Source: an uncultured Armatimonadota bacterium (GTDB lineage: Bacteria > Armatimonadota > Armatimonadia > Armatimonadales > Armatimonadaceae). From it: a DNA stretch of 64,000 bases. Position numbers and translations under genes: made by a program. The notes under the pieces are model-generated. The model had not been told where the DNA came from. It did no database searches and saw nothing but the letters and a program-made list of their open reading frames with translations. Position 1 is the first letter of the stretch; the number at the start of each line of letters is the position of its first letter. This document shows positions 1-64,000 of the stretch, one piece after another. Location: the NCBI GenBank assembly GCA_903910385.1, contig CAIVZM010000033.1, positions 1-64,000 of the forward strand, written 5' to 3'.

Positions 1-109
1 AGGTGGGCAAGAATTGTTGACAGAAATCGTCTACTTTGCAGAACAGATGCAGTAAACTGGACATGGGGCGGGCTTTCTTTGGAGTGCGGTGTGGTAACTA
101 CACTCTATC

Positions 110-544
110 CGAAAGCCCGTCTTATCCCGAACTCACGTTAACTATATCCACCTGTACGGCGGCGGCGCTTACGCCACGGTCGGTTCCGCTTCTCCGAGCT
201 GGGTATCCACCTGGAAGAATCTGGGATTGGACTTCTACCAGTTGCACTACTATCCCGGTTTCGACAAGAACGGTCCCGGAAGCGGCCTCCCAACGTATGC
301 CAGCCTAGCGCTGGATAAGCCGTGCATCGTGGGCGAATTCGCAACCAATGATGTTTCCTATACCATTGGCAATACAACGCCTCTGAGCGCCCAGTGGTAT
401 CTGGACAGCATCTACAGCAAGGGATATGCCGGGGCGTTGGGTTGGAGCTACTTCAGTTCCGATTCCGCGACCGCCTGGAGCCCCTTTGCGCCCGTGTTCT
501 CCAAATGGGCGCAGACATACAGTTCCTATATTGGCCCGAAATAA
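110..544 (+). pseudogene. Glycoside hydrolase (GH5/mannanase-like), C-terminal remnant
   Basis: The last ~145 codons of a clan GH-A glycosidase can be read in one frame up to TAA at 542. They contain a 'GSASPSW' segment, 'LDFYQLHYYPG' and 'CIVGEFATN', whose Glu fits the usual nucleophile strand, and end with a 'GWSYF' strand. Upstream in this frame there are stops at about 50 and 107, and the other two forward frames are also interrupted, so the catalytic N-terminal half is not readable here. The first ATG in frame is at 227, inside the barrel. I read this as a frameshifted or truncated gene rather than a short functional one. A secreted mannanase or cellulase role is known for the family but cannot be assigned to this fragment. 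Confidence 0.6.
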
Positions 545-590
545 ACGTTGAATTGCGCCGGGCGCAAAATATCAGGTTTATACTGCATTC

Positions 591-618
591 AGCCTCTCAG
601 GGTCTACTCTGAGAGGCT
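591..618 (+). terminator. Hairpin after the glycosidase remnant
   Basis: A 10-bp perfect stem (AGCCTCTCAG / CTGAGAGGCT) with an 8-nt loop lies 47 nt after the stop codon. The following 'gttctattc' is only moderately U-rich. Confidence 0.6.
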
Positions 619-690
619 GTTCTATTCAAGACATTTATGGCATCGTGAAGGATATTCCCTTGCATTCTGAGAATCAGGCGTTCATAGACG

Positions 691-1887
691 ATGAATATGA
701 TTTTTTCGGATGAAGAACTGCTCCGCGCTCGCGCCGCCGTCCCTGCCCTGACCCAGAGGTTGGAGTTGAACTCTGGAACAAAAGGACTTACCGCCGCGCC
801 GGTAGCGGACGCCCTGATGAAACTGACGTGGGAGGTTGAGCAAAACGGACAGACCGGTTACTACGCCGTTCAGGGGAAAGCGCGTCAGGCGCGACACCGT
901 ATAGCGCGAATGCTTGGGGTGGAAGAAAATGAACTCGCCTTCACAGCCAATGCCACCGACAGCCTCAATATCGCCGCGCTCAGTCTGAACTGGGAAGGAA
1001 TGCGTCCCGCTCCCGGTCGTCCCGTAGATGTCCTCATTTCCGATCACGAGTACCCGACGACCAATCAGGTGTTTCACTATTTGGAACAGACGGGCAAGGT
1101 GCGGTTGGTTCGCTATGTCCTTTCCGCAGATATTACGGAAATCATCGCCTCACTAAATGCCAATGTCACGGACGAATCACGCATCGTGGTAGCGTCCCAT
1201 GTCGATTGCAATACCGGGTTGCGGACAGATGTGACCGCTATTTCCGCCTGGTGCCGGCAGCAGGGGATGATTTCCTATATCGATGGGGCGCAGGCGATCG
1301 GTCAGTTCCCTATCGACCTTCATGCCATCGGTTGCGACCTTTATATCTCCAACGGGCACAAGTGGTTGTATGGCCCCTGCGGCGTCGGGTTGCTCTATGT
1401 CAGGAAGGGCTTCGAGGAACGGATGGAACCGCCCAAAGTTGGCGCAGGGACGGTCAACTTCCAATTTCCGGTTACCTTCACGGAAGGCGCAAACCGCTTT
1501 GAATTATCGGCGACACGCCCCGCACAGGTCTACGCCGCCATGGATGCCGCCCTGGACTGGCTCGAAAGTTTCGGCATGGAGAAGATCGAACAACGACAAC
1601 GTGCATTAACGGCGTGGGTGAAGTCCCGCATTCAGGAAATGCCGGAACGATTTACATTGATCTGCCCGGTGGAATGGGAAAAATCATCGGCGATTGCCAC
1701 GATTCAGATCATGGGATGGAGCGGCGAGAGAATCGCACAATTCTGCTCGCAGTCGCTCTCCGAAGGAGTCGGGTTTTTCCGCCCGGTGCCGGAGTTCGAC
1801 GGATTGCGCCTCTCGATGGCGTACTACAATATCCCGGACGAATACGAACAATTTTTCCGTCTGCTCGAAACTGCCGATAAAAGATAA
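691..1887 (+). CDS. Class V aminotransferase-fold PLP enzyme (isopenicillin N epimerase/cysteine desulfurase-like)
   Basis: This is a 398-residue fold-type I PLP enzyme. The motif 'SNGHKWLYGP' supplies the Schiff-base lysine (Lys224), and 'YIDGAQ' the aspartate that holds the pyridine nitrogen (Asp198). An 'ANATDSLN' segment near residue 88 fits the phosphate-binding loop. There is no catalytic-cysteine loop of the IscS type, so it is closer to the CefD/isopenicillin-N-epimerase-like branch than to true desulfurases. The substrate cannot be told from sequence. The start at 691 has no clear ribosome binding site; an ATG two codons later (697) is equally possible. It stands alone, convergent with the amidase on the other strand. 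Confidence 0.85.
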   Translation: MNMIFSDEELLRARAAVPALTQRLELNSGTKGLTAAPVADALMKLTWEVEQNGQTGYYAVQGKARQARHRIARMLGVEENELAFTANATDSLNIAALSLNWEGMRPAPGRPVDVLISDHEYPTTNQVFHYLEQTGKVRLVRYVLSADITEIIASLNANVTDESRIVVASHVDCNTGLRTDVTAISAWCRQQGMISYIDGAQAIGQFPIDLHAIGCDLYISNGHKWLYGPCGVGLLYVRKGFEERMEPPKVGAGTVNFQFPVTFTEGANRFELSATRPAQVYAAMDAALDWLESFGMEKIEQRQRALTAWVKSRIQEMPERFTLICPVEWEKSSAIATIQIMGWSGERIAQFCSQSLSEGVGFFRPVPEFDGLRLSMAYYNIPDEYEQFFRLLETADKR

Positions 1888-1912
1888 AGCCGAACCTTGG
1901 CAGCCCAGTTTC

Positions 1913-2122
1913 TTATCGAAGAAGCTTGACATCAGCGCATACGCTTCCCGTGATTTCGGCAACAGGACGATCCGTCCAAGAGGTATGCGGCAGACCATCG
2001 AAGACGATCAGTTGCGCATCTGTTCCCGCTTTGACGCAGGCCCGATGAGTTGTTACCGTCGGGCTGAAAAGCATAAAACCGCTCTTATATCCATCGGACA
2101 GATGTACAGGGTATACAGGCAA
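1913..2122 (-). pseudogene. Alpha/beta-hydrolase (acetyl-esterase type), C-terminal remnant
   Basis: About 68 codons read as the end of an acetyl-esterase/lipase: 'PVYPVHLSDG', then 'THRACVKAGTDAQLIVFDG' and 'LPHTSW', the region that carries the catalytic His (normally 'GLPHAFW'). The reading continues to a stop at 1913. The nucleophile-elbow half (GxSxG) is absent; immediately upstream on this strand is the end of the amidase gene. The piece is therefore an orphan 3' end with the body of the gene missing. Confidence 0.65.
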
Positions 2123-2144
2123 TCGCTTTCCGATTTGATCCGGA

Positions 2145-3782
2145 TTAAGACGGAAACGCTCCGGTGGCGGCGAAGGCGGGCGGGCGGCGAATCGGCATCG
2201 CCTGCTCAAAGGCATAGGCGATTTTGATCAGGGTGGGTTCCGACCATGGTCGTCCGAAGAAGGAAACCCCTACCGGCAGACCAAAATGATAACCCGCAGA
2301 GACAGTAATACTGGGATAGCCAGCAACCGCCGCCGGAGAGGTGCTCGACCCGCCGAAGGAGTCGCCGTTGGCGGGATCGATCAGCCAGGCGGGAGCCTGT
2401 GTGGGCGCGAACAGAGCGTCAAGGCGGTACTTTGTCATGACGGCATCTATTCCCTGTTCACGGGAAAGTTTCTTGCTTTCCTCCACCGCCTTTTTATAGG
2501 CAGGATCCGTCAGTGGGCCTTTCGCTTCCGCCTGATACATCAATTCCTGGGCGAAGAACGGCATTTCCCGCGCTTTTTCTCGCTCATTGAAGGCGATGAT
2601 ATCTTTCAACGATGAAACGGGAGAATGACGACCGATCCAGGCAAGGTAAGCATTAAGATCCGCCTTGAACTCATAGAGCAGGACTTCGCCTTCCTGCGCA
2701 TCCAGCGTTCCCACTGTCGGTATATCGGCGGGATCGATAATGATCGCCCCTGCCTTCTTCAGCGCCGCGATGGCTTCTTCCGCAATCCGGTCGGTCGCCG
2801 AATGGTAACCGAAGAACCGCTTGCGAGCGATCCCGATCCGTTTTCCCTTGAGACCGTTCGGATCGAGGAATTTCGTGTAGTCGGTCGGGACACGGCGGTT
2901 CTTGAACTCATAGGGTGATTGCGTGGCAGGGTCGAGTTTGTCCGCGCAAGTCATTGCGCTCAGGAGGATGGCGGTATCACGGACGGTACGGGCCATGGGA
3001 CCCGCCGTGTCCTGACTGTGCGCGATAGGAATGATTCCGGTGCGACTGATCAGTCCGATAGTGGGCTTTATCCCGACCAGCGAACTGGCGGCGGAAGGCG
3101 AAAGGATCGAACCGTCCGTCTCCGTCCCGACAGCGGCAGCGGCGAAGCAGGCGGCGATCCCCGCGCCCGAACCGGAACTGGAACCGGAGGGCGACCGGTC
3201 CAGAGCGTAAGGGTTCCGTGTCTGTCCGCCCCGACCGCTCCATCCACTGATAGAGTGCGTCGAGCGGAAATTCGCCCACTCGCTCATATTGGTCTTTCCC
3301 AGAAGGATCGCCCCGGCATTGCGTAACTGTGCGGCGACAGTCGCATCTCGTGGCGGCTTAGCGCCCACCATCGCGAGAGAACCGGCAGTGGTCTCCATTG
3401 AATCCGCTGTGGCGATATTGTCCTTGAGCAGAATCGGAATGCCATGCAGGGGACCACGAATCTTCCCAGACGCCCGTTCGGCATCGAGTTGTCGTGCGAT
3501 CTGAAGGGCGTCTGGATTGGTCTCGATGACAGCGCGAAGCGTCGGCCCTTGTAAATTGCACGACTCGATGCGCTCGAGGTAAAGCATGGTCAAACGCTCC
3601 GAAGTGTACTTCCCTGAGATCAAATCCCGTTGGAGTTGGGCGAGGCTCACTTCGTGGAGTTCAAAGGGGGGCGCTGGCTCTTCCTGAGGTCGTTTCCCTC
3701 GCTCTGTCATTCCTGCTGTCATGCTGATAGCGGCTCCCATTGCCAGAAACCCACGGCGTGAGACGCTTTTACCGTCACCCAT
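2145..3782 (-). CDS. Amidase-signature hydrolase with Tat signal
   Basis: A 545-residue member of the amidase-signature family. Lys120 ('ILLKDN'), the glycine/serine loop around residues 198-206 ('RSPSGSSSGSG') that carries the cis-serine, and Ser225 ('TETDGSIL') make up the Ser-Ser-Lys triad. The N-terminus 'SRRGFLAMGAA' is a twin-arginine export signal, so it probably works folded in the periplasm. The 25-residue hydrophobic start, the length and the end 'RRPPAFA' fit the family. Likely reaction: hydrolysis of a carboxamide, substrate unknown; family members include peptide amidases. It is not the GatA transamidase subunit, because it is exported and has no gatB/gatC beside it. It stands alone. 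Confidence 0.88.
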   Translation of the reverse strand: MGDGKSVSRRGFLAMGAAISMTAGMTERGKRPQEEPAPPFELHEVSLAQLQRDLISGKYTSERLTMLYLERIESCNLQGPTLRAVIETNPDALQIARQLDAERASGKIRGPLHGIPILLKDNIATADSMETTAGSLAMVGAKPPRDATVAAQLRNAGAILLGKTNMSEWANFRSTHSISGWSGRGGQTRNPYALDRSPSGSSSGSGAGIAACFAAAAVGTETDGSILSPSAASSLVGIKPTIGLISRTGIIPIAHSQDTAGPMARTVRDTAILLSAMTCADKLDPATQSPYEFKNRRVPTDYTKFLDPNGLKGKRIGIARKRFFGYHSATDRIAEEAIAALKKAGAIIIDPADIPTVGTLDAQEGEVLLYEFKADLNAYLAWIGRHSPVSSLKDIIAFNEREKAREMPFFAQELMYQAEAKGPLTDPAYKKAVEESKKLSREQGIDAVMTKYRLDALFAPTQAPAWLIDPANGDSFGGSSTSPAAVAGYPSITVSAGYHFGLPVGVSFFGRPWSEPTLIKIAYAFEQAMPIRRPPAFAATGAFPS

Positions 3783-3992
3783 TGCTCTACCCGTTCCCTT
3801 GCTCCCATGATTAGAAACGACTATACCTGAAGATGACAGTTTTGTACACTTCCTTTCTCGCCCTTGATGTGACTTTCTCCGTCGGCAGGAAGTTTTTCCG
3901 ATAAATCAATCCCCGCGATTGAAAAGTCGCCTTGTCACTGACGTCGGTCATAGACGCCCTCCGATCCTCCGGCGACGTTCATCAGCCGCACA

Positions 3993-5090
3993 TTATGGCT
4001 TGAGCAACACTTTTAGACTGTCTTTTCCGGCGTGGACGAGTTCGATACCTTTGACATATTCCTCTAATGGCAGTTCGTGCGTGATAAACACGCTACCGTC
4101 CACTGCGCCCGAAGCGAGCGACTGAATCACGGCGGGATAGCAGTAAGGGCCGAGGTGCGAACCCATCAGATTAAGTTCCTTGGAATCGCCGATAATAGTC
4201 CAGTCCACCGTCACCAGTTCCCGCATGACGCTGAACTCCACAAAGGTTCCCGCCTTACGGATGGCGAGAAGCCCCTGCTCCACCGCCGCCGGATGACCAG
4301 TAGCCTCAATATAGACATCGCATCCGTAGCCTTCCGTCATCGCCTTGATTTCCGCGACGACATCCTGCGTTCTCGGATTCAGGGTGTGCGTCGCGCCGAG
4401 TTGCCGCGCTCGCGCCAGTCGGTCGTCCGCGACATCGACAGCGATCAATGCGCCGGGGGATTTCATACGGGCGTAGGCGACCATTCCCAGACCGAGCGTT
4501 CCGCATCCGGCGACCACGACCGTATCGCCAAACTCAATACTCCCACGCTGAACAGCGTGCATGGAACAGGCGAGAGGTTCGATCAAGGCAGCGAATTCCG
4601 GTTTTAGCTCTATCGGAACTTTATGATTAAGACTACCAGTCGGGAATTTCATGTACTCCGCAAATCCGCCGGGAGTCCGTGTTCGGAATCCATAGATATC
4701 ATGGGGATCGCACAGATGATATTGCCCCCGCTTACAATAGCGGCACTCCCAGCAGGGCACGATCTGCTCGGAAATCGCCCGGTCACCGAGGGCAAGACCA
4801 TATTTCGCCCCTGCCCCCTCTCCCAGAGCGACCACCGTCCCAATGAACTCATGCCCTGCTGTAATCGGCGCCTGACAGTAACCGACTCGGTGTGCATCGC
4901 CCCAGAAAAGAGGAGCGCCGGTATAGCACTTCACATCCGAGGCGCAGATTCCGGCGGCGTCCACTTTGATGACGACTTCCCCCGGCCCGGCGGTGGGCGT
5001 GGGAAGTTCTTCCATGCGGTAATCTTCCGGTCCGTAGCAGACCACCGCCCGCATCGTGCGCGGCAGAGTATCCTGAATTCTTGACGACAT
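3993..5090 (-). CDS. Zinc-dependent polyol dehydrogenase (erythritol/L-threitol dehydrogenase-like)
   Basis: A medium-chain zinc alcohol dehydrogenase of 365 residues. The catalytic zinc ligands are in 'GICASDVKC' and 'AGHEF', and the structural-zinc cysteines in 'CWECRYCKRGQYHLC'. The Rossmann fold starts at 'VVVAGCGTLGLG' and the acidic residue of 'IAVDVAD' points to NAD. The C-terminal 'GSHLGPYCYP' resembles erythritol/threitol dehydrogenases, which makes a C4 polyol a reasonable substrate guess. I chose the ATG at 5090 rather than the longer frame to 5240, because GGGGAGAAAAG precedes it at proper spacing and family similarity begins there. A TATATTATAT stretch upstream could be the -10 region. 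Confidence 0.82.
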   Translation of the reverse strand: MSSRIQDTLPRTMRAVVCYGPEDYRMEELPTPTAGPGEVVIKVDAAGICASDVKCYTGAPLFWGDAHRVGYCQAPITAGHEFIGTVVALGEGAGAKYGLALGDRAISEQIVPCWECRYCKRGQYHLCDPHDIYGFRTRTPGGFAEYMKFPTGSLNHKVPIELKPEFAALIEPLACSMHAVQRGSIEFGDTVVVAGCGTLGLGMVAYARMKSPGALIAVDVADDRLARARQLGATHTLNPRTQDVVAEIKAMTEGYGCDVYIEATGHPAAVEQGLLAIRKAGTFVEFSVMRELVTVDWTIIGDSKELNLMGSHLGPYCYPAVIQSLASGAVDGSVFITHELPLEEYVKGIELVHAGKDSLKVLLKP

Positions 5091-5428
5091 TATCTTTTCT
5101 CCCCGATATAATATACCGGACGCCACACAAGTTTTTTCGCGATAACGCGCTTCAGCTTCCTTATCCGCCCCTCTCGGAGAGTGAGATGTTGATTGTTGTC
5201 GCGCCCTACTCACCTGCCACGGGATTCCCGCTTCCGCCATCGATCTTCCACTCTCCGATATTTCAGGCGCACCACTCTCGAACTCGCCGAAATCCGATCT
5301 TCAGGGCTCTTATCTCCTCTTGCTTATTACCACCCGTTCAGAAAACAACAACGGGCAACCCTTTTGCTCTCCTGAATAATGGTTTAATAGATTAACTTAG
5401 TAGTCAAGATTACAAGTAACGCCAATTT
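5091..5428. other. Divergent intergenic region between polyol dehydrogenase and MFS gene
   Basis: No gene is supported here. The left end carries the ribosome binding site and an AT-rich -10-like sequence (around 5100-5112) of the dehydrogenase. The right 60 nt before 5429 are AT-rich and probably hold the transporter promoter, but no clear -35/-10 pair is visible. Confidence 0.5.
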
Positions 5429-6721
5429 ATGCCGACAACGCCCACTATTTCTGTTCCGCATCCCGTGTCGGAAACGCCGACTGCGCCTGATCTCTCGTTC
5501 CGTGGGGCTCTGAAAATTCCGGCATTCCGCAATCTCTGGATCGGGCAGGCAATCTCGCAGTTAGGGGATGCGCTCTACTATCTGGTGTTCCTGTTTATGA
5601 TTGACAAACTGACAGGAAACGCTCTGATTGTCGGGCTTGCCGGAGCGGCGGACACTTTGCCGTTTCTGGGGCTTGCCCTGTATGCCGGGGTTCTCGCCGA
5701 CCGGATGGACCGGCGCCGCATCCTCTTGCTCTGTGATGTCATCAGCGCCGTTGTCCTTTTACTATTCGCTATTCTGGTCTTCTTCAACCCGAAGCCGCCC
5801 GCCGTGTGGTTGATAGCAGCCGGGTTCCTGCTTTCCACCATCAACGTCTTTTTCGCCCCTGCCAAAAGCGCATCCATTCCGCAACTGGTTCCCTCGTCGC
5901 TGTTGCCTGCCGCGAACAGCCTTTCGATGACGACGCAAAACGTCATGCCACTCCTCGGCATCGCGCTATCGGGGACGATTCTTGCTCTTCTATACGCCGT
6001 ATCACCAACCTATTTCTTTGTCGGCGCCATTGTGTTGAACGCCTGTTCCTTCGCCTTTTCCGCAATCTTCATTCGCAAATTGCCTCCGTTAATCCCGGAA
6101 AAACCAAATGCAGACCCGAACGTCTGGAAAGAATTGAAGGAAGGGATTCGCTATATACGACAAAACCCGACCCTGGCGACTCTGGTAGGGGTGACGCTTC
6201 TGGTATCGCTGTCTATTGCGCCGTTCATGCTGGTGTATGTGACCGTGAACCGGCAGTGGTTCGGCGGAGCCTACTGGACACTGGCATTATGCGAGTCATC
6301 GTTCTTTGCAGCCGCAATTCTGGGAGGAATCATACTGGGGCAAGTAAATATCCGTCGCCCCGGTCTGGTTTGCGCCGTCAGCATGGCGATATTCGGCGCG
6401 ACGATCGCTTTTATGGCGTTTTCGCATCTTTATTTCTGGTTTGTGTTCTGGAATGTGATAGCCGGTCTGGCATTTCCTTTCAGCCAGATACCGATCACCA
6501 CCTATATTCAGCGTACCGTTCCCAATCACTATCAGGGGAGGGTAAATTCCGTCCTATCCATGGTCAACTGGGGCGTTCAACCCCTCGCCATCGGTCTGGG
6601 AGGCTTGCTCCTTTCCGCAAACGGTTCTGCCGTCACCCTGCTTGTCATGGGCGTCGGCATGACTCTGGGCGCTCTGAGCGGATTAATTTCACGTCCCTTC
6701 CGAACTGCAGAAATGCCATAA
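5429..6721 (+). CDS. MFS transporter, MFS_3 (EntS-like) type
   Basis: A 430-residue inner-membrane protein with about 12 hydrophobic segments. After 'LGDALYYLVFLFMIDKLTGN', the loop 'GVLADRMDRRRIL' between helices 2 and 3 is the classic MFS signature. Its arrangement (long loop near residue 225, then 'WKELKEGIRYIRQNPTL') matches the EntS/MFS_3 group, whose members export siderophores, drugs or macrolides by proton antiport. The cargo here is unknown; no siderophore genes are nearby. It stands alone between minus-strand genes. Confidence 0.87.
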   Translation: MPTTPTISVPHPVSETPTAPDLSFRGALKIPAFRNLWIGQAISQLGDALYYLVFLFMIDKLTGNALIVGLAGAADTLPFLGLALYAGVLADRMDRRRILLLCDVISAVVLLLFAILVFFNPKPPAVWLIAAGFLLSTINVFFAPAKSASIPQLVPSSLLPAANSLSMTTQNVMPLLGIALSGTILALLYAVSPTYFFVGAIVLNACSFAFSAIFIRKLPPLIPEKPNADPNVWKELKEGIRYIRQNPTLATLVGVTLLVSLSIAPFMLVYVTVNRQWFGGAYWTLALCESSFFAAAILGGIILGQVNIRRPGLVCAVSMAIFGATIAFMAFSHLYFWFVFWNVIAGLAFPFSQIPITTYIQRTVPNHYQGRVNSVLSMVNWGVQPLAIGLGGLLLSANGSAVTLLVMGVGMTLGALSGLISRPFRTAEMP

Positions 6722-7010
6722 AATCCAACAAAGGAAACGCACTGGAGCGACAGGAATAGATTCAAGGATAAGAGCGATGGTCTGGAGAAATGTGAGATCA
6801 TGAACGGAATGTTTACAGGCGGAACGCTTGCCGGTTGCCTGATCGTTCTTATGCGAGTAGCGTCATCAACCGGACAAAGCGCAAATCCTGACGCAGCGTA
6901 AAGAGAAGGTGGACGATCCGAAACGATACAAGGACAGCGCCTTCTATCCGGGAGCGCTCTTGATTGTCGAAGAAATGAATCAGTTGTAGTGGCGGGAAGT
7001 CATCTAATAG
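6722..7010. other. Intergenic region with decayed coding traces
   Basis: No gene is well supported. A 33-codon ORF at 6800-6901 (starts 'MNGMFTGGTLAG') and, directly after it, an open stretch reading 'KVDDPKRYKDSAFYPG' up to a stop near 6989 have coding-like composition. I recognise neither; they may be remnants of one small membrane protein. Confidence 0.3.
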
Positions 7011-7046
7011 AGAAAAAGCCCGGTAGGGCGAAAACCATACCGGGCT
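7011..7046 (-). terminator. Rho-independent terminator of the PEP-CTERM repeat gene
   Basis: A 9-bp perfect stem (AGCCCGGTA / TACCGGGCT, 7017-7046) lies 30 nt past the stop of the minus-strand gene. On that strand it is followed by TTTTTCTC. Confidence 0.9.
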
Positions 7047-7075
7047 CATTGCATCAGAAGTTAGAAACGGTTTCG

Positions 7076-8887
7076 CTACGATGATTTATGTCGCAGGCGG
7101 ATCACACCTATCATCGTCGCAAGTCCGAAGAAGGCAAGACCCAGAGAACCGGGTTCGGGCGCATTCACGGAAATCTGTGGAAGCACCGTCAGACGCCCCG
7201 TCCCGCCGAAGGTGTCATATCGGTAATTCCAACCAGCATCTAACCCGATTACCCGGTCAAAAAACCCACTGATGGCGCCGCCGGAGGACAGAATAGTGAA
7301 TGTCTTGCCTACTTCAGGGAAATAGCTCGCAAACAGAGCGACTTCCAGAGTTCCTCCGAGGGAAGTCGTCCCCGTAACCACGAGTTGGTCGGAGGCGGAG
7401 CTTCCCAGTTCGATATGGAGTTTGCCGTTCGCCCCCTGTGAGTAGTTGCCATTGATCGTCAACTTGCCGGGTGAATTCCCCGGCGAAACGGTGGCGCTGC
7501 CGTTACTGATAGAGCCATTGATGGTTCCAACTCCGGAAACGACCCCACCAAGAAGGCTGAGCGTTCCGCCGGTAACCTGCATAGTCCCATCGACGACAAT
7601 CTGCCCGCCGGATTGCTTCACGCCAGAACTGACCGACAGGACGCTCCCGGTGTCGGCGTTTAATGTTCCGTTGTTGAAACCGCTACTGAATGTGACGCTC
7701 CCGCCTTTCGTCGCCTTGACAACGCCATTATTGGTGAAGTTGTTCAGGGTAGTGACGCCAGAAACGTCACGCACAATGCTTCCGTTGTTGACAACGTTGA
7801 CATTATTTGAATTTCCCTGATAGACAGCGCCAATCTGAGAAAGTGAACCGTTGAGCGTTTTCCCGCTACCAATCGTCAAGGAGGAGGTAACATTTCCATC
7901 CAGAGAAATCCCGCTACTGTTCGTAAAAGCGACCGAATTATCGAAAGTTTTCGCTCCGCTGAAGCGTAACTGGGAACCGCTGACAGACAGGGAATCCGCC
8001 ACAATTTTAGCGCTGTCACTGACCAGCAATGTTGCTCCGCTCAGTGATAGTCCCCCTGCCACATTCAATGTGCTTGTACCACCGAAGGTATAAACGCCAT
8101 TGGTCTGTAATGTGGCGTTGGTCAGATTGAATACACCGCTCCCGGTCTGTGCGCCGGGTGTGAGTCGGCTTTTTGAGACATTGATGACACCGTTGTTGGT
8201 CCCAACATAGGTAAGGTCGCCGCCGCTATTTATAGAAATGACGCCACCTGATCCATTAACCGCCCCGGAAACGAAATTCAGGTTTCCGGTAGTCGCGTTT
8301 ACACTTCCATTATTGTTGAAATTGTAAAATTCCGATGTCCCGGCGGTATTGCGTGTCACAGAGCCATTGTTGATGACTTTTACTTTGCTCAAATCACCCC
8401 GATAGACAGAACCGATTTTCGCGATAGAACCGCTTAAGGCGGAAACGCTGTCGATTGTCAAGGTTGAATTGATATTGCCATCCATTGAGATAACGCTACC
8501 GCTGGCAAAGGTGACGGTGTTGGCGCTGAGGCTACTATTTCCGGAAATTTGCAATTGACAACCCCCATTGAGCGCAAGGGAGATCAAATTGATGGAGCCA
8601 GCCGCCTTGTTGACAGCGGCATTGGAAATTGTAGCCCTATCGGTTTTGGTATTACCAATCCCCGGAATTCCTTTTGGAGTCCAGTTTCCGGTAGTGTCCC
8701 AGCTACCGAATCCACTTCCGCTCCAGCTATAATCGTCTGCGATAGAAGGCGAAACTGCCATGCCCAGAACGCCCAGCGCCAGAAATCCAACGTTGATCAG
8801 GCGCGGTAAGGCGCGAAAGGGAAATTGTTTGGTTTGATCTGCGAAGCCGACTATGCTTCGCGCTCCTTTTAATGGATGCACATCCAT
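7076..8887 (-). CDS. PEP-CTERM protein with autotransporter-like repeats
   Basis: A 603-residue secreted repeat protein. A signal segment ('VGFLALGVLGMAVSPSIA') follows an unusually long, basic 30-residue N-region. The body is low-complexity Gly/Ser/Asn/Thr beta-helix material resembling autotransporter-associated repeats. It contains an internal duplication: residues near 150-215 ('GSIAKIGSVYRG' to 'GSVNATTGNL') recur near 340-405 ('GSLSQIGAVYQG' to 'GVVKATKGGS'). 'SPGNSPGKLTINGNYSQ' is typical of the family. The tail 'APEPGSLGLAFFGL...RLRHK' is a PEP-CTERM sorting signal, so an exosortase should cut and anchor it; no exosortase gene is in the window. GAGGAGAT precedes the ATG at 8887. Confidence 0.88.
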   Translation of the reverse strand: MDVHPLKGARSIVGFADQTKQFPFRALPRLINVGFLALGVLGMAVSPSIADDYSWSGSGFGSWDTTGNWTPKGIPGIGNTKTDRATISNAAVNKAAGSINLISLALNGGCQLQISGNSSLSANTVTFASGSVISMDGNINSTLTIDSVSALSGSIAKIGSVYRGDLSKVKVINNGSVTRNTAGTSEFYNFNNNGSVNATTGNLNFVSGAVNGSGGVISINSGGDLTYVGTNNGVINVSKSRLTPGAQTGSGVFNLTNATLQTNGVYTFGGTSTLNVAGGLSLSGATLLVSDSAKIVADSLSVSGSQLRFSGAKTFDNSVAFTNSSGISLDGNVTSSLTIGSGKTLNGSLSQIGAVYQGNSNNVNVVNNGSIVRDVSGVTTLNNFTNNGVVKATKGGSVTFSSGFNNGTLNADTGSVLSVSSGVKQSGGQIVVDGTMQVTGGTLSLLGGVVSGVGTINGSISNGSATVSPGNSPGKLTINGNYSQGANGKLHIELGSSASDQLVVTGTTSLGGTLEVALFASYFPEVGKTFTILSSGGAISGFFDRVIGLDAGWNYRYDTFGGTGRLTVLPQISVNAPEPGSLGLAFFGLATMIGVIRLRHKSS

Positions 8888-9159
8888 ATGCTTTTATCTC
8901 CTCTGTAACAGTGGTTTATGAAAACCAGCTTCTATGATAAAGAACGGCGAATCCAGCGAGGGGCAGTTAATGACCCCGATGAGAGGGAAATGCGTCACTT
9001 CAGACAGAATTTTACTAAGAAGACGTCCCTGTACTTCTATCTCCGCCGATTGCATGTACAAGTTACCACAAATACAATAAACCTGTCAATAGCAGGAGGC
9101 GTTATAGCGGAGGGACAAAGAGCGACTGAAGAAGCGAGAACGACGAGTCAAGAATGGAG

Positions 9160-9990
9160 TCAGGCGTTGCGCCTTGCTCCTTCAAGCGCTTTGAGCGTTC
9201 GCAACAAGGCGGGCAGTTCCGAGAGGGGTAACATGGTCGCCGCATCAGAAAGCGCCTTTTCCGGTTGCGGGTGAACTTCTAGAAAGAGAGCGTCAACTCC
9301 CACTGCGACTGCGGCGCGGCTTAAATGCGGAATAAACTCGCGTTGTCCTCCACTGGTAGTTCCCTGGCCTCCCGGCTGTTGGACCGCATGCGTCCCATCA
9401 AAGACAATAGGATATCCTGTTCGCGCCATCGTCGGCAGCGACCGAAAATCTACGACCAGTGTGTTGTATCCAAAAGAGACGCCCCGTTCACACAGCAAAA
9501 TGCGTTCGTTGCCGGTTTCCGCCACTTTTTTCGCGACATTCTCCATGTCCCACGGAGCCAGAAACTGCCCCTTTTTGATATTCACGACCCGCCCGGTCTC
9601 ACCGGCGGCAAGGAGCAAATCCGTCTGACGCGACAGAAACGCCGGAATCTGTAAAACATCGACCGCTTCCGCGACATGGGCGCATTGATGGGCATCATGG
9701 ACATCTGTCACGACAGGGACGTCGAATTCCTCACGGATACCCGCCAGAATTTCCAGTCCCTGCTCCATTCCGCCGCCGCGAAAGGAAGTTCCAGAAGTTC
9801 GGTTCGCTTTATCGAAAGACGCCTTGAAAATATAGCCGATTCCCAGAGCGTCACAGGTCGCCTTCGCTTCCGCCGCAATTTCTCGACAGAGTTCCCGGCT
9901 TTCGATCACACAGGGACCAGCCATGAGGACAAAGGGCAGACCACCGCCGATAACGACCTTTTTCGATACTTCCACCGAACGCAACATCAT
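9160..9990 (-). CDS. kdsA: 3-deoxy-8-phosphooctulonate synthase
   Basis: A 276-residue enzyme that condenses phosphoenolpyruvate with arabinose 5-phosphate to KDO-8-phosphate, the first committed step to the KDO of lipopolysaccharide. It shows 'MAGPCVIES', '[12 protein letters not shown]', '[12 protein letters not shown]', '[13 protein letters not shown]' and '[12 protein letters not shown]'. The residue after '[12 protein letters not shown]' is not Cys-containing, which is what separates this class from metal-dependent KdsA forms, but I did not verify this further. I chose the ATG at 9990, which has GAGGT five bases before it; the longer frame runs into the divergent methyltransferase gene. 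Only 31 bp separate the two start codons. Confidence 0.93.
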
Positions 9991-10008
9991 ATTCAACCTC
10001 AGAAACGA

Positions 10009-10014
10009 TACAAT
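10009..10014 (+). promoter_or_regulatory. TACAAT box directly before the rlmD-like start (leaderless-type promoter)
   Basis: TACAAT ends 7 nt before the ATG at 10022, so transcription initiating at the normal distance would begin at or next to the start codon. No convincing ribosome binding site is present. The same GATACAAT arrangement precedes namZ and hisD. Confidence 0.55.
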
Positions 10015-10021
10015 CAGAGCC

Positions 10022-11317
10022 ATGATACCAGAAGATGGAACGTCGGACGTTATTGTCCGCGTGAATGGGATAGCGGTGGGCGGATCGGCAGTAGGACGCG
10101 TTGTCGGGCCGGAAGACGCGACAGAAATCGGAATGGCGGCATTCCTTCCCTTTGCTGCGCCGGGCGAAACGATCCTCGCCACAGTGACCAAACGGCAGGA
10201 ACGCTTTCTCGAAGCGTCTGTGAAAGAGATTCAGGAAGCGTCACCGGATCGAGTCGTTCCTCGTTGCCCGTACTTCGGTGAATGCGGCGGATGCGACCTG
10301 CAACACCTGTCCTATCCGGCGCAACGACAAGCGAAACGCGAGATGGTCACTGGCGCATTCCGTTCCGCCAAATTTGGCGATAGCGTTATCGATCAAATCG
10401 AACCTGTCGTGGCATCGCCGCCGTATGGGTATCGCCAGCGAATCATTCTTCACGTGGACTCGGAGGGGAAGGTCGGTTACTACCAACGAAAGAGCCACAC
10501 CGTTCTACCGATCACGCAATGCCCGATTTCAACAGAACCCATTGACCGTCTTCTTGCCGATGGCCTTTCCTTTTCGGACTATAAAGCGGCGGTAGGGGCG
10601 GAATTACATGTGGAATCGGGCGAAAATGGTCTTTTTTGCGCGCTTCGCCTTGCCCGACGCATCAAACCGAATGCTCTGATCTCATTGCAGGCTTTTCTGG
10701 AGACGAAATTCGCGGGAGGCGTCGTCTCCGATGTCAGGCGTCTACTGGCGCGATTTGGCGCGACCGATGTCATCCGGCGCGTTCACGGCATCACGATGAT
10801 CTCGCCGCCCGGCGGTTTTTCTCAGGCAAACGCGACGGTTAATGATGCGCTCGTCACTCAAGTCTGCGATTTCGCCCGTGAAAAGAGCGCCCGCACCGCC
10901 CTCGACCTTTACGCAGGAGCCGGCAACTTCGCACTGGCGCTCGCCTCCGATGGGTTGCGCGTTACGGCGGTTGAAGTGATGGGCGATCTGGTAGCGGCGG
11001 GACAGACGGAAGCGAACCGGCGCGGTCTTACCGATCAGGCAGGGTTTTTGATGACCAGCGTAGAGGACTATTTCCTTCAGCGGACACAACCTGTCGATCT
11101 GGTCGTCGCCGATCCGCCGCGTGGGGGTCTTGGCAAAATAGCGTCGCAGTTGAATTTCTGCAAATCGCTCTGCCTTGTATCCTGCCACCTGCCCAGCGCT
11201 GTGCGGGATATTCGCACCCTGACGGAGTCCGGTTGGCGCATTGAGCGAATTATCCCGTTCGATATGTTTCCTCAGACCGCTTACGTCGAACTTTTAACGA
11301 TAATGACCCACGAATAA
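10022..11317 (+). CDS. rlmD: 23S rRNA (uracil-5)-methyltransferase, RlmD/TrmA family
   Basis: A 431-residue SAM-dependent RNA m5U methyltransferase. The N-terminal TRAM domain (about residues 8-70) is followed by the 4Fe-4S cysteines Cys82, Cys88, Cys91 ('[10 protein letters not shown]') and a fourth in 'TQCPIS'. The Rossmann domain has '[14 protein letters not shown]', the 'VVADPPRGG' motif, and the catalytic cysteine in '[11 protein letters not shown]'. The usual motif is SCxPxTxxRD, so the Thr is replaced by Ala. Family members modify U1939 or U747 of 23S rRNA; which one applies here is not certain, and RlmC/RlmCD is an alternative. The Fe-S cluster links it to the ISC genes downstream. 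Confidence 0.87.
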
Positions 11318-11336
11318 AAGCGGGTTCGCTTGCATA

Positions 11337-11359
11337 ATCGCCGGACACTCTCCGGCGAT
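11337..11359. terminator. Hairpin between convergent rlmD-like and AhpD-like genes
   Basis: A 9-bp perfect stem, ATCGCCGGA / TCCGGCGAT with a 5-nt loop, sits between two convergent stop codons. Neither side has a strong T tract, so it may serve both directions weakly. Confidence 0.6.
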
Positions 11360-11379
11360 ATGCTCCTTCTCCGCTCCGT

Positions 11380-11931
11380 TCACCTTTTCTCAGAAACGTA
11401 GCCCTGCTCCGCCAGGCGAGCGCCCATCTGATCATAAAGAGCGATATCGTCTGGTTGTTGGGTTCCCAGTCCATCGACATAACGGTTGTACATGCTGAAG
11501 GCGGCGGCGATCAATACGGTCAGGTGGATAGCGTCATCGTCCGCGCCTTCCGCCCGGGCGCCAGCGACCATTTCCGCAGTGACCCCTTTTCCGCCTTCCT
11601 GCACCTTTTCGGCAATCGCCAGCAACGCCTTCATCTTTGGGGAAGATGCGGCATCGGAGCCATCCGCAATTACCGCATCGACAAGGCATCGATCTTCGCC
11701 TTCCGCATCCAGGTGATGTCGCGCCGCCGCCGCATGCGACATCATGCAAAATCGGCATTGATTACGGGACGACGTAAACGCCGCAATCGTTTCCCGCTCC
11801 CCCATCGTCAGCGACGACGGTCCCCGCAAAATCGTCTCCGCCAGCAATAACAGCGGCTTTGCCGTCACGGGGAACTGTCGTAACGGTCCGGAAATTCCCG
11901 GAAGTCCTTCCGGCAAGGTGATATGAGCCAT
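11380..11931 (-). CDS. Peroxidase-related AhpD/carboxymuconolactone decarboxylase-family protein
   Basis: A 183-residue all-helical protein of the uncharacterised-peroxidase-related AhpD group. The redox motif 'CRFCMMSH' gives Cys59, Cys62 and His66, the CxxC plus His arrangement that performs thiol-dependent peroxide reduction in AhpD. 'MYNRYVDGLG' is typical of the group. No peroxiredoxin partner is adjacent. AGGA lies 8 nt before the ATG. Role in peroxide defence is inferred from the family. Confidence 0.85.
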   Translation of the reverse strand: MAHITLPEGLPGISGPLRQFPVTAKPLLLLAETILRGPSSLTMGERETIAAFTSSRNQCRFCMMSHAAAARHHLDAEGEDRCLVDAVIADGSDAASSPKMKALLAIAEKVQEGGKGVTAEMVAGARAEGADDDAIHLTVLIAAAFSMYNRYVDGLGTQQPDDIALYDQMGARLAEQGYVSEKR

Positions 11932-12195
11932 AAAATCAATCCTGCGCTGGTCTGTGATACCTGCACTATAACCGAACCTGCCCTAACAATCCCCTTTGTC
12001 CCGTTCAAGGCAGGGTATGTATCAGAAGCAAGTTAAACGACCATTGGTACGATTGACGATAGAAAGGGGCGTGAAGCGCCTTGTCGTCGCTTCGATAAAC
12101 AAACAACAGATTCAGGATACGGCAGAGATGAACGCGGAGCGGAATATCGCCGATGAAACGCCGCTAACGCAAGATGGAAACTTGAACTCATCCGT

Positions 12196-12534
12196 TCAGG
12201 CAACCGCATAGCCTGTATACGGACGAACTTCCTCCGAATGGAAGGCCAGAACGATGTCGGCTTTGGGAACGCCTTCCGCTTCCAGTTCATATGCGATGCC
12301 GTCCTCCATCCCGTCTTGCTGTATCCAAATCTTATCGTTGATAATATCCAGATGTACAAGGCAGTGGTGTATACGCCGAACGCGCCCTTCCCAACCTACT
12401 GTCAAAACCAGATAACGGTCATTCTTCTCATCGAAGACGGCTTCATGGGTAAGCGTCGGGATCGAGTAACGCCGCTCCGCAATGGTCGTCAGTGCATCAC
12501 ACACTATTTGTCGGTATTTTGTCAACTTGTCCAT
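12196..12534 (-). CDS. xisI: XisI-family protein (fdxN element excision controlling factor)
   Basis: A 112-residue full-length XisI protein: 'MDKLTKYRQIV', 'LTVGWEGRVRRIHHCLVHLD', 'KIWIQQDGME', 'EGVPKADIVLAFH' and the 'YTGYAVA' end are family hallmarks. XisH and XisI were named for excision of the Anabaena fdxN element but occur widely in genomes without it; XisH has a nuclease-like fold. The gene starts inside the end of an xisH fragment with a 13-nt overlap, as in intact xisHI pairs. Here xisH is only a remnant, so the pair is broken. Confidence 0.88.
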   Translation of the reverse strand: MDKLTKYRQIVCDALTTIAERRYSIPTLTHEAVFDEKNDRYLVLTVGWEGRVRRIHHCLVHLDIINDKIWIQQDGMEDGIAYELEAEGVPKADIVLAFHSEEVRPYTGYAVA

Positions 12535-12725
12535 TGCAAAATCACCTCCTGAACGGGGTCAAACACGACCAGTCGCACTCTGCCGCGTTGGATAAGTCGC
12601 TGTCCCGCCTCATCGCGGAAGATCTCATTATAAGTTTCCTCGCAGATGGTCAGACAGCAGATAGCGGGAAGCGGAAGATTACAAGACTGTCCCCTTTTAC
12701 TCTCGGCTATCTGGCGCCTGACCAA
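12522..12725 (-). pseudogene. xisH: xisH, C-terminal remnant
   Basis: Only the last ~40 codons resemble XisH: 'EETYNEIFRDEAGQ', 'LIQRGRVRLVVFD' and the 'EVILQW' end. Intact XisH proteins have about 135-140 residues and a nuclease-like N-terminal part, which is absent. The first ~25 codons of this frame ('MVRRQIAESKRGQSC') do not look like XisH and include an AAAAGGGGACAGTC stretch that may belong to another element. The stop codon overlaps the xisI start as in intact operons. Confidence 0.7.
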
Positions 12726-12772
12726 TGCATTGAGGATGGCGAAGAAATCGGTTCACCATTACCACGAAAATG

Positions 12773-12841
12773 CTAACACCTTACGCCCGCATAGTCGTCA
12801 ATGCTGATAGAGTCGCCAGGCGAGATATAACAGGACATCAT
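12773..12841 (-). CDS. Truncated 22-codon ORF coupled to the displaced hscA 3' end
   Basis: The ATG at 12841 overlaps the stop of the duplicated hscA end (TGATG), the same coupling seen at the true hscA/toxin junction. It reads 'MMSCYISPGDSISIDDYAG' and stops at 12773. The start looks like the first residues of a small accessory protein (an Uma2-type nuclease N-terminus is one possibility), cut short where unrelated DNA begins. Probably the remnant of a second cargo gene. Confidence 0.4.
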   Translation of the reverse strand: MMSCYISPGDSISIDDYAGVRC

Positions 12842-12948
12842 CAATCTTCCTTTTTTAGACGTTCTTCCAGATATTGCGACGCTTTGGTGAGAGATTTTCC
12901 GGCGACCAGGTATCGGGCGATGCCGCTCATGGCGCGTTCGGCAAGGGG
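12841..12948 (-). repeat. Second, displaced copy of the hscA 3' end (108 nt)
   Basis: On the minus strand this reads '[20 protein letters not shown]' and continues to a stop at 12841-12843, matching the last 35 codons of hscA (13568-13675) in the same orientation. By eye, the first ~90 nt differ at about 8 positions and the last 15 nt before the stop differ more. Amino-acid changes include His to Tyr and Glu to Lys. It has no upstream hscA body, only the antitoxin gene 42 nt before it. Confidence 0.92.
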
Positions 12949-12990
12949 AGAGATTGGAAGGCGACCGGAAATAGGAAGTATGGGCGTTCG

Positions 12991-13227
12991 CTATTTGGCT
13001 TTGGGCATTACCTTGTTGAATTCTTTGCCTGTAATGACGTGGACATTTTCGGAATATCCTTCTACTCCGTCGCCGTTCGGGGATTCCGATTTGGTTCGGA
13101 CGGTGACGCGCAGGGCTTTTTCGCCGCGAACCCACGCCAGCGTTTCCTCCAAACTTTCCAGCAGTTCGTCGCGTTCTTCGGTCACGATTTCGGGTTCTGC
13201 TATCGGCATTTTCATCGCTTTGTTCAT
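12991..13227 (-). CDS. HigA-like antitoxin, apparently without its HTH domain
   Basis: A 78-residue protein whose start codon overlaps the toxin stop by 4 nt (ATGA), the usual order for higBA-type modules (toxin first). The N-terminal segment 'LLESLEETLAWVRGEKALR' matches the toxin-neutralising helix of HigA/RHH-Xre antitoxins. In the family an Xre helix-turn-helix follows, but here the chain goes on with 'VHVITGKEFNKVMPKAK' and ends. Since DNA binding is the missing part, autoregulation may be lost while neutralisation is kept. The displaced hscA end begins shortly after its stop. Confidence 0.6.
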   Translation of the reverse strand: MNKAMKMPIAEPEIVTEERDELLESLEETLAWVRGEKALRVTVRTKSESPNGDGVEGYSENVHVITGKEFNKVMPKAK

Positions 13228-13568
13228 AATTCCAATATCTCCTGCCGTATGATCTCAACAAGGGCCGCATACCGCTTTTTCTGTTCGACGGTTAGGTCTG
13301 TCTGTTTATCCTTGCTGTACGCTTGAAAAAAGGCGATTGTCTGACGCTCCGGGACGTACAGGTAAATCACGCGGATTCCGCCACGCGTCCCTTTGCCGCG
13401 CCGGGGGTCAGACCAGCGCATTTTCCGGAGTCCGCCCGTACCTTGTATTCTATCGCCGCGCTCCGGGTTTTCCATCAGGGCGTTCTGCATCAGACGGTAA
13501 CTCTCGTCATCCGGGAAATACGTCTGAACGTTCGCTGTGAAAATACGGTTTTCGATAAAGGCAAGCAT
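13224..13568 (-). CDS. HigB/RelE-family toxin
   Basis: A 114-residue RelE/ParE-fold toxin: 'YRLMQNALMENPERGDRI', 'GTGGLRKMRW', 'RGGIRVIYLY' and the basic residues in the 'KDKQTDLTVEQKKRYA' end fit HigB-type mRNA interferases. Its ATG overlaps the hscA stop as TGATG, so its translation may be coupled to the chaperone. That makes it look like the last gene of the hscA transcription unit although it is functionally unrelated. It is enclosed by the two copies of the hscA 3' end. Confidence 0.85.
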   Translation of the reverse strand: MLAFIENRIFTANVQTYFPDDESYRLMQNALMENPERGDRIQGTGGLRKMRWSDPRRGKGTRGGIRVIYLYVPERQTIAFFQAYSKDKQTDLTVEQKKRYAALVEIIRQEILEL

Positions 13569-13675
13569 CAGGCATTTTCTTTTAGTCGTTCTTCCAGATA
13601 TTGCGACGCTTCGGTGAGAGATTTTCCGGCGACCAGATGTCGGGCGATACCGCTCATGGCGCGTTCTGCGAGAGG
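13568..13675 (-). repeat. hscA 3' end, first copy of the direct repeat (108 nt)
   Basis: The last 35 codons and stop of hscA. The same segment recurs at 12841-12948 with about 90 % identity, enclosing the toxin-antitoxin pair. Both copies have TGATG at the stop codon. Confidence 0.92.
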
Positions 13676-15424
13676 ACGAGCAATGTTCTCGAAAGCGTCC
13701 ATCGCTTCGCGGAGGATAGCGTGGTCAGTAGCGATCTCGCGCACTTGTTTGAATTCGGCGAGACCGGATTCAATCGATTCGCGTTCTTCGGGCGGTAACT
13801 CGGAGCCGTAGTTGATGAGTAGTTTGGGAGCGCTCAGAAGGGAGGCGTCTGCTTCGTTTCGGATATCGGCGAGCATTCGGGCGGCGAAGTCGTCCTCGGC
13901 ATGGGTGAACGATTCGCGCACCATACGACGCACTTCGTTTTCGTCCAGACCGTAAGCGGGCTTGATGCGCACATCCGATTGGACGCCAGATCGGACTTCC
14001 TTTGCCGATACCTGAAGAATGCCATTGGCATCCAGTAGAAAAGTCACTTCCAGTTTCGGGAGTCCAGCGGGCATGGGGGGAATGCCGGTTAGTTCGAGAC
14101 GCGCGAGCGAACGATTATCCGCCGCCATCTCACGCTCTCCCTGCACGATATGAAGCAGGACTTTGGTCTGTCCATCGACGCTGGTCGTGAACTCCTGACG
14201 CGCCGACGACGGTATTTTAGAATTGCGATAGATCAGGCGTTCCACCGCGCCGCCCATCGTCTCCATACCGAGCGAGAGAGGGGTAACGTCAAGGAGAAGC
14301 ATATCGTCGCGGTTGCCCGATAAAATATCCGCCTGAATCGCCGCGCCGAGAGCGACCACTTCATCGGGGTTCAGATGGGTATGCGGATCCCGACCGAACA
14401 GGGTTTTCACTGCGGCGTAAACCGCCGGGACACGGATCGAGCCACCCACCATCACCACTTCGTCGATATCAGAGGTTGTCAAACCGGCATCGGCGAGCGC
14501 CTGTCGGCAAGGTTCGAGCGTTCTTTGCACCAGAGAAGCCGTCAGATTCTCGAACTCATCGCGGGTCACAGTGCGAATGAATTCACTGCCATCCGGCAAT
14601 GTCAGCGTCACGACGGCGGCGGAATGATCGGACAACCGTCGCTTCGCCGCTTCCGCCGCAACCCGCGCCGATGCTCGAAGGTTGGCATCTGGTTCCGGAA
14701 TCCCTATCTCTTCCAGCAACACATCCGCAAGAGTGAGGTCGAAATCATCGCCTCCCAGATGCGAATCGCCACCCGTCGCCAACACCTCGAAAATACCGTC
14801 TTCGAGGCGCAAGAGGGAGATATCGAAGGTACCGCCACCGAGGTCGTAAACGGCAATCGTCGCGGATTGTTTGTTTTGCAGGCCGTAGGCAAGGCTTGCC
14901 GCTGTCGGTTCGTTGACAATACGAACGACATCCAGTCCGGCGATTCGCCCGGCATCCCGCGTCGCTTGCCGTTGCGCGTCATTGAAGTACGCAGGAACGG
15001 TGATAACCGCCTTTTCGACAACCTCACCAAGATGCGACTCCGCTCGCGCCTTCAATGTTCGCAATACGAAAGCCGCGACTTCCGGCGGGGTCACCAGACG
15101 CCCATTACCCAATTCAATACGAATCACTTCCGCCGATTCGGGAGAGAGTTTGTAGGGAAGAATTTCCGATTCGCTGGCAACATCGGAAAAACCGCGCCCC
15201 ATCAGACGCTTCGCCGAATAGATGGTTCGTTCGGGTTCCGTCGCCAAACGGACTTTCGCAGACTCGCCGACCTCTGGCGCATCTCGACCCTCTGGAAAAT
15301 ATACAACGGAAGGCAGCAATGCGTCTCCCGTCTCTTTGTCGGTCAGGACGATGGGAACGCCACGTTCCACCATCGCCACCAGAGAATTCGTCGTCCCGAG
15401 GTCAATCCCGATTATCGTAGGCAT
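13568..15424 (-). CDS. hscA: Fe-S assembly chaperone HscA (Hsp70)
   Basis: A 618-residue Hsp70. ATPase-domain motifs are '[15 protein letters not shown]', '[15 protein letters not shown]', '[11 protein letters not shown]' and '[13 protein letters not shown]'. The substrate domain begins near '[17 protein letters not shown]'. Length and divergence from housekeeping DnaK, plus hscB/iscU/iscA/iscS genes on the same strand, make HscA the best call. HscA binds the LPPVK loop of IscU and, with HscB, drives cluster release. It lies 6.5 kb from hscB instead of next to it. GAGG sits before the ATG. Its 3' end is duplicated downstream. DnaK is the alternative if the ISC context is ignored. Confidence 0.85.
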
Positions 15425-15459
15425 ATCCTCAGTTTATCGCGTCAGATCACTCAACTCTA

Positions 15460-15493
15460 TCGTCCGAGGAAAGAGTCCGTATATTTCGGACGA
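15460..15493. promoter_or_regulatory. Inverted repeat in the hscA/metalloprotease divergent promoter region
   Basis: TCGTCCGA and TCGGACGA form an 8-bp perfect inverted repeat with an 18-nt spacer, 35 nt upstream of hscA. It could be an operator or a leader hairpin; there is no independent support. Confidence 0.35.
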
Positions 15494-15610
15494 GCAATAT
15501 CTCTCTGTAGCCATGATTTCGGCATATCATGATTCATACCTTTGCAGGATTTTCAGTATGAGAAAGACAACAAAGGTTTGTAGTTCTTCTACTTTAGTAA
15601 GGAGTAAGTA

Positions 15611-18217
15611 GTGACTTTCACTGCCAAAACGAAATCATCATTGTTTGCGCTTGCGTCTTTCCTTGTATTACCGGGAATCGCACAGGCGCAGACCCCGGCG
15701 CCGGCTCCAATGCCGCCCGCGCCAACCCCACCTGCGACTACGCCTAAAACGGCGGATGGTAAGCCTGTGGAACCACTAAAACCGCCTGTCAAACCCGGTA
15801 CGCCGAAGCCGTATAAGGAAGTGATAACCGCAGAGGCGAAATCTGACCCCGGCTTATTTACCGTCCATCGCATCGACGACAAAATCTACTATGAGATTCC
15901 CGCCGACGCATTGAATAAAGAAATGCTCTGGACGACGGAAATCGCCAAACTGCCCGCCGGCTTCGGCTATGGCGGAACTGCTGTCGGCGATCGTGTCGTC
16001 CGATGGACGCGACGAAACAACAAAGTATACTTGCGAACGGTATCGTATCAACTGCGCGGCGACGGTAAGACGGCGATTCAACGCGCCGTGGATGACGCTT
16101 CGCTTGAGCCGATTGTCCAGGCATTTGATGTCGAGGCGGAAGGCAAGGATAAATCGGCGGTCATTGAAGTGACACGCCTTTTAACTTCTGATCCGGCGGA
16201 ATTCGCTGTAAAGCGCGAGTTAGGCGCGGCTGGCGTCGACCCGTCACGTTCGTATGTCGAGCAAACGAAGTCCTTTCCCAGCAATATCGAAGTCCGTTCG
16301 CTGATGACATTCACACTTGGCCCGCCTGCGCAGGGGCCGTTTGCCCAGGCGCGTCCGTCCGGCGCCAGTAGTGTTACCGCATTGGTTCACTATAGCATGA
16401 CTCTGCTTCCGGCAAAGCCCATGCAAGGCAGGTACTATGATTCCCGCGTCGGCTACTTCACCGAGGGTTTTGAAGATTACACCAGTAATGAAAACCGCGT
16501 CAAGATGCGGGAATATATCACCCGCTACCGGTTAGAGAAGAAAGACCCGAACGCCGCTATTTCCGAGCCGGTCAAGCCCATCGTGTACTACATCAGCCGC
16601 GAAGTCCCCGAGCAATGGCGACCATATATCAAGCAAGCGGTCGAGGATTGGAATATCGCCTTTGAGAAGGCGGGATTCAAAAATGCGATTCAGTGCAAGG
16701 AAGCGCCTTCCCTGAAAGACGAACCGTACTGGGATCCAGAGGACGCTCGCTATTCGGTCATCCGCTGGGCTCCGAACGCTGTCGCGAATGCGATGGGGCC
16801 GCATGTCCATGATCCCAGAAGCGGCGAGATTATTTCCGCACATATCATCGTCTGGCATGATGTCCTGAAACTGGCGCAAGACTGGTACTTTGTGCAGTGC
16901 GCTCCGCTCGATCCGAAGGCGAAATCTCTGCCATTACCACAACCGCTGGTGGGCGAACTACTTCGCTATATCATCGTCCATGAGGTCGGGCATACTCTTG
17001 GCCTGCGCCATAATCATAAAGCGAGTTCCTCCTATACCGTGGCGCAACTTCGGAACAAAGACTTTACCGAAAAGTTCGGCGACGAAGCCTCGATTATGGA
17101 TTACGGACGCTTCAACTATGTGGCGCAACCGGGTGATAACGCTCGTCTGATCCCTAAAATCGGACCGTATGACCTTTTCGCCATCGAATGGGGCTATGCG
17201 CCCATCCCCGGCGCAACGACTCCAGAAGCGGAGAAATCCGCACTCGACAGCATCGCTTCACGGCAAGTCGGCGATCCGACATTGCGCTTTGGCGGTGAGA
17301 GCTTCAACGCCAGCGTCGATCCCACAGTACAAACGGAAGATTTAGGCTCCGACCCCATTGAGGCGACAACCTACGGGTTGCAAAATATCCGTCGCGTCGC
17401 GTCGATGCTCATTCCGGCGACCACACGCTTTGGCGATGACTATTCGTTGTTACAGGAAACGTACGATTCCTTGTTTTCCCAGCGGCGAATGGAACTCAGC
17501 CATGTGGCGAAACTGGTCGGCGGCATGGTGGAAACGGATTATCATGCTGGTCGGGGAGCGCAGGTATTCCGGCCGGTTCCCCGCGCAAAGCAGACGCAGG
17601 CGGTACAGTTTTTGGTCAACAATGCCTTCACTGCTCCTAAAGAGTTCCTCGATCCGGACTTGCTTTACCGCATCTCACCCACGGGCGCGGCGGATACGAT
17701 CCTCAACAGTCAACGATCCGTTCTGGCGTCTCTTTTGAGTGAGAATCGGCTCAAGCGTATGCTGGAAGCGCAGGCGACGACGGGGCAGAATGCCTATACC
17801 GTCGATATGCTGGTCAGTGATCTTCAAAAAGGCATCTGGAGCGAATTGGCTCAACCTGACCCGCAAATCGATATGTACCGCCGCAATCTTCAACGAGCGT
17901 ATCTACGCTATTTGAAGCCCCGCTTGGTCGGCGATGGCGCATCGCAAACCGACTTCCGACCTATAGCGATTGGCTCCCTGCGCGATTTGGATAAGAGTAT
18001 CGCGCAAGCCATTCCTAAAGCCAAAAGCCCGGTTGTCGCGTTACATCTTCAGGAATCACGGAAGGATATTCAAGATATCCTGAACCCGAAATTCCCGCCA
18101 TCCTCCGCAGCGCCTTCTTTGATGTCTCTGCTCGGTCTGGGCGCAAAGGAATCGTCGGCGTCGACGCCCCGTTATCCCGGTTGCTTCGAATGGAACAAGA
18201 ACCTGAGCGAAGAGTAA
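15611..18217 (+). CDS. Secreted zinc metalloprotease, DUF5117/DUF4953 family
   Basis: An 868-residue exported protease. It starts at a GTG with AAGGAG upstream. The signal peptide ends at 'PGIAQA', followed by a Pro/Ala-rich linker. A DUF5117-like domain follows ('RVVRWTRRNNKVYLRTVSYQ'). The catalytic domain has 'HEVGHTLGLRHN' (His457, Glu458, His461, His467 as metzincin-type zinc ligands) and the Met-turn 'SIMDYGRFNY'. Members are periplasmic or extracellular peptidases of unknown substrate. Its last 100 nt are repeated exactly to the stop codon 1.06 kb downstream. Confidence 0.85.
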   Translation: MTFTAKTKSSLFALASFLVLPGIAQAQTPAPAPMPPAPTPPATTPKTADGKPVEPLKPPVKPGTPKPYKEVITAEAKSDPGLFTVHRIDDKIYYEIPADALNKEMLWTTEIAKLPAGFGYGGTAVGDRVVRWTRRNNKVYLRTVSYQLRGDGKTAIQRAVDDASLEPIVQAFDVEAEGKDKSAVIEVTRLLTSDPAEFAVKRELGAAGVDPSRSYVEQTKSFPSNIEVRSLMTFTLGPPAQGPFAQARPSGASSVTALVHYSMTLLPAKPMQGRYYDSRVGYFTEGFEDYTSNENRVKMREYITRYRLEKKDPNAAISEPVKPIVYYISREVPEQWRPYIKQAVEDWNIAFEKAGFKNAIQCKEAPSLKDEPYWDPEDARYSVIRWAPNAVANAMGPHVHDPRSGEIISAHIIVWHDVLKLAQDWYFVQCAPLDPKAKSLPLPQPLVGELLRYIIVHEVGHTLGLRHNHKASSSYTVAQLRNKDFTEKFGDEASIMDYGRFNYVAQPGDNARLIPKIGPYDLFAIEWGYAPIPGATTPEAEKSALDSIASRQVGDPTLRFGGESFNASVDPTVQTEDLGSDPIEATTYGLQNIRRVASMLIPATTRFGDDYSLLQETYDSLFSQRRMELSHVAKLVGGMVETDYHAGRGAQVFRPVPRAKQTQAVQFLVNNAFTAPKEFLDPDLLYRISPTGAADTILNSQRSVLASLLSENRLKRMLEAQATTGQNAYTVDMLVSDLQKGIWSELAQPDPQIDMYRRNLQRAYLRYLKPRLVGDGASQTDFRPIAIGSLRDLDKSIAQAIPKAKSPVVALHLQESRKDIQDILNPKFPPSSAAPSLMSLLGLGAKESSASTPRYPGCFEWNKNLSEE
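18118..18217 (+). repeat. Metalloprotease 3' end, first copy of the direct repeat (100 nt)
   Basis: The terminal 100 nt of the protease gene including TAA. The second copy at 19280-19379 differs at only two positions. Similarity stops right after the stop codon on one side and within a T run on the other. Confidence 0.95.
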
Positions 18218-18301
18218 CCAGTTAGAGGAAACACATGACTGGAAGGCGAAGCGTTCCATACTGCCGTTCACGTTTTTTATAGAAAAGAATTTGGTGAAGA
18301 G

Positions 18302-18964
18302 ATGAATCCAATTTATTGCATTAAATGCAAAAAAGAGATCGCTTCCTTGTACGGATTTTGCCCATACTGTGGAGCATCGCAACGGCATATGGATAGCCCG
18401 GCATCAGACCAGTCAACTATTAAGCCGGATATTGCTCCCATGCCATCGACCAATGTAAAATCGTCTTCAAATAGTAATCTTGGCCTGCTGGCGGTGACTG
18501 TTGGTCTGATAACGGCCGTGGGAGCGGGTGGTTGGTTCTTGACTAATCTGATTCCCAGAGCACCGGAGGGTGATAAATCGGCTTCTAAGACCAGCGGATC
18601 ATTGGCGGATTCCCAAGAAACATTGACCAGTGTCAAAGAAGTTAGACGGCATGTCCTGCCCCTTAACGGCAAAACTATAAAGATCCGCGCAACCGTCGTG
18701 GATATCTCTACAGATGGCGTTGTTGACACTCCCTATCTCATAATCGGCGACAGTACGGACGAGTATTTGGCGGGGGCAGTTAGTAGAACCGGGTATGGCA
18801 ATCCAAACTCTCCCGGAACTGATGAAGTGACTATTAAGGTGGTTCCGCGCCCCCTTGGACTAACGTTTGGCGACATTGTTGAATTTAACGGTGTCTATGA
18901 CGGGGTAAGTAATACGCTCACGGTAACAGATGCCAAGAAGGTCGGCAAGGAGCCGCCTAAATAA
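18302..18964 (+). CDS. Zinc-ribbon membrane protein with OB-fold-like domain
   Basis: A 220-residue protein with an N-terminal zinc ribbon (Cys6, Cys9, Cys20, Cys23: 'YCIKCK' and 'FCPYCG'), a low-complexity linker, one membrane helix at about 60-84, and a C-terminal beta domain ('LNGKTIKIRATVVDIS', 'LTFGDIVEFNGVY') resembling tRNA-anti-like OB folds. It would be anchored with the ribbon inside and the OB domain outside. Function unknown. GGTGAAGAG precedes the ATG. It lies between the two copies of the protease 3' end, so it may be cargo. Confidence 0.7.
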   Translation: MNPIYCIKCKKEIASLYGFCPYCGASQRHMDSPASDQSTIKPDIAPMPSTNVKSSSNSNLGLLAVTVGLITAVGAGGWFLTNLIPRAPEGDKSASKTSGSLADSQETLTSVKEVRRHVLPLNGKTIKIRATVVDISTDGVVDTPYLIIGDSTDEYLAGAVSRTGYGNPNSPGTDEVTIKVVPRPLGLTFGDIVEFNGVYDGVSNTLTVTDAKKVGKEPPK

Positions 18965-19069
18965 TTATAATCGAGTAAAGACTTTGATATTTACCGAATC
19001 AATTTGGAAGAAGCCGCGCTTGGCTATTCTGTTATCAACGGTTCTTCGCTGTCTTCAACTACTCTATAA

Positions 19070-19114
19070 GATATACCGCTTGTATATCGGAGCGATTTCG
19101 TTATATAATCGCTC
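19070..19114 (+). promoter_or_regulatory. Promoter with two overlapping palindromes before truncated parA
   Basis: TTGTAT (19080-19085), an 18-bp spacer and a consensus TATAAT (19104-19109) make a strong promoter. GATATAC/GTATATC (19070-19088) overlaps the -35 box, and GAGCGATT/AATCGCTC (19090-19114) covers the -10 box. Paired operators of this kind are usual for autoregulated par or toxin-antitoxin operons. Confidence 0.7.
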
Positions 19115-19143
19115 AGACATCAAAGGACAGCGGAGCGCAGTAA

Positions 19144-19284
19144 ATGATTCTTGCGGTAGGTAATGTAAAAGGCGGCGTTGGAAAGACAACCCTTGCCGTA
19201 AATCTCGCTATTGCCTTGACCCGTGCGAAACGGGATGTACTGCTCATTGACGGCGACGAGCAAGGAACGGCGGCAGCATTTTGA
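19144..19284 (+). pseudogene. ParA-family ATPase, 5' fragment only
   Basis: 46 codons encode a perfect ParA/MinD N-terminus: '[20 protein letters not shown]' (deviant Walker A) and '[16 protein letters not shown]', then TGA. Full ParA-like proteins have about 190-260 residues. The frame is broken exactly where the second copy of the protease 3' end begins. The start is intact, with promoter, operators and GGAG upstream. The deviant Walker A is complete, but Walker B and the dimer interface are gone. Confidence 0.9.
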
Positions 19285-19379
19285 TGTCTCTGCTCGGTCT
19301 GGGCGCAAAGGAATCGTCGGCTTCGACGCCCCGTTATCCCGGCTGCTTCGAATGGAACAAGAACCTGAGCGAAGAGTAA
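19280..19379 (+). repeat. Second, displaced copy of the metalloprotease 3' end (100 nt)
   Basis: It has 98 of 100 positions identical to 18118-18217 and the same orientation, ending at the same TAA. It joins parA codon 'AAF' on the left and unrelated sequence right after the stop. Confidence 0.95.
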
Positions 19380-19399
19380 AGGCACGAAGGAATATTCCT

Positions 19400-19462
19400 T
19401 CTTAAAACAAAATCCGGGGAGGATACAGGGCAGTAGAATCTGTCCTGTATCCTCCCCGGATT
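19400..19462 (-). terminator. Very strong terminator of the CPBP protease gene
   Basis: 19 perfect base pairs (19411-19429 with 19444-19462), extended by one G-U and three further pairs to a 6-nt loop. On the minus strand it is followed by TTTTGTTTT. Confidence 0.92.
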
Positions 19463-19510
19463 GCGTTCTACCGTTCCAGATTTTCGCCGTCGATTTATCC
19501 CAACGAAACG

Positions 19511-20212
19511 TCACCAGTACTTCCAGTCACCGGTCTGCAACACATAGACGCCTAAGGCGAGGTTTGTCACTGCATGGGCGACGATACAGGCAGTCAGACT
19601 TTTCGTATAGTGCAACAACCCCGCCATCAATGCGGCGAAAAGAAAGGCAACCAGCCACTCCGGGTGGACGCCTGCAAATAATCCGCAGACGATAAAAAAC
19701 GCCAGAGTCGAAAATACGCCAATCGGTAACGACGCCCATTTATCCTGATCGGTCGCGTAGCGCAACATCCATGAGCGCCAAAACACTTCTTCCATAATCG
19801 GAACCATCACTGCCAGACCGTAGAAACGCACGGCGAGGAACGCATTCCGCCATTGCGGATCGATGCTCTCGAACGGGTTCAGCGCCTCCCGACTTCCAAG
19901 TTTCGGGTACGGAATATATTCATTCAGTCCGACCCACCCAATGACCCCGATAATCCCGGCGACTACTCCCAGCGCAATCGATTTACCATCGAAGGTAATC
20001 TCATGACGCCATGCCCGCGCTGCCCAGATTAAAGCAACCGTCACCGCTAGCGCCTTGAGGGAATAAACGAGCGGATACTGTGCTTTAGGAAGATATGACT
20101 CAGCATAGGTAAGCGCCATAAACAATCCCATGGGCAGAACATAGGGGAGCCAGGACGTTCCGGAATCCTTCTTTTCTTCTGTTAACACATCTGATGGCAA
20201 CGAAGTCGACAA
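19511..20212 (-). CDS. Exosortase-associated CPBP (CAAX-like) intramembrane protease
   Basis: A 233-residue membrane protein with about 7 hydrophobic segments. The CPBP motifs are 'MEEVFWRSWMLRY' (Glu141, Glu142, Arg146), 'HPEWL' (His183) and 'HAVTN' (His213). 'VRFYGLAVMVPIMEEVFW' and the tail 'TGDWKYW' match the PEP-CTERM/exosortase-associated CAAX-protease-related group. It fits the two PEP-CTERM substrates in this window, although no exosortase is present here. A downstream position in a minus-strand pair with the TIM-barrel gene (10-nt gap) suggests cotranscription. Confidence 0.85.
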   Translation of the reverse strand: MSTSLPSDVLTEEKKDSGTSWLPYVLPMGLFMALTYAESYLPKAQYPLVYSLKALAVTVALIWAARAWRHEITFDGKSIALGVVAGIIGVIGWVGLNEYIPYPKLGSREALNPFESIDPQWRNAFLAVRFYGLAVMVPIMEEVFWRSWMLRYATDQDKWASLPIGVFSTLAFFIVCGLFAGVHPEWLVAFLFAALMAGLLHYTKSLTACIVAHAVTNLALGVYVLQTGDWKYW

Positions 20213-20222
20213 TAGACGCCTC

Positions 20223-21098
20223 CTAAGGCAGTATATTCAATTTTGTAGCAAGGAATTGCGCCGAACGAGCCAGTTCCTCGATTCCCGTTTCGCCGTCCTC
20301 GATAGAGACCCATCCGTCAAAGCCCACGCCTCGTAGCGCCGTAAATATACGGTCAAAATCAATGATTCCCGTTCCCACTTCGCCATGAATCAACTGTTTG
20401 TAGTCGGTCAGGGTTTCAATGTTAAGTTCGACTCCGGGTCGGGGACGACGGTCGCTAGCATGCATGGTGACCACACGCCGCTTGACATTCTCCAGGAGTT
20501 CGTAAGGGTCTTCTCCCGCCAGAAGCGTATTGGAGGGGTCATAATTAACGCCAAAATACGGAGAATCTACCTGCTGTACAATCGCCAGGAAGCGGTCGCT
20601 ACGCTGGGCGAATTCTGGCATTGTCCAGTAATGGTCTTTGAAATGGTTCTCCATATTCAGGACAACGCCATGTTCTTCCGCAACGGGCAGACATTGCTCA
20701 ATACATTCGACTGTCCAGCGGATACCATCCGCTTCGCTGACCTCGGGACGTCGCTGACCGGATAGAATACGGCAGTATCCGCTTCCCAGCCATGCCGCCG
20801 TCCGAATCATTTCCCGGTGTTCCTCCACCGCCTCACGGCGTTTCTCTACCTCCGGCCAAGTAAAGTCCGGAGACGCGCAAAACATCGGGACGACAAACCC
20901 CGCTTCTTCGACCGCCGCCCGCACTTCCGCTAAATAGGTCGGTGAAAAATTCGCCAGAAAGCCGGGGTGCATCTCAAGTCCCGTCACTCCGAGTGAAAGA
21001 AGATGTTCTTTCGCGATATCGATCCACTCAAAAACGCTCATCGTCTTCGAGATTCCCATCGCATCCATATAGCACTTAGGCATCGCAGCCAGTTTCAT
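20223..21098 (-). CDS. Sugar phosphate isomerase/epimerase-like TIM-barrel protein
   Basis: A 291-residue xylose-isomerase-like TIM barrel (AP_endonuc_2 family). Metal-ligand segments are 'LEMHPGF', 'VVLNMENHF', 'GVNYDPSN', 'VVTMHASDRRP' and 'GWVSIEDGE'. Members isomerise or epimerise sugars, inositols or related compounds; the substrate is not deducible. I chose the ATG at 21098 because the longer frame (to 21158) overlaps the divergent gene and lacks family similarity. Confidence 0.82.
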   Translation of the reverse strand: MKLAAMPKCYMDAMGISKTMSVFEWIDIAKEHLLSLGVTGLEMHPGFLANFSPTYLAEVRAAVEEAGFVVPMFCASPDFTWPEVEKRREAVEEHREMIRTAAWLGSGYCRILSGQRRPEVSEADGIRWTVECIEQCLPVAEEHGVVLNMENHFKDHYWTMPEFAQRSDRFLAIVQQVDSPYFGVNYDPSNTLLAGEDPYELLENVKRRVVTMHASDRRPRPGVELNIETLTDYKQLIHGEVGTGIIDFDRIFTALRGVGFDGWVSIEDGETGIEELARSAQFLATKLNILP

Positions 21099-21139
21099 GC
21101 ACTCTGTTTCACCGTCAATGGGTAAACTTCCTGTATAAT

Positions 21140-21595
21140 ATGGCAAGTGTGTTGCCATCTATAATTGATTTATTGAAAGATTCCTCCGTGCGCGAAGGGT
21201 TAAGGCAGGCATGGTTGGATTCTTCTCCCGGCGTTTATGGCGGTCACGAAGAAGGCGCGTTCATCCTCATGGACGAGCGAGACACATTAAGTATAGCGCG
21301 ATGGCCTCGCGGAGTAAAAAATTATATTGATGTACCTCCGCACCCTTTAGCGCATTATGAAGGCAAACGTATCCTTGCCACATTTCATACCTACCCAAAT
21401 ACGGGACGTAGCTTTGACCCGGAACCAAGCGATGGCGATGTAGACGGCGTTCGGTTCGATAAGGAACTTAAAGTTTCGCATTATTGCGGCGAACTGGTGA
21501 TTTCAGAGGCGAAGATTTATCATATTTTGCCATACGGCGATTGGTATGCATTAACTGAGACAAGGATTTTATTTGATGGCAGTAACGACGATTGA
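21140..21595 (+). CDS. JAMM/MPN-like protein with altered metal motif
   Basis: A 151-residue protein whose core follows a JAB/MPN metalloprotease layout: an acidic 'EEGAFIL' strand, 'ATFHTYPNTG' where active enzymes have HxHP, and 'PSDGDVDG' with the S-x-x-D aspartate. The second histidine is Tyr, so zinc binding is doubtful. 'GELVISEAKIYHILPYG' continues the fold. Bacterial relatives occur in ubiquitin-like conjugation and polymorphic-toxin loci, but no E1/E2 partner is here. TATAAT ends directly before the ATG, so the true start or promoter may differ. A downstream partner overlaps by 20 nt. Confidence 0.55.
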   Translation: MASVLPSIIDLLKDSSVREGLRQAWLDSSPGVYGGHEEGAFILMDERDTLSIARWPRGVKNYIDVPPHPLAHYEGKRILATFHTYPNTGRSFDPEPSDGDVDGVRFDKELKVSHYCGELVISEAKIYHILPYGDWYALTETRILFDGSNDD

Positions 21596-21836
21596 CGATT
21601 CTATCGCCGAACGAATGGGAGCCGCTTTAAAGACCGCAAACCGATTTGCGATTGCCGCAGGCGTAGAACCGGAAGGCAGTCGTGTTACTCTATCGCGGCG
21701 GGTTTCAGAGGAAGGCGTGTCCGTTTGGCGCATTAACTACGGTTTACCTTCCCCTACAATAACGCGTGGCGGCGATTTTATTGTCGAAGTCCGCGTTGAA
21801 GACGGCTCTTTTTACAGGATTTTGCAAGGGCAGTAG
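21576..21836 (+). CDS. Small conserved-looking protein paired with the JAMM-like gene
   Basis: 86 residues, beta-rich in the second half ('VSVWRINYG', 'RGGDFIVEVRVEDG', 'FYRILQGQ'), with a helical N-terminal half. I do not recognise it. The ATG at 21576 lies in the 3' end of the preceding gene (20-nt overlap) with AAGGA nine bases before it, so the two are translated as a pair. A partner or immunity role would fit the layout but is unproven. Confidence 0.6.
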   Translation: MAVTTIDDSIAERMGAALKTANRFAIAAGVEPEGSRVTLSRRVSEEGVSVWRINYGLPSPTITRGGDFIVEVRVEDGSFYRILQGQ

Positions 21837-21894
21837 AGGCTTTACAAACGCTCGGTTTCCTCGCTTGTGAGGGTCAGGAGACAAGCCTAAACGC

Positions 21895-22473
21895 TTACCG
21901 AAGGGTGTCGTTCAAATTACCGAGGACACGGCGCAGATAGCCCCTCGTCCCGATCACTTCGGCGAGAGCGTCGAGGGTCTGTTGATGGCTTGTTTCGGCG
22001 TCCCAGGCGACAAAAAGGGTCTGGAGGCGATCCGCCATTCCCTGATAGGCGCTCTCAAACTCGGTGCGGGCGGATTCCAGAGTAGGGCGGAGTTGGGCGA
22101 TAGTCGCGTCATCGTCCTCCATTTGCGCCTCGCGGAATTCCATGAGGGCTTCCTGCAATTCCAATACCTGAGCGAAAAGCTCCTGAGGGGGTTTGACCGT
22201 CCCTTTGTTTTCCGCCAGATTCACGCCCCGTTCACGGCGGAGGAGGTATTCCGCCCGTGTGAAAGGGTCACGCAACGTGCGGTAAGCGTCATTGAGGAAC
22301 GCCGAAGCGTCCAGAGCCTGCGCCTGCGTTTCCGTATCGGCTGTCGCCCAGCGATCCGGGTGGTATTTACGGGAAAGTTCGCGGAATTTTCGGGTCAAAG
22401 TCACATCGTCTACAGCGACGGGCGCATCCAAAATCTCGAAGTAACTGGCAGTAGGCGAGAAGGTTTCCAACAT
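21895..22473 (-). CDS. hscB: Fe-S cluster co-chaperone HscB
   Basis: A 192-residue J-protein: N-terminal J domain with 'YFEILD', 'LSRKYHPDRW' (HPD at 38-40) and 'LNDAYRTLRDPFTRAEYLL', then the C-terminal helical HscB domain ('FREAQMEDDDATI'). HscB brings IscU to HscA and stimulates its ATPase. It is the last gene of the iscRSUA-hscB series; its partner hscA is 6.5 kb further along the strand. No Shine-Dalgarno sequence lies next to the ATG; a hairpin occupies the leader. Confidence 0.92.
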   Translation of the reverse strand: MLETFSPTASYFEILDAPVAVDDVTLTRKFRELSRKYHPDRWATADTETQAQALDASAFLNDAYRTLRDPFTRAEYLLRRERGVNLAENKGTVKPPQELFAQVLELQEALMEFREAQMEDDDATIAQLRPTLESARTEFESAYQGMADRLQTLFVAWDAETSHQQTLDALAEVIGTRGYLRRVLGNLNDTLR

Positions 22474-22485
22474 AAAATTACTGTG

Positions 22486-22514
22486 CCGGGGAGGAGGTAT
22501 CCCCTTCTCCCCGG
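22486..22514 (-). promoter_or_regulatory. iscA-hscB intergenic hairpin
   Basis: CCGGGGAG / CTCCCCGG, an 8-bp perfect stem in the 48-nt gap, with no U tract after it. It ends 12 nt before the hscB start, so it could affect processing or translation. Confidence 0.5.
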
Positions 22515-22521
22515 AAACGCC

Positions 22522-22899
22522 TTATTTTGCGGTGAAAGATGTGCCGCATCCACAGGAACGGACGGAGTTCGGATTTTCGAATACGAAACCGCCTTCCATC
22601 AAATTACGAATATCATAGTTGAGGACGGAACCACGCAGGTACAGGGCGGACTTGCGGTCAACCACTACTTTAACATCCTCTGCGACTTCGTAGACGACAT
22701 CGAATTCCTCATCCGGTTCCTTCTCCATGTCAATGACATAGGAAAGACCCGAACAGCCGCCTCCCCGAACGCCCAGACGAACATACCAGCCCTCTTTGCC
22801 AGCTTTCGCCTGTTGCTTCTTGACCTGCCGAATGGCATTGGGCGTCAGCTCGACAATAGCGTCGCTCTTCTTTCGAATGGACAGTTCCGTTAAACTCAT
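22522..22899 (-). CDS. iscA: A-type Fe-S carrier IscA
   Basis: A 125-residue HesB/IscA-family carrier. 'GGGCSGLSY' holds the first ligand cysteine and 'SCGCGTSF' near the end the CxC pair; these three cysteines bind the transferred cluster. It moves 4Fe-4S clusters from IscU to target proteins. An N-terminal extension of about 12 residues precedes the 'ELTPNAIRQVKK' start of the domain. ErpA/SufA are close relatives; placement between iscU and hscB supports IscA. Confidence 0.92.
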   Translation of the reverse strand: MSLTELSIRKKSDAIVELTPNAIRQVKKQQAKAGKEGWYVRLGVRGGGCSGLSYVIDMEKEPDEEFDVVYEVAEDVKVVVDRKSALYLRGSVLNYDIRNLMEGGFVFENPNSVRSCGCGTSFTAK

Positions 22900-22926
22900 T
22901 TCACTTCACCTTAAACACCGCAACGA

Positions 22927-22961
22927 AGGTTATGCGTGGCAATTCAGGCGGCGCATAACCT
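22927..22961 (-). promoter_or_regulatory. iscU-iscA intergenic hairpin
   Basis: A 10-bp perfect stem, AGGTTATGCG / CGCATAACCT, with a 15-nt loop and no U tract. It may set relative levels of IscU and IscA by mRNA processing. Confidence 0.55.
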
Positions 22962-22978
22962 CACGATCGACAAACAAA

Positions 22979-23410
22979 CTACGCTACAACTGTTTCCGTA
23001 GCGGAGACATCGGCATTCTGGAGCAGTTTCGCGCCCTGTTTCTGCTGATAATCCTGAATCGCCGCTTTGATGGCATCTTCCGCCAGCACCGAACAGTGAA
23101 TCTTCACGGGGGGAAGGGCGAGTTCCTGAACGATTTCCGTGTTCTTGATCTGCATCGCTTCTTCCAGGGTTCGTCCCTTGACCATTTCAGTCGCAAGGGA
23201 TGACGATGCGATAGCGGAACCGCATCCGAACGTCTTGAACTTGGCATCCTCGATCACGCCCTGCGCGTTAATCTTGAGTTGCAGTTTCATGACGTCGCCG
23301 CACTCCGGCGCTCCGACGATTCCCGTTCCTACTTCTGGATCATTCTTATCGAAGGAACCCACGTTGCGCGGATTCTCATAATGGTCAATAACCTTATCGC
23401 TATACGGCAT
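22979..23410 (-). CDS. iscU: Fe-S cluster scaffold IscU
   Basis: A 143-residue scaffold on which clusters are built. It has the three ligand cysteines Cys37 ('PECGD'), Cys63 ('FGCGSA') and Cys106 ('KIHCSVLAEDA'), the assembly aspartate Asp39, and the 'LPPVK' loop (99-103) recognised by HscA. The last 15 residues extend slightly past the usual end. It is preceded by iscS and followed by iscA on the same strand. Confidence 0.95.
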   Translation of the reverse strand: MPYSDKVIDHYENPRNVGSFDKNDPEVGTGIVGAPECGDVMKLQLKINAQGVIEDAKFKTFGCGSAIASSSLATEMVKGRTLEEAMQIKNTEIVQELALPPVKIHCSVLAEDAIKAAIQDYQQKQGAKLLQNADVSATETVVA

Positions 23411-23445
23411 TTTCTTCCTCTTTCCTGCGTTGTACCTACGTTGGA

Positions 23446-23462
23446 AACCGGGAACCCCGGTT
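23446..23462 (-). promoter_or_regulatory. iscS-iscU intergenic hairpin
   Basis: AACCGGG-AAC-CCCGGTT, a compact 7-bp stem with a 3-nt loop, placed after a run of T on the transcribed strand rather than before one. It is not a terminator. Confidence 0.45.
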
Positions 23463-23483
23463 CATAAAAAATTCAAGACATCG

Positions 23484-24710
23484 TTAGTGCGAACCGGCGT
23501 TCCACTTGACAGTGGCGAGGTCTACGCCTTCCTGAGCAAGTTCCCAGAGCGGAGACATTTCGCGCAAACGACTGACTTCATGGATGACGCGACGAACGAC
23601 ATAATCCACTTCCTCTTCGGTAGTGAAACGTCCCAGACCGAAACGGAGGGACGAGTGCGCTAATTCATCGCCCACACCCAGCGCCTTCAGAACATACGAT
23701 GGTTCCAATGAAGCGGACGTACAGGCGGAACCGGAGGAAAGCGCGACATCTTTCAAGCCCATCAGCAGGCTTTCACCTTCGACATAGTTGAAAGACACGT
23801 TCAGGTTACCCGGGAGCCGATGCTCCAGCGAACCATTGACATATGCTTCATCGATTGCATCTTTAAGTCCGGTCAACATACGCTCACGCAGAGTAGTCAG
23901 ACGCTTGGATTCATCTTCCATCTCCTGTTGCATCAGTTCCGCCGCTTTACCGAAGCCGACGATACCAGGGACATTCAGCGTTCCCGAGCGGAAGCCGCGT
24001 TCATGTCCGCCGCCGTCCATCTGGGCGGTCAAACGAACGCGCGGGTTCCGACGTCGTACATACAACACCCCGATACCCTTCGGTCCGTAAATCTTGTGTG
24101 CGGTGATGGACGCCAGATCAATATTCATCGCGTTGACATCCATCGGAATCTTTCCGTAGGCCTGTACCGCATCGCTATGCAACAGCACACCCTTTTCACG
24201 GCAAATCTTACCGATTTCCGCCATGGGTTGAACGACGCCGATCTCGTTGTTCGCAGTCATGATAGAAACCAGGATCGTCTTATCGGTGATCGCGTTTCGC
24301 AATTCTTCCAAATCGATCATGCCATCCGGCTTGACTTCGAGGTACGTTACCTTCTTACCATCTTTTTCGAGATGCTTGCAGGCATCCAGAACCGCTTTAT
24401 GCTCGGTGACAGCGGTGATAATATGATCGCCTTTGTCGGCGTACATCTCCGCAATGCCTTTGATGGCAAGGTTATTGGATTCCGTTGCACCCGAGGTGAA
24501 AATAATTTCCTTGGGATCCGCGCCGAAGACGCGAGCGACCTGATTTCGGGCGTTCTCGACTGCATCCTCAGCGGACCAGCCGAAAGGATGGCTTCGCGAA
24601 GCGGCATTCCCGTACACCTCAGTGAAATACGGCAACATCGCCTCTACGACACGAGGGTCTACACGGGTCGTTGAATTATTATCCAGATAAATCGGCGTTT
24701 GAACGCTCAT
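23484..24710 (-). CDS. iscS: Cysteine desulfurase IscS
   Basis: A 408-residue group I cysteine desulfurase. The PLP lysine is Lys206 ('[10 protein letters not shown]') and the persulfide-forming cysteine Cys330 lies in the long mobile loop '[17 protein letters not shown]', which is the IscS/NifS signature. 'ATESNNLAI', 'HKAVLDA' and '[10 protein letters not shown]' complete the cofactor site. It supplies sulfur to IscU. A C-terminal '[16 protein letters not shown]' ends the chain as in enterobacterial IscS. Confidence 0.95.
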
Positions 24711-24802
24711 TGCTACAGTCTCTTTTCTACGTTACTTAAAACTCGTAATTATCGCGAATGACTCAAACCGTCTACACAAACCCGGTTGCCACTTAAAAGT
24801 TC

Positions 24803-24835
24803 CCGCATCGGAATGATGAAAGCTAGCGGGCTCGT
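24803..24835 (-). promoter_or_regulatory. iscR-iscS intergenic hairpin with short T tract (possible attenuator)
   Basis: On the minus strand CCCGC (loop of about 20 nt) GCGGG is followed by AACTTTTAAG in the 150-nt gap. A short stem; it could attenuate transcription into iscS. Confidence 0.35.
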
Positions 24836-24860
24836 TATTCAGGCATCCATATCCGGTCGA

Positions 24861-25343
24861 TCAGGTATCACTAACCATTGCCAGCGAGCGTTCGGGAGCA
24901 AAGGCGCGGGTAAAAGGCGACTCTGCGGGCGTTTGCGGAGCTCGCACATCCGCCAGAGTCATGGCGCGTAGCATACGAACCATTTCTTCCTGAATTTTGG
25001 CGAGCGGACCGCGCAGGTGACATTTTTGCGCCTGTCGGCATCCGTCCAGACCGGACTCATCCCAGCACTGCACGATAGCGAGTGGTCCATCGATGGCTTC
25101 AACCACTTCCGCGATGGAAATTTCCGTTTCCAATCGGGCAAGACGATAGCCACCCGTCGGTCCTGGAACGCTGGTGACGATACGACGCTTGGAAAGCGTC
25201 TGCATAATCTTGGCAAGCAGTTCTGCGGGAATCTCGAAACGCCCCGCGATCTCACGTGGGCCGACCACCCGACCGCCACCTTCCGCCGCCAGATACGACA
25301 GGGCAAGCAAGGCATAATCCGTCCGCTTGGTAAATGTAAACAC
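24861..25343 (-). CDS. iscR: Rrf2-family Fe-S regulator IscR
   Basis: A 160-residue Rrf2 regulator: winged helix in residues 1-70 ('TDYALLALSYLA', 'GPTGGYRLAR'), then three cysteines Cys93, Cys102, Cys108 ('CWDESGLDGCRQAQKC') with the 2Fe-2S spacing of IscR. With cluster bound it should repress the isc operon it heads; apo form activates other genes in enterobacteria. The start is a GTG at 25343 with AGGAGG upstream at slightly long spacing. A longer C-terminal tail than E. coli IscR is absent. Confidence 0.9.
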   Translation of the reverse strand: MFTFTKRTDYALLALSYLAAEGGGRVVGPREIAGRFEIPAELLAKIMQTLSKRRIVTSVPGPTGGYRLARLETEISIAEVVEAIDGPLAIVQCWDESGLDGCRQAQKCHLRGPLAKIQEEMVRMLRAMTLADVRAPQTPAESPFTRAFAPERSLAMVSDT

Positions 25344-25374
25344 CTGACTTCGCCCCTCCTGCTATAATAGAACG

Positions 25375-25828
25375 CTATACAGACAAATTAGTTCGCCGAT
25401 TTTTTCCTTCGCCGACCTCACCTGTCGCCATTATATTGTAACGTCGCCAGGAGGTAACGTCAATACAAAGCGGGAATCGTTCGCAATAAAACGATGCGGT
25501 CAGGAAAGACGACACCGATGACATCATAATCGGATAGAGATACGCAGAGGATCGTCGGCGGAGTTGACAATACAGGATGGTCGTCTGGAACCCGGTCGCT
25601 TCCAATCCCTTCGTCCTGTCCTCATTTCCCGGATTCCCCAGGTGGCTCATACCACACCCGGGAATTTTTCTCCGAAATCCACGTATAAATATAGTGAGAC
25701 TCCGAAAAAGATGGACAGCCCGAAGCGCAGGGAGGCGTATCCCGGGAACTCCGAAGCATCTCGGGGCGTCTGACTCACATCATTTTTGGTCACATTGACG
25801 GATTTTGGCAATGAAGCGTGTTAGCCTA
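25375..25828. other. Long non-coding gap upstream of iscR and pilB
   Basis: I see no supportable gene here. The left end holds the iscR promoter region; on the minus strand TATTAT lies just before the AGGAGG. The rest has stop codons in all frames within 60-90 codons and no recognised protein similarity. Confidence 0.5.
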
Positions 25829-25858
25829 TTGCAACGATGTTTCGCTTCGTGCTATAAT
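25829..25858 (+). promoter_or_regulatory. Sigma-70-type promoter with ~390-nt leader before pilB
   Basis: TTGCAA (25829-25834), an 18-bp spacer and a consensus TATAAT (25853-25858). The predicted transcript would have a leader of about 390 nt before pilB, starting with an 8-bp hairpin at 25879-25895 (CGGGAGAG / CTCTCCCG). I could not match the leader to a known riboswitch. Confidence 0.6.
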
Positions 25859-26256
25859 CTGTACCATCATAAACCTCACGGGAGAGGCTCTCCCGGGGCG
25901 ACGTTTCGGCGACGTTGCAACCATACTTATCAAGTTATTTCAGGGTTGCAGCCGAATATAAACAGAGGACAAGCGCGGCAAGCCCAAATGCCAGAAACGT
26001 CATAAAACGACGTCAGGAATACCTACCGGGTTGTCGTCAATGCTCGACGAACAGGAGCGCAGTCGGTTTCGCTCCGGCAATCTTTCAGATTATTGGTTCA
26101 AATACAGGCGCGATTCCCGGCGTACAGGGGACGTCGCCGGGGTTATGGCTTCCGCTGAGGAAGCGTAGCCTGTCGAGCAGGACGCAGAAATGATGTCATC
26201 GCGACCCGAAGCGGCGCGCGATGAAACGGCTTTTGGGGAGGAACGGTAACGTTAGT

Positions 26257-28029
26257 ATGGCAATCGCTCGCAAGGGACTGCTGGAAATCCTTGAGGAAAA
26301 ACAGCTCATCACGGCGGAACAGAAGTCGCAGGCGGAAGCCGCCCTGCGAACCGCTCCGGGTACGGATCCGGTGCAATACCTGATCAACAATAATCTCGCT
26401 ACGGATGTGGACGCCTACCGCGCTAAAGCGGAGGCGGAAGGTCTGCACTTCGTCGACCTGACGAAGCACAAGCCCGAAGCCTCGGCGCTCAATGTCGTCC
26501 CGCAGAATGTGGTCAGTCGTTACAACGCATTGCCAGTTCGTAAGGACGGCCCCAAGTTGTGGGTAGCGATGTCCAATCCACGTGACATCAATGCCATCGA
26601 TGATATTCGTCGCGCATCCCGATGCACGCAAATTATTCCGCTGGTCGCTACCCCTGCCGACCTGGAAGCGGAAATCAAAAAGGCATATGGCGCCCTTGCA
26701 CCTGCCGCCGCTTCTCCGGGAAATCCCAGTGCGATGGTTCCTGCAGCGAACGCAGGCGGCGGCGCTGCGGATACCAGCAAATTGCTCGCTGAACTGAAAA
26801 TGGGCAATGTCAATGGTGGCGACGATGATGGCGTCGTGGACGAGGAACTGATCAATCAGGCTCCTATCGTTCGCCTTGCAAACGCGATTATCGTCAACGC
26901 GATTGAGAGCCGCGCCTCGGACATCCATATCGAACCGGATAAACGGAACGTCCGCGTTCGCTGTCGTATTGACGGCGTTCTGCAGGAAGTCATGAGCGTC
27001 CCGAAGTTTATCCAACCTGCGCTCTGTTCCCGCTATAAGATTATGGCGGATATGAACATCGCCGAACGGCGCGTCCCGCAGGACGGTCGTATCCCGATCA
27101 AGCATAATAACAAAGACTACGACATGCGCGTCAACTGTCTACCCTCGCTGTACGGCGAGAAGATCGTTATGCGTATTCTCGATAAATCGTCGGTTTTGAT
27201 CGGTCTGAACAACCTGGGCTTCTATCCAGAGTACCAGAGCGTTCTGGAAGATATGGTCGCTCAGCCGAACGGAATGTTCCTGGTCACCGGGCCGACCGGT
27301 TCCGGCAAGACGACGACGCTCTACTCGGTGCTGAACAAACTCAACGATATCGAGAAGAACATTACGACCGCCGAAGACCCGATCGAATACCAGTTGTCGG
27401 GTATCACGCAGGTCGGTATGAACCGTAAAGCGGGGCTTACCTTCGCAACGGCGCTTCGCGCTTACCTGCGACAGGACCCGGATATTATCATGGTCGGGGA
27501 AATGCGCGACCTGGAAACTGCGGAAATCGCCATCGAAGCGGCGCTGACAGGTCACCTTGTCCTTTCGACCCTGCATACTAACGACGCTCCGTCGGCGACG
27601 ATGCGTCTGGCGGATATGGGGGTTGAGCCGTTCCTGATTTCGGCCACCGTCATCGGCATCCTTGCCCAGCGACTTACCCGAAAAATCTGTAACGACTGCA
27701 AAGAACCATATCAGGTCAAAGCGACAGAACTGGCCCGCTTTGGTTTCGTGGTCGAAGATCCCGATCAGGAAGTCAGCCTTTTCCGGGGCCGCGGTTGCGA
27801 AACCTGCAAAGGCAAGGGGTACCGGGGACGTATGGGGGTTTACGAACTGCTCAAGATGAACTCGGAAATCGCGGAACTGGTCGTCAGACGCGCTCCCCTT
27901 GCCGATATCAAGGAAGCGGCGCGAGCCAATGGCATGAAAGAACTTAAGGAAGACGGTCTCCGCAAGATTCTGGACGGTCATACCACTCCGGAAGAAGTCC
28001 GGCGCGTCGTCTTTACGGCAGGCGCTTAG
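26257..28029 (+). CDS. pilB: Type IV pilus assembly ATPase PilB
   Basis: A 590-residue GspE/PilB secretion ATPase. The N-terminal MshEN domain starts 'KGLLEILEEKQLITAEQ', followed by a Gly/Ala-rich linker near residue 165. The motor has Walker A 'GPTGSGKTTT' (about 345), an Asp box, and Walker B 'DIIMVGEMRDLETAEIA'. The zinc site is formed by 'CNDC' (about 478) and 'CETC' (about 514), diagnostic for PilB/GspE. It powers pilus extension. I use the ATG at 26257 because similarity starts there, although the GGGGAGGA upstream is 16 nt away; an ATG at 26221 is the alternative. Confidence 0.92.
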   Translation: MAIARKGLLEILEEKQLITAEQKSQAEAALRTAPGTDPVQYLINNNLATDVDAYRAKAEAEGLHFVDLTKHKPEASALNVVPQNVVSRYNALPVRKDGPKLWVAMSNPRDINAIDDIRRASRCTQIIPLVATPADLEAEIKKAYGALAPAAASPGNPSAMVPAANAGGGAADTSKLLAELKMGNVNGGDDDGVVDEELINQAPIVRLANAIIVNAIESRASDIHIEPDKRNVRVRCRIDGVLQEVMSVPKFIQPALCSRYKIMADMNIAERRVPQDGRIPIKHNNKDYDMRVNCLPSLYGEKIVMRILDKSSVLIGLNNLGFYPEYQSVLEDMVAQPNGMFLVTGPTGSGKTTTLYSVLNKLNDIEKNITTAEDPIEYQLSGITQVGMNRKAGLTFATALRAYLRQDPDIIMVGEMRDLETAEIAIEAALTGHLVLSTLHTNDAPSATMRLADMGVEPFLISATVIGILAQRLTRKICNDCKEPYQVKATELARFGFVVEDPDQEVSLFRGRGCETCKGKGYRGRMGVYELLKMNSEIAELVVRRAPLADIKEAARANGMKELKEDGLRKILDGHTTPEEVRRVVFTAGA

Positions 28030-28142
28030 TTACTCTCCTCCTCTTGCAGAATGGTGAGAGGAGGATTGATCTGTCAGTCCTTCTATTGGTTCCCGGTTCT
28101 AAAGCGAATCGGGGAGATTCTTAGAACTCAGGAGTTTTATCG

Positions 28143-29351
28143 ATGGCAATTCAAGGCCCCGCGTCTGCATCTGCGCCGCCGCCCGCCCCGTATACAGAAG
28201 CGCCGCCGCCTGCGCCGCAGCGGTTGACGGAGTTGGAAGATGCTCATATTGATGAACTGTTGCATCTGGTCGTTCAGACCAATGCATCCGACCTCCATAT
28301 TGCCGTTGGTCTGCCTCCGGTGTTGCGTGTGGACGGCGACCTCAAACAGGCTCCGTATGATGCGTTCTCGCCGCAAACTTCGCAGCGTATGGTCTACGAT
28401 ATCCTGACCGACGAACAGATTCAGAAATTTGAATCCACTTACGAACTGGACTTCTCGTATGCGCTGGGAAGGACTTCCCGCTTTCGCGTTAACGTTTTCC
28501 GCGACAAGGGCACAGTCGCGGCCGCCTTCCGCGTCATTCCTACGAAAATCCCGACGCTTGCCGACCTGAATCTGCCCGCCGTTCTGGAAAAATTGACCCA
28601 CCTGAAGCGCGGTCTGATTCTGGTGACCGGGCCGACCGGTTCCGGAAAATCCACCACGCTGGCGGCGATGATCAACAACATCAACATGGGCCGCTCCGAG
28701 CACATTATTACCATTGAAGACCCGATCGAATATTTGCATCAGCACAAGATGTCGGTCATCAATCAGCGTGAATTGGGGCTCGATACTAAGGCGTTCCCCA
28801 ATGCGCTCCGCGCCGCTCTGCGCGAAGACCCGGATGTTATTCTGGTCGGAGAAATGCGCGACCTTGAGACCATGCAGATGGCCGTTTCCTCGGCGGAAAC
28901 CGGTCACCTTGTCTTTGCTACTCTGCACACCAACTCAGCAGCTTCTACCGTCGACCGTATCGTCGACTCGTTTCCGCCCGGACAGCAGGAGCAGATCCGT
29001 CTTCAGTTGTCCAACAACCTTCAGGCGGTCGTCTGCCAGCAACTGATTCCCCGGCACAATCAACCGGGACGCGTCTGCGCTCAGGAAATCATGATCGCGA
29101 CTCCCGCTATCCGTAACCTGATTCGTGAGGCGAAAGCCCACCAGATTACGTCCATGATCCAGACTTCCGGTAATATCGGAATGCAGACGATGGATATGTG
29201 TCTGCGCGATCTGTATCTGCGCGGCGCAATTTCCCGCGACATGGCACTGCAACGCGCCATGAACCGCACCGACCTGGAAAATATGATTATGCAGGCGGAA
29301 ATCGCCCGACAGGCGACAAACCAGAACTCTCCTCAGGTTCGACGACAGTAA
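28143..29351 (+). CDS. pilT: Type IV pilus retraction ATPase PilT
   Basis: A 402-residue retraction motor. After a 25-residue Pro/Ala-rich N-terminal tail comes 'LLHLVVQTNASDLHIAVGLPP' typical of PilT, Walker A 'GPTGSGKSTTL' (about 162-169), Walker B 'DVILVGEMRDLETMQ', and 'IRNLIREAKAHQI', the AIRNLIRE motif needed for retraction. It lacks the PilB zinc site. It follows pilB by 113 nt, with a 9-bp hairpin in the gap. PilC, which often comes next, is not present. Confidence 0.93.
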   Translation: MAIQGPASASAPPPAPYTEAPPPAPQRLTELEDAHIDELLHLVVQTNASDLHIAVGLPPVLRVDGDLKQAPYDAFSPQTSQRMVYDILTDEQIQKFESTYELDFSYALGRTSRFRVNVFRDKGTVAAAFRVIPTKIPTLADLNLPAVLEKLTHLKRGLILVTGPTGSGKSTTLAAMINNINMGRSEHIITIEDPIEYLHQHKMSVINQRELGLDTKAFPNALRAALREDPDVILVGEMRDLETMQMAVSSAETGHLVFATLHTNSAASTVDRIVDSFPPGQQEQIRLQLSNNLQAVVCQQLIPRHNQPGRVCAQEIMIATPAIRNLIREAKAHQITSMIQTSGNIGMQTMDMCLRDLYLRGAISRDMALQRAMNRTDLENMIMQAEIARQATNQNSPQVRRQ

Positions 29352-29380
29352 TACGTTCGCCGTAGACCCTACCGAAAAGG

Positions 29381-29417
29381 AGGGGGAAGCGGCATTGCCG
29401 CTTCCCCCTCTGTTTTT
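29381..29417 (+). terminator. Terminator after pilT (bidirectional)
   Basis: A 29-nt near-perfect palindrome AGGGGGAAGCGGCA / TGCCGCTTCCCCCT followed by CTGTTTTT. It also lies just past the stop of the convergent PEP-CTERM gene. Confidence 0.9.
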
Positions 29418-29419
29418 GC

Positions 29420-30028
29420 CTAATACTTGCGTCGTCGGGCGATCAGTCCGAGCAGAGAGGTTCCCGCGACTGCGGCGAACGCCCACTCGCCCGGTTCCGG
29501 TACGATGGTATCGCAGACAAAGACGGAAGCCGGAGCGAGACTGCCATTGACTAGCAGGTCAACGCCGGACGGCCCGCCGAAATCCTCAAAGAACACCAAT
29601 CGGAACGGGACAGGAGCGCCGCCCGCAAAGAACGCCGAATTGCTGACCAGATTTGGGCCATGTCCGCCGCCGTTGTTGATAAAGGCTGTGCTGCTCCCGT
29701 TGAGGAACAGGTAGCTGCCATCATCGGAGCCGAGGTTAAGAGTGTAGACCCCGTCGGTCGGGAAGCTCAGGCAACCCGTCATTTCCGCGCCGAAAGTCCC
29801 CAGACTGAACGGGTGCCAGTTGTAACCCGTATTGGTGGCAAAGGCGATGTCCGGTGAGGTGAACGAACTGACCGGCCCACTGAAAGTAATGTCCGAGCCA
29901 TTATCATTATAGCCGGAGAAGACAGCGACATTGACCTGCGCATTGGCGGAGGTCGTCAGGAGAAGGGTGACAGCCGCGATGGCGGCGGTCGTCAGAGCGG
30001 CAGAGCTCTTAATAGAAGGACGAGACAT
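29420..30028 (-). CDS. PEP-CTERM protein, small
   Basis: A 202-residue exported protein. Signal peptide 'AALTTAAIAAVTLLLTTSANA'-like (residues 9-30), a beta-rich body with 'SFPTDGVYTLNLGSDDGSYL' and 'RLVFFEDFGG', which resembles PA14-like carbohydrate-binding domains, and the end 'VPEPGEWAFAAVAGT...RRRKY', a PEP-CTERM signal with arginine-rich tail. It should be processed by an exosortase elsewhere in the genome. The 5' region contains a 21-bp-spaced direct repeat at 30216-30247. Confidence 0.85.
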   Translation of the reverse strand: MSRPSIKSSAALTTAAIAAVTLLLTTSANAQVNVAVFSGYNDNGSDITFSGPVSSFTSPDIAFATNTGYNWHPFSLGTFGAEMTGCLSFPTDGVYTLNLGSDDGSYLFLNGSSTAFINNGGGHGPNLVSNSAFFAGGAPVPFRLVFFEDFGGPSGVDLLVNGSLAPASVFVCDTIVPEPGEWAFAAVAGTSLLGLIARRRKY

Positions 30029-30215
30029 ACGATCAACCTTTCATTGCCCCCAGAGGCGTGGGGAGTTCAGGGAATGCGCGTAACTTACCTTGCACTGCAA
30101 TGACGGCGTTTTTGTTGAGAAGTGAATCTAGGCGTCGTCACAAGGCGTTCCGCGTCGAACTGCCGGGTCTTCCGCCCAGCTCACCCTCATTATACACAGA
30201 TATTCATGAATGAAG

Positions 30216-30247
30216 TAAACTTTTTTATCAAATAAATAAACTTTTTT
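30216..30247. repeat. Direct repeat TAAACTTTTTT x2, 21 bp apart
   Basis: Two identical 11-mers (30216-30226, 30237-30247) with start-to-start spacing of 21 bp, two helical turns. They lie between the aldo/keto reductase and the PEP-CTERM gene, about 190 nt upstream of the latter; a regulator site is possible. Confidence 0.45.
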
Positions 30248-30282
30248 GCGTCTTAAGCAGACTAAAAGAAAGTCATATTAGT

Positions 30283-31242
30283 TTACTCACTATCTCGTAG
30301 ATACCTTACCTGCTCCATCGTCAATTTTAGTGTGTCGGATGCCAACGTCTCGGCGAGATGCCTGGGAGACGTTGTACTGAAGAGCGGCAAAATTGGAAAT
30401 CCGTCTTCATGGAGCAGATACGCGAAGGCGATCTGGACTGGGGTAACTCCCAGTTGAGCGGCGAGTTCCCGCGCCCGTGCCCTTCGCCCCTGACTGACAG
30501 GGTTATCGTAAAACGTTATCGCGGAAGGCGAAGGATTATCGGCGAAGTATCCGTTCGCAGTGGCGGAAAATGCTGCAACAGGCATTTTGGTCTCACGGTG
30601 CCATGCGATGGTCTCTGAATCCAGAGGGCGATGCGTGGGATCCGCCGTCGGAGTATGGTTGGCGACGGCGAGACTGCCCTGAATCTGCGAAATAGCAAAC
30701 CCTTGCAACCCCTGACCGGCGGCATAGGCGTTCGCCTCCGCCATGCGAGCGGTGGACCAGTTACTCGCGCCCAATGCGCGAACCCATCCCTTTTGAATAA
30801 AAGCATTGAGCGTATCTATGATTTTGCTGACGGGCGTTTTACCGTCGTCGCGGTGCAGATAATAGAGGTCGATGGTCTCGACACCCAACCGATACAGACT
30901 ATTTTCGATATCGCAGAGCAGGACGCTCGGATTCAGAAAATCGTTGGGACGACGGTAATTTTCATCCCCTTCGGGATGTCCCCCCTTAGAAACGACGACA
31001 ACTTCGTCACGACAACCAAGCTCATGGATGATTCGCCCCAACTCACGTTCACTGGAACCAACTCCTTCCGGAGTCCAGAATCCGTAACAGTGTGCAGTAT
31101 CGAAGTGGTTTCCTCCCGCCGCCAGATAATCGCTGACCAGCGTCACAGCGGCATCACCCCGAATCGCTGAGCCTAATCCGGTACATCCGAAGCCGAGGAC
31201 TGCAACTTCCACGGGAATACCCGCTATCGAAATTCGTTTCAT
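30283..31242 (-). CDS. Aldo/keto reductase
   Basis: A 319-residue AKR-fold oxidoreductase. It has 'GFGCTGLGSA', 'GGNHFDTAHCYG' (catalytic Asp), 'VVVSKGGHP' (catalytic Lys), 'DLYYLHRDD' (His) and 'ALGASNWS'. In place of the usual catalytic Tyr, 'AHCYG' supplies one four residues after Asp. It is NADPH-dependent by family. The start at 31242 has GGAAAGGGG upstream; 31269 is a possible alternative, which would overlap less. It is divergent from namZ with only 64 nt between start codons. Confidence 0.87.
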   Translation of the reverse strand: MKRISIAGIPVEVAVLGFGCTGLGSAIRGDAAVTLVSDYLAAGGNHFDTAHCYGFWTPEGVGSSERELGRIIHELGCRDEVVVVSKGGHPEGDENYRRPNDFLNPSVLLCDIENSLYRLGVETIDLYYLHRDDGKTPVSKIIDTLNAFIQKGWVRALGASNWSTARMAEANAYAAGQGLQGFAISQIQGSLAVANHTPTADPTHRPLDSETIAWHRETKMPVAAFSATANGYFADNPSPSAITFYDNPVSQGRRARARELAAQLGVTPVQIAFAYLLHEDGFPILPLFSTTSPRHLAETLASDTLKLTMEQVRYLRDSE

Positions 31243-31306
31243 GGGTACAAATTCGCCGCCCCTTTCCATTCTCCCTGCCCTCAGAGGGAGCGGATACAAT
31301 GAGATC

Positions 31307-32476
31307 ATGTCCGAGACTATTGACTTCAAAGATTTGAACGCGATACCGTCCGTGCGAACCGGGATAGATGTATTGATGCGGGATGATTTCGCACTATTAC
31401 ATGGGTCTAATATCGGCTTGATTACAAACCATACCGGCATTTCCCGGGACGGCATTGCGACCGCAGATATTCTGTGTCAGGCGGGTGGGATCAAGCTCAA
31501 AACCCTGTTCGGCCCGGAACATGGCATTCGGGGAAAACTCGACGAACAGGTTGCCGATGGAAATGATGAAAAAACCGGGTTACCAATTTATTCGTTGTAT
31601 GGTCCTCGCACCGAACCTTCCCCGGAACAGTTAGAGGGACTGGATACGCTGGTTTTCGATGTTCAGGACATCGGTTGTCGCTTCTATACGTATCTTTCCA
31701 CGCTCGGGCATTGCTTGCTGGCGGCATCCAAGCGCAAGATGCGCTTCATTGTTCTGGATCGTCCCAATCCCATTGGCGGGGTTGCGGTGGAAGGACCACT
31801 GGCGGATGAAACGCGACTTTCCTTTACAGCATTCCATCCGATCCCCGTACGACATGGCATGACGCTGGGCGAACTGGCGCTACTGATCAATGCCGAACGA
31901 GATTGGAAAGCGGAAATTATCGTCGTTAAGTGTGAAGGCTGGAAACGGGGCGACTGGTGGGACACAGCAGGACTGACCTGGGTCAACCCATCGCCCAATA
32001 TGCGCTCGTTGACGCAGGCGACAATCTATCCGGGCGTCGGACTACTGGAAATGACCAATCTCTCCGTCGGGCGCGGGACTGATACCCCTTTCGAAGTTCT
32101 GGGAGCGCCCTATATCGAAGGCAGAGCGCTGGCGTATGCGCTGAACGCCCGTAATCTTCCGGGGGTGCGCTTCATCCCTGTACGGTTTACTCCTCAAGCC
32201 TCGGTCTTTGCTGGAGAAAGTTGTGGCGGCGTCAATATAATCGTCACTGACCGGAACCGCTTCACACCGGTTCGCACCGGTCTGGAAATCGCTCTGACCT
32301 TACGCGAATTATATCTGGAGCAATGGCAGGCAAGCAAATTCATCACCCTTCTGGCGAATCGCCGGACGATGGATGGCATTCTGGCAGGAGATGACTATAA
32401 CGCACTCAGCCGACGATTTCTGCCCGATGCCAAAGGCTTCTTACAGGTGAGGTCTCACTTCCTGCTTTATCCCTGA
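31307..32476 (+). CDS. namZ: Exo-beta-N-acetylmuramidase NamZ (DUF1343)
   Basis: A 389-residue DUF1343 protein: 'NIGLITNHTGISRDG', 'LFGPEHGIRG', 'DVQDIGCRFYTY', 'VLDRPNPIGG' and 'VGRGTDTPFEVLGAP' are conserved family blocks. NamZ removes MurNAc from peptidoglycan fragments during cell-wall recycling. No secretion signal is visible in this frame. TACAAT ends 6 nt before the ATG at 31307, with no spaced Shine-Dalgarno sequence close by, so a leaderless transcript is likely. Confidence 0.87.
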   Translation: MSETIDFKDLNAIPSVRTGIDVLMRDDFALLHGSNIGLITNHTGISRDGIATADILCQAGGIKLKTLFGPEHGIRGKLDEQVADGNDEKTGLPIYSLYGPRTEPSPEQLEGLDTLVFDVQDIGCRFYTYLSTLGHCLLAASKRKMRFIVLDRPNPIGGVAVEGPLADETRLSFTAFHPIPVRHGMTLGELALLINAERDWKAEIIVVKCEGWKRGDWWDTAGLTWVNPSPNMRSLTQATIYPGVGLLEMTNLSVGRGTDTPFEVLGAPYIEGRALAYALNARNLPGVRFIPVRFTPQASVFAGESCGGVNIIVTDRNRFTPVRTGLEIALTLRELYLEQWQASKFITLLANRRTMDGILAGDDYNALSRRFLPDAKGFLQVRSHFLLYP

Positions 32477-32580
32477 CCAGCGTTCATAATAAGCGACCGG
32501 ATACGCCTTCACGTAACGCAGGACGCAACAGTGCGTTCAAATAGCTGTTACAGAGAGCGGAAAGGTAAGCGAACGTATCC

Positions 32581-33999
32581 ATGAAATCAATCGGTTCAAT
32601 GTCAATAATGAAAAATACAGACACCTGGATTCTCGGATCAGGAATAGCAGTCTGCATGATCGGAGGTCTCCTGCTCTCCGGCGCGGGGAAACGGCAGGAA
32701 TCTCCGGTAGCGATTGCCGGAGCTATTTTGACGGAAAAAGACGCCTATGTCGCGTTGCCTCCGGAAGTCGTCTCACCGAGCGGCACGGAGAGAGTAATCT
32801 CTTCCCCAGACGGTAAATACATTCTGATCCAACGGACGATGCTTGCCCCGACGAAATCGCCCTTTCCCGATGACATTCCTCCAAAGCGAGCGGAATTGAG
32901 CCTTCTGTTATGGAATACATCCACACGGCAAACGAGTGTCTTATGGCGACGTACCCTGAATGAAGCGGATATCGCACAACCTTCAGGGGTAGAGATGATA
33001 GACGAAATCCAGTGGTTGCCAAAAAGTTCGCAAGCGTTTGTTCAGTTCGTTACGAAGATTGAGGATGATAGTCAGCGTTCCAATCGCCGCCTGGCGGTAG
33101 TGGATGCGTCTCGGGGCAGTCTGCGGAATGCGTTTTCTCTGGGTGAGAAGGATGAGTTAATCATAGCGACTGATCGCCCGCTGGCGGTTTTGCGCCGTTT
33201 CGATAAGAGCGCGATGCAAGTTCTGAGCGCCAATGGGGTTCCTGGTTCTGCATCTATATTATCGGATAACGCCATTATAATTGGTGGATGGATGCCGAAC
33301 GGTAAGACGCTATGGGGTGTTCGTGTTTTTTCATCAGATGCTCTGGAAGCGGAGAAAAAGAAGCGATGGGTCATTGTTGATATACAGTCGGGGGCTGTTT
33401 CATCCGTGGAGAAACGACCGGAAATTGCCCGAATGGAAAATCCGCCGGCGCCACCCTTTGTCCTGAAAACCGGTCAGGAAACGCTCAAGAAGGAGAATAT
33501 CTCCGCTGAAATTGCGCCCATCTGGCTGGAAGGAAAAACCAAAGAGACGATAGGGAAGATATTTGTCACTTCGGATGGCGAGCAACCTGAGTTACTGCCA
33601 GGAGCTGTCCTGTATCGAAAGCATGGCGCCTTATTCGCCCTACCTTTGATACGAATGGATCGAGAGACCTACACGAGACTGGAAACCGAACGTCAACGGC
33701 GAGTAACCCTCGCCAATGCGAAACAGATCGGTCTCGCGATGATGATGTACTGTCAGGATTACGACGAGAACTTCCCGCCATCCGGCGAGGGGAAAATGAT
33801 TGCCGAAGTGGTGAATCCCTACCTGAAAAATGATTCGGTATTCAAGGATGTATCGACGGGTAAGTTCGGCTTTACGCCCGCTTACAATATGACTGCGTTA
33901 TCCTCGTATAACACTCCGGCGACGACGCCATTGGGCTATTTGACCGGTCCAGGCGGGCGAGTTATTATCTATGTGGATGGGCATGTCACCTGGGAATAG
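32581..33999 (+). CDS. Membrane-anchored beta-propeller protein with prepilin-like C-terminal module
   Basis: A 472-residue protein with one N-terminal membrane segment ('WILGSGIAVCMIGGLLLSG'). The body looks like a WD40/TolB-like propeller ('ISSPDGKYILIQRT'). The C-terminus changes to 'LANAKQIGLAMMMYCQDYDE' and ends with 'YVDGHVTWE', i.e. the post-cleavage part of DUF1559-type pseudopilins common in Armatimonadota, but without the prepilin signal in front. A fusion of a sensor-like domain to a pilin-like domain. Function unknown. No firm ribosome binding site; ATGs at 32599 and 32608 are alternatives. Confidence 0.65.
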   Translation: MKSIGSMSIMKNTDTWILGSGIAVCMIGGLLLSGAGKRQESPVAIAGAILTEKDAYVALPPEVVSPSGTERVISSPDGKYILIQRTMLAPTKSPFPDDIPPKRAELSLLLWNTSTRQTSVLWRRTLNEADIAQPSGVEMIDEIQWLPKSSQAFVQFVTKIEDDSQRSNRRLAVVDASRGSLRNAFSLGEKDELIIATDRPLAVLRRFDKSAMQVLSANGVPGSASILSDNAIIIGGWMPNGKTLWGVRVFSSDALEAEKKKRWVIVDIQSGAVSSVEKRPEIARMENPPAPPFVLKTGQETLKKENISAEIAPIWLEGKTKETIGKIFVTSDGEQPELLPGAVLYRKHGALFALPLIRMDRETYTRLETERQRRVTLANAKQIGLAMMMYCQDYDENFPPSGEGKMIAEVVNPYLKNDSVFKDVSTGKFGFTPAYNMTALSSYNTPATTPLGYLTGPGGRVIIYVDGHVTWE

Positions 34000-34014
34000 A
34001 AAAGGCGTTAAGGA

Positions 34015-34050
34015 AAAAATAGGGCAGACCATATGGTCTGCCCTATTTTT
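34015..34050. terminator. Perfect 36-nt palindromic bidirectional terminator
   Basis: 18 bp on each side of the centre, AAAAATAGGGCAGACCAT and its complement, with A and T tracts at the ends. It serves the convergent genes ending at 33999 and 34059. Confidence 0.95.
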
Positions 34051-34058
34051 ATTTTATA

Positions 34059-34436
34059 CTAAGGAGTCGCCTCTGGATTTTTGCGTGGGCGACCCCGCTT
34101 TCGTGGCGGCTGCGGCGGCGTCGGTGGAAGGAGAGCGCGACGTTCAGCGGCGCGAACGCCTCTCATCGTCCCTCCCTTTTTACCAATCGCGGCGTAGAAT
34201 TCCCGACCACGGGATTCCTTGACTGTTTCGCCGCCTTTGCGTCCAATTTCTTGATAGAACGCGGCGCCGTATCGTTGTTTGACTATTTCGCCGCCTTTGC
34301 GTCCCGCCTCGCGAGCGAGGTCGGGATTGGACGCAAAGCCGCCTTCCCTATCGTGTTCATGTGGACCACGATGCGCTTCCGCAATGCGCCGCGCTCCCTC
34401 TGATCCGGGTTGCGGCCCGGGTTTATTTTCCGCCAT
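34059..34436 (-). CDS. KGG-repeat stress protein with AT-hook
   Basis: 125 residues with three 'GRKGGE'/'GKKGG' stress-induced (GsiB/Con-10) motifs: 'EAGRKGGEIVKQRYG', 'EIGRKGGETVKESRG' and 'AIGKKGGTMRG'. The C-terminal 'RKRGRPRKNP' is an AT-hook-like DNA-binding sequence. Highly charged and likely disordered, it fits a general-stress or desiccation protein; the AT-hook suggests contact with DNA. Its gene is followed by a perfect palindromic terminator. Confidence 0.82.
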   Translation of the reverse strand: MAENKPGPQPGSEGARRIAEAHRGPHEHDREGGFASNPDLAREAGRKGGEIVKQRYGAAFYQEIGRKGGETVKESRGREFYAAIGKKGGTMRGVRAAERRALLPPTPPQPPRKRGRPRKNPEATP

Positions 34437-34592
34437 AACTTGATGCTTCCTTCCCGTAAAAAATCTACAAATCCCAACCTCTGCAGGTTGCGTGTTTTTA
34501 TCTCCTGAAATTTCTGGCTCTCACACGTATCGCATAGAGGAGAGGAAGCTTTCGCATATTCCGACTAACTTACTTGAGGTCAGTCTTATATT

Positions 34593-35120
34593 TTATGCCG
34601 ATGCCTTCTTGGCGCCGTCTCGAACCGCATCTGAAACGTCGGCTGCTGTATCTTTTACCTCGGAAGCCACTTTGCTGGCGCCTTCGGCAAGTTCCGAACT
34701 GACCTTGTTCAAAGTCTCGCTTGCTTGAGCAGCAACCTGAGAAGCGGAGTCTTTGACCTGAGAGGCAAGCGTAGACGTCTGATCCTTCACCTTGGTGTAA
34801 GCGGCATTCGCCTGATCCGTCGCCTTGGTGTACGCATCAGTGGCAGTGTCTCTCGCCTTACCATAGACATCCAGTGTCGCGTCTTTCGCTTGACCATAGA
34901 CATCCAGTGTCGCGTCTTTCGCCTGACCATAGGCATCCAGTGTCGCGTCTTTCGCTTGACCATAGACATCGACGGTGGCATCCTTAAGATCGACGCCTTT
35001 TTGTTTGAGTTGTTCACGAGTTTCTTCGCCGCTTTGCGGGGCATACAGCAGGGCTATCGCCGCGCCAATCGCTCCGCCTACCAGCAACCCGATCAGAAAA
35101 TCGCTTTTATTATCCGCCAT
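34593..35120 (-). CDS. YtxH-domain protein with LEA-like 11-residue repeats
   Basis: A 175-residue protein. The N-terminal YtxH segment 'FLIGLLVGGAIGAAIALLYA' is membrane-inserted, followed by 'PQSGEETREQLK'. Residues about 44-90 hold repeated 'DVYGQAKDATL' 11-mers, and the rest is amphipathic helix rich in Ala, Lys, Asp and Ser as in group 3 LEA proteins. YtxH proteins are linked to envelope and general stress. It is preceded by a DUF948-like gene 4 nt away; GGAG precedes its ATG. Confidence 0.85.
   Translation of the reverse strand: MADNKSDFLIGLLVGGAIGAAIALLYAPQSGEETREQLKQKGVDLKDATVDVYGQAKDATLDAYGQAKDATLDVYGQAKDATLDVYGKARDTATDAYTKATDQANAAYTKVKDQTSTLASQVKDSASQVAAQASETLNKVSSELAEGASKVASEVKDTAADVSDAVRDGAKKASA
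34861..34959 (-). repeat. Tandem 33-bp repeats inside the ytxH-like gene
   Basis: Three nearly identical 33-bp units (34861, 34894, 34927) and a diverged fourth from 34960 encode the 11-residue repeats. Differences are single bases, so the expansion is recent or homogenised. Confidence 0.92.
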
Positions 35121-35124
35121 TTAA

Positions 35125-35694
35125 CTACTCCTTCTCCGGCAGACCGATGCCTACCGGAATACGTTCCTGTTCCTTTTGATTTATACGTACAATATTCTCC
35201 TGTAAGGCGTCTTCAACAGGCTTCGCCTCGGAGATACTTTTCGCTTGCGCTTCCGGAGGTGCAATCTCAGTGATTACGGGCAACTTCACCGGTCGCTTCT
35301 CTTTGTTCTGCAGGTGGGCGAAAGTCGCCAACCCGCGGCCAATTCCTGCCGCGAGAGAGTTGACGCTGATCAGCGGCGCGTTGACTGTTTTCTGAACAGT
35401 GGTCGCAGTCTTTTCTACGCGGGAATGGACATTCTCAGTGATTTCTTCGCCCTGGGTCAGAATCCGCTCGGCTTTGCCGCCAATGCTATCTACCCGTTGC
35501 GCCGTAATGCTCAATACCTGGTTCGCCTTTTCCAGAGCAGGGTCTATTTTAAGACGGTATTCTTCCAGTAAACGGTTCAATTTCCACAACCCTAACGTGA
35601 GGCCCAGTAAGAGCGCCACCAGGGTCAGGGAGCTGAGTATATAAAACCCAATCAGCACAATGCTTGCGACCGGGCTTAATTGTATCGGTGTCAT
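35125..35694 (-). CDS. DUF948-like membrane protein
   Basis: 189 residues with one N-terminal membrane helix ('VLIGFYILSSLTLVALLLGL'), a coiled-coil segment ('WKLNRLLEEYRLKIDPALEK') and a 'TTVQKTVNAPLISVNSLAAG' region seen in DUF948-type proteins. The C-terminus is charged. It probably works with the YtxH-like protein encoded 4 nt downstream; this pair is frequent in other bacteria. AGGCG precedes the ATG. Molecular function unknown. Confidence 0.7.
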   Translation of the reverse strand: MTPIQLSPVASIVLIGFYILSSLTLVALLLGLTLGLWKLNRLLEEYRLKIDPALEKANQVLSITAQRVDSIGGKAERILTQGEEITENVHSRVEKTATTVQKTVNAPLISVNSLAAGIGRGLATFAHLQNKEKRPVKLPVITEIAPPEAQAKSISEAKPVEDALQENIVRINQKEQERIPVGIGLPEKE

Positions 35695-35710
35695 GTTGTC
35701 GCCTGTATCA

Positions 35711-35743
35711 ATTCACAATCGATTCACAATCGATTCACAATCG
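35711..35743. repeat. Triple tandem 11-bp repeat ATTCACAATCG
   Basis: Three perfect copies with no spacer, beginning 17 nt upstream of the DUF948-like start. The 11-bp period is one helical turn, so identical faces are presented; a repeat-binding regulator or a slippage product are both possible. Confidence 0.9.
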
Positions 35744-36006
35744 ATCGCTTTCGATTCGCCACTGGAGCCATTTTCCGCTCCATATCAAGCCGCCTTATTC
35801 ACGTAGTCCTATACGCCCTTTGACCAAGCGAGGGTTTCAGGAAAATAGTCACTTCAAATAAAGAATGACAGAACTCAACTCGTATTATACACGTTACCAG
35901 GCAAGCCTCATAGGACAACATAGTGGATATTGAACGTGAACTCTTTTGTTACCAAAGTGATACCTGTTGGTTGCAACTTTTGTCGTTTTCATAGAATTCT
36001 GATAAC
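35744..36006. other. Non-coding gap between DUF948-like gene and TPR remnant
   Basis: I see no gene. The sequence is AT-rich with TATTATAC near 35883, a possible -10 box for the remnant downstream. Confidence 0.4.
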
Positions 36007-36018
36007 TGTCAAACCGCC

Positions 36019-36224
36019 ATGCATTACGCTCAGGAGATTTTACGTCAGTATCCGGCGATGGTAAAGGGAAAAACAGTCGTCGGTAGCGCTTACTGGCGTT
36101 CATGGGGGGGACAACATCGAGTGGAAGACGGGCGATTGCTGCCTATGAGGAATACTTGCGCGTTGCGTCGCCCAAAGAGGAATGGAGAGGCGAGGCGAAG
36201 GGAATTATCAATTTGATAACCTAA
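36019..36224 (+). pseudogene. TPR-type protein, C-terminal remnant with frameshift
   Basis: From the ATG at 36019 the frame reads 'AQEILRQYPAMVKGKT' and 'SAYWRSWGG', then a run of seven G (36106-36112). Shifting frame at the run gives 'RRAIAAYEEYLRVASPKEEW' and 'GEAKGIINLIT' up to TAA at 36222. The second part is a good tetratricopeptide end. The gene is short and broken at the homopolymer, which could be a sequencing error, a phase switch or decay. Confidence 0.55.
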
Positions 36225-36288
36225 GACATGAAAAAACAGGGCGTAGATTCCGGTTGAGGGTGGGTATCGCCAGCGAAATCAAGTTTTT

Positions 36289-36322
36289 CGTTCCGTAGGC
36301 ATGGCGCCATGCCTACGGAACG
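36289..36322. repeat. Perfect 34-bp palindrome downstream of ahcY
   Basis: CGTTCCGTAGGCATGGC and its exact complement, without a loop. It sits 12 nt beyond the ahcY stop. On that strand it is followed by A, not T, so it is not a standard terminator. Confidence 0.9.
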
Positions 36323-36333
36323 AAATAACGCGC

Positions 36334-37782
36334 TTAATACCGATAGGTATCGCTCTTGTAAGGGCCTTCGGTGGTGACGCCAATATAGGCAGCCTGCTCC
36401 GAGGTGAGTTCGGTGAGCATCGCGTTCAACTTGGAAAGCTGTAGACGCGCTACCTTCTCGTCCAGATGCTTGGGAAGGACATAGACTTGACTGACTTCAT
36501 ACTTGTCCGGGTGTTGCCACAGTTCCATTTGCGCCAGAACCTGGTTCGCAAAGGATGAACTCATGACATACGACGGATGCCCAGTGCCACAGCCCAGATT
36601 GACCAGACGACCTTTGGCAAGGAGGATAATCCGCTTTCCATCCGGCCAAATGACATGATCGACCTGCGGCTTGATTTCTTCCCACTGGAGATCCTCGAGA
36701 CCGGCGACATCGATCTCGTTATCGAAATGACCGATGTTACAGACAATCGACTGATTGTTCATCTTATCCATGTGGGCGCGGGTGATGACATTCTTGTTAC
36801 CGGTGGTGGTGACAAAGATATCCGCCTTGTCGGCGGCGTATTCCATCGTGACAACACGGAAACCTTCCATCGCCGCTTGCAGGGCGCAGATAGGATCGAC
36901 TTCGGTAACCCAGACCTGAGCGGAAAGGGCGCGCAGAGCCTGCGCGGAACCCTTACCGACATCGCCATAACCGCAGACAACGGCGATTTTCCCGGCGATC
37001 ATAACGTCGGTGGCACGCTTGATACCATCCACAAGGGATTCGCGGCAACCATACAGGTTATCGAACTTGCTCTTGGTGACGGAGTCGTTGACATTGAAGG
37101 CGCGCACTTTCAGATCGCCTTTCTTGCTCATCTCCAGAAGGCGGTGGACGCCGGTGGTGGTTTCCTCGGTGACGCCCTGAATCTGCGCGAGGCGCGTAGA
37201 ATACCATGTTGGGTCAGTCGTCAGTTTCGCTTTGATGCTGGCGAAAAGAATGGTCTCTTCTTCGGTACCCGGATTATCCAGAACAGACAAATCTTTTTCC
37301 GCTTTGGAACCGAGGTGGAGCAGCAGGGTCGCGTCTCCGCCATCGTCGAGGATCATATTGGTGTAACCGCCATCCGTCCACTCGAAAATGCGGTGGGTGT
37401 AGTCCCAGTACTCTTCGAGGGTCTCGCCCTTCTTGGCGAAGACGGGAGTGCCATTGTAGGCGATAGCGGCGGCGGCATGATCCTGTGTGGAGAAAATATT
37501 ACAACTTGCCCATCGAACCTTCGCGCCCAGCGCTTCCAGCGTCTCGATTAGGACAGCGGTCTGGATGGTCATATGGAGCGATCCGGTGATCCGGGCGCCC
37601 TTGAGCGGTTGTGCAGCGGCGTATTCGGATCGGATGCTCATCAGACCGGGCATTTCGGTCTCGGCAATCGCGATTTCCTTACGGCCCCAGGCGGCGAGAT
37701 TGAAATCGGCGACGGCATAATCTGTTGCGAAATCGGTGGTGAGCGTTGCGCTCGTCGTTTCGGTCATTACGGTAACTCCCAC
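36334..37782 (-). CDS. ahcY: Adenosylhomocysteinase
   Basis: A 482-residue SAH hydrolase that splits S-adenosylhomocysteine into adenosine and homocysteine and so relieves product inhibition of methyltransferases. It has '[20 protein letters not shown]', '[18 protein letters not shown]', the catalytic lysine/aspartate block '[19 protein letters not shown]', the NAD-binding '[17 protein letters not shown]' and the '[15 protein letters not shown]' end, with C-terminal 'YKSDTYRY' (Lys-x-x-x-Tyr-Arg-Tyr). Expression is controlled by the SAH riboswitch just upstream. It stands alone as an operon. Confidence 0.97.
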
Positions 37783-37793
37783 TAAAAAATGTC

Positions 37794-37823
37794 AAAAAAA
37801 AACCCACCCCGGGGTTTTTCCCG
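37794..37823 (-). terminator. Expression platform of the SAH riboswitch
   Basis: Between the aptamer and ahcY lies CCACGGG-AAAAA-CCCCGGGGTGG followed by nine T on the minus strand. It can fold as an intrinsic terminator or be kept open by the aptamer, as expected for an ON switch. Confidence 0.75.
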
Positions 37824-37884
37824 TGGTGAGCGCGGTTAGTGTGCTGAGCCTGGTCCGCGTGTGCGGGTTGCAGCGCTCCTCAGC
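37824..37884 (-). ncRNA. S-adenosylhomocysteine (SAH) riboswitch
   Basis: The minus strand reads GCTGAGGAGCGCTGCAACCC, then CCAGGCTCAGC and CGCTCACC. These are the conserved blocks of the SAH riboswitch: P1 strand 'GAGGAGCGCUGC', the pairing 'CAGGCUC', and the terminal 'GCUCACC' pseudoknot strand. It lies directly upstream of ahcY, the canonical target. SAH binding should switch ahcY on. Confidence 0.95.
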
Positions 37885-37892
37885 ATAGATTC

Positions 37893-37898
37893 ATTATA
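37893..37898 (-). promoter_or_regulatory. TATAAT box upstream of the SAH riboswitch
   Basis: A consensus -10 (TATAAT on the minus strand) ends 8 nt before the aptamer, placing the transcription start at its 5' edge. No good -35 is visible. Confidence 0.7.
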
Positions 37899-38004
37899 TC
37901 ACTTCGTTCTGCAATACGATGCTCACATCGCGATGAAATATAGAACGACATAGACAGAAAGCGCCGTTGAAAAGCATGTCCTGTATTTCTGTCATCGATG
38001 AAAC

Positions 38005-38043
38005 AATAGAAAGCGGGCAGGGAGTTCCCACCTGCTTTCTATT
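38005..38043. terminator. Hairpin after hslU
   Basis: AATAGAAAG / CTTTCTATT (9 bp) plus an inner CAGG/CCTG. The T tract (ATTTTTGATTT) is on the plus-strand side, so polarity is unclear; it ends 18 nt from the hslU stop. Confidence 0.5.
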
Positions 38044-38060
38044 TTTGATTTGCAGACAAA

Positions 38061-39548
38061 TTAAAGAATATATCGGGACAGATCTTCGTCGCGGGCGATA
38101 TCGCTCAGGCGTTCACGGACGAATTCGCCATCGATGGTGACGACGCGCTCGGTGACTTCCGGGGCGTCGAAGGCGAGTTCCTCCAGCAGACGCTCCATGA
38201 CGGTATGCAATCGCCGGGCGCCGATATTTTCCGTGCGGGAATTGACATCGACCGCAATACGGGCGATCTCATGGATTCCATCTTCGGTGAATGTGATCGT
38301 TACTCCCTCGGTCGCCAGAAGCGCGGCGTACTGACGAGTCAATGCGGTACGCGGTTCGGTCAGAATCCGTCGGAAATCTTCCTCTTTCAAACTTTCCAGT
38401 TCGACACGGATCGGCAATCGCCCCTGCAACTCCGGAATGAGGTCGGAGGGTTTGGAGACATGGAACGCGCCCGCCGCAATGAATAGGATATGATTCGTCC
38501 GGACGGAACCATATCGGGTCTGCACCGAAGAGCCTTCGATCAGGGGTAGAAGATCGCGTTGAACCCCCTCTCGGGAAACATCGGGTCCGCTATTTTGCCC
38601 GCCGCGCCCGGCGACTTTATCGATTTCATCGATAAAAACAATGCCGCTTTCCTCTGCACGGGAGATCGCTTCGCGTTGGACGGCATCCGAGTCGATCAGG
38701 GAACGCGCCGCTTCATCGGAAAGAACTCTTTTCGCCTCACGGATACTCATACGGCGCTGACGTTTCTTTTTGGGCATCATAGAACCCAGCATCCCCTGCA
38801 AATCATCCATGTTGTCCGCGCCGCCGCCAAAAGGTCCGCCCATGATCGGCATGAATCCCCCGCCACTTTCCTCCACTTCGACTTCTATTTCTTCGTCATC
38901 TCGCCCGCCCGCCGCTATCTGTTCTTTCAAACGTTGACGAATCCGCTCGTCCTGTTCGCCTCGAGTGCGATCCGCTTCCGCTTCCGGCGTTTCCTCGGCA
39001 GGAGTCGGGGGCACATATCCCGCGGCTACAGAAATTCCGAGCATACTCGCCATCCGTTTTTGCAACTCGGAAAACTCGTCCTGAGCGGTCTGAGCGGCGC
39101 GTGTAGCGGCCTGCGTCACTTTATTCCGGCGCGGACGGAGGATATCGACGATCTTCTCGACGGCGATTGCATCCGCTTGCTCCTTGACGGCTTCCGTTTT
39201 TTCCGCCTCGACCAATCGGATCGAAAACTGCACCAGATCACGAATCATCGAGTCTACATCGCGCCCGACATAACCAACCTCGGTGAATTTGGTCGCTTCC
39301 ACTTTCAGGAAAGGGGCTTTCGCCAGCTTCGCCAATCGTCGAGCGATTTCCGTTTTACCAACGCCCGTCGGGCCGATCATGAGAATGTTTTTGGGGATAA
39401 CTTCCTCACGTAAATCTTCATCCAGACGCGCCCGTCGGTAGCGATTTCGTAGCGCCACCGCTACCGCCCGCTTAGCGTTTGTCTGCCCGACGATATATTT
39501 ATCCAGTTCCGCCACAATCTGTCGCGGCGTCAATGTTTCAATACTCAC
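38061..39548 (-). CDS. hslU: HslU, ATPase subunit of the HslUV protease
   Basis: A 495-residue AAA+ unfoldase. '[17 protein letters not shown]', Walker A '[16 protein letters not shown]', the pore-loop block '[21 protein letters not shown]', Walker B '[14 protein letters not shown]' and '[12 protein letters not shown]' in the I domain identify it; the C-terminus 'DEDLSRYIL' is the HslV-docking tail. The I domain (about 110-270) is longer than in E. coli and acidic. hslV, almost always directly upstream, is not in the window. The start is GTG with AAGGA upstream. Confidence 0.92.
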
Positions 39549-39665
39549 TGTGTATCCTTCATGGAGTAAAACGATGAATCTCCTGATTTGGCTTCCTGAT
39601 TGCCGACATTCTGTGGTAGACCACCGTCATCGATTTGATGTGCGTACCGTTCTTATGAAGGCATT

Positions 39666-40466
39666 TTATCGCAGTTCAGTTGGAGAAAGAGCAATAAAAG
39701 CGCCCATACGACCAGTGCGACCTTTATCCCGACGATGAGAGAAGTATAGCGAAGATTCCGCAAAGGCGCACTCCTCCGAAACATCGATTTGCGCGACAGG
39801 GATTCCGGCGACAGTAAGGCGACGAGTGCATTCTGAGGCGAGAGCGACAGACCATTTTCTGGTTTCCACATTCCAACGAGCGGATTCCGGAAATCGAGCG
39901 GCTACTTCCTCTCCGACAATGAAAGCGTCCGCACCGATTCCAGGACCGATAGCTACATAGTAATTTTTCGGCGGTTCGCCCGTGCGTTCGGTCAGAACGG
40001 AAACGGTATTTTCGAGGACGCCGGATTCGATGCCCCGCCACCCAGCATGAGCGATGCCAATCGCCCGGGTATTCTGTGAGACGAAAAAGACCGGAAGGCA
40101 ATCAGCGAAAAATAATGTCAACAGGAGATTCGGTGCATCGGTGACAAGGGCATCTACTCCGGGAAGGGCATCAGAAAAATCCAGAGATTCGCGTCCCGCA
40201 TCCGCCTCCGTAACGAACGCGACGGAGCTTCCATGAACCTGTTCAGCGCAGACCATACGTTCCAGATCGAAACCCAGAGAAAGCGCGGCACGGCGACGAT
40301 TTTCGCGCACCGCCTCCGGGTTATCTCGCACATGAAGTCCGAGGTTCAGTGAATCGAACGGCGCGGGGCTTACTCCACCCCACCGATTCGAGAAGCCATG
40401 CACAATGCCAGGTTGGCTTAAGAGCGGCGAACGCCAGAATGATACCTTCTCCTGCGCTTCGCTCAT
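39666..40466 (-). CDS. pgeF: Polyphenol oxidase/laccase-domain family protein PgeF (YfiH)
   Basis: A 266-residue DUF152/YfiH protein. Zinc site residues are His in 'CAEQVHG', Cys in 'FADCLPVFF' and His in 'IAHAGWRG'. Members act as purine nucleoside phosphorylase or adenosine deaminase (LACC1/YlmD) and correct misincorporated L-Ser in peptidoglycan precursors (PgeF in E. coli). The start overlaps the stop of the upstream membrane protein gene by 4 nt. Confidence 0.88.
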   Translation of the reverse strand: MSEAQEKVSFWRSPLLSQPGIVHGFSNRWGGVSPAPFDSLNLGLHVRDNPEAVRENRRRAALSLGFDLERMVCAEQVHGSSVAFVTEADAGRESLDFSDALPGVDALVTDAPNLLLTLFFADCLPVFFVSQNTRAIGIAHAGWRGIESGVLENTVSVLTERTGEPPKNYYVAIGPGIGADAFIVGEEVAARFPESARWNVETRKWSVALASECTRRLTVAGIPVAQIDVSEECAFAESSLYFSHRRDKGRTGRMGAFIALSPTELR

Positions 40467-40975
40467 GCCAGAACCTGAAGCGGGACGCCGAGAAAATCTG
40501 CGATCACCTGACCGAGCCAGCGGGCTTCCGCTTTATCCCGCATCGTCAGGAATAAAGTCGCAGGACGCACTTCCTGTTCCGCAACGATAAACCCGAACTG
40601 TTTTTCTCCTATCTGAACGCGTTGCACTTCTGAAATCTTCGCCACTTCCACATCTTGTTTGCCACGGAGATTATCTGTGCCATGAATGCTGTCCGTCTTG
40701 CGATCCAGAATCAGGAATTCGTTCCGTTTCTTCAGAGACGCCCAGAAAATTAACAGGTCCAGAAGTACGAAAAAGATACAAACCGCCATGAACGCCCATT
40801 GCCCCTGCGATGCGGAACGATATGCCATGTACGACATCCACAGCGCCAACGCTCCATTGATGACAGCGTTCATGGTGACGCTTTTCGCTCGTGGCATCAG
40901 GGTCAGAGAGTCCGCATCATAATTCAGTAAGACATCGCCGATCCGGGGCGGCATTGCGCTGGCAGGAAGAGACAT
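40463..40975 (-). CDS. Membrane protein, PH-like domain
   Basis: 170 residues with two membrane segments around residues 35-50 and 57-76 ('AVINGALALWMSYMAYRSAS', 'WAFMAVCIFFVLLDLLIFWA') followed by a C-terminal soluble part ('RNEFLILDRKTDSIHGTDNL') that resembles small PH-like membrane proteins. I do not recognise it more closely. It overlaps pgeF by 4 nt, so the two are translationally coupled. AAGGA precedes the ATG. Confidence 0.65.
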   Translation of the reverse strand: MSLPASAMPPRIGDVLLNYDADSLTLMPRAKSVTMNAVINGALALWMSYMAYRSASQGQWAFMAVCIFFVLLDLLIFWASLKKRNEFLILDRKTDSIHGTDNLRGKQDVEVAKISEVQRVQIGEKQFGFIVAEQEVRPATLFLTMRDKAEARWLGQVIADFLGVPLQVLA

Positions 40976-41117
40976 ACGGGAATTTCCTTAAACGGGTAGA
41001 ACCGACTGGTAATAGTATACCAATCTCCCACTTAAAACGATACTCTGGTAAGAGTTGATCGAACAATGGTTTGCATAGAGGTCCTCATCGCCGTAACATA
41101 TAGCCAATCCCACACTT

Positions 41118-43295
41118 ATGCCGATTACCGCTGTCGCCTCTTCCAAAACCTCCCCTGAAAAGGTTCGAACCCCACTGCCTGACGCTGAGGCTCTGGCAGA
41201 AGGTCTGAACTCTCATCAACGGGAAGCGTTTTTGCACACACAGGGCGCCGCGTTGGCGCTGGCGGGAGCGGGTTCCGGAAAGACCACTGTCCTGCTACGG
41301 CGGGTCGCCCGGTTGATATCAGAAGGCGTTGCCCCTGCGCGAATTCTGGTCACGACCTTTACCCGTCGCGCCGCCGATGAGATGAGTGACCGTCTTCATG
41401 TCCTACTCGGCGAAGAAGCCACGGAAGGCATCTGGATCGGGACTTTCCATGGTCATTCGCTCCGGATTCTCAAGAAAGAATTCGCCGATCTGTACGGTAA
41501 GGAAGGCAAGTTCGAGATCGCTGACGAGTCCTGGCAAAAGCGCGTCAGTCGGGCGATTCTGGCGAAAGCGGACAAGTACATCAAACTCCCTTCGCCGCCC
41601 TTCGGACAGAATTTGCGACTCGATCCGAAAATGTGCCTTTTAGGCGTTTCCGCCTCCAAAAATACGGGGTACGCCTGCGATATGGCGGAAACATCGCTGG
41701 CGCGTCTGTATCCCGATTGGGAAGTTCCTACGGTCGAAGGGGTTGCAAAATTCTGGCGTTGCTACGAAATGGCGAAGCAAAAAGAATTCGACCTGATGTC
41801 AAGAGTACCTGCGCGACGATTGGACTTCGATGATCTTCTTCTGGAAGCCTTTTACCTGTTGCGAGACAATAACGCTATCCGCCGGCGCTATCAGGAATCC
41901 TTCGATTACATTCTGGTGGATGAGACGCAGGACACGTCGCAGATTCAGTGGGAGTTCGCACGCGTTCTGGCGGAAAAGCACGGCAACCTGTTTCTGGTCG
42001 GCGATGTCGGGCAAAGCATCTATGGTTTCCGGGGTTGCGATCCGAAACTGACAGTGATGTCGTTTCAGAAAGCGTTCCCGCAGGGCGATATTATCCGCTT
42101 GCCCGCAAATTACCGTTCTCATGAACTTATCGTCACGGTCGCAAACGAACTCATCGCGCACGCCGATCTGGATGATCGCTATCGTCTCCCAATGGAAGCG
42201 ACACGCACCGGAGGCCCGGAACCCGCGCTGACGCAACATTTCGATGGCGAAGCGGAAGCGCAATTCGTGGTGGAGCGCATCCGGGAACGGTTAAACGAGG
42301 GCCGGCACCCGTTCAAGGACTTCGCGGTGCTGTACCGCACGAACGCCTATTCTCGCTGTTTCGAGGACGCTCTTATCGGAGCGGGAATCCCTTATCAGAT
42401 CACCGGCGGCACCGGTTTCTACAATCGTCGCGAAGTCAAGGACTTACTCTCTTATCTCCAGCTTTCGGTCGATCCGCATTGTGCAGCGGGAGACGAAGCG
42501 GCGAAACGAGTGCTCAATATCGCCTCCAAAAGATTCGGCAAAACATCACGCGGGTTGGGGCGTGGATTTATTACGCAGGTCGAAGAACAGGCGGCGAAAA
42601 AGAAATGCTCGTTTTATGAGGCGTTACGCACCGGAGCCTTCAAGACAGCGCAGGATGTAGCGATTCGCGATTTCCGGCGCCAGATTCAGGAAATCCATGA
42701 TGCCGGCGATACGACAGTCGCTCGCCTAACCGCAGCCCGATTCACCGGCTATGACGAATACATCATCAATGAGGAAGGCGACAGCGAAGATGAAGGCGAA
42801 GGCTCGTCGCGGTTGGAAAATCTGGACGAACTGATCGCCGCCTGCGCCCGATTCAATGCCCCGGAAGCCATGCTTACCTTTGTCGCCGGGCAGATTCGCA
42901 AGGCGCAACAGTCCGCCCGTTCTCTGGACGCCATCAACTTGATGACGATCCATAAGGCGAAAGGGTTGGAATGGCCATGCGTCTTCATTGTGGGTTTTGC
43001 CATGAATTTGCTCCCGCACCACCGCAGTTTGCGTTATGAGGATGGGAATCTTCTTCCGGATTCTCTGGAAGAAGAACGCCGACTCGCCTATGTCGCTATC
43101 ACCCGCGCCCGTGAGTTCTTTTCGCTGTCGTGGCCGCAGTACCACAACGGCAAAGCCCTCGGTCCTTCGCCATTTCTGGACGAAATGCCGACCCTCGCCC
43201 CGTTGGTCGAAGCCGCTCGCCAGACCCCTACCGGTCCTGCCACAACCGCCGGCGATGAGGAATACACCGAGGAATGGGAAGAAAACGGCGATTAG
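41118..43295 (+). CDS. UvrD/Rep-family DNA helicase
   Basis: A 725-residue superfamily 1A helicase. Q motif 'LNSHQREAFLH', Walker A 'AGAGSGKT' (49-56), 'TFTRRAADEM' (Ia), 'YILVDETQDTSQIQ' (II), 'VGDVGQSIYGFRG' (III), 'LPANYRSHELIV' (IV), 'LMTIHKAKGLEWPCVFIVG' (V) and 'RLAYVAITRARE' (VI) are all present. Such enzymes unwind DNA 3'-5' in repair and replication restart. Between motifs IV and V it is divergent from PcrA, with an acidic stretch ('NEEGDSEDEGEGSS'), so UvrD, PcrA or a specialised paralogue are all possible. Confidence 0.9.
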   Translation: MPITAVASSKTSPEKVRTPLPDAEALAEGLNSHQREAFLHTQGAALALAGAGSGKTTVLLRRVARLISEGVAPARILVTTFTRRAADEMSDRLHVLLGEEATEGIWIGTFHGHSLRILKKEFADLYGKEGKFEIADESWQKRVSRAILAKADKYIKLPSPPFGQNLRLDPKMCLLGVSASKNTGYACDMAETSLARLYPDWEVPTVEGVAKFWRCYEMAKQKEFDLMSRVPARRLDFDDLLLEAFYLLRDNNAIRRRYQESFDYILVDETQDTSQIQWEFARVLAEKHGNLFLVGDVGQSIYGFRGCDPKLTVMSFQKAFPQGDIIRLPANYRSHELIVTVANELIAHADLDDRYRLPMEATRTGGPEPALTQHFDGEAEAQFVVERIRERLNEGRHPFKDFAVLYRTNAYSRCFEDALIGAGIPYQITGGTGFYNRREVKDLLSYLQLSVDPHCAAGDEAAKRVLNIASKRFGKTSRGLGRGFITQVEEQAAKKKCSFYEALRTGAFKTAQDVAIRDFRRQIQEIHDAGDTTVARLTAARFTGYDEYIINEEGDSEDEGEGSSRLENLDELIAACARFNAPEAMLTFVAGQIRKAQQSARSLDAINLMTIHKAKGLEWPCVFIVGFAMNLLPHHRSLRYEDGNLLPDSLEEERRLAYVAITRAREFFSLSWPQYHNGKALGPSPFLDEMPTLAPLVEAARQTPTGPATTAGDEEYTEEWEENGD

Positions 43296-43334
43296 GCGAC
43301 GCCTACCGCCTCTTTGTCAGGATACAATTCGTTC

Positions 43335-44615
43335 ATGCGATTTTTTGATGCACAAACGACCCCATTAGAGGAACTGCGCCGCGCCTTTGAGGGACGGTTG
43401 GAAGGAGCCTCATCCGCCGCGGAGAATACCGTCAGGGAAATTCTGGAAAACGTACGCCAGCGAGGGGACGAGGCGGTTCTGGAATACACCCGTTGCTGGG
43501 ATTTTCCTCAGGCGGAGCGTTTACGGGTTCCGTCTGAAGCTATCGAAGATGCCGTCGCTCGCGTTCGCAAGACGGATTTGTGGTCGGTCATGGAACGGTC
43601 CGCCGCCAGAATCCGCGATTTCCATGAGCGACAGAAGCGTCAATCCTGGGTGTATACCTCGCGCCCCGGTGAAACGCTGGGACAGATCATCCGCCCCCTG
43701 AAACGGGTCGGAGTCTATGTGCCGGGCGGAACAGCCGCCTACCCGTCCACCGTTCTGATGGCGGCGATTCCAGCGCAGGTGGCGGGCGTTTCCGCCATTG
43801 CGCTGGCGACTCCTCCCTTTTCGACTACCGGCCTTCCCCCGGATGCCACACTTGCTGCCTGTCTCATCGCTGGCGTGACCGAAGTTTACGCGATGGGCGG
43901 TGCCCAGGCGATCGCCGCCTTTGCCTATGGCGTGGAATCTGCGCCGCGTGTGGACAAAATCGTGGGGCCGGGAAATGTCTATGTCAATCTGGCAAAACGG
44001 CTGGTATACGGTGTAGTCGGTATCGATATGCTGGCAGGCCCGAGCGAGGTAGCGATTCTGGCGGACGCAGCCGCCGATCCGGAAAGCGCGGCGGCGGACA
44101 TTCTGACCCAGTGCGAGCACGATAAAAACGCCTCCGCCCTGATCGCTTCCCCCTCGCTGGAATTTCTGATTGCAGTTCAAGCGGCGATTGAAGCGCAGTT
44201 GGAAACCCTGCCCAGAGCGGATATTGCCCGCGCCGCCATTACCAATAACGGGTTTATCGTGAGGACGGAATCAGTGGAGAAGGCGGCGGAAGTCGTATCC
44301 CTTTACGCGCCGGAGCATCTGCATATAGATGTGCGGGATGCCTGGTCGATCCTGGGACGAATCGAGAACGCTGGAGCGATCCTGCTCGGCCCCTTCTCTT
44401 CCGCGCCGCTGGGAGATTATATGGCGGGACCGAGTCACACGTTGCCGACTGCCGGGAATGCACGGTTCGCTTCCCCCTTGAACGTGGACGATTTTGTGAA
44501 GAAGACCAGTTTGCTCTCCTTCTCGGCGGATGCGTCTCGCGCCCTGTCCATGGACGCTGCACGATTCGCTGATTTTGAAGGATTGGAAGGTCACGCCCGC
44601 CGGGCGCGACTCTGA
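43335..44615 (+). CDS. hisD: Histidinol dehydrogenase
   Basis: A 426-residue enzyme that oxidises L-histidinol to histidine in two NAD-dependent steps. 'YVPGGTAAYPSTVLM', 'DKIVGPGNVYVNLAKRLVYG', 'GIDMLAGPSEVAI', 'TQCEHDKNASAL' and 'GPSHTLPTAG' carry the zinc and catalytic residues. No other his gene is near. The ATG at 43335 is preceded by TACAAT ending 6 nt upstream and no ribosome binding site, so the mRNA may be leaderless. Confidence 0.95.
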   Translation: MRFFDAQTTPLEELRRAFEGRLEGASSAAENTVREILENVRQRGDEAVLEYTRCWDFPQAERLRVPSEAIEDAVARVRKTDLWSVMERSAARIRDFHERQKRQSWVYTSRPGETLGQIIRPLKRVGVYVPGGTAAYPSTVLMAAIPAQVAGVSAIALATPPFSTTGLPPDATLAACLIAGVTEVYAMGGAQAIAAFAYGVESAPRVDKIVGPGNVYVNLAKRLVYGVVGIDMLAGPSEVAILADAAADPESAAADILTQCEHDKNASALIASPSLEFLIAVQAAIEAQLETLPRADIARAAITNNGFIVRTESVEKAAEVVSLYAPEHLHIDVRDAWSILGRIENAGAILLGPFSSAPLGDYMAGPSHTLPTAGNARFASPLNVDDFVKKTSLLSFSADASRALSMDAARFADFEGLEGHARRARL

Positions 44616-44654
44616 AAACCGGTTCTGTTGGATGAGTTGGAAATACGCTTCCTC

Positions 44655-44700
44655 GAAAAAGATCGGGCAGTCATCGGTGTATGCTTCACCGATGACTGCC
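44655..44700 (-). terminator. Terminator of the redoxin/cytochrome/copper protein gene
   Basis: GGCAGTCATCGGTG / CACCGATGACTGCC, a 14-bp perfect stem with a 7-nt loop (44666-44700). On the minus strand it is followed a few bases later by TTTTT. Confidence 0.88.
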
Positions 44701-44742
44701 GGGTTGACGGTATCAAATCGTCGTTAAGCAGAAAAACAAAAC

Positions 44743-46689
44743 CTATCTTACCGCCTCATTCCTATTAGGAACATTAACAATATTGTTTATTTGTCCTAAT
44801 GCAGGATCGTTTTCATACATTGCGACAAAGCCGACAAAGCCTGCGCCCATTTCCTCGGTCATTTCCTCCCCCAGTACGACGCGTTTCGCCGGACGGTTCG
44901 GATTGCGCGGATTGTCGTCAGAATTATCGTAGGTCGCCTTCAGAGTAATTTTTGAGCCGCGAGGCAGACGTATCGGTTCTCGTAGAAAGTAGGCTCCCTG
45001 CCAGCGGTAATCCCAATCGGTAATTTTGATCAGCGGTAAAGCAGACCCATCCGGCAAGACGGCGGACATCTCAAATGACTTCCCCAGAAGGTGCATATGC
45101 GGCGTAAGGGAAATAACCTCCATATCCAGCGGGAGGGTCATCGTCTGCGTCACCGTATAAGCTGGATCGCCGGCAGGGATATCCAGCGAACGGACTACAA
45201 CTGGCAAGGTGCGGAGACGCCGGGCGACAGGCTTTTTCGCGAAGTAAAGACCGATCTGGGTAACATCTTCCGCAGGATGCCCGTCCGTGTGATAATGGAT
45301 TTGCAAAACGACATCGGAATGCGCGGGTAAAAGCCGCGCTATTCCCGGCGGTAACGGCGTCGGTCGGTCGCCGGGCATCCATCCTCCCAGTTCTCCCGCG
45401 GGCGAAAAGCCGGGACTGCCAAAGCGGGCGTATCCCGATCCTTCATCGCTGGCATCCCTTTTTCGGGCGGAACCGGATGTGTCGATGAATCCGGCGATAT
45501 GGTGAACCACTTTGGGGCTGCCCGCCCGGTACTCGACAGCGATCACCTGCCGATCCTGCGTCAATCCGGTTGGCAAAACGAAACACCGGTAGGTATCGCC
45601 CGCAACAGGTTCCACACGCCACTTTTCGGGCATTTTCAAGATCAGGTCCGGTTTTCCCAGACGCCAGCCAGACGAAGATTCCGTCGTGCGGTTGTTTCTG
45701 TCGCCCTCGCCCGATTTTACATCGCTAATTTTGACCGTACCCGGAGGCGCGCCTGCATCGGCCCATCGTTTGAGCGTTGCGATCTGGGCGTCCGTCAATC
45801 GACGATCTCCGACGAACCTACCACGCTCCCCCACCGGTTTCCAGGGTGGCATAAACTTCGAGGTCGTCACCTCCGCGATATTCGCAGCCCAGCGTTTGGT
45901 GTCCTCATAGGTCAGGAGCGACATGGGCGCGATTTCGCCTTCCCGATGGCAGGCGATACAATTCTTTTGCAAAATCGGCTCTATATCCGCCGCATACGTC
46001 GGCGGATCCGTTGAGTTCGCCACAGCAGTTTTTGCGGCGGGACTGCCCGCCACGGCGGGCAGGGGTTTTACTTTCGCCCGTTCAATCGCACAACCTACCG
46101 CCCCCACAGACGCCACCGTCACCGGCTTTCCGGCGACCAGCGCCGTGAGCGCCTCACGCAAATCCCGGCGGGACGCACCCGCCGTTCGATCCTGCCCTCG
46201 CGCCGCGAAGCCATCGTCGATACGCCCCCGGTAACGGAGAATGAAGTCTTTGTCCAGCACCACCGCTTCCGGGGTCATGGTCGCGCCCACGGCATCCGCC
46301 AGAGATTGATTCAGATCCATTAGAACCGGCATTCCCCGCATCGGTCCCATACCGACTTGTTTGATCGCCCCTTGCAGGGTAGTTCCGGCATTCGAATACA
46401 CCGCAACCACGCGAATGCCCTGCGGAAAATACTGACGGTGAATCGCGCCGATTTCGTTGACATAGCGCCTTGCAATAGGACAGTCCGTGCCCATAAAGAT
46501 GAGCGCAGTCCCTTTTGAACCGGAAACATCCAGCAATAAATGGGGATTGGCATCCGCGATGAACGTCACCGGGAAATCAGAGGCGAACTTTGTTCCGATT
46601 ACTGCAACCGTTTGCGCCCATCCAGATAGCGGAGCGACAATCGCCGTGAGAATAAGCGCCATTCGAAGCGAAAGGGAAATTATACGCAT
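44743..46689 (-). CDS. Exported redoxin - cytochrome c - copper monooxygenase-like fusion
   Basis: A 648-residue exported protein with a signal peptide ('LILTAIVAPLSGWA'). Domain 1 is an AhpC/TSA-type redoxin with 'FMGTDCPIARRYV' (a single peroxidatic-like Cys). Then a c-type cytochrome motif 'NCIACH' (heme attachment). The C-terminal half has the copper-site histidines of peptidylglycine/dopamine monooxygenases: 'VVHHIAGF', 'LQIHYHTDG' and 'LTPHMHLLGKSFEM'. The combination suggests periplasmic redox chemistry with copper. Its function is unknown. An alternative GTG start at 46737 would add 16 residues; neither start has a good ribosome binding site. Confidence 0.8.
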   Translation of the reverse strand: MRIISLSLRMALILTAIVAPLSGWAQTVAVIGTKFASDFPVTFIADANPHLLLDVSGSKGTALIFMGTDCPIARRYVNEIGAIHRQYFPQGIRVVAVYSNAGTTLQGAIKQVGMGPMRGMPVLMDLNQSLADAVGATMTPEAVVLDKDFILRYRGRIDDGFAARGQDRTAGASRRDLREALTALVAGKPVTVASVGAVGCAIERAKVKPLPAVAGSPAAKTAVANSTDPPTYAADIEPILQKNCIACHREGEIAPMSLLTYEDTKRWAANIAEVTTSKFMPPWKPVGERGRFVGDRRLTDAQIATLKRWADAGAPPGTVKISDVKSGEGDRNNRTTESSSGWRLGKPDLILKMPEKWRVEPVAGDTYRCFVLPTGLTQDRQVIAVEYRAGSPKVVHHIAGFIDTSGSARKRDASDEGSGYARFGSPGFSPAGELGGWMPGDRPTPLPPGIARLLPAHSDVVLQIHYHTDGHPAEDVTQIGLYFAKKPVARRLRTLPVVVRSLDIPAGDPAYTVTQTMTLPLDMEVISLTPHMHLLGKSFEMSAVLPDGSALPLIKITDWDYRWQGAYFLREPIRLPRGSKITLKATYDNSDDNPRNPNRPAKRVVLGEEMTEEMGAGFVGFVAMYENDPALGQINNIVNVPNRNEAVR

Positions 46690-46786
46690 TTTTGAAACAA
46701 TATCACTGTGTTTTTGATTATCCCGTAACTCCTTCACAGGAATTTTCAGGGGGAGTATTTCCTTCGGGGCGAGCGCTGGAAGAAAC

Positions 46787-46815
46787 AGGGGTAGGATGAC
46801 CAGGAACCTACCCCT
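46787..46815 (-). terminator. Hairpin after the cupin gene
   Basis: AGGGGTAGG / CCTACCCCT, a 9-bp stem with an 11-nt loop, 15 nt beyond the cupin stop, followed on that strand by GTTTCTT. Confidence 0.65.
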
Positions 46816-46829
46816 TTAGATTTTTGTTG

Positions 46830-47216
46830 TTACGGTGCGTTGGTGCCTTCGCGACCATAGAAGTCCTGAAGACGGATGACATCCTCCAGATGCGGGGTGG
46901 ACACTTCCAGAACGTCCGCATCTTCGACGCCTTCAATAGTATGGATTTCACCGGGAAGGTTACGCCACTGGTAGCCTTCGCCGTGCTCGGTGACGGTCAG
47001 ATGGTCTACATCCGGCCCCTTGGTAATCAGAAGCTTCCCTTTGAGCAGATAACTCGTTTCATCCTTGTAGTCATGATACTGAAGGGAGAGTTTCCCCCCC
47101 TTATTGACATGGATGATTTTTCCCACATACTGGTCGGTCCACGCATACCATATCTCGTAGCCCCACGGTTTCTGTACGGTTACCGGCAAATCTTCCGGTT
47201 TGATATCAATCGCCAT
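46830..47216 (-). CDS. Cupin (mannose-6-phosphate isomerase type II-like)
   Basis: A 128-residue single cupin: 'KPWGYEIWYAWTDQYVGK' and 'LSLQYHDYKDETSYLLKG' hold the metal-binding HxH-like residues, and 'NLPGEIHTIEGVEDADVLEV' the second motif with His. It matches the C-terminal isomerase half of type II phosphomannose isomerases, but the nucleotidyltransferase half is absent. It may isomerise or just bind a sugar phosphate. GGAA precedes the ATG at 47216; the longer frame lacks similarity. Confidence 0.78.
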   Translation of the reverse strand: MAIDIKPEDLPVTVQKPWGYEIWYAWTDQYVGKIIHVNKGGKLSLQYHDYKDETSYLLKGKLLITKGPDVDHLTVTEHGEGYQWRNLPGEIHTIEGVEDADVLEVSTPHLEDVIRLQDFYGREGTNAP

Positions 47217-47313
47217 TTGTATTCCTTTCACATTTGTGTCTTCGATAGAGTGTTGGTACGATTGGACGACATATCGGTCGATATTGCGGCAATGGCAAGC
47301 CCAGTTCACTCCC

Positions 47314-48207
47314 TTACCATGCCTCACGTTCGCCGTAATGCCATCGGGAACGGATTTTCTGGTAGAAACTCGGCCCTCCCACCGTCACAATTCGGGCATT
47401 GAAGGGAGCGCGGGAAATGGTGAGCGTATCACCGCCATAAAAGGGGACGTCCAGTTGTCCATCGACACTGACAAAAGCGTCCGAGCGTATTGGTTCTTCC
47501 AGATTCAGGGTAATGACCTCGGAATCCGGGACGATCAAGGTCCGGGCGCTCAGCGTATGCGGGCTGATAGGATTCACAATCAGCACCGGCGCGGAGGGAT
47601 GCACCAGCGGCCCATTCGCCGACAGAGAGTAGCCGGTCGAACCGGTCGGCGTCGCGACGATCACACCATCGGCGGCATAGGTCGCCAGCGGTTCCCCCCC
47701 GACCCGTGTGCGGAGGTGGATCATTCGTACAGCGCCGCTTGCCACAACAATGTCATTCATCGCGAAGAGCGTTTCTTCCCGAATGTCGTATTCATACCCA
47801 CCGACGCGTTTTAAAACGCCGTGCAACATCATCCGTTCTTCAATTTCGCAATCGCCCGCCATCGTTTTTTCGACCGCTTCGATCAGGTTCTCCGGGGCGA
47901 CTTCGGTAATGAATCCGAAATGTCCCAGATGAATTCCCAGAATGGGCGTCCCGAACGGCGCAAGCAGACGGGCGGCGGCGAGTAATGTGCCATCGCCGCC
48001 GAAGACGACGACAAAATCGGCATCGGCGATGTCGGTATCCTCGCCTCCGATGCACTTGTCCTGTGTGAATTGTTGCGCGATCGAATCTCGGGCGATCAGT
48101 CGGATGCCACGCCCGCTCAGTGCATCCGCCAGCAGGCGAGCGGCCTCCAGAGCGGCAGGCTTTCCTTCATGAATCAGGAGACCAACGCATTTCGCCGGAA
48201 TATTCAC
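47314..48207 (-). CDS. nadK: NAD kinase
   Basis: A 297-residue kinase that phosphorylates NAD to NADP. The 'VFGGDGTLLAAARL' motif (GGDG at 70-73), 'AMNDIVVASG' (NE/D motif) and 'DGVIVATPTGSTGYSLSANG' are diagnostic. Its start overlaps the TPR-protein stop by 4 nt, and 97 nt separate its stop from the cupin start, so the three genes may form one operon. Confidence 0.95.
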   Translation of the reverse strand: MNIPAKCVGLLIHEGKPAALEAARLLADALSGRGIRLIARDSIAQQFTQDKCIGGEDTDIADADFVVVFGGDGTLLAAARLLAPFGTPILGIHLGHFGFITEVAPENLIEAVEKTMAGDCEIEERMMLHGVLKRVGGYEYDIREETLFAMNDIVVASGAVRMIHLRTRVGGEPLATYAADGVIVATPTGSTGYSLSANGPLVHPSAPVLIVNPISPHTLSARTLIVPDSEVITLNLEEPIRSDAFVSVDGQLDVPFYGGDTLTISRAPFNARIVTVGGPSFYQKIRSRWHYGEREAW

Positions 48208-49682
48208 GGCGCAACTGCCTTCCCTGCCGGTGATGTATCTACGCTGGAAGAAGTGAGTCGCACCAGATTTTGCCGGGCGTCCGCGAAGGCGGAGTCATTC
48301 TTCAGAGCACGGCGGTACGCGGCGATGGCGGAATCTGTCATACCCATCCGTTCATACGTTACGCCCAGATTATTGAGGGATGCAGCGGAAGCCGGTTCGC
48401 GACGGGTAGCTTCTTTGAAAGCGTCCATCGCCTTTGTTAGACGCGCTTTTTTCGCCGCCGGGTCCGTCACTCCATTCGCTTCCGTCAGGTAGACGATTCC
48501 CATCCGGTTATAAGGATCAGCGGTGCGGGGACGCAGGGCGCCCATTTCCTTACAGACGTCAATCAGTGCATCATATTGCGTCATTCGGGTCAGGCAGTCC
48601 GCCAGTGATACCCGATAATCGTAGTTTTTCGGTTCGATAGCGGTCGCTCGTCGCCAGGAAGCGGCGGCGTTTACCAGATCCCCTTTACTGTCATAGACGG
48701 CGGCGAGATTTGTCCAGGCAAGAGCGCTATCGGGCTTGATACCGGTGGCGCGGGAAAAGCGCAAGATAGCGTCGTCCTGCTTATTCTGGCGATAAAGAAT
48801 AAAGCCAGAATTGACGAGAGCATCGTAATGTTTGGGGTCTGCGGTCAGGGTGGCATCGAAAGCGCCGAGGGAAGCCTGCAACTTTCCAGCTCGCATCAGT
48901 GCAACCCCCTGATTGTAGCGCAGATTCGGGTCGCCTTTTGGCGTTCCTCGCGTTTCGGTCAGGGCGGCGGCGGCGCCATAGGCTTCGGACGCCTCATCCC
49001 AGCGTCCGGTCTGCGCGTTCAAGTCTGCCAGTTGTAGCAGGATGGTGGCATTTTCCGGTTGTAAACGTCGCGCCGCTTCCAGTGCGCTGATCGCCGCCGG
49101 GTTATGCCCCCTTTCCGCCTCAATAGAACCCAGGGACGCCCAGATTGTCGCATCCTGCGGTAAAAGGGTAGCCGCCTGACGTAACGTTTCCGCCGCCAGG
49201 TTCACATCGCCACCCTGTTTCTGGGCGACTCCCAAACCGACCCAGAATTTCCCCTCACGGGGGCGTAGGGCGGTCGCTTTATGGAACGCCTTCACCGCTT
49301 TTTTATTCTGACCGATACGCAGGTACGCGTTTCCCAGGTTTGCCCAGGCGTCCGCCCCACCCTCGGGAGACTGCGCCGCTTTTTGCAGGTATACCAGCGC
49401 CTCACTGGTCTTGCCGGATTGCAGGAGAGCGTATCCGTACCAGTTGAGCGATTCTATCTTTTCCGGATTCGCTTTTACTGCGGCGGAAAGTTCGCGTAGC
49501 GCCGTTGTGTAGTCACTCTTTCGACAGGCTTCCTTGCCGCGTTCCAGAGAGGAGTCCGTCTGAAATTCGGATGCGGGTCGGGGCGTAAGATCAGGAGTTC
49601 CTGCAATTGCGGAGAAAGGCGCGGACATCAGCGCCAGAAGCGCCGGCAAGGAATAAGCCACGGTAAATCGGTAATTGAGCAT
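48204..49682 (-). CDS. Exported TPR-repeat protein
   Basis: A 492-residue protein with an N-terminal signal ('LPALLALMSAPFSAIAG') and about 11 tetratricopeptide repeats, e.g. 'ALVYLQKAAQSPEGGADAWA', 'AVKAFHKATALRPREGKFWV', 'DAILRFSRATGIKPDSALAW' and 'SAIAAYRRALKNDSAFADAR'. TPR arrays act as scaffolds; the signal suggests periplasmic or outer-membrane location. No enzymatic domain. TATAAT lies 14 nt before the ATG. It is coupled to nadK by a 4-nt overlap. Confidence 0.88.
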   Translation of the reverse strand: MLNYRFTVAYSLPALLALMSAPFSAIAGTPDLTPRPASEFQTDSSLERGKEACRKSDYTTALRELSAAVKANPEKIESLNWYGYALLQSGKTSEALVYLQKAAQSPEGGADAWANLGNAYLRIGQNKKAVKAFHKATALRPREGKFWVGLGVAQKQGGDVNLAAETLRQAATLLPQDATIWASLGSIEAERGHNPAAISALEAARRLQPENATILLQLADLNAQTGRWDEASEAYGAAAALTETRGTPKGDPNLRYNQGVALMRAGKLQASLGAFDATLTADPKHYDALVNSGFILYRQNKQDDAILRFSRATGIKPDSALAWTNLAAVYDSKGDLVNAAASWRRATAIEPKNYDYRVSLADCLTRMTQYDALIDVCKEMGALRPRTADPYNRMGIVYLTEANGVTDPAAKKARLTKAMDAFKEATRREPASAASLNNLGVTYERMGMTDSAIAAYRRALKNDSAFADARQNLVRLTSSSVDTSPAGKAVAP

Positions 49683-49809
49683 GAGAAGTCGTTCCGATTA
49701 TACCGCTTGTTGCAATAACTCTGATTGTAATAACGCGCACGCTACGCGAATTCTTTATGAGCGATGCGTATTCCCACTTCCCGATTCGCGTCCGCCTGAC
49801 ATCGCACTA

Positions 49810-50220
49810 TTACTTGCGCTTACGGAGGGTCATGGGTTGAAGTGGCTTTCCGGTCTTCAACATCCTTGACTTATAGGATTGAAGAAACTTCACGGCGGTA
49901 TCGATACCGCGATCATTGAGGTACTTTTCCACTGCAAGTCGCCGTTGCGCTTCCTCTTCTGAAATGCCCTGTTCCTGTTGCGTCTGTGCGACAAGGGTTT
50001 CCAGAACGGCCTTGCCGGATTCCGCCTGCTGTCCGTACCACTCCTCCCAGAGAATCGCCGCACGTTCGGGCGTTCCCCAGACGAGAAGAAATTGCTCAAA
50101 AAAGGAAAGACCTTCTAACTGCTCAAGCGGAATTTCGGCAATAGGCGGCGCGACACGCGTCTCCAGAGCGGAAGGCATATCGGAAGTTTTCGATTCGTCA
50201 GGAATAGACAAAGTCAGCAT
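49810..50220 (-). CDS. Hypothetical small protein
   Basis: 136 residues, predicted helical and charged, no membrane segment. 'FFEQFLLVWGTPERAAILWE' and 'EEAQRRLAVEKYLNDRGIDT' are the most structured parts; the C-terminus is 'MTLRKRK'. I do not recognise it. TACAAT ends 7 nt before the ATG at 50220, while GGAG is too close, so the mRNA may be leaderless. A start at 50229 is possible. It lies alone beside the Gfo/Idh gene. Confidence 0.55.
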   Translation of the reverse strand: MLTLSIPDESKTSDMPSALETRVAPPIAEIPLEQLEGLSFFEQFLLVWGTPERAAILWEEWYGQQAESGKAVLETLVAQTQQEQGISEEEAQRRLAVEKYLNDRGIDTAVKFLQSYKSRMLKTGKPLQPMTLRKRK

Positions 50221-50378
50221 AATCTCCATTGTAGCGTAAAATATGCCGCCCCGGTAGTGAAGCGTTTTATGTCCGCAGTAGCGGTTATGCCAGATTTTAC
50301 AGGAATTCCATTGTACTTAAGGAGGATTGTCCCGCTGGCTTCTTTCCTTCCACCGGGCAGTTGTAGTAGGATAAGTGC

Positions 50379-51434
50379 ATGAACTCGTATGGCATCAGTG
50401 CGCCGGTAAAAACGGCGGTTATCGGTTATGGTTTCGCTGGTCGTTGCTTTCACTCTTACCTTATCAGTATCGCTCCCGGGTTGAAACTCGTTGGAATCGC
50501 ATCGCGCAACGCCGAGACGCGAGAACGGATTATCGCCGACTATGGCGCCACAGGCGTTCGCGCCTACGAAAGCCCGGAAGCGGTCTTCGCAGACCCGGAT
50601 ATCGAACTGGTGGTGGTGGCGACCCCGAACGCGACCCACAAAGACCTGGTGATTGCAGCCCTCGATGCCGGAAAGCATGTGGTCACCGACAAAGTGATGT
50701 GCCTGAATCTGGCGGATTGCGATGCAATGCTGGCGGCGCAACAGCGCAGCGGAAAACTGCTGACCGTCTTTCAGAATCGTCGTCTGGACGGCGATTTTCT
50801 AACGGCGATGGGAACCATGACGCGTGGCGAACTGGGCGAAGTCCGGTGGGTGGAAATGGCATGGCAGGGCTTTGGCGCCTGGGGTGGGTGGCGAGGACAG
50901 GCGGAAATGGGCGGCGGCCGCTTCTATGATCTGGGAGCGCACCTGATCGACCAGTTGTTGCAATTTTTCCCCGAACCCGTTGAATCGGTCTACTGCCGCA
51001 TGCACCATGATTTCACCGATTTCAATGTCGAAAGCGAGGCGCTGATCGTCGTGACGTTTGTCGGTGGCAAGACCGGCGTCTGTGACCTTTCAGGTATGAC
51101 CCACCTTTCCAAACCTCGCTTCCTGCTCAAAGGAGATAAAGGAACATTCTGGAAATACGGGTTGGATCCACAGGAACGGGCGATGATCGACAAAAATATC
51201 GACAGCGCCATCAACGATACCGAAAATGACGCCACTTTACAGGACAAGGACGGACAACGCCGTGTCCCGACAACGCCCGGTCGCTGGCGCAGTTACTATG
51301 AAAATATCGCCGATGTTCTTACGAAGGGAGCGGAACCGATGGTGAAACTCGACGAGATGCGCCGCGCCATGCAGGTGATCGATGCTGCTGTGACCTCCGC
51401 CCGAACTGGTACCACCGTTTCTCTAAAAGAATAG
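50379..51434 (+). CDS. Gfo/Idh/MocA-family oxidoreductase
   Basis: A 351-residue NAD(P)-dependent sugar oxidoreductase. The Rossmann fold starts 'TAVIGYGFAGRCFHSYL', the conserved 'GKHVVTDKVM' is the EKP-type motif with Asp in place of Glu, and 'GGRFYDLGAHLIDQLL' is the typical GxxxDxGxHxxD helix (His likely catalytic). Members oxidise sugars, inositols or glycosides. It fits the neighbouring glycosidase genes. TAGGAT ends 6 nt before the ATG with no ribosome binding site. Confidence 0.9.
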   Translation: MNSYGISAPVKTAVIGYGFAGRCFHSYLISIAPGLKLVGIASRNAETRERIIADYGATGVRAYESPEAVFADPDIELVVVATPNATHKDLVIAALDAGKHVVTDKVMCLNLADCDAMLAAQQRSGKLLTVFQNRRLDGDFLTAMGTMTRGELGEVRWVEMAWQGFGAWGGWRGQAEMGGGRFYDLGAHLIDQLLQFFPEPVESVYCRMHHDFTDFNVESEALIVVTFVGGKTGVCDLSGMTHLSKPRFLLKGDKGTFWKYGLDPQERAMIDKNIDSAINDTENDATLQDKDGQRRVPTTPGRWRSYYENIADVLTKGAEPMVKLDEMRRAMQVIDAAVTSARTGTTVSLKE

Positions 51435-51635
51435 AGGACGAATAAAAACCGTACGTTTTCTTTCCAACTTCGCCGCTATCTGCCGAGTGTCTTTTCAGAA
51501 ACGTAAACGATAGAGCCAATCCTGACGCTCCATTCCAAAGGAAGTGATTCCCGAAGTCTGCTTCTGGCACGGGATGAGGAAATCAAGGACCCGACTATAC
51601 GGGAGTAGTTGCTTCGCATGTAGTTTTCGCCGATG

Positions 51636-51659
51636 CAGGGCAGGCGCTCGTCTGCCCTG
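51636..51659 (-). terminator. Hairpin after the secreted GH gene
   Basis: CAGGGCAG / CTGCCCTG with an 8-nt loop, 21 nt past the stop; no T tract, so weak. Confidence 0.4.
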
Positions 51660-51679
51660 AACCGTTTACTCTCTATCGC

Positions 51680-53110
51680 TTACTTCGTTGTTGAGGATAT
51701 TTTCAGAACCATTACCCGGTCAGGTATCCGTAAAGCGATTTTTCCATTCACGAGTCTGGCGGGAGCGCTGGACATTTCGCCTTTTTCGTCCCACTGGTAC
51801 AGGGTAGCGGTACTGGAAACCGGCGTCTTGACAGTCAACTGGGCGGGCATCGGCGGCGGGAGTATCTGACGACGGGGTGTCACACTTTTGTCCTCGTTGG
51901 CGATTTCGTGCCACATGACCAGATAAAAGTCCCCGTTTCGTTTCTGGAGAAGGAGATGATGCACGTAGTTGGTTCTGATCCATTCCCCGTTTGGGGAAAC
52001 GATCAGGGAGAGATCCAGCGTTCCCGGCTTGAATTTCGCGCCCCTGTCCGAAAGCAAAGCGATCAGGTTTTTCAGAGCGGTATAGGCGGGCTTGGGAGTG
52101 AGATCGCGGCGCAGCATTCCGAACCGGGCTTCGCGATTGTTGGGATCCGTAAACTCATCCACGAATTCATAGGAGTACGTCCTTTGCACTCCTTTAAGGA
52201 AGTACTCCAGAAACATCCGGGGGATGTATTTGCCATGCGCGGATTCAGAAGTTCCGTTCGTGTCGGTAGCGCACCCCGCTTCGGTCGCCGCCATCGGTTT
52301 TGGCCGGTAGGGCGGGGCATAGGTATCGAAGGCATGCGGGAATTCGTCGATATTGGTTCCGGGGTTCGTTCCATCCCAGAAGTATTTCGCGATTGTGCCA
52401 TAGGTGGCGGGAAAGCTGAACGGATTACCGCCAAAATAGGGGTGGAAATTGCCCCAATCCACGAAATTCGCCAGCGACCCGGCAGGAATAGGGTTCTTGC
52501 TCGGTTCGTACGTTTTCCCCAGCGCAGGTCCGATCAGCGTTATTTTCGCTGTCGCCGGGTCATTACGGAAGGCTTTGTAAATGTCCTGCTGGAAGAGGAC
52601 AGCGGCTTCCACCGCTTCTTTCTCCCCGTTCGCTCCGCTTTTGCCCCCATACGATTTTTTATTATTCGCCCAGAATAAGTCCGGTTCGTTCGGCCCTTCG
52701 ACGCAGTCGATAACGCCGAGAACTTTACGATTCATCTCTTTGACTTTATCCCGCATGATTTCCGGCGTTCCCACCTCCGGTTCGGCGACGATGCAGAATT
52801 GTATGCCGCTCTTGCCCAGATCAAGGATACGCGCATCCCCTGTAGGGCTTCCCAGACCATCGCGCACATGACGAATGCCGGACGAAAGCAACGCCTTTTT
52901 CACTCCCTCGTAGGCGAAGCCATACGGCGTATCCGAGTAATTCCAGTGCGAACAAACTCCGATCGATTCGACGAAAGCGTCCGCAGGCGCGGCGGTCTCC
53001 GGGTCAGCGAACGCCCCGCCAGAAGTGAGATTCAGGGCGCCCAGCGCCAGTGCGATCATCGTCGCAGACCGGATTGAATCGGGGCGAAGAGGGAATGAGA
53101 ACGTATGCAT
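51680..53110 (-). CDS. Secreted clan GH-A glycoside hydrolase-like protein
   Basis: 476 residues with a signal peptide ('ALALGALNLTSGGAFA'). TIM-barrel layout of clan GH-A: 'EGPNEPDLFW' supplies the acid/base Glu142 and 'PMAATEAGC' the likely nucleophile Glu277. A C-terminal beta-sandwich with 'LTVKTPVSSTATLYQWDE' follows. GH5 or GH39 are possible; the family is not assigned. It is divergent from the rhamnosidase gene. Confidence 0.75.
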   Translation of the reverse strand: MHTFSFPLRPDSIRSATMIALALGALNLTSGGAFADPETAAPADAFVESIGVCSHWNYSDTPYGFAYEGVKKALLSSGIRHVRDGLGSPTGDARILDLGKSGIQFCIVAEPEVGTPEIMRDKVKEMNRKVLGVIDCVEGPNEPDLFWANNKKSYGGKSGANGEKEAVEAAVLFQQDIYKAFRNDPATAKITLIGPALGKTYEPSKNPIPAGSLANFVDWGNFHPYFGGNPFSFPATYGTIAKYFWDGTNPGTNIDEFPHAFDTYAPPYRPKPMAATEAGCATDTNGTSESAHGKYIPRMFLEYFLKGVQRTYSYEFVDEFTDPNNREARFGMLRRDLTPKPAYTALKNLIALLSDRGAKFKPGTLDLSLIVSPNGEWIRTNYVHHLLLQKRNGDFYLVMWHEIANEDKSVTPRRQILPPPMPAQLTVKTPVSSTATLYQWDEKGEMSSAPARLVNGKIALRIPDRVMVLKISSTTK

Positions 53111-53408
53111 ACACCTTAGGAGAAAACGGGTTCACGGTTAGTTTCACCTATACATGTAAACCCATAGCCGTTCTCGCTGGCGAAGAACTCGCCCGGTCAT
53201 CGCTATTCTCAATCCGGATGCCGTCACCTCGGCATATCGGAAAATTAATGTTTCTCCGCGCCGCTACTTGCGGGTTCCGTTTCCTTTATTTTGATTCCCG
53301 CCTGCTTCCCTAACTCGGGACGGGAGGAGTTTTCCGTCGCTGGCGCGAAGAGGATTTTGGAAACACTTTTTAGGCGGGATGCAAAGAAGACCGCCGTGGA
53401 GAAGCGTA

Positions 53409-56117
53409 ATGAGAATTTTCGGGCTGACCTGCAACGGACTCACGAATCCGATTGGATTGAAATCTTCGGGCGCTCAATGGCGCCTGTCCTGGCGTATCGA
53501 AAGTGAACAGCGAGGCGCTCGACAGACCGCCTACCGTCTGATGATCGCAACTACGACCGATCTGCTGGATAGCGGAACGCCCGACCTTTGGGATTCCGGC
53601 AAGATCGCTTCGGATCAGAGCGTCAATGTAAACTACGCCGGAACCGCGCTGGAACCGCGACAACGGGCGCACTGGCGCGTGACAATCTGGGATGGCAGCG
53701 GATCGCCAACCGATAGCGATAACGCCTTCTTCGAAACCGGAATCGGTAACGACGATTGGACGGGGGAATTTATCGGTTCACCGTTCGCGGGTGGTCCACA
53801 GACATCGTCTCCCTGCCCTTATGTCCGCAAAGTATTCCAGGTCACAAAATCGGTGCGGAGGGCGCGATTGTACGCCACCGCTCTGGGAGTTTATGAGACC
53901 TCTATCAACGGCAATCGTGTCGGCGAAGACCGCCTGGCGCCGGGTTGGACGGACTACGCAAAGCGGGTGCAGTATCAGGCTTATGATGTCACCGACCACA
54001 TTACCTCCGGCGCAAATGTCTGGGGCGCGATCCTCGGCGATGGATGGTACTGCGGTCATATCGGTTGGCGGGAACGCCAGTGGTACGGCGACCGCCCGAA
54101 GTTTACCGGGCAACTGGAACTGATCTATGAGGACGGAACACAAGATATCATCCCGACAGACGCTACCTGGCAAGTCGGCTATGGCCCCTTGCTGGAATCC
54201 GACATGCTCATGGGCGAAATCTATGATGCCCGCCGTGAAATCAACGGATGGGACAGCGATGCGCTCCACTTTGACACTTCCGCCTGGCTACCCGTGACCG
54301 TCTTCCCACGACCGGAAATCGAACTATCGGCGATGCAGGGACCAACAGTTCGCGATACGCAGGAACTGACTCCGGTCAAACCGCCCCAGATTATCCGGGG
54401 ATGGCCGGGACACACCTATATCTTCGATCTGGGTCAGAATATGGTCGGGCGTATCCGTTTCAAAGTCCGGGGCAAAGACGGAGAGACCATCCGTTTCCGA
54501 TATGCCGAAACGCTGGTCGGCGGTCCCAAAGCGGAGACCGGCCCCATCTACACCGATAACCTGCGCTCCGCCAAACAGACCGACTACTACACCTGTAAAG
54601 GCGATCCAGATGGCGAGATATTCGAGACGAAATTCACCTTTCACGGCTTTCGCTATGTGGAAGTGTACGGAGCGACAAGCGAACCGGAAATGTCAGATCT
54701 AACCGGAATCGTCATGCATTCTGAAACGCCCCAGACCGGGAACTTTGAGTGCTCTGACCCACTCATCAATCAATTACAGAAAAATATCGACTGGGGCCAG
54801 CGAGGCAACTACCTTGAAATCCCTACTGACTGCCCTCAACGAGATGAGCGCCTGGGATGGACGGGCGACGCTCAGGTTTTTGTCCGCACCGCCGCCTTTA
54901 ACCGGGAAGTCGATACCTTCTTTCATAAGTGGATGCAGGACATGCGCGATGCGGTAGGACCGCAGGGAGAATTTCCGCCGTTTGCGCCCAATATCAACCT
55001 TGTCCACTCGGATGGCGGCGCGGCATGGGCCGATGCCGGCGTCATCTGCCCCTGGACCATTTACCTCTGCTATGGCGACACCGCGATTCTGGAAGAGAAT
55101 TACGATGCCATGAAGCGCTTTGTCGACTTTCAGGCAGCCACCGCAAAGGACGATATCCGCTGTTATCACGGCTACACGGGGTGGATGGGCTTCGGCGACT
55201 GGCTGGCATTGGATGGCAGCGGGCAGACCGAGGGCGGAACGCCCAAGGATTTACTCGCCACCGCTTTCTTCGCTTACAGTAGCGACCTGCTCTCCCGCGC
55301 CGCCAACGCCTTGGGCAAAACGGATGATGCCGCTTTCTACCGGGCGCAGTTTGAACGGGTGCGAGGCGTATTCCAGAACCGCTTCATTACGCCCGGTGGA
55401 CTGGTCTTTCCGGGCACGCAGACGGCGATGGTTCTTGCTCTTTACTTCGACCTGTTGCCGCAAAACCTGCGCGCCGCCGCCGCCCGCGCTCTCGCCGATG
55501 ATGTCGAACGTCGCGGTGTCAAACTGACCACCGGTTTCGTCGGGACTTCTTATCTGCCCCATGTTCTCACAGAGGCAGGGCATCTGGAACTGGCGTATCG
55601 TCTTCTACATCAGACGTCCTGGCCATCGTGGCTCTACGCCGTCACGCAAGGAGCGACCACCATATGGGAGCGATGGGACGGTTGGACGCACGACAAAGGC
55701 TTTCAGGATAAGGGGATGAACTCGTTCAACCACTACGCCTATGGCGCGATTGGCGAATGGCTGTATCGTACCGTCGCCGGGATAGATATTGACCAAGCAA
55801 GACCCGGCTACAAGCATATCATTCTGCGCCCGCGCCCGCTTCCCGCTTCCAGAAACGGACTGGATCACGCTCAGGCATACCATGATTCGCCATATGGTAG
55901 AATCGAAAGCTCCTGGAATTACTCGGAAAACGGAACCTGGAACTGGGAGGTGACCGTCCCGCCGAACACAACCGCGACCGCCTATATTCCCCTTCCCGAA
56001 GGCGCAGTCCTGAGTGAAGGATCGGATCAGGAAGGTGCAATCGCGTTACCAGATACAGACGGCGAGCCGGTTTATTCCCTGCTACCGGGTAAATATCATT
56101 TTGCGGTAAACCCGTAA
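53409..56117 (+). CDS. Alpha-L-rhamnosidase, GH78
   Basis: A 902-residue multidomain glycosidase that removes terminal L-rhamnose. An N-terminal Bac_rhamnosid_N region ('LYATALGVYETSINGNRVGE') is followed by the (alpha/alpha)6 catalytic barrel with 'DCPQRDERLGWTGDAQVF' near residue 474 (general acid region) and 'TIWERWDGW' near 752 (second catalytic Glu), then the C-terminal domain 'YGRIESSWNY'. No signal peptide, so it probably acts on imported oligosaccharides in the cytoplasm. GGAG precedes the ATG at 53409. Confidence 0.92.
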   Translation: MRIFGLTCNGLTNPIGLKSSGAQWRLSWRIESEQRGARQTAYRLMIATTTDLLDSGTPDLWDSGKIASDQSVNVNYAGTALEPRQRAHWRVTIWDGSGSPTDSDNAFFETGIGNDDWTGEFIGSPFAGGPQTSSPCPYVRKVFQVTKSVRRARLYATALGVYETSINGNRVGEDRLAPGWTDYAKRVQYQAYDVTDHITSGANVWGAILGDGWYCGHIGWRERQWYGDRPKFTGQLELIYEDGTQDIIPTDATWQVGYGPLLESDMLMGEIYDARREINGWDSDALHFDTSAWLPVTVFPRPEIELSAMQGPTVRDTQELTPVKPPQIIRGWPGHTYIFDLGQNMVGRIRFKVRGKDGETIRFRYAETLVGGPKAETGPIYTDNLRSAKQTDYYTCKGDPDGEIFETKFTFHGFRYVEVYGATSEPEMSDLTGIVMHSETPQTGNFECSDPLINQLQKNIDWGQRGNYLEIPTDCPQRDERLGWTGDAQVFVRTAAFNREVDTFFHKWMQDMRDAVGPQGEFPPFAPNINLVHSDGGAAWADAGVICPWTIYLCYGDTAILEENYDAMKRFVDFQAATAKDDIRCYHGYTGWMGFGDWLALDGSGQTEGGTPKDLLATAFFAYSSDLLSRAANALGKTDDAAFYRAQFERVRGVFQNRFITPGGLVFPGTQTAMVLALYFDLLPQNLRAAAARALADDVERRGVKLTTGFVGTSYLPHVLTEAGHLELAYRLLHQTSWPSWLYAVTQGATTIWERWDGWTHDKGFQDKGMNSFNHYAYGAIGEWLYRTVAGIDIDQARPGYKHIILRPRPLPASRNGLDHAQAYHDSPYGRIESSWNYSENGTWNWEVTVPPNTTATAYIPLPEGAVLSEGSDQEGAIALPDTDGEPVYSLLPGKYHFAVNP

Positions 56118-56255
56118 AGCTCGGACAACGATAGCAAGATTACGGATAAAGGTTTTCAGAAGCGGATGCGATAATATGCTGATGCCAGACTCTTTCCCGG
56201 TTTCAAGAGCCTGATAAGATATCGGACAAAAATCGCCGGGACAGACCGCCATTAC

Positions 56256-57290
56256 GTGAGGAACACGCCTGAATTGCTAACGCCACCCCTGTTATCTGTG
56301 GAAAATCTGACTATCGCCTTTCCCGGCAAGACCGGCGATTCTATCGTTGTCGACGGGGTCTCCTTTGCACTGAATAGAGGCGAGACGGTGGGAGTCGTCG
56401 GTGAGTCCGGTTCCGGCAAGAGTATGACCGCCCTATCCATTCTTCGGCTGATTCCCGAACCGGGACGAGTCACCGGCGGAACGATAGCCTTGGATGGGGA
56501 GAGCATTCTCGCACTGACGGAAAAAGCGTTGCGACGGGTGCGCGGCGGACGCATCGCGATGATCTTTCAGGACCCGATGACCTCCCTGAACCCCGTCTTC
56601 ACTATCGGCGAGCAGATCGCGGAAGCGGTAAGACTGCATCGCGCCGAGGAAGGTTTGACGGGGAAAGCGGCATGGGACGAAGCGGTAAACGCTTTAAGAC
56701 GCGTCCATATTGCGGAGCCAGAACGACGCGCTAAACAATTTCCTCATGAACTCTCCGGCGGCATGCGTCAGCGCGTCATGATTGCGATGGCGCTTGCCTG
56801 CCGGCCGGATGTCTTACTTGCGGATGAACCGACGACGGCCCTCGATGTCACTGTTCAGGCGCAAATCCTTTCCCTCATTCGGGAACTGCAACGCGAAATC
56901 GGCATGGCGGTATTGCTGATCACCCATGATCTGGCAGTCGTCGCGGAAACCTGCGACCGCGTGATTGTACTCTATGCTGGTAAAGTGATGGAGATGGCGG
57001 ACGCGCAATCCCTGTTCGATGATCCCAAACACCCCTACACCCAGGGACTACTCGCTTCTCTGCCAGAAAACGCGCCGCAGGGAGCCACACGCCTGACCTA
57101 CATCAAAGGTCAACCACCCACCAATCCCGGTAAAATCACCGGATGTCCTTTCCGCGCCCGATGTCCGAAAGTGATACCGGGCGTTTGCGAAAAGCCCTTG
57201 CCTACGGTGCAATTAGAGCCGGGGCGTATGATCCGATGCCATTTGTTCACCGAGTCCGGCAACACGGAGGCGTCCCATGCTGAACGTTGA
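56256..57290 (+). CDS. dppD: Oligopeptide/dipeptide-type ABC transporter ATP-binding protein DppD
   Basis: A 344-residue ATPase with Walker A '[10 protein letters not shown]', signature '[15 protein letters not shown]', Walker B '[13 protein letters not shown]' and the C-terminal extension with cysteines ('[18 protein letters not shown]') that binds a 4Fe-4S cluster in DppD/OppD. Permease and binding-protein genes are missing beside it. Start GTG, weakly supported. It overlaps the next gene by 14 nt. Confidence 0.9.
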
Positions 57291-58269
57291 GAACCTCACG
57301 GTTCATTTTCCCATCGGGCGCGGGCTACTCGTACGAGCGGTGGACGGCGTTTCTTTCACGGTATCCAAAGGCGAGACACTGGGTCTGGTCGGCGAATCCG
57401 GGTGCGGTAAATCAACGACAGGGCGGGCGATCCTGCGATTGATCCCAACGACCGCCGGAAGCGTCGCCTTCGATGGCAGGGATGTTCTCTCCGCTTCTAA
57501 CACGGAACTGCACGAATTACGGCGACGGATGCAGATGGTCTTTCAAGACCCTTTTGCGTCCCTGTCGCCACGGTTGACCGTCGGGAAAATCGTCGCGGAA
57601 CCACTGGAAATACATAATGTCGGCGCGAACGCCGCAGAGCGTCGGGATCGTGTCACAGAGTTATTGAGCGCGGTAGGTATGCCTGTCGGAGCGGCGAACC
57701 GCTATCCTCACGAATTCAGTGGTGGTCAGCGTCAACGCATCGGCATCGCCCGCGCCCTGGCTCTGAACCCGGAATTTTTAGTCCTCGATGAACCGGTGTC
57801 GGCCCTCGATATTTCCGTTCGCGCTCAGGTGGTCAATCTGCTGGCGGACCTGCAACAACAGCGGGGTATCTCCTACTTGTTTATAGGTCATGATCTCTCT
57901 CTGATACGGCATGCCGCACAGCGGGTCGCCGTCATGTATTTGGGAAGAATTGTGGAAATCGCGCCTGCCGCCGCGTTGTATTCAAACCCGCGTCACCCGT
58001 ACACCCGATCCCTGCTGGCGTCCGCACCCATCCCTGACCCTTCGCGCCGCCGGGAGCGGGCTCCGCTGGAAGGAGATCCGCCCTCACCGGTCAATATGCC
58101 GTCTGGATGTCGCTTTAGGAACCGTTGTCCCTTCGCGCAACCCGTCTGTGCGGAGCGTGACCCGGAACTCATACAGATCGACGGCGTCGCCGGTCATCAC
58201 TCAGCCTGCCATTTCGCCCGGGAGCTTCCCGTGTGGTCGCCTCTCGAATCCTATCTGCCGCAAGGATGA
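57277..58269 (+). CDS. dppF: Oligopeptide/dipeptide-type ABC transporter ATP-binding protein DppF
   Basis: A 330-residue partner ATPase: Walker A '[13 protein letters not shown]', signature '[15 protein letters not shown]', Walker B '[13 protein letters not shown]', and the oligopeptide C-terminal extension '[14 protein letters not shown]'. Its ATG is 14 nt inside dppD, so the two are coupled. In this position, between a rhamnosidase and a LacI regulator, the pair may energise uptake of oligosaccharides, which some Opp/Dpp-type systems do. Confidence 0.9.
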
Positions 58270-58279
58270 GAGAGCGAGG

Positions 58280-59305
58280 TTAGCAAGACCCCCGGATGAT
58301 CAATTGCGTCGGCAAAAGGACACGCTTCGGCGGCGCGACATCGCCCTCGATGCGTAGCAGGAGCAACCGCGCCGCCTGTGCGCCCAGTTCACGGATAGGC
58401 AACGCGACGGCGCTCAGCGGTGGCTGTAGATACTCGGCGAAAGCCGCCCCGCCACAACCGATCAACGCCATCTGCTCCGGGACGCGCACGGATGATTCAT
58501 GCAACGCCCGAAGGACGCCGACCGCCATTGAATCCGTCGCAGCGAGAATCGCCGTCACCCCGGATGACTCGCTTTCGTTCAGTCGGTTACGGGTCTCCTC
58601 CCAGGCTTCCTCACGTCGGTCATTCCCCGGCTTCGTCGTCGCCCAGAAGAGCGGCTCGACGCCATGCGACTCCATAGTCTGTCGGTATCCTTCGCGACGG
58701 TCTCGCTGGGCGGTATTCATACGATGCGGCGGATACAGGTACGCGATACGGCGATGCTTCTGTGCAATCAGGTATTCCGTCGCCTGACAGGCAGCGGCGA
58801 AATCGTCTACAGCGACTGCATCGGCATCTACGCCGGGAATGAAGCGGTCGAGGAATACAAAGGGAACTTTCTGCTCTTTCAACGAACGATACCGCCGCAG
58901 GGTCTCGCTATCGCTATCCAGCGCTTCGCTATCGGGCGGCGCGATCAGGAGACCATCCACTCGCTTGGCGGTCAATGCCTCGATCTGCGTTTCCTCACGC
59001 CTTCCGGCATCCGGCGCGTAATCCAGAATAAGATGGTAGTCGTGGTCGGAAAGCACCGATTGCGCTCCCGCAAGGGCTTCCGCCCAGAAGGGAGTCGCAG
59101 ACCCAACGACCGCTCCGATAGTAAACGATTTGCCTGACCGCAACCCACGCGCCAGAAGGTTCTTTCGATACCCCAATTCTGTCGCCACCGTCAAGATTCG
59201 CGCCCGCGTTTCCATTCGGATTCGCGGGTCATTATTCATCGCCAGCGAAACCGTGGAAACATCTACGCCCGCACGTCGGGCCACATCTTTCATGGTCGTC
59301 GTCAT
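58280..59305 (-). CDS. LacI-family transcriptional regulator
   Basis: 341 residues: N-terminal HTH 'TMKDVARRAGVDVSTVSLAM' and hinge ('GYRKNLLARGLRSG'), then a periplasmic-binding-protein-like sensor domain ('FTIGAVVG', 'VDGLLIAPPD'). It convergently faces dppF with 10 nt between stops. Its target is likely the neighbouring glycosidase/transport genes, but I found no clear palindromic operator. GGAAAGG precedes the ATG. Confidence 0.92.
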   Translation of the reverse strand: MTTTMKDVARRAGVDVSTVSLAMNNDPRIRMETRARILTVATELGYRKNLLARGLRSGKSFTIGAVVGSATPFWAEALAGAQSVLSDHDYHLILDYAPDAGRREETQIEALTAKRVDGLLIAPPDSEALDSDSETLRRYRSLKEQKVPFVFLDRFIPGVDADAVAVDDFAAACQATEYLIAQKHRRIAYLYPPHRMNTAQRDRREGYRQTMESHGVEPLFWATTKPGNDRREEAWEETRNRLNESESSGVTAILAATDSMAVGVLRALHESSVRVPEQMALIGCGGAAFAEYLQPPLSAVALPIRELGAQAARLLLLRIEGDVAPPKRVLLPTQLIIRGSC

Positions 59306-59457
59306 AGACGCCTTTCCGCACAGGGAGGAAATATATCAGAATCTCCACTCGATCAAGAAAGCCTGCGAGCATGTTTTCTCATCGATCTTTCGAGATTACA
59401 GGGTATTTACTCCTCACTCTGGGTCATTGAAAAAGATTTCACACGATTTTACCTCTT

Positions 59458-61125
59458 TCAGTCAGCAGGGTCAAACGTTGCCCACAGACGAGAGGCTACA
59501 AGAAGGCTCACCGCCGCAATGATCAGGTTTACCAGAGCGGTAGCGATTCCCGCTCCCCAGAGCGAAATGTCGTTCACATAAAGCGCGATGCCGATGGCAA
59601 TCCCTGGGACAGTCGCCAGTAACGATAGCCCCAGACTGAGAGCGTTGCTGACCGCGTTCTGGGCGGCGTCACCGGGAATGGGATACAGCAAAACGAAAAT
59701 CGTCTGCACAAAATAGAGAAGAGCGGTCAGAGTCGGCAGAATGAGAAAAGCGACCGGCAACAACGGACCACGCCACATCCCGAAAAATGAGGAAATCATA
59801 AGGGACAGCCATCCCAGCAAAGTCAACTGGACGACCGGCAACGCGATTTCCGCCACGAGGTTAGACAGGGGCGACAACGGCAAGGCGCGTGAAATATCCG
59901 CCCGCCGCAACATATCCCGCAATCCTAACATAAAGAGCGAAGGCGTCTGCACTGCAAAGAAAAACATCCATGCCATAATGCCGACACCGCCTGCGCCACC
60001 CTGACTGTACCCCAGCCATCCGCCGATCAACGCGGGCATTGCAGCGGGAATCAGAAGTTGCAGATAAGCGCGGGGCGGAATCCGGGTCGCCGCTACACAG
60101 TCTTTCCACAAGATCGCCCATGCCCCGATGCCAAAATCCCTGAGCGTCCTGTCCCGGCGTAACTGCCCCTCCTGCGCCATCTGCGTCAGAACCTGCCCGG
60201 CATCGCCGCGTTGCAGAGCGTTCGCCGCCTGCACGCGTTTCGTCGTGGAAACGATAGCTCCTTCATAAAAGTCACGTTCCCGGGCGAACAGCCACAGGAA
60301 CGAGATTCCCAAGAGCGTCAAAAGCCCGAGCGCACGTAATGTATCGCTCATCTTCCAGCCCTCAAATGCGGACAGAAACAATTCCGCCGCCCAGGAATCC
60401 GGGAACAACAGGCGCATTGACTGCTGTGTATTGACAATCCTGACGATTTCCCGCCAGAGATATCCATCCCGAGTAAAAAAAAGGTACAGGGCGAATCCCA
60501 TCAGAAAAAGCAGAACGCCCATAAAAATCCGGCGCACGGAAGCGCGGCGAACGCGAGACGCCTCTGACTCTGTAGCGGGAAAGGCGAGCAAGGCAGTCTG
60601 CGCTCCATTTGTCACAGAGATCAGGAACAGCCAGACACCCAGCGCTCCGGGTAGCAACCGCACGGGATCCGCCTGAGCGGTCAACAGGGACATTCCCAGA
60701 GCAAAAGTCAGGTAACACGCTACCGCCAGCAGCGAAAGATAGCGTCCCGCCATCTTGAAGAGAAGAATAATGCGCCGGGACAGTGGCGCAGGAAACAGAA
60801 AATCGATGTCGGCGGAACAGAAATTGAGTCCCCCATCGCCTAACGCGGCGATGATTGCGCTGAAAACGCTCAGCGCCAACGCTCCACGGATCGCCACTAC
60901 AAACGCTTCCGCCTTGCCCTCCAACAAATCGTTGGTCGCGAACCCCTTGATGGTTCCCGCCGCGCCGCGTTCGGGACTGGAATAATAAAGAAACGCATAT
61001 GCCAGAATTTGCAGACTCAATCCCAGAGTGACAATCAGACCAGGGATCATGATTCGCGGCGTCTTTGCCGCACGCCGGAAAGCGTTGACTACCTGTCTCC
61101 AAAAAAGATAGCTTAGGGGTATCAT
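59458..61125 (-). CDS. ABC-2-type exporter permease
   Basis: A 555-residue membrane protein with about 12 hydrophobic segments, resembling the 'putative ABC exporter' permease family. 'GGLNFCSADIDFLFPAPLSR' near residue 98 is the conserved motif of that family. It forms a transporter with the ATPase gene whose stop overlaps its start by 4 nt. Cargo unknown. Confidence 0.82.
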   Translation of the reverse strand: MIPLSYLFWRQVVNAFRRAAKTPRIMIPGLIVTLGLSLQILAYAFLYYSSPERGAAGTIKGFATNDLLEGKAEAFVVAIRGALALSVFSAIIAALGDGGLNFCSADIDFLFPAPLSRRIILLFKMAGRYLSLLAVACYLTFALGMSLLTAQADPVRLLPGALGVWLFLISVTNGAQTALLAFPATESEASRVRRASVRRIFMGVLLFLMGFALYLFFTRDGYLWREIVRIVNTQQSMRLLFPDSWAAELFLSAFEGWKMSDTLRALGLLTLLGISFLWLFARERDFYEGAIVSTTKRVQAANALQRGDAGQVLTQMAQEGQLRRDRTLRDFGIGAWAILWKDCVAATRIPPRAYLQLLIPAAMPALIGGWLGYSQGGAGGVGIMAWMFFFAVQTPSLFMLGLRDMLRRADISRALPLSPLSNLVAEIALPVVQLTLLGWLSLMISSFFGMWRGPLLPVAFLILPTLTALLYFVQTIFVLLYPIPGDAAQNAVSNALSLGLSLLATVPGIAIGIALYVNDISLWGAGIATALVNLIIAAVSLLVASRLWATFDPAD

Positions 61126-61880
61126 GTGGCGCTCTGGCTTTCAGCAGATTCTTTTTCCTCACCAGTCAAGGAAAGAAAGATATCCTCCAGCGTCGCATCT
61201 CGTCGAGCGTTAGCATGGTCGCGCAAGTCGGCGAGGGCGCCATCCGCCACTTTTTCTCCTTTCCGGAGGATGACTATCCGGTCGCACAGATTCTGTGCTG
61301 TATCCAGCATATGCGTGGAAATCAGTACAGCGGCGCCATCGGACTTCGCGGCATCCACGATTAACGCTTTCAGTTCTCTGGCGCCTCTCGGATCGAGACC
61401 GATCAACGGCTCATCGAATAAAAAGAGTTGTGCGCGATGGATAAACGCACAGGCGATTGTCAGTTTTTGCCGCATTCCCTTGGAAAGGGTTCCGACCAGT
61501 TCATTACGCTTTTCAGCAAGATCGAAGCGGGACAGTAGTTTCTCCGCACGGACGTCAAAATCTTCCATCGTGTCATATGCCAGAGCGATAAACCGTAAAT
61601 GCTCGTAAACGGTGAGCGTCTCATAGGGGTTTGGTTGCTCAGGCACAAACGCCAGCAGACGCTTGGCTTCGCGTTCCTGAATGGATAAATCGCATCCTCC
61701 GACCACTATATGACCAGACCCCGGACGAATAATCCCAGCGATACAGCGCAAACAGGTGGTCTTTCCGGCTCCGTTTGGTCCTAAAAGACCAACAATCTCG
61801 CCACTCGCAACACAAAAAGAGAGATTGGAAAGCGCCACTAGACCCTGATATCTCTTTGTCAATCCGCTTATTTCTAACAC
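61122..61880 (-). CDS. ABC exporter ATP-binding protein
   Basis: A 252-residue ATPase with Walker A 'GPNGAGKTTC', Q loop 'FVPEQPN', signature 'LSKGMRQKLTIA', Walker B 'LFLFDEPLIGLD' and switch 'STHML'. The GTG start at 61880 is preceded by TAAAAT ending 6 nt upstream, again without a ribosome binding site. It overlaps the permease gene by 4 nt. Confidence 0.92.
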   Translation of the reverse strand: MLEISGLTKRYQGLVALSNLSFCVASGEIVGLLGPNGAGKTTCLRCIAGIIRPGSGHIVVGGCDLSIQEREAKRLLAFVPEQPNPYETLTVYEHLRFIALAYDTMEDFDVRAEKLLSRFDLAEKRNELVGTLSKGMRQKLTIACAFIHRAQLFLFDEPLIGLDPRGARELKALIVDAAKSDGAAVLISTHMLDTAQNLCDRIVILRKGEKVADGALADLRDHANARRDATLEDIFLSLTGEEKESAESQSAT

Positions 61881-62081
61881 ATACTCATTTTACAATTCTT
61901 TTCCGACGGGCGCGTCTCCGCCAGACCGTACAAAACATTAATTTTAATAATGACGTAAATCCGTAAGACTTTCGTTAATGCCCCCCGCTATCATAGCCCC
62001 ATACCCCCACGGAGCGAAATCGCCCTTTCGCACACGATGGGGAGAACACGGGCGAAGCCCGTTCTGAGAGGATTATGCTAA

Positions 62082-62804
62082 GTGACACACGCTAATGGCG
62101 CCCACATGATTTCCAGCAACAAGGATGTCATCGAACGTACCTGGCTCCCGTCGCACACCTCCAACGACGCATACCTGCCATCGTCGACGGAATCGAAGTC
62201 AGCCGACGCGAATCAACCGCAAATTGATTGGACTGAAAAAGAATGGGCCGCATTTTCGCGGCGTTTTCACGGCATGGTCGCTCGCATCTGCCTTGGGGCA
62301 TGGCCTCATGTAGATAACGAATTTCAACGCGATTGTCAACAGGAAGCGGATCTACTTTTATGGCAACTGCGCCATAAATTACGCCGTCTATCTGATGGAA
62401 ATCGCGAGGCTTACGCTTCTTTATGCGTCCGTCGTCGCGCATTGCGTAGTCTGACAGCGGAAGCGCAGCGCCGACGTCGCACCCTGTCTATGACAACGGC
62501 GAATGGCGGCGACTGCCTGCCGGAAAGCTTCCCCGGGTTCCAGTCACCTTCAAAATCTACTGCGTCGGCGGAGCCGGAATTGAGCGATGCCGACACCGAT
62601 CTGCTAAGACAAATCGGGGATGGCAACCTTTCCGCCGCTCTGCAACGCCTTGCGCCCCACGATTACGATATACTGAATCTCTTCTTCGCCCGGGGAATGA
62701 GCGATCCGGAGATAGCCAACTATCTGGGTAAAACGACGGTAATGGTCAAAGCGCGGCGTAACCGAGCGATTGGGCGTCTGCGACGCGCACTTGCATTCGT
62801 CTGA
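62082..62804 (+). CDS. Sigma-70-family RNA polymerase sigma factor-like protein
   Basis: A 240-residue protein with a region 2-like core ('VDNEFQRDCQQEADLLLWQL', 'REAYASLCVRRRALRSLTAE') and a region 4 helix-turn-helix ('LAPHDYDILNLFFARGMSDP', 'IANYLGKTTVMVKARRNRAI'). The first 55 residues are an extra unstructured tail. Sigma factor of the ECF-like group or an anti-sigma-regulated relative. No anti-sigma gene follows. The start is GTG with AGAGGA upstream; ATG at 62106 is possible. Confidence 0.75.
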   Translation: MTHANGAHMISSNKDVIERTWLPSHTSNDAYLPSSTESKSADANQPQIDWTEKEWAAFSRRFHGMVARICLGAWPHVDNEFQRDCQQEADLLLWQLRHKLRRLSDGNREAYASLCVRRRALRSLTAEAQRRRRTLSMTTANGGDCLPESFPGFQSPSKSTASAEPELSDADTDLLRQIGDGNLSAALQRLAPHDYDILNLFFARGMSDPEIANYLGKTTVMVKARRNRAIGRLRRALAFV

Positions 62805-62887
62805 TGTCCTACCATAAATCATTCCAGCGGCGTAGTAATTATGAAAATCACACCAAAAACTGTTTTCAGTTTAGTACATAAATAAAA

Positions 62888-62924
62888 TAAATCCTCCTGA
62901 GATATATATTTTCAGGAGGATTTA
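62888..62924 (+). terminator. Terminator after the sigma factor gene
   Basis: A 13-bp perfect stem, TAAATCCTCCTGA / TCAGGAGGATTTA, loop 11 nt, followed by TAT. Confidence 0.75.
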
Positions 62925-63021
62925 TATGCCGCGTTGCTAATTCATAATTGCCTGAAGTATTTCAGGTCGTTACCAAGTCACAGATGAGCGGACTTTTCGC
63001 GTCCTCTGAGGTGTCCTAAGG

Positions 63022-64000
63022 ATGCAAACGCTGGCAAAACCGCTGTATCAGGTACGCCTTCTGGGCGGGCTGGAAATACAGTGTGGCGGTAAAGTGATTA
63101 CCCGCTTCCGTAGTCGTCAAACTGCGGGGCTATTTGCGTTTCTCTCCTTCCATCGCAATAAACGGCATTTACGCGAAACGCTCGTCGAACAATTCTGGCC
63201 AGACACCCCTGACCTGGAACATGGTCGCGCCAGTCTTTCCGTCGCTATTTCCTCACTGCGTAGCCAGTTGGAGCCGCCCGGTTCGCCCCATGGCTCTGTT
63301 ATCCTCGCCGACGCTCGTAATCTGGGATTGAACCCCGAAACCGTCCATACCGATGTCGACGCCTTTGAAGATTATCTCGACAAGGCGAAAAAAATGACCA
63401 GTTTCAAAGAGTCGCTCCCTTTATTGGAATCCGCCGTGAAGTTATATCGTGGCCCTCTCCTGACGGGCTATTACGACAACTGGATTCTCGACAATCTGGA
63501 ACGACTGCGGGGACGATATAGCGCCGCCATGGCGCAGATTGCCAGCCTGTATGAGGGCAACGGTGAACTGGATTCCGCTATAGATTGGTATCGTCAGGCG
63601 ATTCAGTCCGACGAAGCGGATACCGCCTCACTGACGCAACTGCTCGATCTCTTGCTTAAATCCGGACGGGAACGCGAAGCGGTGCGAACCTACCATTCCG
63701 TTGAAAACCGGCTAGCGGCAATCGGGGACGCTATTCCGCGTCAGGTGCAACACATGGTCGAGGGGGCGCTATCACGTCACCCGGTTGAACCGGTACGAAA
63801 ACACTCCGTTCGTCGTGGTCGTCCTCGGAAGACTCCCATGCCTTCGCTCTTTGATACACCTGTATCGTTAGAAGCGCACACTCAATCCGATATAACGAAC
63901 CGGGAGGAGTCGCCGACGACCCTGCATATCTTATCTGACTCGAAACCGCCCGGTGTATCGCCCCTCGAAGAACGGCATTGGGTTTCTCCCTTACCGCTTC
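63022..64000 (+). CDS. BTAD/SARP-type transcriptional regulator (3' end outside window)
   Basis: 326 codons are visible and the frame runs off the window. Residues 1-95 form a winged-helix DNA-binding domain ('VRLLGGLEIQCGGKVI', 'RETLVEQFWPDT', 'LSVAISSLRSQLEP'), followed by a bacterial transcriptional activator (BTAD) TPR domain ('LLESAVKLYRGPLL', 'YRQAIQSDEADTASLTQLLD'). Further on, 'RRGRPRKTP' is an AT-hook-like motif. In AfsR/DnrI-type proteins this pair precedes NB-ARC or TPR domains, which could lie beyond the edge. GAGG precedes the ATG at 63022. Confidence 0.85.
   Translation, partial: MQTLAKPLYQVRLLGGLEIQCGGKVITRFRSRQTAGLFAFLSFHRNKRHLRETLVEQFWPDTPDLEHGRASLSVAISSLRSQLEPPGSPHGSVILADARNLGLNPETVHTDVDAFEDYLDKAKKMTSFKESLPLLESAVKLYRGPLLTGYYDNWILDNLERLRGRYSAAMAQIASLYEGNGELDSAIDWYRQAIQSDEADTASLTQLLDLLLKSGREREAVRTYHSVENRLAAIGDAIPRQVQHMVEGALSRHPVEPVRKHSVRRGRPRKTPMPSLFDTPVSLEAHTQSDITNREESPTTLHILSDSKPPGVSPLEERHWVSPLPL

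Follow-up and report, generated by a model that had tools for sequence, protein, structure and literature searches.

An S-adenosylhomocysteine riboswitch, predicted to be a transcriptional ON switch, accompanies one proteobacterial-type ahcY in Armatimonadota

The ahcY gene of an uncultured Armatimonadota bacterium is preceded by a riboswitch of the S-adenosylhomocysteine (SAH) class, RF01057, which most probably acts as a transcriptional ON switch. Armatimonadota appear to inherit this switch and one proteobacterial-type ahcY as a unit, and the family to which the analysed genome belongs most likely received both from Betaproteobacteria. Judged from sequence comparisons, this reading as a whole has a probability of roughly 0.88. 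The leader and its gene lie on the minus strand of the window, the 64,000-nucleotide stretch of DNA that was analysed.

SAH hydrolase (adenosylhomocysteinase, AhcY) converts SAH into homocysteine and adenosine, and control of this step is the known role of the riboswitch class. As far as the accessible part of the source goes, a SAH riboswitch precedes ahcY in every genome examined from seven lineages of beta- and gamma-Proteobacteria, and often metF as well (PMC4239095). The same part of that source describes SahR regulons, which place ahcY of delta- and alpha-Proteobacteria under SAH-responsive control; SahR is a protein regulator, whereas the regulator considered here is an RNA. SAH riboswitches are also reported from Mycobacteriaceae (PMC3766115, accessible part). 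The known class binds SAH with a Kd of 20 nM and SAM with an affinity at least 1000-fold lower (PMC11188199, accessible part). The leader described here shares with known SAH riboswitches the aptamer sequence and structure, the place before ahcY and the expected ON logic, but differs in its host, a member of the Armatimonadota. A search that covered few subscription papers found no literature in which riboswitches are mentioned together with Fimbriimonas, Armatimonadota or Armatimonadetes, or together with both Armatimonad- and S-adenosylhomocysteine.

Aptamer and controlled gene

The initial annotation had proposed a complete SAH riboswitch unit before ahcY, and promoter, aptamer, terminator and gene are all found at the place given. 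In the covariance search, RF01057 scores 49.1 bits at positions 37887 to 37821 of the minus strand, above its gathering score of 37 (E 4.9e-6 in the 64-kb window). The alignment spans model positions 1-78 of 78. Within 37700-38060, RF01057 is the only Rfam family with an E-value up to 1 (E 2.8e-8). The models for the SAM/SAH (RF01727) and SAM-I (RF00162) riboswitches, which are related in ligand and pathway, gave no match in this leader at E up to 1. The blocks quoted earlier, GAGGAGCGCTGC, CAGGCTC and GCTCACC (the last at 37831-37825), are confirmed on the minus strand, as are the TATAAT box and the nine-T hairpin. The conserved blocks of the aptamer agree with the consensus of the model.

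The predicted structure has three main elements. The P1 helix (37842-37885) joins 37885-37880 with 37847-37842 by six pairs and surrounds the conserved GAGGAGCG.UGC core, a feature of the class that is present in the window. The P2 hairpin (37855-37866), with a CCGC/GCGG stem and an ACAC loop, is given by both the fold and the model alignment. A pseudoknot (37828-37878) can form by complementarity between GAGCGC (37878-37873) and GCGCTC (37833-37828); the structure line of Rfam does not draw it, and we take it to be P4 of the known class.

Covariation was assessed in the 66 of 69 Armatimonadota leaders that could be parsed. P1 covaries, with 319 of 371 cells paired and 53 distinct arm pairs, compared with a mean of 260 and a maximum of 278 in 500 shuffles. 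P4 is paired in 29 of 30 distinct cells, but it is almost invariant in the phylum, which leaves its covariation uninformative and makes the match of the strands a weak proof of pairing. By folding energy, the 100-nt leader is more stable than shuffled sequence (z -2.56), while neither the aptamer by itself (z -0.75) nor the hairpin taken in isolation (z 0.32) stands out. Folding energy, being weak for these two parts, was set aside as a proof of structure; the argument is carried instead by the covariance model and the relatives.

The controlled gene was correctly named in the initial annotation. Its reading frame (36334-37767, minus strand, 477 aa) matches the NCBIfam equivalog TIGR00936 with 592.9 bits against a cut-off of 497.6, and is the sole AhcY match in the genome. 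The ATG lies at 37767-37765, and the distance from the end of the aptamer to the start of ahcY (37767) is 53 nt.

Leader layout and proposed switching

Upstream of the aptamer, a perfect TATAAT at 37898-37893 is joined by TG at 37901-37900 in the element TGATATAAT (37893-37901, minus strand). On this sequence, the predicted promoter is of the extended -10 type. A pattern scan for sigma-70 promoters found none, because no -35 hexamer is recognisable, and a register test across relatives was used in its place. Of 69 Armatimonadota leaders, 56 have a hexamer that agrees with TATAAT in at least 5 of 6 positions immediately before the aptamer, compared with 0, 2, 0 and 0 of 69 in four control windows placed farther upstream. 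The TG of an extended -10 element is in place in 33 of the 69 leaders.

An intrinsic terminator (37794-37831, minus strand) was recovered both by the pattern scan and in the leader fold, with the stem GCUCACC.CGGG / CCCG.GGUGGGU followed by nine U. The hairpin occupies 37831-37802 and the nine T 37802-37794. Its 5' arm, which begins at 37831, includes GCTC, four bases that also belong to the 3' strand of P4. Since these bases are common to both, P4 and the terminator should be mutually exclusive. The minimum-free-energy fold of the ligand-free leader is the terminator state. A Shine-Dalgarno-like GGGAG (37776-37780, minus strand) lies 8 nt before the ATG. Both it and the ATG are outside the terminator hairpin, and GGGAG is also outside the aptamer.

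The pairings point to the following mechanism. From the extended -10 promoter, transcription would begin at the aptamer or shortly before it. At low SAH, the 5' arm of the terminator would capture the P4 3' strand, and RNA polymerase would stop before ahcY. At high SAH, the pseudoknot would be stabilised and P4 would keep its 3' strand, which would prevent the terminator. SAH hydrolase would then be made, and the inhibitor SAH would be removed and recycled to homocysteine and adenosine. Since only one of the P4 and terminator pairings can form at a time, SAH is expected to prevent termination and to switch ahcY on.

The terminator platform across relatives

Among the 69 Armatimonadota leaders, 63 scored as having a T-tailed hairpin that uses the P4 3' strand, compared with a mean of about 4 for shuffled downstream sequence. 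By family, the counts are 11 of 11 in f1 (the family of the window), 51 of 57 in f15 (which holds Fimbriimonas) and 1 of 1 in f14. The remaining 6 of 69 were not scored; G104 went unscored since its P4 strand reads GCGCCC, and its terminator is present by eye. In a swap test of 68 of the 69 leaders, terminator arms from the same leader paired better than swapped arms: a stem score of at least 24 was reached by 61 of 68 leaders with their own terminator arms and by 220 of 680 combinations with swapped arms.

Outside the phylum, mostly in Betaproteobacteria, 18 of 62 leaders have a P4-overlapping terminator (shuffled mean 3.8). This count used 62 of 80 named relatives. Those dropped comprise 10 without a riboswitch match, two Armatimonadota already counted (L094 and L103) and six unparsed leaders (L035, L044, L050, L054, L067 and L102). 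A platform unique to Armatimonadota had been entertained on a first parse, in which 4 of 39 leaders from other phyla qualified, and was rejected when the widened parse gave 18 of 62. The P4-overlapping terminator is therefore not new, only unusually regular in Armatimonadota, where it is the rule, whereas it is a minority form in other phyla.

Among the Burkholderiales, some leaders (for example L061, L065, L081 and L091) have the same P4-strand 5' arm and T run. The terminator-type leaders of this order have shorter stems, and many relatives carry CT-rich rather than T-rich tails. In Oxalobacteraceae-type leaders, the P4 strand appears to pair near the ribosome-binding site instead.

This last arrangement bears on translational control, in which the ribosome-binding site would be masked by the hairpin or by the 3' strand of P4, and the T run would be incidental. 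In Oxalobacteraceae and their relatives (L071, L078, L083, L097 and L100), GGGCGTG around the Shine-Dalgarno sequence and start of ahcY is a possible pairing partner of the P4 strand, and some leaders of the Fimbriimonas family (G098 and G128) are without the terminator. For the window such control is improbable, given that GGGAG and the ATG stand clear of the hairpin, that nine T follow directly after the stem, and that a T-rich tail is present in 63 of 69 leaders. These features favour transcriptional termination. In G098 (L199) and G128 (L198), where ahcY starts very near the P4 strand, control may have shifted from transcription to translation.

Spread in the phylum and tie to one ahcY type

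The initial annotation had also suggested that the class extends beyond Proteobacteria and Actinobacteria, provided its guess at the phylum was right. The lineage is Armatimonadota, and the extension is borne out across the phylum: RF01057 is found in 69 of 291 Armatimonadota genomes (E up to 0.001), in 64 over the cut-off and in 5 under it. None of 14 control genomes gave a match. By family, the motif occurs in 11 of 12 genomes of f1, in 57 of 85 genomes of f15 and in one genome of f14. The phylum is identified by two members of f15, G150 and G089, whose match positions and scores are identical to those in the genomes of Armatimonadetes bacterium Uphvl-Ar1 (L094) and a Fimbriimonas sp. (L103). 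The family f2, from the same order as the window, has the motif in 0 of 7 genomes. The riboswitch is phylum-wide but patchy in Armatimonadota.

All 69 genomes carry a single match, at ahcY only, whereas 33 of 80 named-relative genomes carry two or three. The 9.0-Mb genome of bacterium isolate SCN18 (L035) also has a RF01057 match, and its AhcY is 83% identical to that of the window.

The gene directly downstream of the motif is ahcY in 68 of 69 Armatimonadota regions; in the 69th (G086), the contig ends within what reads as the N-terminus of AhcY. AhcY matches were obtained in 270 of the 291 phylum genomes. A close type, at least about 72% identical to the AhcY of the window, is present in 67 genomes, and the riboswitch accompanies it in 67 of 67. 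The other 203 AhcY-positive genomes include one with the riboswitch (G069), where it precedes a contig-end ahcY fragment 82% identical to the gene product of the window. Fisher's test, which ignores relatedness, gives p 2e-63 for the association. A search with Rfam models upstream of other ahcY types, covering 32 regions out of about 200 such genomes, found no riboswitch, only a tRNA. The riboswitch goes strictly with one proteobacterial-type ahcY in Armatimonadota. This link, the patchy phylum-wide pattern and the P4 strand that doubles as a terminator arm are features that the initial annotation had not noticed.

Two gene models may reflect assembly errors. In G146 (L174), AhcY appears split over two frames, and in G130 it appears partly duplicated on a second contig.

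The association also bears on whether the aptamer is a decayed relic carried along with ahcY, or binds another ligand such as SAM. Recognition of SAH is predicted from sequence, and the five matches below the Rfam cut-off could be taken as signs of decay. Even so, such a reading is very improbable in view of the conserved blocks that fit the model consensus, a P1 kept by compensatory change across the phylum, and the strict link with ahcY. The leader gives no match to the SAM/SAH or SAM families, and a SAM riboswitch is present elsewhere in the genome, before a gene of its own.

That other element is the single SAM-I riboswitch (RF00162, 60.8 bits) of the genome, at 38088-38228 of contig C31 (L241). 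The open reading frame downstream of it (locus 1760-2896) is presumably metK. RNA elements thus seem to control both the synthesis of SAM and the recycling of SAH in this genome.

Origin of the regulated gene

The history of the gene was approached through an AhcY tree built from 85 chosen rows of 180 extracted. The named relatives in it are the 80 closest to the protein of the window, which biases the sampling of the tree. The family of the window, f1, forms one clade (100/100) that joins Burkholderiales and unassigned relatives (97/80). The family f15 forms a separate clade (100/91). One branch (95/90) holds all sampled Proteobacteria together with f1 and excludes f15. The leader L065, in which the P4-overlapping terminator is clearly present, belongs to the group nearest f1. 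Geobacter-type relatives of the AhcY of the window are without the riboswitch.

Since f1 and f15 are placed apart, the tree suggests two acquisitions of the enzyme with its switch, that is, two transfers of ahcY and riboswitch into Armatimonadota. In three genera of f15 (g56, g76 and g83), some species have the riboswitch and the close ahcY, and others have only a distant ahcY type, which lacks the riboswitch and has about 45% identity within the part that matches. The alternation looks as if ahcY had been repeatedly replaced. A fuller proposal is that aptamer, terminator platform and ahcY moved between phyla as one cassette, which Armatimonadota would have acquired at least twice from different sources (Burkholderiales for the family of the window), with species of one genus alternating with the distant-type gene. 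We regard this proposal as tentative, at slightly short of even odds.

A single origin would account for the same distribution in another way: the unit could be ancestral to both families and lost elsewhere, or could have entered once and spread within the phylum. Such a history, which rivals the proposed transfers and not the mechanism, is a possibility of about one part in three by our judgement. The P4-overlapping terminator is common to both families, and an AU test leaves a single clade of f1 and f15 unrejected (p 0.239). The forced tree is nevertheless 14.5 log units worse, and the free tree groups f1 with Burkholderiales and leaves f15 outside the proteobacterial branch. The absence of the motif from all seven f2 genomes also speaks against common ancestry, as does the occurrence of this type of terminator in several Burkholderiales. 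Shared gene order was tried as a sign of vertical descent and discarded: HslU lies upstream in the window and in 0 of 68 other regions.

Implications

The occurrence in Armatimonadota extends a known riboswitch class from the Proteobacteria and Mycobacteriaceae of the cited papers to a distant and little-cultured phylum. Its predicted design is compact, with a strand of the pseudoknot doubling as part of the terminator arm. The distribution offers a clear example of a riboswitch that tracks one lineage of a gene rather than its host.
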